A stretch of DNA of 36,436 bases from Negativicutes bacterium (lineage in GTDB: Bacteria; Bacillota; JAAYKD01): NCBI GenBank assembly GCA_021372785.1, contig JAJFTT010000035.1:1-36436 (forward strand), written 5' to 3'. The position numbers and the translations under genes are program-made. The first letter of the stretch is position 1; each line of letters begins with the position of its first letter. This document shows positions 1 through 36,436 of the stretch, one piece after another. The notes under the pieces are model-generated. The model was given only the letters and a program-made list of their open reading frames with translations, was not told the origin of the DNA and searched no databases.

Positions 1-75
1 AGCTAAAAAGCCAATTAGCAGAAAATGCCGCTGTTTGACTCTTGAAAAATGCCTCAACAGAATTTATTTTATCAG

Positions 76-111
76 CAGCAAAGAAGCCTTTCATGGTTTC
101 TTTGCTGTTTT
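76..111 (+). terminator. Rho-independent terminator of an upstream gene
   Basis: A 10-bp perfect stem (76-85 with 98-107) encloses a 12-base loop and is followed directly by TTTT. No gene is visible in 1-75, so it probably ends a gene lying left of the window. Its T-run overlaps the first Pho-box-like repeat of the pst promoter. Confidence 0.65.
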
Positions 112-148
112 ACATAGATTTTACAATAGCTGTCTTCTGTATTTTACA
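109..148 (+). promoter_or_regulatory. Pho-box-like direct repeats upstream of pstS
   Basis: TTTACA occurs at 109-114, 120-125 and 143-148. The first two starts are 11 bp apart and the third is 23 bp further, so all fall close to one face of the helix. A weaker match (TTCTGT, 135-140) lies between. Bacillus PhoP binds tandem TTAACA-like hexamers at about 11-bp period, so this is a likely activation site for the PhoP encoded at 3616-4290. No convincing -35/-10 pair is seen, which suits an activator-dependent promoter. Confidence 0.6.
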
Positions 149-187
149 TTCTGCCACTAAACTGGAACTAAAAAGGAGAATGTAAAA

Positions 188-1060
188 ATGAAGAAAACAC
201 TCGTTTGGCTGAGTTTACTTGGCTGTCTGATTTTTCTGCTGAGCGGCTGTAATTTTAAAGATAACGATCAATTCAGTTTGACCCACGCGATCACCATCAT
301 CAGCCGCGAAGAAGGCTCCGGCACCCGCAGCGCTTTTATTGAATTATTCGGCGTGGAAAAACTGAATGCGCGCGGTGTCTATGTTGATTACACCACACCG
401 GAAGCGGTGATCGCCGACAGCACAGCCGCTATGCTTGCCGCCGTAGCGGAGGATCCCCATACGATCGGCTATCTCTCGATTGGTTCGCTGGATGCGAGTG
501 TGACGGCGCTGAGCATCGACAGCAGCACAGCCAGCAAAGAGAATATCCTCAACGGCAGCTACCGCATGGCCCGCCCTTTCCAGCTTGTCACCGACAGAAA
601 CATTAACGGCCTGACCCAGGATTTTACCGATTTCATTCTCAGTTCCGAAGGAAAACCTATCCTCGAGTCCGCCGGTTATCTGGCTGCCGAAGGCACGGAA
701 TCTTACCTCGGCACGAAGCAACGCGGGAAAATTGTGATTGCCGGTTCCTCTTCCATCAGCCCGGTGATGGAAAAACTGAAGGCTGCTTACCTGGAACGGC
801 AGCCGGCTGTAACCGTAGAAATCCGGCAAAGCGATTCGTCTGCGGGAATTGCCGCTGTCGCCGAAGGCAGCGCTCAGCTTGGTATGTCTTCCAGAGCATT
901 GAAAGAGAACGAACTGAACCGCGGTCTCAAGGCGACTCCTTTCGCGCTGGATGGTATCGCTGTGATTGTCAACAAGCAGAATCCGGTGAAGAATCTCACA
1001 ACGGTACAGATCAGGAGCATTTTTATCGGTGAGTCTTTACGATGGGGAGATGTGATCTAA
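188..1060 (+). CDS. pstS: Phosphate ABC transporter substrate-binding lipoprotein PstS, apparently circularly permuted
   Basis: Extracytoplasmic lipoprotein that binds phosphate and delivers it to PstCA. A signal peptide ends in a lipobox (LLSGC, Cys21). The order of the PstS halves is unusual. The segment carrying SREEGSGTR, normally in the second half of PstS, starts right after the lipobox (about residues 34-175). The segment carrying GSSSISP, the SSAGI loop, SSRALKENE and DGIAVIVN, normally at the N-terminus, occupies about residues 180-290 and ends at WGDVI, just where canonical PstS continues into the GSGTR part. All expected blocks are present once and the length is normal (290 aa). 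The stop codon lies 1 base before pstC. RBS AAGGAG at 173-178. The family assignment is firm; the permutation is read from motif order. Confidence 0.9.
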   Translation: MKKTLVWLSLLGCLIFLLSGCNFKDNDQFSLTHAITIISREEGSGTRSAFIELFGVEKLNARGVYVDYTTPEAVIADSTAAMLAAVAEDPHTIGYLSIGSLDASVTALSIDSSTASKENILNGSYRMARPFQLVTDRNINGLTQDFTDFILSSEGKPILESAGYLAAEGTESYLGTKQRGKIVIAGSSSISPVMEKLKAAYLERQPAVTVEIRQSDSSAGIAAVAEGSAQLGMSSRALKENELNRGLKATPFALDGIAVIVNKQNPVKNLTTVQIRSIFIGESLRWGDVI

Positions 1061-1061
1061 G

Positions 1062-1910
1062 ATGAGGCGAAAAGAACAGGCTGCTCATTTACTTTTCTTC
1101 CTGACCGCTTGTATATCCATTGCAGCCGTGGCCCTGATTTGCTTTTTTCTTTTTGCCAACGGCATACCGGCAATGCGGCAGATCGGTTTATTCAACTTCC
1201 TGACAGGTCGTGTCTGGCGGCCATCCAATGACCTCTATGGCTTGCTGCCGATGATCATGGGCAGCCTGTATGTCACAGCCGGCGCGATTCTGCTTGGCGT
1301 ACCTTTGGGCGTTCTGACGGCGCTCTATCTGGCGCATTTCTGTTCCCGGCAGCTCTATCGTTACCTGAAACCACTGATCGATTTGCTGGCCGGCATCCCT
1401 TCCGTTGTTTACGGTTTTTTTGGCATCGTTGTGTTGGTACCGTTCGTCCGGCAAACCTTCGGCGGCAACGGCAATAGCATACTCACCGCTTCCCTCCTGT
1501 TGGGGATTATGATTCTGCCGACCATCATCGGAATTTCCGAAGCGGCTTTACGCGCTGTCCCCGTCAGCTATTACGAAGGCAGCCTGGCCCTGGGAGCCAG
1601 TCATGAACGCTCTGTTCTCTTTGCCATCCTGCCCGCGGCAAAATCCGGCATCCTGGCCGGCGTTGTGCTAGGTGTGGGACGCGCTATTGGCGAAACGATG
1701 GCTGTCATGATGGTTGCGGGTAACCAAACCCGCATGCCGGCCGGTATTTTGGCCGGAATCCGCACGCTCACCAGTAATATTGCTATGGAAATGGGTTATG
1801 CCACAGATCTGCACAGAGAGGCGCTGATTGCCACGGCGGTCGTCCTCTTTGTCTTCATTCTGATCATCAACCTCTCGTTTTCCTTGCTGAAAAGGAGGTC
1901 TGCCCTATGA
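1062..1910 (+). CDS. pstC: Phosphate ABC transporter permease PstC
   Basis: Inner-membrane permease subunit of the high-affinity phosphate importer (282 aa). It has about six hydrophobic segments, the first at residues 10-33. The binding-protein-dependent transport motif lies around residues 168-215 (EGSLALGAS, then ILAGVVLGVGRAIGET). A GIPSVVYGFFG segment near residue 110 is typical of PstC/PstA proteins. It starts 1 base after the pstS stop and overlaps pstA by 4 bases (ATGA), so translation is probably coupled. PstC pairs with PstA to form the channel energised by PstB. Confidence 0.95.
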   Translation: MRRKEQAAHLLFFLTACISIAAVALICFFLFANGIPAMRQIGLFNFLTGRVWRPSNDLYGLLPMIMGSLYVTAGAILLGVPLGVLTALYLAHFCSRQLYRYLKPLIDLLAGIPSVVYGFFGIVVLVPFVRQTFGGNGNSILTASLLLGIMILPTIIGISEAALRAVPVSYYEGSLALGASHERSVLFAILPAAKSGILAGVVLGVGRAIGETMAVMMVAGNQTRMPAGILAGIRTLTSNIAMEMGYATDLHREALIATAVVLFVFILIINLSFSLLKRRSAL

Positions 1911-2773
1911 AACACCCTGCGCGCCCGTTTCGTCTGCAGCACATTCGCGATCGGCACGACCCGCTCTCTCTGGTGATCCGATTGCTGGTTTCCCTGGCTG
2001 CCCTGCTGACCGTTGGCATTCTGCTGCTTTTGGTCGGATACATTCTGATCAAAGGAATTCCTCATCTGCGTCCCTCTCTGTTTGCACTGCATTATAACAG
2101 TGAAAACGTTTCCTTACTGCCGGCGCTGCTCAATACGCTGATGATCATTCTGCTGACGCTGATCATCGCCGTTCCGCTGGGCATCTTCTCCGCCCTCTAT
2201 CTTTCGGAATACGCCGGACGCAGCAACCGCTTTGTGCAATGGATCCGTTTAGCCACCGAAACGCTTGCCGGAATTCCCTCGATCATTTATGGTTTGTTCG
2301 GTATGCTTTTCTTCGTCACTTTTTTGCACTGGGGTTATTCTCTCCTGGCAGGTGCCTGCACCTTAGCGATTATGATTCTGCCTTTGCTGATGCGAACCAC
2401 GGAGGAGGCGCTGCATTCTGTACCGGATGCATATCGGGAGGGCAGTTACGCCCTGGGTGCCGGACGCTTGCGAACCATCTTCAATATTGTTCTACCGGCA
2501 GCGATGCCGGGCATTCTGGCCGGTGTGATTCTCAGCATCGGACGCATCGTGGGAGAATCCGCCGCCCTGATCTATACGGCGGGAACAGCCAGTCAAATTG
2601 CCAACGGCTTATTTTCTTCCGGACGCACCTTATCCGTGCATATGTATAATATCTCCAATGAAGGGTTATATCTGAATCAAACTTATGCAACCGCAGTTGT
2701 CTTGCTCATCTTGGTAGCGCTGGTCAACTGGATTTCGCATTTTGTAGCCGGCAAGCTGACGAAAGGATCTTAA
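1907..2773 (+). CDS. pstA: Phosphate ABC transporter permease PstA
   Basis: Second membrane subunit of the phosphate importer (288 aa). TM segments begin about residue 23. [12 protein letters not shown] block matches the equivalent PstC block, and the EAA-type loop reads [13 protein letters not shown] followed by [16 protein letters not shown]. The start ATG overlaps the pstC stop (ATGA), preceded by AAAGGAGG inside pstC. pstB follows after 1 base. Family position and sequence clearly separate this from pstC. It is unrelated to the c-di-AMP receptor sometimes also called PstA, which is encoded separately at 6049-6414. Confidence 0.95.
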
Positions 2774-2774
2774 T

Positions 2775-3524
2775 ATGGATAAATTTACAATTAACGATCT
2801 CAATCTTTATTATGGCGATTTTCATGCTTTAAAAAACATAAACCTGAATTTGGCAGAAAACCGCATTACCGCTTTCATCGGTCCCTCCGGCTGCGGTAAA
2901 TCTTCTCTTTTGAAATGCCTGAACCGCATGAATGACCTGATTGAAGACTGCAGAATTACAGGAGAAATTCGTCTGGACGGCGAAGACATAAACGGATCAA
3001 TGGATGTCAATCAATTGCGTAAGCGAGTCGGCATGGTTTTTCAAAACCCGAATCCTTTTCCGATGAGCATTTATGATAATGTTGCTTACGGTCCGCGCAC
3101 TCACGGCATCCGCAGCAAAGCAAAACTGGACGGCATCGTCGAGCAAGCCCTGCACGACGCCGCGATCTGGGACGAACTGCAAGGCCGCCTGAAAAAAAAC
3201 GCGCTCAGTCTTTCCGGCGGACAGCAGCAACGGCTTTGCATTGCCAGAGCTCTGGCAGTGGAACCCGAGGTTTTGCTGATGGATGAACCGACTGCCTCGC
3301 TCGATCCTATCTCCACTTCTAAAATCGAAGATTTGATTGTTGAACTGAAGAAAAAATACACGATTGTGATCGTCACCCATAATATGCAGCAGGCTGTGCG
3401 CACCTCCGATCAAACCGCTTTTTTCCTTTTGGGTGAAATTGTGGAAGCCGCTGCCACCGAGCAGTTGTTTTCCGTACCGAAAGAAAAGCGCACCGAAGAT
3501 TATATTACCGGCAGGTTCGGTTAA
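2775..3524 (+). CDS. pstB: Phosphate ABC transporter ATP-binding protein PstB
   Basis: Cytoplasmic ATPase that powers phosphate uptake (249 aa, usual length). Walker A is GPSGCGKSS near residue 37, the signature is LSGGQQQR near residue 150, Walker B is [12 protein letters not shown] near residue 170, and the switch histidine lies in VTHN. The [12 protein letters not shown] stretch after the Q-loop is characteristic of PstB. It is the last gene of the tight pst run. A 91-base gap then leads to the PhoP start, and no phoU follows, unlike many clostridial pst operons. Confidence 0.96.
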
Positions 3525-3615
3525 ACGACGGCTGCCGCCCAATCATGATGAATGCCAGCCAGTCGCCGCAGGGGAATTCTGTCCTCACACCGGTGTTAAA
3601 GAAGGGGATGACCAG

Positions 3616-4290
3616 ATGATTTATTGTGTAGAGGATGATCTGAATATCAGGGAATTGATTGTTTACACGCTGCAATCCACCGGCTTTACAGCCAAGGGCT
3701 TCGCCGATGGCGAAGCTTTTTTTATGGAATTGCAGCAAAAAATGCCGGACTTGGTGATCCTCGATCTGATGCTGCCCGGTCAGGATGGCGCGTCGATCCT
3801 GAAACAGTTGCGCAGTACGGCGCAGACCGCCGATTTACCGGTGATTCTAGCCACCGCCAAAGGCAGCGAATATGACAAGGTTAGCGGACTGGATGCCGGT
3901 GCGGATGACTATATCAGTAAGCCTTTTGGCATGATGGAATTGGTTTCCCGCGTGAAAGCGGTTCTCCGCCGCAGCGGCTCAAAACAAAAAGGAGTGCTTT
4001 TGACGAGGGGCGCTTTAAGCCTCAATTCGGAAAAACATCAGGTATCCGTCAAAGGAGAAGCCATCCCGCTGACACTGAAAGAATTTTTGCTGCTGCAGCA
4101 GTTGATGTCGAATCCCGGTACGGTTTTCACCCGTGATGCTTTGCTGGCGACGATCTGGGGTTATGATTTCAGCGGTGAAACCAGAACGGTGGACGTGCAC
4201 ATTCGGACTCTGCGGCAAAAGCTGGGCGAATGCGGCAATCTGATTGAAACAGTGCGCGGGTTGGGTTACCGCATGGTGGAACAGGAATGA
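3616..4290 (+). CDS. phoP: PhoB/PhoP-type response regulator (OmpR family)
   Basis: DNA-binding response regulator, 224 aa. The receiver domain (residues 1-118) has acidic residues D7/D8, phosphoacceptor D50 in VILDLMLPG and conserved K102 in SKPF. The C-terminal winged helix (about 130-224) ends in the OmpR-type block VDVHIRTLRQKLG. The frame is open from 3433, but the ATG at 3616 (MIYCVEDD) has AGGGG upstream and begins exactly where receiver domains start. A longer protein would overlap pstB and is unlikely. It overlaps phoR by 4 bases. Its position after pstSCAB makes control of the Pho-box-like repeats at 109-148 probable. Confidence 0.9.
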   Translation: MIYCVEDDLNIRELIVYTLQSTGFTAKGFADGEAFFMELQQKMPDLVILDLMLPGQDGASILKQLRSTAQTADLPVILATAKGSEYDKVSGLDAGADDYISKPFGMMELVSRVKAVLRRSGSKQKGVLLTRGALSLNSEKHQVSVKGEAIPLTLKEFLLLQQLMSNPGTVFTRDALLATIWGYDFSGETRTVDVHIRTLRQKLGECGNLIETVRGLGYRMVEQE

Positions 4291-5978
4291 AAAGACGTAT
4301 TTTTAGGGCTTTCTGCCTGCTTTCCCTCTTTGCTGTTCTGTTGAGCGGCAGCCTCTTCTTTGCCGTCGTTTACCGGGAGGTTTCTTTCAGTAAGCAGCAG
4401 GAAGTTCGCAATGAATTGGTTCTGGTCCGCACCGGTTTTACGCAAGGCAGTCTCGCCTATCTGCAAACGCTGCAGAGCGCCCCGGAACGCAACCGTCTTT
4501 GCCGCATTACCTGGATCAGCGCCGGGGGGGTCGTCTTATTTGATAATTACGAAACTGCCGCCGCCATGGAAAATCATCTGGACCGACCGGAAATCATCAG
4601 TGCTTTACAGAATGGCAGCGGCGAAGCGCTGCGCATGTCCAGCACACTGCATCAGCAGACTTATTATTACGCCGAGCGTCTGACCGACGGTACCGTGCTG
4701 CGCCTCGCCTTAACGACTGCCAGTATCTGGGCGACTCTCTTCAATCTGCTGCCCTCTCTGCTGCTGATCATCAGTCTGGTGATCCTGCTGGCGCTTTGGC
4801 TGGCCCGGCACGAAACGCAGGCAATTATCCAGCCAATCAATGCCATCAATCTGCAAAATCCGCTTGAACAAGATACTTATGATGAATTAGCGCCGCTGCT
4901 GCTGCGTATTGAGCAGCAAAACAAAGAAATCGCCGCCAAAATGGCGGAATTATCACAGACGCGTCTGGAATTCATTACCATCACGGAAAATATGAGCAAC
5001 GGCCTGATCCTGCTTAATCAAAAAGAAGAGATTCTGACGATCAACCGCAGCGCCTGCAGAATACTGAATCTCAAAGCAGACCAGACAGTCGGCAGAAAGC
5101 TGTTGACGCAAAATCGCAGCTCAGTCCTGCAAAATCTGCTGCAGCAAGTCGAACAGGGAGAAATCGCCGAAGCTGTTCTGCAGCAAAATCAGCACAGCTA
5201 TCAGCTGTTGGCTCACCCGGTTCTGAACAAGGCGGAACTGCAGGGAATTGTGCTGCTGATTTCAGATATCACCGAACAACAAGCCACGGAACAGCTGCGC
5301 CGCGAATTTGCCGCCAATGTTTCTCACGAATTAAAAACACCGCTGCAATCGATTTCGGGCTATGCCGAAATTATCAGCAATCATCTTGTCAAAGCGGAAG
5401 ATATCCCGGAATTCGTCGATCGCATTTATCGGGAAGCCCGCCGGCTGATTGTTTTGGTGGATGACATCATGAAAATTTCCCGGTTGGATGAAAGCAAACC
5501 CAGTCTTGCAGAGGAACCGGTTGATTTGTATCTGTTGACACAGGATATTCTGCAGCGTCTGCAGCCGCAGGCGGAAGCCAAACAGGTCCGTCTGGAACTG
5601 AAAGGCGTCCCGGCAGAAATACAAGGGGTCAGACAAATCCTGGACGAGATGATTTTTAACCTGTGTGATAATGCCATCAAATACAACAAACAGGGCGGCC
5701 GCGTGGATGTTATCATCGAACGTCTGCCTTCTGCGCTGCGGCTGCGGGTCATCGATACCGGCATCGGCATTGCTCCGGAAGATCAGGAGCATGTTTTCGA
5801 GCGCTTCTATCGCGCAGATAAGAGTCATTCACAGAAAATCAGCGGTACCGGTCTGGGACTCTCGATTGTGAAACACGGAGCCCGTTATCATCACGCTGAA
5901 ATAGAACTGCAGAGTATTCCGAATCAAGGCACTGCCATCAGCCTGAGCTTCCCTTTGAGCAATAAAATTAATCTGTAA
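4287..5978 (+). CDS. phoR: PhoR-type sensor histidine kinase with PAS domain
   Basis: Membrane histidine kinase, 563 aa, expected to sense phosphate status and phosphorylate the adjacent PhoP. TM1 spans about residues 9-29 and TM2 about 151-174, framing a roughly 120-residue extracytoplasmic domain. A HAMP-like/coiled linker follows, then a PAS domain (about 230-330, from ITENMSNGLILL). The HisKA box FAANVSHELKTP places the phosphorylated His at 347. The ATPase has an N box around N462, DTGIGI (G1) and GTGLGLSIVKH (G2). This layout matches Gram-positive PhoR. The start ATGA overlaps the phoP stop. Confidence 0.9.
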   Translation: MKRRIFRAFCLLSLFAVLLSGSLFFAVVYREVSFSKQQEVRNELVLVRTGFTQGSLAYLQTLQSAPERNRLCRITWISAGGVVLFDNYETAAAMENHLDRPEIISALQNGSGEALRMSSTLHQQTYYYAERLTDGTVLRLALTTASIWATLFNLLPSLLLIISLVILLALWLARHETQAIIQPINAINLQNPLEQDTYDELAPLLLRIEQQNKEIAAKMAELSQTRLEFITITENMSNGLILLNQKEEILTINRSACRILNLKADQTVGRKLLTQNRSSVLQNLLQQVEQGEIAEAVLQQNQHSYQLLAHPVLNKAELQGIVLLISDITEQQATEQLRREFAANVSHELKTPLQSISGYAEIISNHLVKAEDIPEFVDRIYREARRLIVLVDDIMKISRLDESKPSLAEEPVDLYLLTQDILQRLQPQAEAKQVRLELKGVPAEIQGVRQILDEMIFNLCDNAIKYNKQGGRVDVIIERLPSALRLRVIDTGIGIAPEDQEHVFERFYRADKSHSQKISGTGLGLSIVKHGARYHHAEIELQSIPNQGTAISLSFPLSNKINL

Positions 5979-6048
5979 GAACAGGAGGAAACGAACAGCA
6001 TAATATAGAATATAAGCCTATAAATCAGAGCAAAGAGAGGCGTTACCA

Positions 6049-6414
6049 ATGAAGCTGATTATCTCCATCATTCAAGACCAGGACTTCCGTGCTCTCTCTG
6101 ATATCTTTCTCGAGAAAAATATCCGCTCTACCCGGCTGTCCAGCACCGGTGGGTTCCTCAGCAGCGGCAATACGACTCTGCTGATTGGAGTGGAAGAAAC
6201 CAGAGTGGATGAAGTCATTGCTCTCCTGAAGCAATATTGTCATACCCGTACTCAACTGATGAATGCCGGTCCCATGACCGTAGATTTTATTGGTGTAATG
6301 CCGCATTATCCGGTCGAAGTGATCGTCGGCGGTGCTATCATCTTTGTTTTGGACGCGGAATGCATCGATCTGGAACAGACCGCCAAGCCGGAGAGTCAAA
6401 ACACCGGAGCCTAA
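6049..6414 (+). CDS. darA: PII-like cyclic di-AMP receptor (DarA/YaaQ family, DUF970)
   Basis: Small cytoplasmic PII-like protein, 121 aa, of the family that binds c-di-AMP as a trimer (called DarA, YaaQ or PstA; not the permease). Family hallmarks are MKLIISIIQDQD at the N-terminus, the RLSSTGGFLSSGNTTLLIG block that contacts the nucleotide, and PVEVIVGGAIIFVLD near the C-terminus. RBS GAGAGG lies 8 bases upstream. It follows phoR by 70 bases without an intervening terminator, so it may be read with the pst-pho genes. An unused SD-like AGGAGG occurs near 5983-5988 with no start codon at usable distance. Confidence 0.88.
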   Translation: MKLIISIIQDQDFRALSDIFLEKNIRSTRLSSTGGFLSSGNTTLLIGVEETRVDEVIALLKQYCHTRTQLMNAGPMTVDFIGVMPHYPVEVIVGGAIIFVLDAECIDLEQTAKPESQNTGA

Positions 6415-6458
6415 AACAATTCCGACGGGAGACTCCGGGCACCGCATTACAACGCTTA

Positions 6459-6495
6459 CGGTATAGTTTCTGGCAAACTATGCCGTTTTCTTTTC
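6459..6495 (+). terminator. Rho-independent terminator after darA
   Basis: An 11-bp stem with one G-T pair (6459-6469 with 6475-6485), a 5-base loop, and then TTTTCTTTT. It ends the phosphate block. Confidence 0.8.
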
Positions 6496-6556
6496 CCTCC
6501 TTTTATCGTGCTCTCATTCATGAGCGGGAGTTGCCGCAGGTCTTGCTGAATTTTTT

Positions 6557-6590
6557 CCTTTCAATCCGGCAGTGTCACCGGATTGAAGGG
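6557..6590. repeat. Inverted repeat upstream of the SLH protein gene
   Basis: A 13-bp near-perfect inverted repeat (6557-6569 with 6578-6590) around an 8-base centre. There is no T-run on either strand's 3' side, so it is not a simple terminator. It lies 78 bases upstream of the next start codon and could be an operator or leader hairpin. Confidence 0.5.
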
Positions 6591-6667
6591 AACCGGAAAC
6601 AAAATCTCAACGTCTATAGCAATGATTGCCGCCTGTTGGCAGCCAGTAAAAAAATAAGGAGGAAATT

Positions 6668-8965
6668 ATGTTAAAAAAAATCATTTGTATGAGCCTGATT
6701 GCCCTTTTAATCATGACCATGACACCCGTTGTCTGCGCTGCGGAACTGCCTGCTCTGCCGACCGGGACCGCAAAAGAAGCAACAGGGATGAGCGGCGGTG
6801 AGACCGTCAACGAACGCTTGGGCAAGGTCGCTCTGTCCGTCAAGCAGACCCTCAATCTGGATGACCGCTACACAACCTTCTATGGCAGCTTGAACGAAGA
6901 TATCATTGATTCCTACTGGAACCTGAATTGGTCCAATGCGCAGGAAACTCTCACAGTCTATGCCAAAGAAAGTGGCAAAGTGATGCAGTATCAACGCAAT
7001 CGTACTGCTGACGACCATGATTACGCTTACAAATATGGCCCGGAGTTCTCGCCGGTTTTTCCTGCCAATCGCAAAATTGACGCAAAACCAGTCGCTGAAG
7101 CCTTTGTTTCTGCTTTATTGACCGCAGAAGAATCTGCCGTCTTTGAACCGACGGATGCCCTGGAATTACTCTCCGCAACAACTTATGGTTTTAGCGGCAG
7201 AATTCAAATGTACGGCCTTGATACCGGTATCACCTTCACGGTCAGCGTTTTTGCGGACGATTTGACCATCAACAGATTTTACCGCAGCGATGCCAACACC
7301 AAAATGATCAACGACTTCTCCGATACGGTTACGATGATCGATGCCGCGGCTGCAGCGGCAAAGCTGCGCACGACGGTTAAACTGCAGCTGCAATATGTGC
7401 TGAGGGATACGGCCCCCGGCGAACCCATCCTGCCGAAGCCGGCGGGGAGTAAAACAACTGCAGATACTGCTGCTACCCAGGCAGTCTTACGCTATCTGCC
7501 TATGACCGACAGCAATTATCTCGTTGATGCCAAAACGGGCGAACTGATTGATATCACCGATTTATACGATGCTTTTAACCGGGCCAATCAAACGGTAAAA
7601 ACGCCTGCCGGGATGGGTTCCTCCGACTCAAGCCCCTATCTTCCTGCACTCAGCGAAGCGGAACTGACAGGCATTGAGAAACTCAAAGATGTCCTCAGCA
7701 AAGAGGAATTGCAGGCAGCCGTTAAAGCCATGCCGGAAGTCATGCTGGATGACAACTATACGCTTACCGGTTACAACTTCTATTTAAACGAAGAAAACGG
7801 CGATGTGACTGCCTATTTAAACTTCAGTAAACCCTACAGTGAAAACAACTATCAATTTTACCGCAAATCCGCCGTTCTGAATGGCAAGACCGGAGAATTA
7901 ATCTCCTTCTCCTCTTCCTATCCCTACGATGAAAAAGCGGCATACCCTGTTTTTCTGACGAAAGAACAGGCAGCCGTAAAAGCCGCCGCTTTCCTGAATC
8001 GTTACTTTGCAGGCCATTTCGCTGTCGCAGATTTGTATACTTCTGTAACTCCGCTGGAAACTGAGCATACCGCGACAGAGTATCGGTTCACCTACAGCCA
8101 AAAAGTCAACGGCTATTTCTTCCCTGTCAATGCCATGATGATCAGCATCAATGCCCAAAGCGGCGCGGTCGACAGCTTCAATCAGAACTGGCTGGAGGAT
8201 ATCGTCTTCGATCAGGCCGATGGAATCATTCCGATGACGCAAGCGGAAGAGATTTATGCCGCCGCTCATACCGCCAAACTGCAGTATCTGCAGCTGCCTG
8301 TGACTGTGGACCCCGAATCTCCTTATTATATTCTCTATTCCAAATATGGTTACGCTTACCTGTATGAATATCGTCTGGCCTATCAGTACAGCATCGCCGA
8401 TGCTGTCCACGGCATTGATGCAAAAACCGGAGAACTATTGCAAGATACTTCACCGATCGCCTACGCAGTACCCGTATACACCGATTTAGGCGCACATTAT
8501 GCGAAAACTGAAATTGAAATCCTCGCCCAATACGGCATCGGCTTCAGCGGAAATCAATATCAGCCGGAAGCTGAGCTGACGCAGCGTGAAATGCTGGTCT
8601 ATCTCCTGCAGGCAGCCGGTTTCCGCAACCCTATGGAGGATGATTCGCTCTATCAAACAGCCTACTCGCTGCATCTGCTGACAGAAACGGAACGCGCCCC
8701 CGCCTCGATTGTCAGCCGTACTCAATTTGTGAAAACGCTGCTGAGCATGTCCGGGTACGATAAAATTGCCCATCTCTCTGAAATTTTTGTCTGTAAATTT
8801 CTAGATGAAGCGGCGATTGCAGCAGAAAACTATGGCTACATTGCAATCGCCCAAGGCTTAGGGATTATTCATGGCGATCCCAGCGGCAATTTTCATGCCG
8901 ATTCAGCCACCACCAGAGCTACGGCAGCCGTGATGTTCTTCAATTTTCTCAATCGGGAAAACTAA
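6668..8965 (+). CDS. Secreted YcdB/YcdC-domain protein with C-terminal SLH domains
   Basis: A 765-aa exported protein with a signal peptide (about residues 1-25, cleavage near VCAAEL). The body (about 40-590) carries repeated YcdB/YcdC-like (PepSY-related) units, recognisable by motifs such as VDAKTGELIDIT, LNGKTGELISFSSSYPY and IDAKTGELLQDTS. The C-terminus (about 605-765) holds SLH-type segments, best seen as QPEAELTQREMLVYLLQAAGF and GLGIIHGDPSGNFHADSATTRATAAVMF, which should anchor it to secondary cell-wall polymer. RBS AAGGAGG is well placed and terminators flank it, so it is monocistronic. The biochemical role of YcdB/YcdC units is unknown; inhibition of an exported enzyme by the PepSY-like units is only a guess. 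Confidence 0.8.
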   Translation: MLKKIICMSLIALLIMTMTPVVCAAELPALPTGTAKEATGMSGGETVNERLGKVALSVKQTLNLDDRYTTFYGSLNEDIIDSYWNLNWSNAQETLTVYAKESGKVMQYQRNRTADDHDYAYKYGPEFSPVFPANRKIDAKPVAEAFVSALLTAEESAVFEPTDALELLSATTYGFSGRIQMYGLDTGITFTVSVFADDLTINRFYRSDANTKMINDFSDTVTMIDAAAAAAKLRTTVKLQLQYVLRDTAPGEPILPKPAGSKTTADTAATQAVLRYLPMTDSNYLVDAKTGELIDITDLYDAFNRANQTVKTPAGMGSSDSSPYLPALSEAELTGIEKLKDVLSKEELQAAVKAMPEVMLDDNYTLTGYNFYLNEENGDVTAYLNFSKPYSENNYQFYRKSAVLNGKTGELISFSSSYPYDEKAAYPVFLTKEQAAVKAAAFLNRYFAGHFAVADLYTSVTPLETEHTATEYRFTYSQKVNGYFFPVNAMMISINAQSGAVDSFNQNWLEDIVFDQADGIIPMTQAEEIYAAAHTAKLQYLQLPVTVDPESPYYILYSKYGYAYLYEYRLAYQYSIADAVHGIDAKTGELLQDTSPIAYAVPVYTDLGAHYAKTEIEILAQYGIGFSGNQYQPEAELTQREMLVYLLQAAGFRNPMEDDSLYQTAYSLHLLTETERAPASIVSRTQFVKTLLSMSGYDKIAHLSEIFVCKFLDEAAIAAENYGYIAIAQGLGIIHGDPSGNFHADSATTRATAAVMFFNFLNREN

Positions 8966-8991
8966 CTTCAGAAGTTCCGCTCAATTTGACT

Positions 8992-9028
8992 GGCCGATTG
9001 GCTTGCTAGCCGATCGGCCGGCCTTTTT
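8992..9028 (+). terminator. Rho-independent terminator after the SLH protein gene
   Basis: An 11-bp stem with one wobble pair (8992-9002 with 9009-9019) and a 6-base loop, followed by GGCC and TTTTT. Confidence 0.8.
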
Positions 9029-9066
9029 GTCCCTCGCTTCCGAAGTAAATCGCCCATTTTATTCGC

Positions 9067-9095
9067 TTGACAAGACTGCTAAAATGGCATATGAT
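9067..9095 (+). promoter_or_regulatory. Sigma-A promoter of the ribU transcript
   Basis: TTGACA (9067-9072), 17-base spacer, TATGAT (9090-9095). Predicted start is near 9102, just before the FMN aptamer. Confidence 0.85.
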
Positions 9096-9116
9096 TCGTT
9101 TCGTAATGCAAGAAAA

Positions 9117-9260
9117 ATCTTCGGGGCGGGGTGAAAATCCCCACCGGCGGTAATGGGAGTTCTCGAACTTCACAAGTCCGCGAGCAAAAAGCAGCGTCAT
9201 CTGCTGATGTTGAACCGGTGCGATTCCGGTACCGACGGTATAGTCCGGATGGTAGAAGAT
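9117..9260 (+). ncRNA. FMN riboswitch (RFN element)
   Basis: This has the conserved RFN sequence order: ATCTTCGGGGC, GGGTGAAAATCCCC, ACCGGCGGT, a variable arm, AACCGGTGCGATTCCGGT, ACCGACGGTATAGTCCGGATGG and GAAGAT. The closing stem P1 pairs ATCTTC (9117-9122) with GAAGAT (9255-9260). FMN binding should promote formation of the terminator at 9369-9406 and turn off ribU. This identifies the downstream S-component as a riboflavin carrier. Confidence 0.96.
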
Positions 9261-9368
9261 GGAACAGCCGGTTTAAAAAAACCGAATTACGCCGCAGCCC
9301 TTTTTTTGAAAGGCATGAACTTTTTTAAAAGTTCAACGCGGAATTTGCTGCTGCTTTTCGTCCTAAGC

Positions 9369-9406
9369 AATCGCCTCGCAGGAATGATCTTGCCAGGCGA
9401 TTTTTT
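9369..9406 (+). terminator. Riboswitch expression-platform terminator before ribU
   Basis: Stem AATCGCCT/AGGCGATT (9369-9376 with 9395-9402), extended by an inner 5-bp helix, ends in TTTTTT. It lies between the FMN aptamer and the ribU RBS, where an FMN-controlled terminator is expected. A second small palindrome (GAACTTTT/AAAAGTTC, about 9317-9334) may belong to the antiterminator arrangement. Confidence 0.8.
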
Positions 9407-9425
9407 GATGGAAAGAAGGATTCAG

Positions 9426-9968
9426 ATGAAAAACCATTCTCCAAAATTCATGGTACGGACGGCGCTCCTGGCTGCCTTATCCTTAGTGCTGATGCGGATC
9501 GAAACACCGCCCATGTTTGGTACCCCTTTTCTGAAACTGGATTTGGCGGATGTCCCCGCTGCCTTAGCCGGCTTAGCCTATGGTCCGTTCAGCGGTTTGA
9601 TGGTTGAAGTGATCAAAAACCTGGTCAATCTGCTCTTTACCGATAGTGCCGGCATCGGACAATTGGCAAATTTAATCTACGGTAGCATCCTGGTGCTCTC
9701 GATTTCTTTGGCCGGCAAGCTGAAATTCCTGAAAAACAGGAAAGCTAATTTACTGCTGACCGGCACCCTCGGCACTGTGATCATGACGGTCTCCGCTTAT
9801 TTCATCAATCTTTATGTCATGTTCCCGCTTTATACCGTTTTTATGCCGCTGCAGGTATTGCTTGGCTTCCTGCCTGCCGTGATTGCCTTCAATCTCGTCA
9901 AAGGTGGCGCCGTCACTGTCATCTCGGCTCTGCTCTTCTGGCGTTTGGAAGGTATTTTAGTTAAATAA
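9426..9968 (+). CDS. ribU: Riboflavin transporter, ECF S-component RibU
   Basis: Integral membrane substrate-binding subunit of an energy-coupling-factor transporter for riboflavin, 180 aa, about six TM segments. Family features are the N-terminal MVRTALLAALSLVLM helix, KLDLADVPAALAGLAYGP and the GLMVEVIKNLVNLLF block. The frame is open from 9153 through the riboswitch, but the ATG at 9426 follows the riboswitch terminator and an RBS (GAAAGAAGGA), so the longer form is rejected. The FMN riboswitch upstream supports the substrate. The shared EcfA/A'/T module is not in this window. Confidence 0.93.
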   Translation: MKNHSPKFMVRTALLAALSLVLMRIETPPMFGTPFLKLDLADVPAALAGLAYGPFSGLMVEVIKNLVNLLFTDSAGIGQLANLIYGSILVLSISLAGKLKFLKNRKANLLLTGTLGTVIMTVSAYFINLYVMFPLYTVFMPLQVLLGFLPAVIAFNLVKGGAVTVISALLFWRLEGILVK

Positions 9969-9980
9969 CTGCTCAAAGCA

Positions 9981-10019
9981 AAATCCCGCTCTGACTGCCG
10001 GGCAATCAGAGCGGGATTT
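9981..10019. terminator. Bidirectional terminator between ribU and hcp
   Basis: A 14-bp perfect stem (9981-9994 with 10006-10019) with an 11-base loop. T-rich sequence (CGTTTTTG) follows on the plus strand and an A-rich stretch precedes it, serving the minus strand. It separates convergent ribU and hcp. Confidence 0.85.
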
Positions 10020-10028
10020 CGTTTTTGA

Positions 10029-11621
10029 CTAGCCCAGGATTTTCTTCAAATCCGCTTCGGGAGTACTGGTCGGAGTCAGATTGAAGTTCTCTACCAGGTA
10101 ATTGAGCACGTTGGCTGAAATAAAACTTGGCAGCGTCGGTCCGAGATAGATATTCTTTATTCCCAGAGAAAGCAGTGTCAATAAGATACAGACTGCTTTT
10201 TGCTCATACCAGGAAAGCACCAGGGTGAGCGGCAATTCGTTGACACCGCATTGGAAAGCGTCTGCCAGGGCGAGCGCTACTTTGATCGCGCTGTAGGCGT
10301 CGTTGCATTGGCCCATGTCCATGATCCGCGGCAAACCGCCGATTGTCCCAAGGTTTAAATCATTGAAACGGTATTTGCCGCAGGCCAAGGTCAGGATTAC
10401 CGTATCGGCCGGCGTCTGTTTGACAAATTCGGTATAGTAATTGCGACCGGGTTTGGCTCCGTCGCAGCCGCCCACCAAGAAGATGTGTTTGATCGCTCCG
10501 GTTTTGACCGCATCGATGACAGTTCCGGCTACGGCAAGTACGGCGCCGTGTGCAAAACCTGTCATCACTTCATGTCCGCCGTTGATACCGGTCAGCATGG
10601 TGTCTTCCTGATAACCGCCCAATTGCAGCGCTTTTTCAATCAGCGGGCTGAAATTTTTCTCAGCGCCGATATGGACAACCGCGGGATAACCGACGACTTC
10701 TGTGGTGAAAACACGATCCTGATAGCTGTCTTTCGGCGGCATCAGACAATTGGTGGTGAACAAGATCGGCGCCGGCAGATTGGCAAATTCTTTCTGCTGA
10801 TTCTGCCAGGCGGTGCCGAAATTGCCCTTCAGGTGCGGATACGCTTTCAATTTTGGATAACCGTGCGCCGGCAGCATTTCACCATGAGTATAGATATTGA
10901 TACCTTTGCCTGCGGTCTGCTCTAAGAGCAGCTCTAAATCTTTCAGATCATGACCGGTTATCACAATAAACGGTCCTTTTTCAATGGTCAGCGGAACCAC
11001 AGTGGGTACCGGTGTGCCGTATGTTTCGGTATTGGCACGGTCCAGCAGCTCCATACATTGTAAATTGACGCTGCCGACTTCCATCACAATGGGCAGCAAT
11101 TCCGCCATGCCCCAGTCTTCACCGATGGCAGACATCCCTTTATAGAAGAATTGATTGACTTTCTCGTCCGAATATCCCAGCACCATGGCGTGATAAGCGT
11201 AAGCAGACATGCCGCGCAAACCGAAAAGAATCAGAGATTTGAGAGAACGGATATCCACATCCGCCTGCCAGACCTTCTCCATCGGGTAATCCTCGTTGGT
11301 GCAACAGGGCGTGGCGCAGCCGCTGCATTGCGGCACCAGCATGGCTTTGACCGCATTGACTTTTGCGATCATGGCATGAATTGTTTCATCGTTGAAATTC
11401 ACATTGGTAATGGTGGTAAAGAGACCTTCCAGCATGACTTGATTGGCTGCGGCAAAGGCGGTCTTGTCCTTCATTGCCCGGGCGAGACCAATCAAAGCAC
11501 CGGTTAATTCGTCCTGTAGCGCAGCGGTCGGCGCTTGTTTGCCGCAGATACCGGCTTTCCCCATACAACCCTTGCCGCCTGCAGTCTGTTCACATTGAAA
11601 GCAAAACATTTGATTTTCCAT
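10029..11621 (-). CDS. hcp: Hybrid cluster protein (hydroxylamine reductase)
   Basis: Hcp is a cytoplasmic Fe-S/hybrid-cluster enzyme that reduces hydroxylamine in vitro and is linked to NO detoxification and protein S-nitrosylation in other bacteria. The 530-aa product has the N-terminal cluster motif with Cys7, Cys10, Cys19 and Cys26, and later hybrid-cluster regions including TNCLMPPKDSY, HIFLVGGCDGAKPGR, LACGKYRF and the MGQCNDAYSA segment. RBS AAGGAGG is in place. It is the last gene of a leftward run (4Fe-4S protein, cupin, hcp) with gaps of 13 and 26 bases. Control is probably by the divergent Crp/Fnr protein. Confidence 0.95.
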   Translation of the reverse strand: MENQMFCFQCEQTAGGKGCMGKAGICGKQAPTAALQDELTGALIGLARAMKDKTAFAAANQVMLEGLFTTITNVNFNDETIHAMIAKVNAVKAMLVPQCSGCATPCCTNEDYPMEKVWQADVDIRSLKSLILFGLRGMSAYAYHAMVLGYSDEKVNQFFYKGMSAIGEDWGMAELLPIVMEVGSVNLQCMELLDRANTETYGTPVPTVVPLTIEKGPFIVITGHDLKDLELLLEQTAGKGINIYTHGEMLPAHGYPKLKAYPHLKGNFGTAWQNQQKEFANLPAPILFTTNCLMPPKDSYQDRVFTTEVVGYPAVVHIGAEKNFSPLIEKALQLGGYQEDTMLTGINGGHEVMTGFAHGAVLAVAGTVIDAVKTGAIKHIFLVGGCDGAKPGRNYYTEFVKQTPADTVILTLACGKYRFNDLNLGTIGGLPRIMDMGQCNDAYSAIKVALALADAFQCGVNELPLTLVLSWYEQKAVCILLTLLSLGIKNIYLGPTLPSFISANVLNYLVENFNLTPTSTPEADLKKILG

Positions 11622-11647
11622 GATTTTTCCTCCTTCAATTATTGATG

Positions 11648-11962
11648 CTAGCTTTGAGGTGGCGGTGCTTTTACCACGGTCAATTCCAGAGGATCGCTCT
11701 GTTGATTGCCGGCCTCCATGACAATCCCCCTGGGAATTTTCAGAACAGTGCCTCGCTCATAAACATTGAGCGCACCGTCGGCGAGGCGAAGCGACAGCGT
11801 GCCGGCAATCACCGCCATATAGACTACCGCATTGGTCACATGGGTGGGCAGCGCTTCCCCTCGGAGCAAAACCATATGCATGTAATGCAGGTTTTCATCC
11901 CGGATGACCGCTTCGATCACGTGCGCCCGGCTGCCGCTCATTTGAAAGACTTGTTCAATCAT
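11648..11962 (-). CDS. Small cupin-domain protein
   Basis: A 104-aa single-domain cupin. The beta-barrel pattern is recognisable in VLLRGEALPTHVTNAVVYMAVIAGTLSLRL and YERGTVLKIPRGIVMEAGNQ. The usual metal-binding His pattern is reduced (PTHVTN has one His), so a metal site is uncertain. RBS AGGAGGG lies upstream. Placement between the 4Fe-4S protein and hcp implies a role in the same nitrosative or redox response, but the substrate is unknown. Confidence 0.8.
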   Translation of the reverse strand: MIEQVFQMSGSRAHVIEAVIRDENLHYMHMVLLRGEALPTHVTNAVVYMAVIAGTLSLRLADGALNVYERGTVLKIPRGIVMEAGNQQSDPLELTVVKAPPPQS

Positions 11963-11975
11963 AACTTCATCCCTC

Positions 11976-12698
11976 CTAATCCAAAATTCTTCCGTCGGTA
12001 GAAATGGTTATTACCTGCCAGGGAATAAACTTACCGCTGCTTTGCAGAGCGATTTTTGCCGCCTGCTCCAAACCGCTGCAGCAGGGAACTTCCATCCGTA
12101 CAATGGTCACGCTCTTAATCTCATTTTGCTTGATAATCTCACTCAGTTTACTCGTATAATTGCCTTCGTCCAGTTTGGGACAGCCGATCAGTGTGATATG
12201 ATTCCTGATGAAACGCTGATGAAAATTCGCAAAAGCATAGGCTGTGCAGTCTGCCGCAATCAACAGATTGGCATTGGCAAAATAAGGCGCCCGGCTGGGA
12301 ACCAACTTGATTTGAACCGGCCATTGCTGCAATTGACTGTCTGTTTCAGTCCGGACCAGCGGCTGCCCATCCTGAACAGTCGCGCAGTCAGCGGCCGGTT
12401 GGCGTTCGATCGTTTTTGCTTGTGTGCCGGGACAACCGCAGGCAAGCGTCTTGGGCTGTTGCTTGACTTGATTTTTCTGAACCGCTGCCTCGTCGAAGGC
12501 GGCTGCTTCGCGTGTTTCAAAATGAATCGCCCCTGCCGGACAGGCCGGCAGGCAATCACCCAATCCGTCACAATAATCATCGCGCAGCAATTTGGCTTTG
12601 CCATCGATCATGCCGATAGCGCCTTCCTGACAGGCGGCCGCGCAGAGACCGCAGCCGTTGCATTTTTCTTCGTCGATCTGAATCACCTTACGAATCAT
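11976..12698 (-). CDS. 4Fe-4S ferredoxin-type protein, first gene of the hcp operon
   Basis: A 240-aa iron-sulphur protein. Residues 1-60 hold a ferredoxin domain with CNGCGLCAAAC for one cluster and CDGLGDCLPACP for the second. The C-terminal half has further conserved Cys (ACGCPG, ADC, IGCPK, VPCCSG) and resembles the uncharacterised proteins found with hcp in anaerobes. The frame opens at 12764, but the ATG at 12698 (MIRKVIQIDEEK) has GGAGG 9 bases upstream and starts at the domain boundary. It may be an electron donor to Hcp, which is an inference from the operon. Confidence 0.85.
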   Translation of the reverse strand: MIRKVIQIDEEKCNGCGLCAAACQEGAIGMIDGKAKLLRDDYCDGLGDCLPACPAGAIHFETREAAAFDEAAVQKNQVKQQPKTLACGCPGTQAKTIERQPAADCATVQDGQPLVRTETDSQLQQWPVQIKLVPSRAPYFANANLLIAADCTAYAFANFHQRFIRNHITLIGCPKLDEGNYTSKLSEIIKQNEIKSVTIVRMEVPCCSGLEQAAKIALQSSGKFIPWQVITISTDGRILD

Positions 12699-12801
12699 CT
12701 TTCTCATCCTCCGGATTGATTGCATTCCCTGATGTTTTGCCTGAGGCATCCCGGATCTGCTCAAAAAGTCATATGCCTGTTTTGCTTGACTTCCTGGCTT
12801 C

Positions 12802-12843
12802 AGTATACTATCATACAGCTGATTCGTCCGTTGTATTTACAAC
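12802..12843. promoter_or_regulatory. Shared divergent promoter region with Crp/Fnr-type palindrome
   Basis: A 14-bp perfect palindrome GTTGTA-TT-TACAAC (12830-12843) lies between the divergent genes. On the minus strand a TATACT -10 (12807-12802) is 23 bases from the 12-bp core. That centres the site near -41.5 of the hcp-operon promoter, the class II activator position. On the plus strand a TATACT (12804-12809, weak -35 TTGCTT at 12782-12787, spacer 16) would start upstream of the palindrome, putting it in the 5' leader, where binding should repress the regulator gene. Confidence 0.6.
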
Positions 12844-12856
12844 AGAAAGGAGAAAT

Positions 12857-13534
12857 ATGAAAAAAGATTTTCAAAACATCAGCCGGGTGGACCTGTTTGC
12901 CGATATCAGCGAAACCGAATTGAATTCCCTTTTCCACTGCCTTTCGGCCCGGCAGAAGCTGTATTCAAAAGGCGAAATCATCTTCGCCGCCGGCAGCGCA
13001 GCCGAATTGGTCGGCATCGTGCTCAGCGGGCAAGTACAGATCATCCATGACGACTATTATGGCAATCGGACGATTATTGCCGAAATCGAGAGCGGGCAGA
13101 TGTTCGGCGAAACCTATACCTGCGCCAAAACCGCCGCGCTGCCTTTCAGTGTGGTTGCCAAGCTGGACAGCGCCATCCTGTTGATCGATTACAAAAAAAT
13201 CATTACGACCTGCAATCAGGCCTGTGTCTATCATCATAAACTTGTTTACAATATGCTGCAGATCATCGTCGCTAAAAATCTGACCTTAAACCAGAAAATC
13301 ATGGTTCTGTCCAAACGCTCCAGCCGGGAAAAATTGCTGGCTTTCCTTTCCACTCAGGCGCAAAAAGCAAACAGCAATGAATTCAATATCTCCCTCTCCC
13401 GGCAGGATTTGGCGGATTTCCTTTCGCTTGACCGCAGCGCAATGTCTCACGAATTGTCCAAACTCCGTGAGGAAGGCGTTCTGGAATTTCAAAAGAATCA
13501 TTTCAAACTGCTCTGTCATCCGGAACAGGTCTGA
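12857..13534 (+). CDS. Crp/Fnr-family transcriptional regulator, probably controlling hcp
   Basis: A 225-aa regulator. The N-terminal cyclic-nucleotide-binding-like beta-roll covers about residues 10-125 (KGEIIFAAGSAAELVGIVLSGQVQII, then ESGQMFGET). A long dimer helix follows, then an HTH_Crp domain at about 165-220 (LSRQDLADFLSLDRSAMSHELSKLREEGVL). There is no FNR-type N-terminal Cys cluster, so it is unlikely to be a direct 4Fe-4S oxygen sensor. The frame is open upstream to 12716, but ATG 12857 has AAAGGAG and fits family N-termini. Divergence from the hcp operon suggests an HcpR-like role; the effector (heme-NO in some HcpR proteins) cannot be read here. Confidence 0.9.
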   Translation: MKKDFQNISRVDLFADISETELNSLFHCLSARQKLYSKGEIIFAAGSAAELVGIVLSGQVQIIHDDYYGNRTIIAEIESGQMFGETYTCAKTAALPFSVVAKLDSAILLIDYKKIITTCNQACVYHHKLVYNMLQIIVAKNLTLNQKIMVLSKRSSREKLLAFLSTQAQKANSNEFNISLSRQDLADFLSLDRSAMSHELSKLREEGVLEFQKNHFKLLCHPEQV

Positions 13535-13582
13535 GGCGAGGCGGACCGCTTGGCTTTTCCTCGTGAATGCGGCAAATTGGGC

Positions 13583-13611
13583 TTGCGCAAGATTCTGTCA
13601 GTGATTATACT
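13583..13611 (+). promoter_or_regulatory. Promoter of the peptidase T-like gene
   Basis: TTGCGC (13583-13588), 17-base spacer, TATACT (13606-13611), 33 bases upstream of the start codon. Confidence 0.6.
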
Positions 13612-13643
13612 GAACAAAGAGTAATTTTAAGGAGGAAATCAAA

Positions 13644-14753
13644 ATGCAATTCAATCAACAGCGTATGTTGGACCGTTTGGTGGAAATGATTCAAATCGAC
13701 AGTGTTTCGTTCGAAGAGAAAGCGATGTCGGACTATCTGGAAAACTACTGGACCGAGCGGGGCCTCTCAGTATACCGCGACCAAGCCGGAATCAAATTCG
13801 GCGGCAACGGCAGCAATATTCTCGTTCATATTCCCGGCACGATGCCCGGTGAGGCAATTTGCTATAATGCGCACCAGGATACCGTCGAACCCGGCCGCGG
13901 CATTCGGCCTGTTCTGGACGGCAATCTTCTGCGTAGCAGCGGCGATACCATCTTAGGTGCCGATGACAAATCCGGAATTGCGATGCTGATGGAAGCCTAC
14001 GATGTTTTAGAGGAAAGCAAGACGCTGCATCGGGAAATGTATTATCTTTTTACCGTCTGTGAAGAGCAAAATATGAACGGCGCCAAGAATTTCGATCTGA
14101 GCAAACTGCCCTGCAAGAATATTTACAGCTTGGATGGCGCCGGCAGTTTGGGTCATGTCAGTATTGCCGGACCTGCCAAAGACGGAATCAAGGTTACTTT
14201 TAAAGGTCGCAAAGCGCATGCCGGGATTGAACCGGAAAAAGGCATCAATGCCGCCGTCATGCTGGCCAAAGCGATCGCGCAGGTCAAATTTGGCCGGATC
14301 GACAAAGAAACTACCTCTAACGTCGGCCGCATCTCGGGCGGAGATATGACCAATGTGGTAACCGACGAAGCCTTCTTTACGGCGGAAGTTCGTTCTCACT
14401 CCGCCCAAAAACTGCAGGAACAGGTCGAATTAATCCGCCAGGCCAGCCTTCAGGCAGCCAAGGAAATGGGCGGCGAAGCAATTGTCAGCGTCAGCCACGA
14501 CTACCCTGCCATTAAAACAGACTTCGATTCTTTCCTTTACCAAAAAATCGTTGAGATTTATCAAAAAGAGGGTTTTGAAATCAAACAGGTGATCAGCGGC
14601 GGCGGCGGCGACTGCAATATTTTCGCCGGCCACGGTTATATCTGCGACGGTATCTCCACCGGAATGAAAGATGTCCACAGCAGCAAGGAAACGCTGGATC
14701 TGACCGTCTGGATGCAGGCCATGCGTTTGCTCTATCGCTCGATGACCGAATAG
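13644..14753 (+). CDS. M20-family metallopeptidase, peptidase T-like
   Basis: A 369-aa cytoplasmic zinc peptidase resembling PepT/PepT2-type tripeptidases. Metal-site motifs appear in order: NAHQDTVEPG (His/Asp), LGADDKSGIAM (bridging Asp), CEEQNMNGA (catalytic Glu and ligand), YSLDGAG (Asp) and DVHSSKE (last His). The dimerisation domain with KGRKAHAGIEPEKGINA lies between. RBS AAGGAGG is well spaced. It stands alone between a promoter and a terminator. Tripeptide specificity is family knowledge and was not tested. Confidence 0.88.
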   Translation: MQFNQQRMLDRLVEMIQIDSVSFEEKAMSDYLENYWTERGLSVYRDQAGIKFGGNGSNILVHIPGTMPGEAICYNAHQDTVEPGRGIRPVLDGNLLRSSGDTILGADDKSGIAMLMEAYDVLEESKTLHREMYYLFTVCEEQNMNGAKNFDLSKLPCKNIYSLDGAGSLGHVSIAGPAKDGIKVTFKGRKAHAGIEPEKGINAAVMLAKAIAQVKFGRIDKETTSNVGRISGGDMTNVVTDEAFFTAEVRSHSAQKLQEQVELIRQASLQAAKEMGGEAIVSVSHDYPAIKTDFDSFLYQKIVEIYQKEGFEIKQVISGGGGDCNIFAGHGYICDGISTGMKDVHSSKETLDLTVWMQAMRLLYRSMTE

Positions 14754-14780
14754 ACCTTACCGGATCGGACGTAGGAAAAC

Positions 14781-14820
14781 AAAGAGGAACTGTTATTAAA
14801 AAACGGCTCCTCTTTATTTT
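14781..14820 (+). terminator. Rho-independent terminator after the peptidase T-like gene
   Basis: AAAGAGGA pairs with TCCTCTTT (14781-14788 with 14807-14814), with an inner extension, followed by ATTTT. The near-palindrome could also help end the convergent mntP transcript. Confidence 0.7.
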
Positions 14821-14840
14821 ATTCGTTTGGCGCCATTCAC

Positions 14841-15401
14841 TTAAGCAAAGCTATGCTCGATCCAAATTTTCAATCCGATGCCGATTAAGATCAGGCCGCC
14901 CAGAAATTGTGCTTTGCTGCTCAATTGATCGCCGCTGAATTTACCGATGTAAACAGCAAGGAAACTAAGCAAAAAGGTCGTGAGTGCAATCAGCGCAGCA
15001 GCGGTCAGAATATTCACCCGGCTGACCGCAAAACTGATCCCGACGGCCAGCGCATCGATACTGGTGGCAACCGCCTGCACAAGCAGCAGCTGCAAGCCGA
15101 AGCGCAGTTCCTGGCCTTCGCGCACTTCTGCGTGAAAACAATCCCAGATCATTTTGCCGCCAATCCAAACCAACAGCAAGAAAGCGATCCAGTGATCAAA
15201 GCGATTGAGATAAATGGCAGACTTTTCCCCCAAAAAATAACCGATTAGCGGCATGACGCCCTGAAAAACACCGAACGCCAACGCGATCGCCAGCGCGTGC
15301 TTCCATTTTAACCCGGTCATACTCATGCCGTTGACAATAGAAACGGCACAGGCATCCATTGACAAGCCAACTGCAAGGAAACTGAGATCAATCAATCGCA
15401 T
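14841..15401 (-). CDS. mntP: Putative manganese efflux pump MntP
   Basis: A 186-aa membrane protein of the MntP (DUF204) family, exporting Mn2+. It has six hydrophobic helices. The repeated family signature appears as GLSMDACAVSIVNGM in the N-half and ATSIDALAVGISFAV in the C-half, each with the conserved Asp. The frame extends to 15437, overlapping the ATPase gene, but the ATG at 15401 (MRLIDLSFLAV) has GGAAAGGA upstream and matches family N-termini. It is 26 bases downstream of the btuD-like gene with no terminator between, so it is probably co-transcribed under the cobalamin riboswitch, an unexpected partner. Confidence 0.92.
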   Translation of the reverse strand: MRLIDLSFLAVGLSMDACAVSIVNGMSMTGLKWKHALAIALAFGVFQGVMPLIGYFLGEKSAIYLNRFDHWIAFLLLVWIGGKMIWDCFHAEVREGQELRFGLQLLLVQAVATSIDALAVGISFAVSRVNILTAAALIALTTFLLSFLAVYIGKFSGDQLSSKAQFLGGLILIGIGLKIWIEHSFA

Positions 15402-15427
15402 CCCATAAGGATCCTTTCCAAATTGTA

Positions 15428-16189
15428 TTACTGCCATTTCAACAAGGATTTTTGCATATAAGCCCGGATATCAATCCCAAAAACCGCTGTAACCAAGGGA
15501 TTTTGCAGTACCTCTTTTGCTTCGCCGGTCAGCGCAACACTTCCTGCCTGCAACAAAACCGCTTTGTCACAAAATTGCAGCGCCAAATTCAAATCATGCA
15601 GCACGCCGATCACCGCCCTGCCCGGCTGACGGCACCACAACTGCAGGCGTTCAATCAATTCCAGCTGATATTTCAAATCCAAATGATTGGTTGGTTCATC
15701 CAGTAGAATCAAACGCGGTGCCTGGACAAACGTCCGCGCCAGAAATACTCTTTGTAATTGCCCGCCGGAAAGCGCGGTGATCGGTTGATCTTTGACCTGC
15801 CAGAGGTCCACTTCTTCCAGGCATTGCCGGACGATTTCCGCATCCTCTTTACTGGTATGCGGCAGGAATCCTTTGCTGCCATACAGATAGCGGCCCAGCA
15901 GAACGGTATCATAGACAGTATAATCAAAATAAGTGGCGCTGATCTGGCTCATCAAAGCAATGTTAGACGCCAATTCCTTCCGCTTCAGTTTGGCTATCTC
16001 GGCTCCCGCAAAACGAATGCTGCCGCGATAAGGCAAGAGTCCGGCAATGGCTTTCAGCAGAGTGGTTTTACCGCAGCCATTCGGACCGAACAGGCAGAGA
16101 ATTTCCCCCGGCTCGATTTGCAGGGAAACATCACGAATGACATCTTCCGTGTCATAACCGCAGTTCACATGCTCCAGTTGCAGCATCAT
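15428..16189 (-). CDS. btuD: ABC transporter ATP-binding protein, cobalamin/siderophore type
   Basis: A 253-aa ATPase of the FepC/BtuD/FecE group. Walker A is GPNGCGKTT, signature is LSGGQLQR, Walker B is LILLDEPTNHLD and the H-loop is VLHDLNLA. It lies 7 bases after the permease gene in the leftward order F-C-D, the standard layout of a B12 or siderophore importer. The cobalamin riboswitch heading the unit makes corrinoids the likely cargo. Confidence 0.9.
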   Translation of the reverse strand: MMLQLEHVNCGYDTEDVIRDVSLQIEPGEILCLFGPNGCGKTTLLKAIAGLLPYRGSIRFAGAEIAKLKRKELASNIALMSQISATYFDYTVYDTVLLGRYLYGSKGFLPHTSKEDAEIVRQCLEEVDLWQVKDQPITALSGGQLQRVFLARTFVQAPRLILLDEPTNHLDLKYQLELIERLQLWCRQPGRAVIGVLHDLNLALQFCDKAVLLQAGSVALTGEAKEVLQNPLVTAVFGIDIRAYMQKSLLKWQ

Positions 16190-16196
16190 TTGACCT

Positions 16197-17213
16197 CTAC
16201 TTTCTGCGTTTGAAATAAATATAAGCGAAGAACGGCGCCCCGATCAAAGCGGTGATAGCGCCGACCGGTAATTCTGAAGGAGAAATAATCGTTCTTGCCA
16301 CCAGGTCAGCCAGCACCATGAAACAACCGCCGAAGAGCGCGGAAACGGGTACAACCCATCGATGAGCGGCACCGCACCAGCGCCGGACGATATGCGGGGC
16401 AATTAAATCGATAAAGCCAATCACACCGCAGAATGCGACCGCACTGCCGGTCAGAGCCGCTGCCACCGACAAAAGACGCCACTTGACTTTCGTCGTCTCC
16501 ACACCCATGACGGCAGCCTGTTCTTCACCAAAGGTCAGCAGATCGAGTTCCCGCGCGTGATAGAGCAGGAGGATGATACCGACCAGGACAATCGGCGACA
16601 GCAGCGCCACATAGGACCAGTCTTTTAAAGCGAAGCTGCCCATCTGCCACTGCAGAATGCTGCGCGTATGGTTCTGAAAAAAATAGGCGATCAAGGTCAG
16701 CAGCGCATTGACAAACAGAGAGAAAACCATACCGGTCAAAATAATGGTATTGCCGCTGAAACCTTTGTCTACTTTGGCGGCCAGGCTGACAGCCAGCACA
16801 ACCGTCAGCAGTCCCGCCAGCAGACCGGCGGCAGGCAGGGTAAAGCGACCTAAGACCGGCAGTGAAAAACCGCTGATAATGACGAGCGCGGCGCCCAAAG
16901 AAGCCCCGGAAGAAACGCCCAGGGTATAGGAGGAGGCGAGCGGGTTGCGCAGGACCGACTGCATGACCGTTCCGCTGGCAGCCAAAGCGGCGCCGGTCAG
17001 GAAAGCCAAACAGGCGCGCGCCAACCGTAGATTCCAAACGACGGTCACATTCAGAGCGCTGATCTCTGCCGGCAAAGGCAAACCCAATAATTGATTGGCG
17101 GCGATCTGCATGACTTGCGTGAAGGGTACCGCCACGCTGCCGAGGCAGGCTGCCAGGCCGAGACAAAAAAAACTAAAAATCAAGATCGTCAGCAATTTCC
17201 AGCCGTTATGCAT
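16197..17213 (-). CDS. btuC: ABC transporter permease, FecCD/BtuC type
   Basis: A 338-aa membrane permease with about nine to ten TM helices. Family blocks are GAALAASGTVMQSVLRNPLASSYTLGVSSGASLGA, GFIDLIAPHIVRRW and ELPVGAITALIGAPFFAYIYFKR at the C-terminus. It sits between the binding protein (5-base gap) and the ATPase genes. The assignment to vitamin B12 rather than iron siderophore rests on the upstream riboswitch. Confidence 0.92.
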   Translation of the reverse strand: MHNGWKLLTILIFSFFCLGLAACLGSVAVPFTQVMQIAANQLLGLPLPAEISALNVTVVWNLRLARACLAFLTGAALAASGTVMQSVLRNPLASSYTLGVSSGASLGAALVIISGFSLPVLGRFTLPAAGLLAGLLTVVLAVSLAAKVDKGFSGNTIILTGMVFSLFVNALLTLIAYFFQNHTRSILQWQMGSFALKDWSYVALLSPIVLVGIILLLYHARELDLLTFGEEQAAVMGVETTKVKWRLLSVAAALTGSAVAFCGVIGFIDLIAPHIVRRWCGAAHRWVVPVSALFGGCFMVLADLVARTIISPSELPVGAITALIGAPFFAYIYFKRRK

Positions 17214-17218
17214 GACCT

Positions 17219-18163
17219 TTAATCCGCTTTCTGATTCTGATAAACAGCCCGATAGATTTCTGCCACCGCCTCGACCACATGATGATTGGCCTGAGAACTG
17301 GCATTGGCATCGATGCGATAAACGTCGGCATTTTTGATCGCCCTCATCTCCTGCCAGCCTGCCCGGGACAGAATCTCCGCCACCGGATCATCAATGTAAT
17401 CGATATTCGTCAGAATCACATCGGCATCCGCCGTCACCGCTGCTTCCGGAGTGACGGAAAACCAACCTTTTTGATCGTGAAAGACATTTTTAGCGCCGAT
17501 CAGTTCGATGATTTCGTCAAGAAAAACGCCGCTGCCGCAGCTGTAAATAGTGGGAGCCGCCGCTACTTCCAGATAAACGGTTTTCTGCTCCTGCACAGCC
17601 TCTCCCAACGCGCGGTACTCCGCCAGTTCCGCTTGCATGGTTGCAACCAAAGCTTCGCCGCCCTCTTTGTCTCCGATCACATCGGCCACAAAAGCCACAT
17701 CTTCTGCAATTTGCGCCAGCGTGGACGGCGTCGTGACCCTCACCACACAGACACCGTTCTTGCTCAAAAGCGCAAAGGGGTCTTCGGCGCCGCCGGCTGA
17801 ACTCATATCGGAGATCAACAGGATATCCGGATGCAGGGCAAGCAGTTGCTCCGCATCCGGTGCCATCATATCGAAGGCAGGCATCTCCTGCGGCAAATCG
17901 TAGAATTTCTGTGAATTCGTATCAACTCCCACCAGTTTATCTGCCAGATCCAAATCGAGAATGATTTGGGTCAAAGTCGGCGAGAGGCTGATCAATCTGT
18001 CGACCGTTTTTGGTATTTCATAAACAACGCCATTGCGGTCGGTTATTGCGCGTTGCTCGCCTGTCCTGCCGGTCAATGGGTTGTTGCAGCCGGCCAACAT
18101 AAAAACAAGAACGATCATCAGGAGGAATGCGGTTTTTTTCAGCTTCCAATTCGGCATCATCAT
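17219..18163 (-). CDS. btuF: Corrinoid-type ABC transporter substrate-binding lipoprotein
   Basis: A 314-aa lipoprotein of the BtuF/FhuD periplasmic-binding class. The signal peptide ends in a lipobox FMLAGC. The binding domain shows VDRLISLSPTLTQIILDLDLADKLVGVD, ALHPDILLISD and a central helix linking two lobes. Three consecutive ATGs (18163, 18160, 18157) follow AAAGGGG; the first is chosen for spacing. The frame is open up to 18217, but without an SD site. The start overlaps the stop of a 33-codon leader ORF by ATGA. First gene of the B12-riboswitch unit. Confidence 0.9.
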   Translation of the reverse strand: MMMPNWKLKKTAFLLMIVLVFMLAGCNNPLTGRTGEQRAITDRNGVVYEIPKTVDRLISLSPTLTQIILDLDLADKLVGVDTNSQKFYDLPQEMPAFDMMAPDAEQLLALHPDILLISDMSSAGGAEDPFALLSKNGVCVVRVTTPSTLAQIAEDVAFVADVIGDKEGGEALVATMQAELAEYRALGEAVQEQKTVYLEVAAAPTIYSCGSGVFLDEIIELIGAKNVFHDQKGWFSVTPEAAVTADADVILTNIDYIDDPVAEILSRAGWQEMRAIKNADVYRIDANASSQANHHVVEAVAEIYRAVYQNQKAD

Positions 18164-18261
18164 AATCCCCTTTCCAAGTAAAACATTTGACTGAATCGTC
18201 CGATCACAAAAAAGCACGGCTCTGCAGCTTCGCTTTTCGGTTCAGCCTGTGCTGATACCAT
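18160..18261 (-). CDS. Possible 33-residue leader ORF overlapping the btuF start
   Basis: A reading frame from ATG 18261 to TGA 18160 overlaps the btuF ATG by 4 bases (ATGA), the usual sign of translational coupling. It spans the second terminator hairpin (18208-18253), so ribosomes on it could disrupt that hairpin. Against it, the only SD-like sequence (GGGAGG) is about 17 bases from the ATG, and the product (starts MVSAQAEPKSE) resembles nothing recognised. It may be chance. Confidence 0.25.
   Translation of the reverse strand: MVSAQAEPKSEAAEPCFFVIGRFSQMFYLERGL
18208..18253 (-). terminator. Second leader terminator ahead of btuF
   Basis: On the minus strand AGCAC(A)GGCT (18253-18244) pairs with AGCCGTGCT (18221-18213), followed by TTTTT. 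The loop is large (about 22 bases). It lies about 50 bases downstream of the first riboswitch terminator. Confidence 0.55.
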
Positions 18262-18304
18262 GGATCGGTGATTAAAATCCTCCCTTCGTCTTTCTCTGCG
18301 CAAT

Positions 18305-18336
18305 AAAAAAAGCTATGGCGCTATTTTCGCCACAGC
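18305..18336 (-). terminator. Cobalamin-riboswitch terminator
   Basis: On the minus strand a 9-bp stem with one G-T pair (18336-18328 with 18320-18312) and a 7-base loop is followed by seven T. It is placed directly after the B12 aptamer. Confidence 0.85.
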
Positions 18337-18404
18337 CGTATTTCTGTGTAGAACATGAAAACCATACTGCCTTCAATCTACGTAAAGCAGAGGTTTCGTT
18401 TTTT

Positions 18405-18600
18405 ATGCAGGTCTTCTGACTCGCGTTTCTCAAAGAATTGCTTCCTTGCCGTTGCTGATTTCCGCCTTCCCGGTTGCCCAGTGACCGACTTTCGTCTATG
18501 AAATCGTCAACTCCACGCATACAGCGGCGGTTCCGCGCGGGATTCACACCCGCTTCTCTCTTAGCCTTGCCAAAGCATTGCAGCTGTGGAAGGAACATAA
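18405..18600 (-). ncRNA. Cobalamin (adenosylcobalamin-type) riboswitch
   Basis: On the minus strand the B12-element blocks run in order: GCGGGTGTGAATCCCGCGCGG, then CCGCCGCTGTATGCGTGGAG, GTCACTGGGCAACCGGGAAGGCGG and GCGAGTCAGAAGACCTGC. The sequences beginning GGTGTGAATCC (B12 box region) and ending GAGTCAGAAGACCTGC are diagnostic. It precedes the btuFCD-like genes and should shut them off when cobalamin is plentiful. The 5' boundary is approximate. Confidence 0.94.
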
Positions 18601-18658
18601 AAATATTGCTTGCCATATCGTCTCAGCTACTTCTTCTGATGCGACAGATGATAAGTTA

Positions 18659-18687
18659 ATTATACCGCTTTTGCAGGCGGATGTCCA
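18659..18687 (-). promoter_or_regulatory. Promoter of the B12-riboswitch unit
   Basis: On the minus strand TGGACA (18687-18682), 17-base spacer, TATAAT (18664-18659). The start would fall near 18652, about 50 bases before the aptamer core. Confidence 0.7.
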
Positions 18688-18723
18688 GTCTTTCAGCAAA
18701 ATAGCGATTTTTCACTTCCGCTC

Positions 18724-18752
18724 TTGCTCTCGGACTGTCAATCTGTTACAAT
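18724..18752 (+). promoter_or_regulatory. Promoter of the 73-residue protein gene
   Basis: TTGCTC (18724-18729), 17-base spacer, TACAAT (18747-18752). It lies back to back with the B12-unit promoter. Confidence 0.65.
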
Positions 18753-18790
18753 AATACAAATTGGAAATTATAACCGGAAAGGAGATTCTC

Positions 18791-19012
18791 ATGACCGAAA
18801 AAAACCAACCCTGCCGCTACCATAAATCGGATTTGCTGTTATGGCACTATTGCTATCGGGCTTTCAAAAAAGCGCTGATCCCTACCGCCGACAAGGAAGG
18901 TTATGCTTATCTTTCCCCTGGTATCACGGGTGATTGTCTCTTCAGTAAAGATTTTTCCAAATGCAAATATTACGAGCCGGTCGATCCGGCAACAGAACAG
19001 CAAAAGGAATAA
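18791..19012 (+). CDS. Small Cys-containing protein of unknown function (73 aa)
   Basis: I do not recognise the family. The product is soluble, with no signal or TM segment. It has four Cys (in QPCRYH, HYCYR, GDCLF, SKCKYY) and two His among them, which could form a metal site. The ATG at 18791 follows AAAGGAG; the frame opens earlier at 18761 without an SD. It has its own promoter and sits between the B12 riboswitch and the asnA T-box, with no obvious operon partner. The good promoter, SD and compact length argue that it is real. Confidence 0.65.
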   Translation: MTEKNQPCRYHKSDLLLWHYCYRAFKKALIPTADKEGYAYLSPGITGDCLFSKDFSKCKYYEPVDPATEQQKE

Positions 19013-19041
19013 CAGCGGACCGGAAAAAATAAATTTCCCTA

Positions 19042-19069
19042 TTGACAATGCCGCATCCTCTGTTATAAT
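19042..19069 (+). promoter_or_regulatory. Promoter of the asnA T-box transcript
   Basis: TTGACA (19042-19047), 16-base spacer, TATAAT (19064-19069): both hexamers perfect. Confidence 0.85.
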
Positions 19070-19075
19070 AATCGC

Positions 19076-19403
19076 AATGCTGATCCGGCATGCAAATCGA
19101 AAGATTTCTTATCCAGGCAAGCAGCATAACTGACAAGCAATGACAGGAAGAGTAAAGCAAGAGGATCGCCACAGAGAGATAGAGCAGCTGAGAACTATCG
19201 CCAAGATCTTGCTCCAAGAACATCCTGAAGCTTCCCACCCAAATCTTCTGCGCAAGAAAGTAGGCTGGGCCGCATCCGAGCGTTAAAGCGGCGGAGATAT
19301 GTTAGTATCTCTATGAGTGAGCATCTATATGCTAATGAGGGTGGCACCGCGATTTCGAGCTTCTTCGTCCCTTTACAAGGGGAAGAAGCTCTTTTTATTT
19401 TTT
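19076..19403 (+). ncRNA. Asparagine T-box leader
   Basis: A tRNA-sensing leader. Stem I closes GGAAG (19146-19150) with CTTCC (19231-19235). The loop-E side AGTAA (19151-19155) faces the specifier loop, where AAC (19219-19221, followed by A) is the Asn codon. AGAGAG near 19173 marks the distal part. The T-box AGGGTGGCACCGCG lies at 19338-19351. Its TGGC bulge would pair with the 3' end GCCA, fitting the G discriminator usual for tRNA-Asn. The terminator follows at once. Uncharged tRNA-Asn should allow read-through into asnA. Confidence 0.94.
19357..19403 (+). terminator. T-box terminator before asnA
   Basis: A 10-bp stem GAGCTTCTTC/GAAGAAGCTC (19357-19366 with 19382-19391), with inner CCC/GGG pairing, followed by TTTTTATTTTTT. 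Competes with the T-box antiterminator. Confidence 0.9.
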
Positions 19404-19448
19404 CACCAGGTCAATGGCGAAAAACAGCAAAGAAGCGGAGGTAATCTC

Positions 19449-20462
19449 ATGACAGCATTACAAAACTGCATCCCGACCCACTATCACAGCAAATTATCCC
19501 TGCTGGAAACGCAGATTTCCATCAAAAAAATCAAAGATTATTTTGAAGCGCAGCTTGCGGCAAATCTCTCTTTAATTCGGGTTTCGGCTCCCTTAATGGT
19601 CCGGCCCAGTTCAGGGTTGAACGATGATTTAAACGGCTGCGAACGTCCCGTCAGTTTCGATCTGAAAAACCGTTTGGATCAGGTAGAAATTGTACAATCC
19701 CTGGCTAAATGGAAACGTTATGCTTTACACCAATATGGGTTTGACCCCTATACCGGGCTTTATACCGATATGAACGCCATTCGCCGCGACGAGCAGACCG
19801 ATAATATCCATTCTGTCTATGTCGATCAATGGGATTGGGAAACGATTATCGCGAAAGCAGACCGGACGCTGCCGACTTTGGAAACTGCCGTCCGCCGCAT
19901 TTACGATGCCTTTTTAGCTACCGAAACTTATCTGGAACAGCTTTATCCTTTTATACGCAATCCTTTGCCCGGCGAATTAACTTTTCTGACCACAGAAGAA
20001 TTATTCCAGCGTTACCCCAACCGCACCGCCAAAGAACGGGAGTTGGCGGCGGTACGAGAATTTGGGGCTGTTTTTCTGGAACAGATTGGCTGCCGTTTGT
20101 CCGACGGCAGCAGGCATGACCAACGGGCGGCCGATTACGACGATTGGAATCTGAACGGTGATCTGCTCTTCTATTTCCGCACCCTGGATATCGCCATCGA
20201 GATGTCTTCCATGGGGATCCGGGTAGATGCAGCTGCTTTACTCGCTCAGCTTTCTGCTCTGGGGCAGCAAGCAAAACTGCAGCTGCCGTTTCATCGTGAT
20301 GTGCTGTCGGAAAAATTGCCTTTCACCATGGGCGGGGGAATCGGTCAATCGAGAATGTGTATGTTTTTTTTGCAGAAAGCTCACATTGGCGAAGTACAGG
20401 CTTCGGTCTGGCCGGCGGAAACCCTAACGTTCTGCCGTCAGGCGGGTGTAAATTTACTCTAA
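19449..20462 (+). CDS. asnA: Aspartate-ammonia ligase (asparagine synthetase A)
   Basis: AsnA makes asparagine from aspartate, ammonia and ATP. The 337-aa product has the usual length and class II aaRS-like fold motifs: LSLIRVSAPLMVRPSSGLNDDLNG near residue 40, VEIVQSLAKWKR, GLYTDMNAIRRDE, VYVDQWDWE and the C-terminal GGGIGQSRMCMFFL (motif 3-like Arg). The frame opens at 19317 inside the T-box leader; the ATG at 19449 follows GGAGG at the right spacing. The Asn-specific T-box confirms the pathway. Monocistronic, with a terminator at 20464-20500. Confidence 0.96.
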   Translation: MTALQNCIPTHYHSKLSLLETQISIKKIKDYFEAQLAANLSLIRVSAPLMVRPSSGLNDDLNGCERPVSFDLKNRLDQVEIVQSLAKWKRYALHQYGFDPYTGLYTDMNAIRRDEQTDNIHSVYVDQWDWETIIAKADRTLPTLETAVRRIYDAFLATETYLEQLYPFIRNPLPGELTFLTTEELFQRYPNRTAKERELAAVREFGAVFLEQIGCRLSDGSRHDQRAADYDDWNLNGDLLFYFRTLDIAIEMSSMGIRVDAAALLAQLSALGQQAKLQLPFHRDVLSEKLPFTMGGGIGQSRMCMFFLQKAHIGEVQASVWPAETLTFCRQAGVNLL

Positions 20463-20463
20463 C

Positions 20464-20500
20464 AAAAAGCAGCGGGTTCTCAAGAGAACCTGCTGCTTTT
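20464..20500 (+). terminator. Rho-independent terminator after asnA
   Basis: An almost perfect hairpin: AAAAGCAGC(G)GGTTCTC pairs with GAGAACC(T)GCTGCTTTT, ending in CTTTTC. A-rich sequence on the other side could also serve the leftward transcript. Confidence 0.85.
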
Positions 20501-20556
20501 CTTTTCAGTCAAATGCTCGGAGCGTCGTCATTTTTCTTACCTGACGGATTGCTCAT

Positions 20557-20787
20557 TTATTCTTCTTTCTGCGATATTCTCGTTTCAATATAATGCTGCA
20601 GAAATGCCGACGCCATACAAATGGTAATTGCCGTGTTCATCAGCAGCATTAAAGCAGAAATCGTGGCTGTGCTGCGCATACTGAAGAACAGTACCGCCGC
20701 TATTTCAATCAGAAGCAAAAATGCAGCGATACTGCAGCTGACCAATGAGATTTTCTCCAAATTGATCTTAATATAATATTTTTTCAC
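20557..20787 (-). CDS. Small two-TM membrane protein of unknown function
   Basis: A 76-aa protein with two hydrophobic stretches (about residues 14-36 and 42-66) and a charged C-terminus (RISQKEE). GTG start at 20787, preceded by GGGGG at 6 bases. No family recognised. It lies between the asnA terminator and the DUF4358 lipoprotein gene, separated from the latter by 112 bases, so it may be transcribed alone. A weak TATACT-like -10 lies near 20830 on the minus strand. Confidence 0.6.
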   Translation of the reverse strand: MKKYYIKINLEKISLVSCSIAAFLLLIEIAAVLFFSMRSTATISALMLLMNTAITICMASAFLQHYIETRISQKEE

Positions 20788-20899
20788 ATTATTCCCCCGG
20801 TTCTCAAAACAGATAGAGATACTAAATTAAGTATACCATTCTTTCCTTTGATATGCCATTACAATTCTATGACAATCACAGTAAGCATTGACGACTGTT

Positions 20900-21370
20900 T
20901 TATTTCGTCTTCATTGCCTGCTGCCAGATTTCCGATAAAGCAGTCAGATCGGGTGAAACCAGCAAAGCAAGATATTTTCCCTCTTGTTTAATTTCCGCCT
21001 TTTCAATAACCGCATATTGGGCCGGTAAATAATCTTTCGCTTCATTGGCTTTGTTTTTCAGGCGGGCCTGCAGTTTTTCCTTCAGAGCATCCGCTTTCGC
21101 TTCATCCTCCGCTTCCAGCAAAAGAATTTCATCGGCAGTGATCCCGTCGTTCTTCATCACACCGCTGAATTTCACCACATCCGTCTCAGCAATCCCATAG
21201 AGGTTTTTTAAATGTTTGCTGGTCATGGTCATCATATCTTTCCATTGCACTTGAGCCGCCATGGTATCCAGCAGCTGTTCCACATCCACTTCAAGTGTTT
21301 TTTGTCCGCCGCAGGCAGCCAAACCCAGGACCAGGCAGAACAACAAGAGCGCATAAACGAGTTTTTTCAT
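20900..21370 (-). CDS. DUF4358-like lipoprotein
   Basis: A 156-aa lipoprotein. The signal peptide ends in a lipobox LGLAACGG (Cys20). The mature part is about 135 residues, beginning VDVEQLLDTMAAQ, with a Glu/Lys-rich helix in the middle (EAEDEAKADALKEKLQARLKN). This matches the pattern of DUF4358 proteins of Clostridia; function unknown. RBS AAGGAGG is present, and the start is 12 bases after the SGNH hydrolase gene, so the two form an operon. DUF4358 is often linked with exported SGNH hydrolases or acyltransferases, suggesting a joint envelope task. Confidence 0.75.
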   Translation of the reverse strand: MKKLVYALLLFCLVLGLAACGGQKTLEVDVEQLLDTMAAQVQWKDMMTMTSKHLKNLYGIAETDVVKFSGVMKNDGITADEILLLEAEDEAKADALKEKLQARLKNKANEAKDYLPAQYAVIEKAEIKQEGKYLALLVSPDLTALSEIWQQAMKTK

Positions 21371-21382
21371 TGGTCAACCTCC

Positions 21383-22237
21383 TTATGATACGGTGTGACT
21401 GCGCAGATAGGCGATCCAGATATCACAAGCGGTATCCGTCAGATGGATGCCTTGACCATCGGGATCGCTGCAATACTGGTAAGGTAAACAGCCGTCTTGC
21501 GTCTGCATCACCGAAGCAACGTCAACGAAATAATCGCCGCGTTGGACGGCCATCTCATACAGCGCTTCATTATATGCCGCTAAAGCAGGATTATTCAGAT
21601 CCTGCAGCTGCGCCGAACGCAGCATCGGCAAGACGGATTGAATGTAAAATGTAACATCCGGTGATTTCGCCCGAATCCGGTCGAGTAAAGTATTATAATT
21701 GGCAATCGCAGTTTCTACCCCGTATAAACCCACATCGTTGGTACCCAGCATCAGATAGACTTTTTTCGCTCCGCAAAGAGCGACGGAATCTTCCAAAAGC
21801 ATCTTTTCACCCTGGTAGACCGGATGAACTGATTCTTCTGAAACAGCCCATAAGGCGTTGCCGCTGCCTAAACTGCCGGCTGTGAGGAATTGAATGCCGC
21901 CAAGATAAGTTGGCTCTTCATTCCAGCGCTCCAGCAAATAATAGTAGAGTTTCAGGGTGACCGAGTCGCCAATCATCACCACATCGTCAAAGTAGTGATC
22001 TCCTACCGCCTTTGTCTCTGGCAAACCCCTGGCTTCGACCAGCACCACTTCCTCCGCATTGGGGTCCTCTGACACGACGGGCGGGTTGGGGGGATCCGGC
22101 TTCGGCGGATCAGCGGGTTTGACGGGATCCGTGATCACGGGATCCGGCTCTTTTACCGGAGTTTTCTTATCACAACCAACCACGAAAGCCAAACAAAGAA
22201 TGAGCAAGAAAATCAGCCAGATATTTTTTTTCTTCAT
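21383..22237 (-). CDS. SGNH/GDSL hydrolase-like lipoprotein
   Basis: A 284-aa exported esterase-like protein. The lipobox is FVVGCDK (Cys22). A Pro-rich linker follows (about residues 27-55), then the SGNH domain: block I GDSVTLKLY with the nucleophile Ser, block III LGTNDVG with Asn, and block V DGQGIHLTD with catalytic His. The frame opens at 22294 inside the HD-gene end, but the ATG at 22237 has AGGAG upstream and begins a proper signal peptide. It is co-directional with HD hydrolase and DUF4358 genes. It may de-acylate or acylate cell-wall polymers; the substrate is unknown. Confidence 0.82.
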   Translation of the reverse strand: MKKKNIWLIFLLILCLAFVVGCDKKTPVKEPDPVITDPVKPADPPKPDPPNPPVVSEDPNAEEVVLVEARGLPETKAVGDHYFDDVVMIGDSVTLKLYYYLLERWNEEPTYLGGIQFLTAGSLGSGNALWAVSEESVHPVYQGEKMLLEDSVALCGAKKVYLMLGTNDVGLYGVETAIANYNTLLDRIRAKSPDVTFYIQSVLPMLRSAQLQDLNNPALAAYNEALYEMAVQRGDYFVDVASVMQTQDGCLPYQYCSDPDGQGIHLTDTACDIWIAYLRSHTVS

Positions 22238-22277
22238 TTCTCTTTCTCCTGTCACCGGTGAAATCTTTGTCCGTTTT

Positions 22278-22841
22278 TTATAAACCCAACTCATCGGAAG
22301 CGCCCTGCATGGCGGCTAAACCGATCGCAAGGAATTCCTCCAGGTTCAAACCCAGTTCGCTGCAATGACGAATCGTTTCGCGATTGGCCCCTTTGGCAAA
22401 TGATTTTTCCGCAAAACGTTTCATCAGGAAGGGGACATCCAGCGGCGCCAGCTTCTTGGCGGGATGAATCAAAGCACCCGCCACAATCAAACCGGATAAC
22501 GGGTCCGCCGCATACAAAGCCTGATCCAGTCTGCTGATCCGGGGCAAACCATGCACTTCGTTATGTACTTTCACCGCATAAACCACTTCGGCAGGCAATC
22601 CTCTCGCTTCCAGCATCTCTGCACCCAACAGACTGTGCCGATTGGGATCCTTGGCTGTCTCTGCATAATCAATATCATGCAGAATGCCGGTCAAACCCCA
22701 TAACGCTTCGTCTTCACCAAAATGCTGCGCTAAACCAATCAGGATTTTCTCCACCGCCACACAGTGATTGACTAAATTTTTGTTGGTTAAATTCTCCCGC
22801 AAATAACAAAGTGCTTCTTCTCTGCTCATCAACTCTGCCAT
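22278..22841 (-). CDS. HD-domain hydrolase
   Basis: A 187-aa HD phosphohydrolase-like protein. Metal motif residues are H in NHCVAVE, the HD pair in GILHDIDYAE, and a later H in VKVHNEVHG with D in AADPLSG. This matches small HDIG-type proteins annotated in clostridia, substrate unknown. The frame opens at 22958, but the ATG at 22841 (MAELMSREEA) with AAAGGGG upstream fits; the extra upstream residues would overlap secG. It lies 104 bases after secG. Confidence 0.85.
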   Translation of the reverse strand: MAELMSREEALCYLRENLTNKNLVNHCVAVEKILIGLAQHFGEDEALWGLTGILHDIDYAETAKDPNRHSLLGAEMLEARGLPAEVVYAVKVHNEVHGLPRISRLDQALYAADPLSGLIVAGALIHPAKKLAPLDVPFLMKRFAEKSFAKGANRETIRHCSELGLNLEEFLAIGLAAMQGASDELGL

Positions 22842-22884
22842 CGGAACGACCCCTTTCAAAAATGTATTTGCTTTCTCCGGGTAT

Positions 22885-22915
22885 ATCAAAGAAGGAGACG
22901 CTGCCGCCTCCTTCT
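22885..22915 (-). terminator. Possible weak terminator after secG
   Basis: On the minus strand AGAAGGAG/CTCCTTCT forms an 8-bp stem (22915-22908 with 22897-22890) with a 10-base loop, but only TT follows before mixed sequence. Read-through into the HD gene is likely. Confidence 0.35.
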
Positions 22916-22945
22916 TCCAGGCATTGCTGCCTCTAAAATTTAGGT

Positions 22946-23173
22946 TTAGGTCCGCCAAACAGCCAACACCAGCGATGTAATCGCAACCAGGAATCCCAAT
23001 ACAATGGTGCAGCGTGTTAAAATTACGTCAAAGCCTCTTTGTTTGTTTAAAAACTGCGCTGCTTGTCCGCCGAATGCTTCGGAAATACCTTCGCCTTTCG
23101 GAGCCTGCAATAAGATGGCTACAATTAAACCGACGCATAAGACAAGATGCACAATCATCACAAAAGTCTGCAT
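22946..23173 (-). CDS. secG: Preprotein translocase subunit SecG
   Basis: A 75-aa membrane subunit of the SecYEG channel. Two TM helices (about 3-21 and 53-73) flank the family motif LLQAPKGEGISEAFGG. RBS AGGGGG upstream. It has its own good promoter at 23217-23245. SecG aids protein export. Confidence 0.95.
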   Translation of the reverse strand: MQTFVMIVHLVLCVGLIVAILLQAPKGEGISEAFGGQAAQFLNKQRGFDVILTRCTIVLGFLVAITSLVLAVWRT

Positions 23174-23216
23174 AACAATACCCGACCCCCTTTTCTGTTC
23201 AGTTCGTATAAAGCGA

Positions 23217-23245
23217 ATTATAACATGCTCTCAAACCAGATTCAA
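23217..23245 (-). promoter_or_regulatory. Promoter of secG
   Basis: On the minus strand TTGAAT (23245-23240), 17-base spacer with TG just before the -10, TATAAT (23222-23217). Confidence 0.75.
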
Positions 23246-23290
23246 GTGTTAGGCGCAATCTTTTCGAAAAAAACCTCAGCTTTCCCTGTA

Positions 23291-24331
23291 TCAGTCACCG
23301 CTTTTTTGCATGGCAAAGGGTTTAAAGACAAAGGCGCGCTGTATCCAGTAACTGAAGCCCCAGAGGATCGCTTCCACCAGAATTTTGCTGATACTGAGCG
23401 GAATACGCCATTGTATCGTAAACAAGCGCAAAAGCAGGTAATTTACTGACAGCAGAACAACCGCCAGACCAATATAACGCAGTAAAGACGAGCGCATTGT
23501 CGTTCGGTGCCGGAAAACGAACTTCCGGTTTAACCAATAATTCAAAGTACCGCTGCAGAGGCGCGCCAGGATGACCGACAGCAACAATTTTCCGGTCCCT
23601 GCATGCATCGCCAAAAGCAGGCTATAATCCAAAATAGCAGTAAACAGGGAAGCGGAACTGAACTTGATGATGGGAAGATAAACACGGATGGAATCCGTAA
23701 AAGTATGAAAATGTGAACTATGGTTTTTCTTATCGTACACGGTTTCAATCTCCAATTGATAGAAAGGGATATTCTTGGCCGGTGCTTCCAGTAACATATT
23801 CATCTCGTATTCAAAACGCTCGCCTTTGACGCTCAAAAGCCAGGGCAGCATGCTGTCGGCAAAAGCACGCAACCCGGTTTGCGTATCCCGCAAATAAACA
23901 CCGCTGGCGGAAGTAAAGGCCAGACGGGTGATTGTATTGCCGATTCGGCTGCGCAATGGCACGTGGCCCTTAAATTTGCGGACACCTAAAACCAAACAGT
24001 CTTGATGAGCAATCACCGTATCCAGACACAGGAAAATATCTTTGGCTAAATGCTGGCCATCCGAATCGGCGCAGACTACGGCTGTATATTCAGGATGTGC
24101 CACAAGCCAGCTGAATCCGGTTTTTAAAGCGGCTCCTTTGCCCCGATTGCATTCGTGATGAAGAACGATACTCCCCATCGCCTCTGCCTGGCGGTAAAAG
24201 TCAGCATAAGCGGATCCGCTGCCGTCATCGACGATCAGGATTTTGCATTCCAAACGCATTTGTTGTAATTCACTGATCAATTTGGGCAGATGTTGATTTG
24301 GTTCATAAGACGGAATCAAAACAACTTCCAT
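23291..24331 (-). CDS. Family 2 glycosyltransferase fused to GtrA membrane domain
   Basis: A 346-aa membrane-bound glycosyltransferase. Residues 1-215 form a DPM1-like GT2 domain with VLIPSYEPN, IVDDGSGS, NRGKGAALKTGF and the DSDGQH catalytic Asp motif. Residues 225-340 form a GtrA-type module of four TM helices (FSSASLFTAILDYS, NYWLNRKFVF, RAFVFKPF). Such fusions transfer sugars to or from polyprenyl phosphate for wall or teichoic acid glycosylation. The frame opens at 24655, but the ATG at 24331 has AAGGAGG and starts the domain. Confidence 0.88.
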   Translation of the reverse strand: MEVVLIPSYEPNQHLPKLISELQQMRLECKILIVDDGSGSAYADFYRQAEAMGSIVLHHECNRGKGAALKTGFSWLVAHPEYTAVVCADSDGQHLAKDIFLCLDTVIAHQDCLVLGVRKFKGHVPLRSRIGNTITRLAFTSASGVYLRDTQTGLRAFADSMLPWLLSVKGERFEYEMNMLLEAPAKNIPFYQLEIETVYDKKNHSSHFHTFTDSIRVYLPIIKFSSASLFTAILDYSLLLAMHAGTGKLLLSVILARLCSGTLNYWLNRKFVFRHRTTMRSSLLRYIGLAVVLLSVNYLLLRLFTIQWRIPLSISKILVEAILWGFSYWIQRAFVFKPFAMQKSGD

Positions 24332-24365
24332 CTCATTTGCCTCCTTTCCGGAATAGCGGTAATTT

Positions 24366-24394
24366 ATTATAACCTGCAAAAAGCAAGCCGTCAA
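24366..24394 (-). promoter_or_regulatory. Promoter of the GT2-GtrA gene
   Basis: On the minus strand TTGACG (24394-24389), 17-base spacer, TATAAT (24371-24366), 35 bases from the start codon. Confidence 0.8.
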
Positions 24395-24480
24395 GAATAA
24401 TGCTGTGAATCGCTCCGTTTGCCGGTTGAAGTTGCAAATTGTTCGGAGATTTTTCACTTCCAAATACAGGAACAGAAAAC

Positions 24481-24509
24481 TTGACACCGCTGCTGTTTCG
24501 CTATATGAT
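24481..24509 (+). promoter_or_regulatory. Promoter of thiT
   Basis: TTGACA (24481-24486), 17-base spacer, TATGAT (24504-24509). Predicted start is near 24516, leaving a leader of about 48 bases with a short hairpin TGCAAGG/CCCTGCA. Confidence 0.85.
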
Positions 24510-24563
24510 AAATCAACTGCAAGGTGTTTACCCTGCAAACTCAAATCATGGGAGGTTTTCTCC

Positions 24564-25127
24564 ATGTCAAAATCGGTTAAAACGTTAACTGAGAGCGCCA
24601 TGATGCTGTCGCTGGCCTTGCTGCTTTCCTTCTTTGCTGTCTTCCATCTGCCCAACGGCGGTGCTGTGACGATTGGCAGTATGATCCCTCTGCTCTTTGT
24701 TGCCCTGAAATATAACTGGCGCTGGAGTCTGGTTACCGCCTTTGCTTTTTCCTTACTGCAAATGATGGTAGGTTTTTACGCTCCGCCCACACAGGATCTG
24801 CTTTCTTTTTTCCTGGTTGTCCTGCTGGATTATATTTTGGCTTTCAGTGTGTTGGGTTTTGCCGGCATTCTCTACCAAAGGCTCACCGGGATGATGAAAG
24901 AGAATCAACGGCTCGTGCTCGTGATGCTCATCTGTTTCTTTTTGCGTTTCTTCTGCCACTTTCTTTCCGGAATTCTAATCTGGAATGTTTATGCGCCGGC
25001 AGGCCAGCCGGTTTGGCTCTATTCGCTGCTTTACAATGGCTCCTATATGAGCGCGGAAGCGTTGATTTCAGGCATCTTCCTTTGGTTGGCCGGCCCCCGT
25101 TTGCTGGAACGCTTCAAATCGATGTAA
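24564..25127 (+). CDS. thiT: Thiamine transporter, ECF S-component ThiT
   Basis: A 187-aa membrane thiamine-binding subunit of an ECF transporter. Six TM helices. ThiT motifs are TESAMMLSLALLLS at the N-terminus, GGAVTIGSMIPLLFVAL, LDYILAFSVLGFAGI, RFFCHFLSGILIWNVYAP and a conserved YNGSY near residue 157. These match lactococcal ThiT residues that bind thiamine. The frame opens at 24405 but ATG 24564 follows GGGAGG. No TPP riboswitch is visible in the short leader. The ECF ATPase module is not in this window. Confidence 0.88.
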   Translation: MSKSVKTLTESAMMLSLALLLSFFAVFHLPNGGAVTIGSMIPLLFVALKYNWRWSLVTAFAFSLLQMMVGFYAPPTQDLLSFFLVVLLDYILAFSVLGFAGILYQRLTGMMKENQRLVLVMLICFFLRFFCHFLSGILIWNVYAPAGQPVWLYSLLYNGSYMSAEALISGIFLWLAGPRLLERFKSM

Positions 25128-25203
25128 TCATCGGTTCTTTTTCAGTAACCGGCATCCTTGCCGCTATCCCGGATGAACGGGCTGCCGCAAATAAATTCAA
25201 CAG

Positions 25204-25254
25204 AAAAACTCCGCTGTTTCTCTGCTTACGCTAAAGAGAAACAGCGGAGTTTTG
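25204..25254. terminator. Bidirectional terminator between thiT and the M20 operon
   Basis: A stem of about 19 bp, AAAACTCCGCTGTTTCTCT with its complement (25205-25253), loop of about 10 bases, with A- and T-runs at its two ends for both strands. Confidence 0.85.
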
Positions 25255-25275
25255 ACGATAGCACCGCTTGATAAT

Positions 25276-26517
25276 CTAGAGGACACTCTTGCTGACACCG
25301 CTGAGCCCTCCCAGGGCCAAAGCCAGCGTGTAAATCACCTGCACCCCTTTATAGACATCGGTAGGATCGAACCATTCGTCCACTGTATGCACGCCGCCTT
25401 CTTTGCCGCCGCGGCCCAGACAAACGCCGGGAATTCCCAGCGCGATGGGATTGCTGGCATTGGTCGAGCCGCCTTGGGCAAACTGCGGTTCAAACCCGAA
25501 GTGCTGAATCACCGCATAGGCAGCCTGGACAATCGGAGCCTGTTTATCCTGTGTCGCCGCGGGAATGTTGACATAATCGATAAAATCATAAGTAATGGTA
25601 TCCTTTCCCCAGCGTGCGGTTTCTTCCTGACAGGCTTCCTCAATGGCGTTTTTAATTTTCGTTTCCAGCTCCTGCAATTCTTTTTGACCGTTGGAGCGGA
25701 AATTGATTTTAATGGTGCATTCTTTGACAATGGCATGAATGCCGGCATCATTGCCGCCATGGAAATTACTGACAGCATACGTCGTGCGGGGATCGGCCGG
25801 CACCGCAATATCGGCGATTTTGGCAACTGCCCGCGCAGCGGCATGCAGCGGATTGGCTACCAGACCAAAAGCGCCCATGGCATGACCGCCGATCCCATGA
25901 AAATTGACCGCCAGCGTGCGGATGCCGGTGGCTTCGTAGACAATACCGCTATTGCCGGCGCCATCAATACTGATACAACCGCCCACTTCCGGATGATCCT
26001 GTAAAAATTTCTTTAAGCCGCCTAAACCGCCCATTCCTTCTTCTTCAACCGTGCCCATAAAAATGAAGTCGCTCTCGGTTTCGATCCCTGCCGCATTCAG
26101 GCCGCGCAGCACAGCCAGAACATCAATACAGCCGCGGGTATCATCACAGATGCCGGGGCAATAGATTCTGCCGTCTTTATAAACGATTTTTTTGGCGGTG
26201 TTGACGGGAAATACCGTATCCAGGTGACCTTCGACCACAATCAGCGGACCGCTGCCTCTGCCGCGCCGGTAACCGAACGCATTGCCGTGCGCATCGATCT
26301 GTACATCACTCAGACCTTCCGCTTGCAGCAATTTGGCGAAATGGGCGGCACGCGTCGCTTCCTGAAACGTGGGCGCTTCAATTAAAACAAGTTCCAATTG
26401 TTGCTCCAGCATGTGCTGATCATCCGCTTTGATGAAGGCCAAACCCTTTTGCACATTTTCCTGCTGCAGCAAATTCTGTACTGGGGCGGCAATCCGTTCT
26501 TCCACTCTGTAATTCAT
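25276..26517 (-). CDS. M20-family metallopeptidase, copy 2
   Basis: A 413-aa zinc hydrolase with the M20 metal-site order: GHLDTVFP (His/Asp), CDDTRG (bridging Asp), GTVEEEGMGG (Glu), SIDGAG (Asp) and HTVDEWFDP (His). Dimerisation-domain marker GIGGHAMGAFG. It is a close paralogue of the gene at 28075-29316, identical in length and about four-fifths identical by eye. The frame opens at 26622; ATG 26517 follows GGAGGG and aligns with the paralogue's start. Third gene of the leftward M20 run. Likely a dipeptidase or aminoacylase of the PepT/ArgE type; substrate unknown. Confidence 0.87.
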   Translation of the reverse strand: MNYRVEERIAAPVQNLLQQENVQKGLAFIKADDQHMLEQQLELVLIEAPTFQEATRAAHFAKLLQAEGLSDVQIDAHGNAFGYRRGRGSGPLIVVEGHLDTVFPVNTAKKIVYKDGRIYCPGICDDTRGCIDVLAVLRGLNAAGIETESDFIFMGTVEEEGMGGLGGLKKFLQDHPEVGGCISIDGAGNSGIVYEATGIRTLAVNFHGIGGHAMGAFGLVANPLHAAARAVAKIADIAVPADPRTTYAVSNFHGGNDAGIHAIVKECTIKINFRSNGQKELQELETKIKNAIEEACQEETARWGKDTITYDFIDYVNIPAATQDKQAPIVQAAYAVIQHFGFEPQFAQGGSTNASNPIALGIPGVCLGRGGKEGGVHTVDEWFDPTDVYKGVQVIYTLALALGGLSGVSKSVL

Positions 26518-26736
26518 TTGAAAACCCTCCTTCTTCTTAATCTTAGCTGACCAGGTGCTTCCATTCGCCGATGTTGTACCGCACAAAGAAACAGCACCGT
26601 CAGGATTCCAGATCAATTCCAAACAGGTTGCGACAGCCCATTCCCCGATCGGATTGCTGCCGCAGCCTGCTGGATTCGATTGAGGGAAAACGCTGCGATT
26701 GCAGCCAGGCGCCGCGCCTTTAGCGGGCCATTTATT

Positions 26737-28062
26737 TTAGGAAAGTTTGCACCAGTCCTGCAGATACTGTGCTTTGGTCAGGGCCGGCTGAAACTCAGCT
26801 TTGATGCGAAGCCCTTCTGCGGCGCCATCCGCCAAAAGATCGATCACTGTCATGATCAGAGCCTTGGCAGCACCGAGATAGGCCAGATCCTTGTCTAAAA
26901 TTTCATAATTTGAGCTGTGCGGTATACCGGCCGAACCGCCGATATTGGCCTGGATGGTGGGAATCAGATGAGAAACGTCGCCGGCATCGCTAGAAGCGGT
27001 TCCGCTTGCCATTTCTTTGAGTACTTTCTCCTCACCGAACAAGCTAACCAGATTAGCTGTCATCAGGCGCTGTAAATTCTTGTTGACGATGGTCGGCAGA
27101 TAACCGGGTAATTCCGTAATGTTTGTCTGCACATCAACTGCATAACCGCCGGCACGGAAGGCGCGGTTAACTTTTTCGCTGGCATTCAGGATTGCCTCCA
27201 CGGTCGTGCCGCGGACATAGGTTTCCACCCGCACATCGGCAGGCACGACATTCACTAAATCGCCGCCTTTGGTGATGATGGGATGAACCCGGATATGATC
27301 TTCGTCTTTAAAGGTTTCGCGCTGGGCATTGACCGCCATTAAACCGATGTTGGCGGCATTCAAAGCATTCTTGCCGTCGTGCGGCGCACCGCCGGCATGT
27401 GCTTCTTTGCCGACGTATTCGATCAACTTACCGACAAAACCGTTGCTGCCGCCGCCGGGACCCGCTTTGACGGGGCTGGGAGTTTCGCCTTCGGTTGGAA
27501 AATTATGCTGCATCACCATCAGGTCAATGTCGTCCATCACACCCAATCGAATAAACTCCTGCTTCCCGCCGAGCAGACTGATTTTCCCCTCTTTACGCAA
27601 TTGATTGCGGTAGCCGATTTCCACATATTCCTCGGCAGGAACCGCCATCAGGACGACATCCCCGGAGAGTTCCTCCATGATACCGGTATCCTTTAAGGCG
27701 TAGGCGACACCCATCAGACCGGCGATCATGCAATTATGACCACAGGAATGGGCTGCTCCGGTTTTGGGGTCGGCACAACGATGTTCGGGAGCCACCACAG
27801 CATCCATTTCACCCATCACGGCTACCTTGATTTTACTTTCTTTCCCTTTGCGCGGTGCAATGATCCCGGTGAGGGCAACCCCGTCGGTATAGTCATAACC
27901 CAATTCATCAAAAATTTTCTTGATTTTCGCTGCGGTTTTCACTTCTTTGTAGCCCAATTCCGGTTCGGCGAAAATAGAATCGCCCAGCTCAATCAGCTCT
28001 TGCCGTTTGGCATCGATGGCTGCACAGGCAGCCTTTTTTAATTCTTCTTTACTCCGTGCCAT
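26737..28062 (-). CDS. M20D-type amidohydrolase
   Basis: A 441-aa amidohydrolase of the group that includes AbgB and aminoacylase/IAA-amino acid hydrolases. Motifs are GEMDAVV, AHSCGHNC (HSCGH metal ligands), VPAEEYVE (catalytic Glu), KEAHAGGAPHDGKNA in the lid domain, and ASSDAGDVSH with PTIQANIGGSAG near the C-terminus. It starts 12 bases after the copy-1 gene (RBS AAGGAG) and so is in its operon. It probably cleaves N-acyl or aminobenzoyl-type amide bonds; exact substrate unknown. Confidence 0.88.
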   Translation of the reverse strand: MARSKEELKKAACAAIDAKRQELIELGDSIFAEPELGYKEVKTAAKIKKIFDELGYDYTDGVALTGIIAPRKGKESKIKVAVMGEMDAVVAPEHRCADPKTGAAHSCGHNCMIAGLMGVAYALKDTGIMEELSGDVVLMAVPAEEYVEIGYRNQLRKEGKISLLGGKQEFIRLGVMDDIDLMVMQHNFPTEGETPSPVKAGPGGGSNGFVGKLIEYVGKEAHAGGAPHDGKNALNAANIGLMAVNAQRETFKDEDHIRVHPIITKGGDLVNVVPADVRVETYVRGTTVEAILNASEKVNRAFRAGGYAVDVQTNITELPGYLPTIVNKNLQRLMTANLVSLFGEEKVLKEMASGTASSDAGDVSHLIPTIQANIGGSAGIPHSSNYEILDKDLAYLGAAKALIMTVIDLLADGAAEGLRIKAEFQPALTKAQYLQDWCKLS

Positions 28063-28074
28063 CTTAGCCGCTCC

Positions 28075-29316
28075 TTATAAAATGGTTTTGCTGATGCCGC
28101 TGACGCCGCCCAGCATTAAGGCCAGGAGGAATACGACCTGAACCCCTTGATAGGCATCGGTCGGATCAAACCATTCGTCTACCGTATGCACGCCGCCGGA
28201 AGTGCCGCCGCCGCCGATACAAACGCCGGGAATTCCCATAGCAATCGGATTGCTGGCATTGGTGGAACCGCCTTGTGCGAATTCCGGTTCAAAACCGAGG
28301 CTTTGAATCACGCTGTAAAGCGTCTGCACAATCGGAGCCTTCTGATCCTGCGTGCCGGCGGGTACGTTGACATAATCAACATAATCGTAAGTGATCGTAT
28401 CTTTACCCCAGCGCGCTGTCTCTTCTTTGCAGGCCTCTTCGACGGCGTTTTTAATCTTGGCTTCCAATTCGTTGAGTTCCTTCTGACCATTGGAACGGAA
28501 ATTGATTTTGATGGTGCATTCCTTGACAATTGCGTGGATACCGGCATCGTTGCCGCCATGGAAATTCGTGACAGCGAAAATGGTTTTCGGATTGGCTGGA
28601 ACCTGCAGATCGGCAATCTTTGCCACGGCACGGGCTGCCGCATGCAAAGGATTGGCAACCAGACCAAAAGCACCCATGGCGTGTCCGCCGATGCCATGGA
28701 AATTGACTGCCATGGTTCGGATACCGGTGGCTTCATAGACAATGCCGTTGGCGCCGGAACCGTCGATACAGATGCAGCCGCCGACCTCTTTATGATCATT
28801 GAGGAACTTTCTCAAGCCGCCCAGCGCGCCCATCCCTTCTTCTTCGACAGTACCCATAAAGATAAAGTCACTGTCAGTCTGAATTTGCGCCGCATTCATT
28901 GCGCGCAACGCAGCTAAGACGGCGGTAATACCGCGGGTGTCGTCACAAATACCGGGGCAATAGATCTTGCCGTCTTTTTCAATGATCGCTTTGGCGGTAT
29001 TCATGGGAAAAACGGTATCCATATGACCCTCTACAACGATCACGGGTCCAATCCCCCGCCCGCGGCGATAACCAAAGGCATTGCCGTGCGAATCAATCTG
29101 AACTTCGGTCAAACCTTCTGCTTTCAACAGCTCGGCGAAATAGTTCGCGCGGGTTGCTTCCTGGAAAGTGGGGGCTTCCACCAAGGTTAGTTTCTTTTGT
29201 TCTTCCAGCATGTGCTGATCATCGGCTGCAATAAAGGCCAAACCTTTTTGTACGATCTCCTGTTGCTTTAAGGCAGTCAATTGAGCGGTAATACGGTCTT
29301 CTACCTGATAATCCAT
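28075..29316 (-). CDS. M20-family metallopeptidase, copy 1
   Basis: A 413-aa paralogue of the 25276-26517 product, with the same metal-site motifs (GHMDTVFP, CDDTRG, GTVEEEG, CIDGSG, HTVDEWFDP). First gene of the leftward M20 run. The ATG at 29316 aligns with copy 2 but its SD (AAAGGA) is 12 bases away, weaker than copy 2's GGAGGG. A stronger SD (GGAGGG) further upstream serves a GTG at 29389 in another frame. Probable promoter is an extended -10 at 29434-29442. Function as for copy 2, with possibly different specificity. Confidence 0.87.
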   Translation of the reverse strand: MDYQVEDRITAQLTALKQQEIVQKGLAFIAADDQHMLEEQKKLTLVEAPTFQEATRANYFAELLKAEGLTEVQIDSHGNAFGYRRGRGIGPVIVVEGHMDTVFPMNTAKAIIEKDGKIYCPGICDDTRGITAVLAALRAMNAAQIQTDSDFIFMGTVEEEGMGALGGLRKFLNDHKEVGGCICIDGSGANGIVYEATGIRTMAVNFHGIGGHAMGAFGLVANPLHAAARAVAKIADLQVPANPKTIFAVTNFHGGNDAGIHAIVKECTIKINFRSNGQKELNELEAKIKNAVEEACKEETARWGKDTITYDYVDYVNVPAGTQDQKAPIVQTLYSVIQSLGFEPEFAQGGSTNASNPIAMGIPGVCIGGGGTSGGVHTVDEWFDPTDAYQGVQVVFLLALMLGGVSGISKTIL

Positions 29317-29433
29317 AATAAAATCCATTCCTTTCGCAGTGCTCAAGGCACAAATAGAGATGAAAAGGGTGCAAATAGTTCCTTTTCACGCTAAAGCCCT
29401 CCTTAAAATAGAATCGGAAATGACAACATTTTT

Positions 29434-29462
29434 ATTATAACACAGACCATTTGACAAGGGAA
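29434..29462 (-). promoter_or_regulatory. Probable promoter of the M20 operon
   Basis: On the minus strand TATAAT (29439-29434) preceded by TGT (extended -10); the -35 is poor (TTCCCT, 29462-29457). The leader is about 110 bases. Confidence 0.5.
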
Positions 29463-29585
29463 CGGCCGCAAGTTAAAAAATTTGCGATTATTTGAATTTC
29501 CTGTTTCCGGCAAAAGCCGTAGCGCATACCCGGGCAAGCCGGGCCTGACAGCTGGCTTCGACCGTAAAAATATCTCTGGTTCCAT

Positions 29586-29614
29586 TTGACAAAATCGCAA
29601 TAATAATATATAAT
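29586..29614 (+). promoter_or_regulatory. Promoter of the GNAT gene
   Basis: TTGACA (29586-29591), 17-base spacer, TATAAT (29609-29614): perfect hexamers. The start would be near 29621, giving an unusually long leader of about 230 bases. Confidence 0.85.
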
Positions 29615-29850
29615 ACAACTGGCAAATGGATTAAATCCCATCTGTTTACAAATTATCCTTCAATCCCTTTTATTGTCGCTGCAGTAATAAATAGTAATCC
29701 CAGAAAATATCACTCCCTGGCACAAAACGATTTCCCTGCGTTCCCGCTCCGCTCCGGGCAGAGGAGAGCGCTAGAGTACATCGAATTCCAGTCTCAATCG
29801 GCTCCGGCAGAATCTTCAGGAGAATGCCTAACAAGAAAAAGGAGGTAAGG

Positions 29851-30378
29851 ATGATGACAAACGCTGAAAAGCAAAAAACATCGAATTGGCTGCTTGCGCT
29901 GCCAACTCCGCTCCAGTTCAGGTATTGGTTTGAATACTCGTTGGCAAGACAGTCGGAAGACCGTGCCTGGGCCTACCACACCAGCCTGGAAGAAGAAAGA
30001 AGGAATCTGGAAGCGCTGATCCCCAAACTGTTGCCGCAGGGCATGCATACACCGTTACACTATTTCCGGGTCGGCGGTCAGGAAGGAAATGAGAATCAAG
30101 GTTTTATCTGGTTCGGCGTCCTGCCCGGCCTTCCACAAGGATCTATCGCTTTAATTGATATTCTGGTGAATTCGGATACCCGCAGTCTGGGACTCGGGCG
30201 CTATATGCTGACAACCATGCTGAAATCCTTAAAAGAAGAAGGTTATCAAATCGTAGTCCTGGAAGTCCGCCAGGATAATGAAGTGGCGATCGATCTGTAT
30301 ACTTCTGTTGGTTTTACGCTGAGCAGAACGGTGGACCGTGTCGACCGGATGCACCTACACTTATCGCGGATCGAATGA
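29851..30378 (+). CDS. GNAT-family acetyltransferase
   Basis: A 175-aa GCN5-related N-acetyltransferase. The acetyl-CoA site is read as LGLGRYMLTTMLKSL (pyrophosphate loop region) after beta-strand IALIDILVNSDTRS, followed by the C-terminal motif VVLEVRQDNEVAIDLYTSVGFTLSRTV. The N-terminal 60 residues are helical and less typical. ATG at 29851 (ATGATG) follows AAGGAGG; the earlier in-frame ATG at 29824 lacks an SD. Acceptor substrate unknown. Monocistronic behind its own strong promoter. Confidence 0.85.
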   Translation: MMTNAEKQKTSNWLLALPTPLQFRYWFEYSLARQSEDRAWAYHTSLEEERRNLEALIPKLLPQGMHTPLHYFRVGGQEGNENQGFIWFGVLPGLPQGSIALIDILVNSDTRSLGLGRYMLTTMLKSLKEEGYQIVVLEVRQDNEVAIDLYTSVGFTLSRTVDRVDRMHLHLSRIE

Positions 30379-30415
30379 TTGCTTTTCGAACTCAGAACAC
30401 AATCAATTGCCAATC

Positions 30416-30568
30416 ACAGGAGTGCCTGTTTCGCTGCCGCTTTGCCTGTCAGACAGTCGACAGCGAAACCGCTTTCGAATCAGGCACTCCTGTTCTTCTG
30501 TTAAAAATAGCCAAAGCCGGGTGTTGCTCTCTGTCTGCCTCATCCATCCAGAGATCAAAACCCGGCTT
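30416..30568. repeat. Two long hairpins between convergent genes
   Basis: The first has a 13-bp perfect outer stem (30416-30428 with 30481-30493), an adjoining 8-bp stem (30429-30436 with 30461-30468) offset by a 12-base bulge, and an inner palindrome CTGTC-A-GACAG. The second pairs AAGCCGGGT (30514-30522) with ACCCGGCTT (30560-30568), plus an inner CTCTG/CAGAG. The second could terminate the leftward transcript (TATTTTTA follows on the minus strand). The rest of 30379-30683 holds no gene I can support. Confidence 0.65.
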
Positions 30569-30683
30569 GCTTTCGCATTTGATGCCGGTTCACTTGCTGC
30601 AAGCCAGACTCCGGCTGTTTTTTGCATCATGCTGTTCTCATTCTTGCCGCAAGCAAGATCACCCGCGGGACGTTTGCCAAGTT

Positions 30684-30986
30684 CTAGACGGCCTCGCTTT
30701 TATGCACACGCAGGCGCCATGTGACGATGCCATCCGGGCAGACAAACTCCATGCAGCCGCATTCCCTGCCGCCCAGATTGCGCAGGTCACCGCCGCTGCG
30801 TGCCGCCTCCATAATCGGAAAAGCTTTCAGCATCGTCTTGGAGCAGAGACCGCCGGGGCAGCCGTAGCTGCAGTGAAAACGATCTCCCGGCTGATGACCA
30901 ACGCGGCAGCGCTGCGGCTGATCATCCGGTGCAAGGTGCAATACCTCCAGTCTGAAAGAATACTCCTCCGCATACCATGCCTGCAT
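30684..30986 (-). CDS. TIGR04076-family protein
   Basis: A 100-aa Cys-containing protein matching the TIGR04076 layout: beta-strand FRLEVLHLAPDDQPQRCRVGHQPGDRF, then CSYGCPGGLCSKTMLKAFPIMEAARSGG and a C-terminal VCPDGIVTWRLRV. Five to six Cys suggest metal or Fe-S binding, unproven. RBS GGAG upstream. It starts 21 bases after the nicotinate phosphoribosyltransferase gene, so probably shares its transcript. Function of the family is unknown. Confidence 0.75.
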   Translation of the reverse strand: MQAWYAEEYSFRLEVLHLAPDDQPQRCRVGHQPGDRFHCSYGCPGGLCSKTMLKAFPIMEAARSGGDLRNLGGRECGCMEFVCPDGIVTWRLRVHKSEAV

Positions 30987-31007
30987 AACGAACCTCTCCT
31001 CTTCAGT

Positions 31008-32447
31008 TTATCTATATTTCAGGATCAATTCATGTTTGACATCCCATAATTTTTGGGAAAGATCAACATAATAATGCTGCGGATTGTCAAATCGTTTGAC
31101 TTCATCCCAAAGAGTTTCTAATTGCTGCTGACAGTAATCCCGGATCTCATCGATTTTTGGCAAGGGATAAACGCATTGACCGGCCAGAAAAATCGGTTTT
31201 AAAAGTTCCACCGCCGTATAATTCGTAATCGTTTTGCGTTTCCAAACAGCATCCGGATCGAAAAGCTCCAGAGGAAGATTTTCATCGATTACCTCGTCGT
31301 GCAGACAGATCAGATCGGCTGCGGCTTTGCCGTTCGTATTGTCATAGAGGCGATATACTTTTTTATAAGCGGGATTATTGATTTTTGCCTGATTCTCACT
31401 GATTTTTATCTTGGGGATAACGGTCCCGTCCGCCGCTTCAACAGCGCAAAGCTTATAGACACCGCCAAAAACAGGTTCACTCCTGGAGGTGATCAGGCGT
31501 TCGCCAACACCAAAGGAATCGATACAGGCTTCCTGGCTGATCAGAGTACCGATCAGATATTCGTCCAACGCATTGGAAGCAACGATTTTGCATTGCGGCA
31601 AACCGGCGGCGTCCAACATTTTCCGCGCCATTTTGGTCAAATATGCCAAATCACCGGAATCAATCCGAATGCCGCATTTGCTGACGCCTAGCGGCAGCAG
31701 AATTTCTTGGAAAGCGCGGATCGCATTGGGCACGCCGCTGTGCAAAACATTGTAGGTATCCACCAGGAGTACCGCATTATCCGGATAACGCTTGCAATAA
31801 GTAGCAAACGCCGCATACTCTGTATCGAACATCTGCACCCAGGAATGCGACATCGTGCCCAGCGCAGGTACATGATACCTCTCATCCGTCAAGGTGCAGG
31901 CAGTGCCGATACAACCGCCGATATAAGCAGCCCGCGCCCCCAGCACCGCCGCATCACTGCCGGCGGCACGGCGCGAGCCAAATTCCATCACCGGTCTACC
32001 TTTGGCTGCCCGCACAATGCGGCTGGCCTTGGTGGCGATCAGCGATTGATGATTGAGCGTCAGGAGCAAAAACGTCTCCACCAGCTGCGCTTCAATGGCC
32101 TTAGCCCGCACGATCACCATCGGCTCGTTGGGGAAAACGGGAGTTCCTTCCGGAACGGCGTAGATATCACCGCTGAAATGAAAATTGGCCAGATAGCTGA
32201 GAAATTCTTCGCTGAAAATTCCCTTATTGCGTAAAAATGCAAGATCACTTGCCTCGAAATGTAAGTTTTCGATATATTCCACCAATTGCTCCAAACCCGC
32301 CGTAATGGCAAAGCCTCCCTGATCGGGAACGCTGCGATAAAATAAATCGAAATAAACGATTCTGTCTGCCATACCGCTGAGCAAATAACCATTTCCCATG
32401 GTCAGCTCATAATAATCACAGAGCAAAGATAAATTGTCGCGTCTCAC
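31008..32447 (-). CDS. pncB: Nicotinate phosphoribosyltransferase
   Basis: Converts nicotinate and PRPP to nicotinate mononucleotide in NAD salvage (479 aa). Family motifs are LCDYYELTMGNGYLLSG at the N-terminus, EFGSRRAAGSDAA, GTMSHSWVQMF, LLVDTYNVLHSG and GIRIDSGDL with the phosphate-binding SNALDEYLI. The frame runs up to 32477, but GTG 32447 (VRRDNLSLLC) has AGGAG at 8 bases and is preferred. It leads a two-gene leftward unit with the TIGR04076 protein. Confidence 0.93.
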   Translation of the reverse strand: MRRDNLSLLCDYYELTMGNGYLLSGMADRIVYFDLFYRSVPDQGGFAITAGLEQLVEYIENLHFEASDLAFLRNKGIFSEEFLSYLANFHFSGDIYAVPEGTPVFPNEPMVIVRAKAIEAQLVETFLLLTLNHQSLIATKASRIVRAAKGRPVMEFGSRRAAGSDAAVLGARAAYIGGCIGTACTLTDERYHVPALGTMSHSWVQMFDTEYAAFATYCKRYPDNAVLLVDTYNVLHSGVPNAIRAFQEILLPLGVSKCGIRIDSGDLAYLTKMARKMLDAAGLPQCKIVASNALDEYLIGTLISQEACIDSFGVGERLITSRSEPVFGGVYKLCAVEAADGTVIPKIKISENQAKINNPAYKKVYRLYDNTNGKAAADLICLHDEVIDENLPLELFDPDAVWKRKTITNYTAVELLKPIFLAGQCVYPLPKIDEIRDYCQQQLETLWDEVKRFDNPQHYYVDLSQKLWDVKHELILKYR

Positions 32448-32879
32448 TGAATAATCTCCTCTCCAATTAATCAACACCTGTTGTATCTGCTATCGTCTTT
32501 ACTTCGCCATTTTATATTTTTTACCTGCTTTGTTTTGGCAGATCTGCCGGACTTGCTTAGGCTCGTTTTTCAACTGCTGCCATGCCGGCATCGCCACCCT
32601 GACCGTCGGCAGCAGGCCGCGCGGTATTTTTTGAAATTGCCGGCGCCGGTTGGCTTTATACCGTGTTTTTTCTGCTTTCGGCAGTCTTTTTGTTCTGATT
32701 GATCTCGTCGGCTTTATAACTGCGCCGGAGTGGTATTTCCTTGCTGTCTGAAGTTCTGTTGCTGTCCTGCCTCCGGCTGCAGGCCCGCAGCCTTGTTGCC
32801 GCCGGATTATTTCAATCTCAGGCAGGGAATTCTCAGGGAACGTAGAAATAGATCATAAAATCTTTTAGGAGGCGAAAGA
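32448..32879. other. Gene-free stretch, possible decayed membrane-protein gene
   Basis: No intact gene fits. The plus strand shows hydrophobic pieces in different frames (for example WLYTVFFLLSAVFLF near 32650-32697, then LIDLVGFITAPEWYFLAV near 32696-32750) broken by stops and shifts, as in a decayed gene. The hint is weak. The pepF RBS (AGGAGG) lies at its right end. No strong promoter was found for either neighbour. Confidence 0.3.
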
Positions 32880-34673
32880 ATGGCAAAACAATTATTGAGA
32901 AATGAAGTCCCCCCGGACCAAACCTGGAGAGTTTCCGACATTTTCCCCAGTGTTGAAGCCTGGGAAACCGAATTGGCGAACCTGAAAACCCTGATTGCTG
33001 CCGTCACTCACTACCAAGGTAAACTGGGCAACGGCTCCGCCCTGCTGCGTGAATGCCTGGAAGCGTTGGAAACCCTGCAGGGCAAAGCCTCGCAAGTGAC
33101 AAGTTATGCTTCCTTAAACATTGCCAGTGACGGCACCAACATTGCTTATCAGGCAATGGCCGGCAAAGCAACGGCAGCCATGGCCGAGTTACAGGCGCAG
33201 ACTTCTTTTGTACAGAGCGAAGCGTTGGCTTTACCCGCCGGCACCCTGGAAAAATACCTGCTTGAAGATCCCGGCTTAACACCGTTTCGTTTTACGATTG
33301 AAAAATGGATCGAGCACAAGCCTTATATGCTGGCGCCCGAAACGGAAATGGTTTTAGCCGCTCTCGGTCAGGTACTCAACGCGCCTGCTGAGATTTATGA
33401 ACGTTCCCGTTCCACCGACTTGAAATTCGACATGATCATGGACGGCAAAGGCAACAGTTATGCCATGGGACTTGGCAAACATGATTCCGATGCAGACGCG
33501 ACCCTGCGCCGTAACGCTTACAGCGAACTCAGCCAGAAAATAAGTCTCTACAACAATACCTACGGCACAGCCTGGGGTTTGGAAGTCAAGAAAAATGTGG
33601 TTACTGCCAAACTGCGCGGTTATGGCTCTGCCGTTGAAATGCTGCTGCACAGACAGGAAGTCACGACCGATATCTATCATAATCTGCACGATGTCATTCT
33701 GACCGAACTGGCGCCGCACTGGCGGAAATTAACCAGACTGCGCAAAGAAGTGCTCGGCCTGGACGAGATGCTCTACTGCGATATCGAAGCACCGCTTGAC
33801 CCCGAGTACGATCCGACTGTGACCTATGAAGAAGCCTCGAAATTGGTTTTGGATGGTGTTTCCGTTTTAGGCGAAGAATATACCGAAATCATCCGCAAGG
33901 GTTTGACCGAACACTGGATCGACCGGGCCGATAATGTCGGCAAACGCACCGGCGCTTTCTGCAACACAGTTTACGGCGTGCATCCCTACGTCAGTATGAG
34001 CTGGTCCGGCCAAATGCGCAACGCCCTGACTATGGCTCATGAACTCGGCCATGCCGGACAAGGTGTTTTTTCTCAGCGTTATCAGCGGCTTTCCAATGCC
34101 AGACCAACCATGTTCTTTATTGAAGCGCCCTCCACGATCAATGAATTATTGGTCGCCAACCGGATTCTGGCCAAAGCCGACAGCGCCAGAATGCGTCTTT
34201 GGGTCATCACCCAAATGCTGACGACTTATCATCATAACTTTGTCCGCCACCTGATTGAAGGCGAACTGCAGCGCCGCGCCTACGTGTTGGCAGAAAAGGG
34301 TCAGCCGATCACCGCATCGATTCTGAATAAGCTGCAGGGGGATATTTTGGAAGAATTCTATGGCGGTGAGGTTGTCATCGATGATGACGCCAAACTGGTT
34401 TGGATGCGTCAGTCCCATTATTACAACGGTCTGTATCCTTACAGCTACTCCGCCGGTTTGACGGTCGGCACTGTGGTTTCCCAAAAAATCGAAAAAGAAG
34501 GCAGCAAGGCTGCCGAACGCTGGATCGAGGTCTTAAAAGCCGGCGGTACCCTGAAACCATTGGAACTCTGCCGGTTGGCCGGTGTAGACATGAGCAAGAA
34601 GGAAACCATTCAATCGGCGGTCGCCTATGTCGGCTCACTGGTCGATGAAGTCGTAGCCAGTTACCAAAAATAA
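32880..34673 (+). CDS. pepF: Oligoendopeptidase F (M3 family)
   Basis: Cytoplasmic zinc endopeptidase degrading oligopeptides, 597 aa, the usual length for PepF. The zinc motif HELGH sits at residues 387-391 within MAHELGHAGQG, with the downstream ligand in FIEAPSTINE. The N-terminal half is the helical cap domain (PDQTWRVSDIFPS at its start is typical). Near the end YYNGLYPYSYSAGL is conserved in M3B. RBS AGGAGG is correctly spaced and a terminator follows. Supports peptide use together with the M20 enzymes. Confidence 0.95.
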   Translation: MAKQLLRNEVPPDQTWRVSDIFPSVEAWETELANLKTLIAAVTHYQGKLGNGSALLRECLEALETLQGKASQVTSYASLNIASDGTNIAYQAMAGKATAAMAELQAQTSFVQSEALALPAGTLEKYLLEDPGLTPFRFTIEKWIEHKPYMLAPETEMVLAALGQVLNAPAEIYERSRSTDLKFDMIMDGKGNSYAMGLGKHDSDADATLRRNAYSELSQKISLYNNTYGTAWGLEVKKNVVTAKLRGYGSAVEMLLHRQEVTTDIYHNLHDVILTELAPHWRKLTRLRKEVLGLDEMLYCDIEAPLDPEYDPTVTYEEASKLVLDGVSVLGEEYTEIIRKGLTEHWIDRADNVGKRTGAFCNTVYGVHPYVSMSWSGQMRNALTMAHELGHAGQGVFSQRYQRLSNARPTMFFIEAPSTINELLVANRILAKADSARMRLWVITQMLTTYHHNFVRHLIEGELQRRAYVLAEKGQPITASILNKLQGDILEEFYGGEVVIDDDAKLVWMRQSHYYNGLYPYSYSAGLTVGTVVSQKIEKEGSKAAERWIEVLKAGGTLKPLELCRLAGVDMSKKETIQSAVAYVGSLVDEVVASYQK

Positions 34674-34727
34674 GCAAACTAAAAATCCGTCCTGACAATC
34701 AACCCTACCGCAAAAAAAAAATAATAC

Positions 34728-34790
34728 AAGGCTCCTCTGTGGCAGCCGATGGTGATCAAAAACCGTCGAACGCCGCTGAGGAGCCTTTTC
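34728..34790 (+). terminator. Rho-independent terminator after pepF
   Basis: Stem AAGGCTCCTC/GAGGAGCCTT (34728-34737 with 34778-34787), helped by inner GGC/GCC pairing, followed by TTTTC overlapping the stem end. The large loop may hold more structure. Confidence 0.75.
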
Positions 34791-34873
34791 ACTAATTAAA
34801 ATGAAATCATAAAATGTATGGTATAGAATATCGTGCTGTTTTCAATCTAAATAGCCTAAAAGCGTGCGCTCAA

Positions 34874-34967
34874 GAGTTAAGTGGGTTGATAAGGTGATTA
34901 CCCTGGAGCAATTTGAGCGTGTCCGACCGTTTTATAGGGTTATAACCACTTTATGGAGCATGAACTC
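34874..34967. repeat. Imperfect inverted repeat upstream of the transposase
   Basis: GAGTTAAGTGGGTT (34874-34887) and GGTGATTACCCT (34893-34904) are mirrored by AGGGTTATAACC (34936-34947), AACCACTT and GAACTC (34962-34967). The arms are interrupted. A 10-bp direct repeat TATGGTATAG occurs at 34817-34826 and 35041-35050. The left end of the insertion sequence is probably within 34790-34900 but cannot be fixed without the right end. Confidence 0.4.
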
Positions 34968-35022
34968 TTATTTCAATTACCGCATATTGTAAGAAATTAT
35001 CTTGAATACTTGAAAAAAATAT

Positions 35023-35051
35023 TTGTAATCTTCGCCAAAGTATGGTATAGT
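35023..35051 (+). promoter_or_regulatory. Promoter of the transposase gene
   Basis: TTGTAA (35023-35028), 17-base spacer, TATAGT (35046-35051), ahead of GGAGG at 35072-35076. Confidence 0.6.
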
Positions 35052-35084
35052 ATGATATATACTAACATACTGGAGGCGAGGAGC

Positions 35085-36436
35085 ATGATACCTGATTCTA
35101 TTAAACAGTTCCGGCCAAAGGGGACTGAAATTCAAGAAAAATCTGGGCATTATTATGTGCATAAAGTAAAAGGCTATTACGATAAGGACACCAAAAAATC
35201 GAAAAGAAAAACTCTGGGCTGCATCGGACAGATTTATCCGGACATCGGCTTTGTTCCGAATGATAAGATACCGGGCAGTCAGGAAGACTGTGCGAAAGAA
35301 TACGGTGCTACACGAATTATCATGGAAACTTCAAAAGAGATGTTTGAGGTGCTGCGTAAATGCTTCCCTTCAGAATTCATTCGCATATATACATTAGCAG
35401 TGATGAAACTTCTGAACAACTCAAGCCAGAAAGACATTGATGAACTCTATACCCGGTCGGCAATCTCAGCATTACTCCCTGAAGTACATCTCAGCAAGAA
35501 TACTGTATCAGCGTTTCTGTCACAATTGTCTCTTTCACGTAAGAGCATGATACAGTTCATGCGAGAGTATACCAATTATGAAGGAGACAGTGTGATTTTC
35601 GACGGATCAAGTTTTCTGTCATCGTCAAACGAAAATCCATACACAAAAAAAGGTTACACTCCTGGACATCGCAATGAAAAACAGATTCGCTTGGTCTATG
35701 CGTTCAATAAAAGCAACAATATCCCGTTCTATTTCCGAGTATTTCCCGGGAATATATCCGATAAGGTTACATTTGAAGCGTGTGTTGAAGAGCTTGGCAA
35801 GAAAAACTGCACTGTTTTGTTGGATAAAGGATTTTACTCAAAGAAAAACATTGATTTCGTCCTTCAGGCAGGTTTAGACTTCATAATACCGCTTCAAAAA
35901 AACACCACCGATGTTGGTGAAACCGATAAGGACTTCTCTGCTTATGAGAGCAAAGACATCGGATTTTTCAATTATCATAAGCGAATCATTTTCCACAAAG
36001 AACATACTTCTTCCAAACATGCAGACTGTAAGGTACATATCTTTTATGATAACGAGCGGCGCAAAGACCTTATTGAAAACTATTACATTCAAAATCAGGA
36101 CGAAAACGGCAATCTGCCCAAAAACCTGCAGACTACAGTCTATGAAGATACAAAATTGTTTGGCGTTACATTTCTTTTAACAAACATCGACAATAAGCCG
36201 GAGCTCATATATAAAGACTATAAAACACGATGGGCAATTGAAGAAATGTTTGACACACACAAGAACACCCTTGGTTTCAAAATGAATTATGAAACAAGGC
36301 TGGAAGTGCAGGAAGGATGGGCTTTCATTGAGTTTCTGAGTTTGTTGATGTATTACCGGATTAATAATTTGCTGTCAGAAAAAGATCTGCTTAAATCGTA
36401 TAGTGTCAAAGATGTCTTGTTTTGTGCTTCAAGTGT
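35085..36436 (+). mobile_element. IS4-superfamily (IS1634/IS4-like) transposase, cut by window edge
   Basis: An ATG at 35085 opens a frame that runs to the window end without a stop (at least 450 residues), so the gene is partial. DDE residues are visible: D173 in VIFDGSSF, D247 in LLDKGFYS and E386 in the exact IS4 signature Y-x2-R-x3-E-x6-K (Y379, R382, E386, K393). The N-terminus (MIPDSIKQFRPKGTEIQ) and length match IS1634-like elements. Codons are AT-richer than in neighbouring genes, suggesting recent arrival. Right inverted repeat and target duplication lie outside. Small open frames inside are shadows. Confidence 0.9.

Follow-up and report, generated by a model that had tools for sequence, protein, structure and literature searches.

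A circularly permuted PstS lipoprotein at the head of a pst operon, and the subfamily that it shares with pneumococcal SP_2084

The permuted pstS gene and its operon

We analysed a 36,436-nucleotide stretch of DNA from a Negativicutes bacterium (the window), in which the gene at 188–1060 stands at the head of a pstSCAB operon. The permeases and the ATPase encoded directly after it, looked for as a mark of the permuted subfamily discussed below, score above the cut-offs of their family models, and a response regulator and a histidine kinase follow. The features of the locus and of the leading gene are as follows:

109–125, forward strand: Pho-box of the form TTTACA-N5-TTTACA, TTTACATAGATTTTACA, 62 bases 5′ of the start codon
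188–1060, forward strand: circularly permuted PstS lipoprotein, 290 aa plus stop, an ORF with ATG start; PF12849 and TIGR02136 match in two reversed stretches, 4h1x colinearly
188–250, forward strand: lipoprotein signal peptide read from the sequence, with lipobox LLSGC and Cys21, which is invariant in 13 permuted homologues
290–685, forward strand: second half of canonical PstS (residues 35–166: REEGSGTR, IGYLSIGS, ARPF, DFILSSEG), aligning to the canonical C-terminal half
686–724, forward strand: linker (residues 167–179) between what are the C and N termini of canonical PstS, from the alignment of homologues
725–1057, forward strand: first half of canonical PstS (residues 180–290: GSSSISP, SSAGI, GMSSRALK, DGIAVIVN, WGDVI), aligning to the canonical N-terminal half
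1062–1910, forward strand: pstC permease (TIGR02138, 294.6 bits, above cut-off)
1907–2773, forward strand: pstA permease (TIGR00974, 283 bits, above cut-off)
2775–3524, forward strand: pstB ATPase (TIGR00972, 405.6 bits, above cut-off)
3616–4290, forward strand: OmpR/PhoB-type response regulator (PF00072 and PF00486)
4287–5978, forward strand: PhoR-like histidine kinase with PAS-HisKA-HATPase architecture (PF00989, PF00512, PF02518)

The same arrangement recurs at homologous loci, where pstC follows the permuted pstS in nearly all cases examined, usually together with pstA and pstB. In the alignment, homologues have a linker pattern partly in common, roughly GYIxxxDxxAYxGxxxSGK. The Pho-box is accompanied by a third TTTACA at position 143. 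Its exact form, TTTACA-N5-TTTACA, is found once in the window, in none of 100 shuffles of it and once in the 2.1-Mb genome; a looser pattern with two mismatches allowed reached no significance, whereas the exact published form did. According to PMC4913102, the pneumococcal Pho-box before pstS1, TTTACACAATCTTTACA, has this same form. Near the pst operon, the window also encodes a cyclic-di-AMP receptor (PF06153, 6049–6414) and a protein of 765 aa that combines a YcdB/YcdC repeat domain with an S-layer homology domain (6668–8965).

Order of the halves in sequence and structure

The first-pass annotation, made from the sequence alone, had read the protein as a PstS in which the second half (with GSGTR) precedes the first (GSSSISP to WGDV). 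PF12849 and TIGR02136 each align to the 290-aa protein in two stretches, the C-terminal stretch corresponding to the start of the model; the best TIGR02136 stretch places residues 170–289 on model positions 29–155 of 295. A PF12849 scan of the whole genome assigns bases 284–649 to model positions 131–267 and bases 710–1072 to positions 5–126. Phmmer searches against the canonical crystal structures 4gd5, 4q8r and 1twy likewise return two swapped stretches, and a BLASTP comparison with the genome's own canonical PstS aligns residues 35–152 with 118–226 (44% identity) and residues 182–286 with 6–108 (47% identity). Since both profile scans and BLASTP show the swap, as do the comparisons with canonical structures, the initial description of the order was right. 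Each block occurs once in a protein of normal length, and the data support a clean circular permutation at the hinge, neither a truncation nor a fusion. Canonical PstS, represented by the TIGR02136/PF12849 models, the three crystal structures and the copy on contig C36, thus shares with the window protein the two half-domains, the phosphate-site motifs and 44–47% identity per half, and differs in that the order of halves is reversed. The TIGR02136 score of 171.2 bits, collected in two reversed stretches, falls below the curated cut-off of 206.6 because the alignment is split in two. For annotation this means that order-sensitive family models split or under-score permuted PstS proteins, here with 171 bits against the 206.6 required.

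The beginning of the contig, just 187 bases 5′ of the gene and beside a likely contig break, could raise the suspicion that an assembly artefact or a frame error swapped the halves. We regard this as vanishingly improbable, because the ORF is intact, with the signal peptide leading and pstC directly after, and because a second copy in the genome and independent genomes carry the same order of halves. The swapped order is neither chance nor an assembly artefact: the paralogue on another contig and dozens of homologues agree.

A search of PDB sequences returned 4h1x as best match, in one stretch that runs from residues 31–287 to 7–262 (E 5.8e-53). The alignment is colinear and full-length with the GSGTR half first, the feature looked for in a permuted subfamily of the SP_2084/4h1x type. 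The AlphaFold model, built from 13 permuted homologues, shows a two-lobe fold (pLDDT 85.8, pTM 0.77). Foldseek with the predicted fold again ranks 4h1x first, with a TM-score of 0.91 by target length, 2.1 Å and about 40% identity. The other matches listed have TM-scores below 0.5, as expected because the aligner keeps sequence order; OpuAC chains come next after 4h1x. Superposition without permutation had been named in advance as a refuting outcome; it does occur, in that the best structural match superposes unpermuted, and it counts against the implied novelty of the arrangement.

The structure 4h1x is SP_2084, PstS of S. pneumoniae TIGR4, released on 2012-10-17. It resembles the window protein in its permuted order, its colinearity over residues 31–287, its identity of about 40% and its TM-score of 0.91. 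The PDB name, "PstS 2", is at odds with the membership of SP_2084 in Pst1. We considered that 4h1x might be PstS2 of the Pst2 system, as its PDB name suggests, and rejected this: PMC6722419 identifies SP_2084-8 as the Pst1 operon under PnpRS control, and PMC11075461 keeps the name pstS2 for SP_1400. PMC4913102 terms Pst1 and Pst2 evolutionarily distinct and does not mention permutation.

Distribution and ancestry of the permuted order

Of 399 genomes sampled from the phylum, 12 have the permuted form. Eleven of these carry colinear relatives of full or near full length with 41–51% identity; in the twelfth (G002, same order), the identity is 33%. In named genomes, we searched with an alignment as query and scored the best 80 loci by motif order, which gave 77 permuted ORFs and no canonical one; one more of these loci (L045) is a single residue short of the motif and reads as permuted. 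A single-sequence scan of the genome contigs had returned no match, whereas the alignment-based scan did find homologues. Hosts of the permuted form among the matches listed include Streptococcus mitis, S. hyointestinalis, Thermoclostridium caenicola, Dorea, Anaerotignum and many Lachnospiraceae, the Actinomycetota Adlercreutzia and Parvibacter, and MAGs named Treponema and Desulfovibrionaceae.

For a phylogeny, each protein was cut into its halves and canonical order was restored before alignment, yielding 67 rows (46 permuted, 17 canonical and 4 tandem domains). A branch with a support of 98/93 in the careful tree separates all 46 permuted rows from the canonical and tandem ones, and the window protein lies inside this permuted side as sister to its paralogue (L009), the grouping that membership in the permuted subfamily predicts. 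The topology fits one old permutation with later transfer between phyla; as the canonical rows are the nearest available and the tree has no outgroup, it agrees with a single origin without proving it. At the edge, on a long branch, stands the very divergent permuted PstS of G002, a genome from the same order (L007, 626–1561; 33% identity). Fast evolution within the group or a separate, second permutation could account for it. The careful tree allows the permuted side with L007 (98/93) and without it (98/98), so this protein may have a second origin.

Duplication is the standard route to circular permutation. Most likely there was a single event, in which tandem duplicates fused and then lost their outer halves; the permuted gene would afterwards have been inherited and transferred. 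Such a permutation would retain the fold and alter which strand bears the lipid anchor. Two single ORFs on the reverse strand, of 544 and 531 aa (L024 and L025, genomes G311/G354), each contain two complete canonical PstS domains. We considered these tandem double proteins as an evolutionary intermediate and discarded the idea, since they cluster with canonical proteins, apart from the permuted clade; for the same reason, the duplication route has no documented true intermediate. An Anaerotignum MAG (L086) carries the permuted pstS twice in tandem, at 394–1260 and 1536–2303. Tandem double PstS ORFs together with tandem permuted pstS genes, in this MAG and probably at the window locus, are evidence of duplication at loci of this kind.

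A unique, recent permutation private to the source organism, a reading to which the absence of any description of permuted PstS in the searchable literature might lend some colour, is hardly conceivable given that 4h1x and dozens of genomes from several phyla have the same order, with linkers at least partly similar, and that the window protein sits inside the permuted clade beside its own paralogue. With the same order in many gut bacteria, in streptococci and in a crystal structure from 2012, the window PstS therefore belongs, as an ordinary member, to an existing permuted subfamily that has drawn little remark. The first-pass annotation knew of no description of the arrangement and held that many homologues already annotated with such order as a standard subfamily would count against it. 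The order itself has long been present, in 4h1x and in many homologues that share it as a standing subfamily; what survives of the claim is that neither a description of the permutation of PstS nor a paper calling these homologues permuted was found among open-access texts. It is quite possible, although we would not count on it, that no one has yet described the permuted PstS clade as a whole as circularly permuted, despite its presence in the PDB and in many genomes. If so, it would be an extensive natural example of an importer receptor that was permuted once, long ago, and that still works, exists alongside canonical copies and duplicates next to itself.

Circular permutation is on record for other binding proteins. 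Tp0684/MglB-2 of Treponema pallidum is a natural circular permutation for which the class of Type Ic, or Cluster Bc, binding proteins was proposed (PMC4990184). It resembles the window protein as a lipoprotein receptor of an ABC importer that is naturally permuted and retains ligand binding (PMC4990184), but it belongs to the Type I fold class, binds a sugar and is permuted within part of one lobe. The CPSARST circular-permutation family brings together glycine-betaine-binding proteins (OpuAC, ProX), molybdate-binding proteins and CysB, which have a binding-protein fold and are related by circular permutation (PMC2395249); unlike the proteins studied here, they are not PstS and share far lower sequence identity.

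Phosphate binding and the receptors of the genome

Across the 13 permuted homologues, R40, E41, G43–R47, G186–S189, S215, S217, S235, R236, D255 and G256 are invariant. The phosphate-site motifs of both lobes (RxxGSGTR, GSSS, SSR and DG), which we take to be phosphate contacts from established PstS structures, are thus present in the window protein and conserved throughout this set. The pneumococcal system offers the closest parallel. There, SP_2084-8 is likewise a pst operon under a two-component system, PnpRS, with a Pho-box of the form TTTACA-N5-TTTACA (PMC6722419, PMC4913102), and Pst1 is induced by low phosphate and takes part in phosphate uptake (PMC4913102). The pneumococcal operon ends with phoU1 and has its regulator pair upstream in an operon of its own, whereas the window operon is without phoU and has the response regulator and kinase directly after pstB.

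From the operon with pstCAB and a regulator pair, the unique Pho-box, the invariant motifs and the pneumococcal Pst1 parallel, we infer that the window protein, from the permuted subfamily whose best-known member is SP_2084, very likely serves a Pst ABC importer as its extracellular phosphate receptor. After export, it would be lipid-anchored at Cys21 and hold phosphate between the lobes, to which one lobe would contribute R40, S44, G45 and T46 and the other its GSSS, SSAG and SSR loops. Once closed, the receptor would dock on PstC/PstA, with PstB driving import, and the neighbouring two-component system would induce the operon in low phosphate.

Besides the window protein, the genome encodes a canonical PstS, accompanied on contig C36 by PstCAB and PhoU of its own, and on contig C42 another permuted PstS, so that the receptors may be specialised, and a permuted PstS-fold receptor could have another oxyanion as main ligand or serve mainly in sensing. 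We consider this improbable for the window protein, whose phosphate-site motifs are invariant, whose permeases and ATPase score above phosphate-specific cut-offs, whose gene is preceded by a Pho-box and whose pneumococcal relative belongs to a phosphate uptake system induced by low phosphate (PMC4913102, PMC6722419). Phosphate reception by the window protein is thus the reading that we retain. The canonical locus (L122; genome G000, contig C36, about 34.8–39.7 kb) comprises pstS, its own pstC and pstA, two pstB and phoU, and the genome therefore has two Pst systems with receptors that differ in half order. The permuted PstS leaves the understanding of phosphate uptake unchanged. With a structure solved for one representative and a canonical paralogue encoded in its own genome, this natural permutant makes a handy system for relating the position of termini and lipid anchor to docking on the permease.

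The paralogue on contig C42 has the same permuted order and 54% identity over residues 1–290. Its gene is the last on that contig, which ends 34 bases past the stop codon, and the two contig ends share one short sequence:

1–19, forward strand: 19-base overlap with the end of C42, identical to positions 10016–10034 of locus L121, which lies there; a 19-mer with no occurrence beyond these two contig ends

Because this overlap, which has no other occurrence in the 2.1-Mb genome, joins the end of C42 to the start of the window, the two contigs are probably adjacent, with the two permuted pstS genes in tandem. The genome contains no leftover pstC or pstB for the C42 copy. The unique 19-mer and the lack of a spare pstC or pstB make pstS(C42)-pstS(window)-pstC-pstA-pstB-regulator-kinase the likely gene order across this putative join. 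Short AGCTAAAA repeats lie at the C42/window junction and may have broken the assembly.
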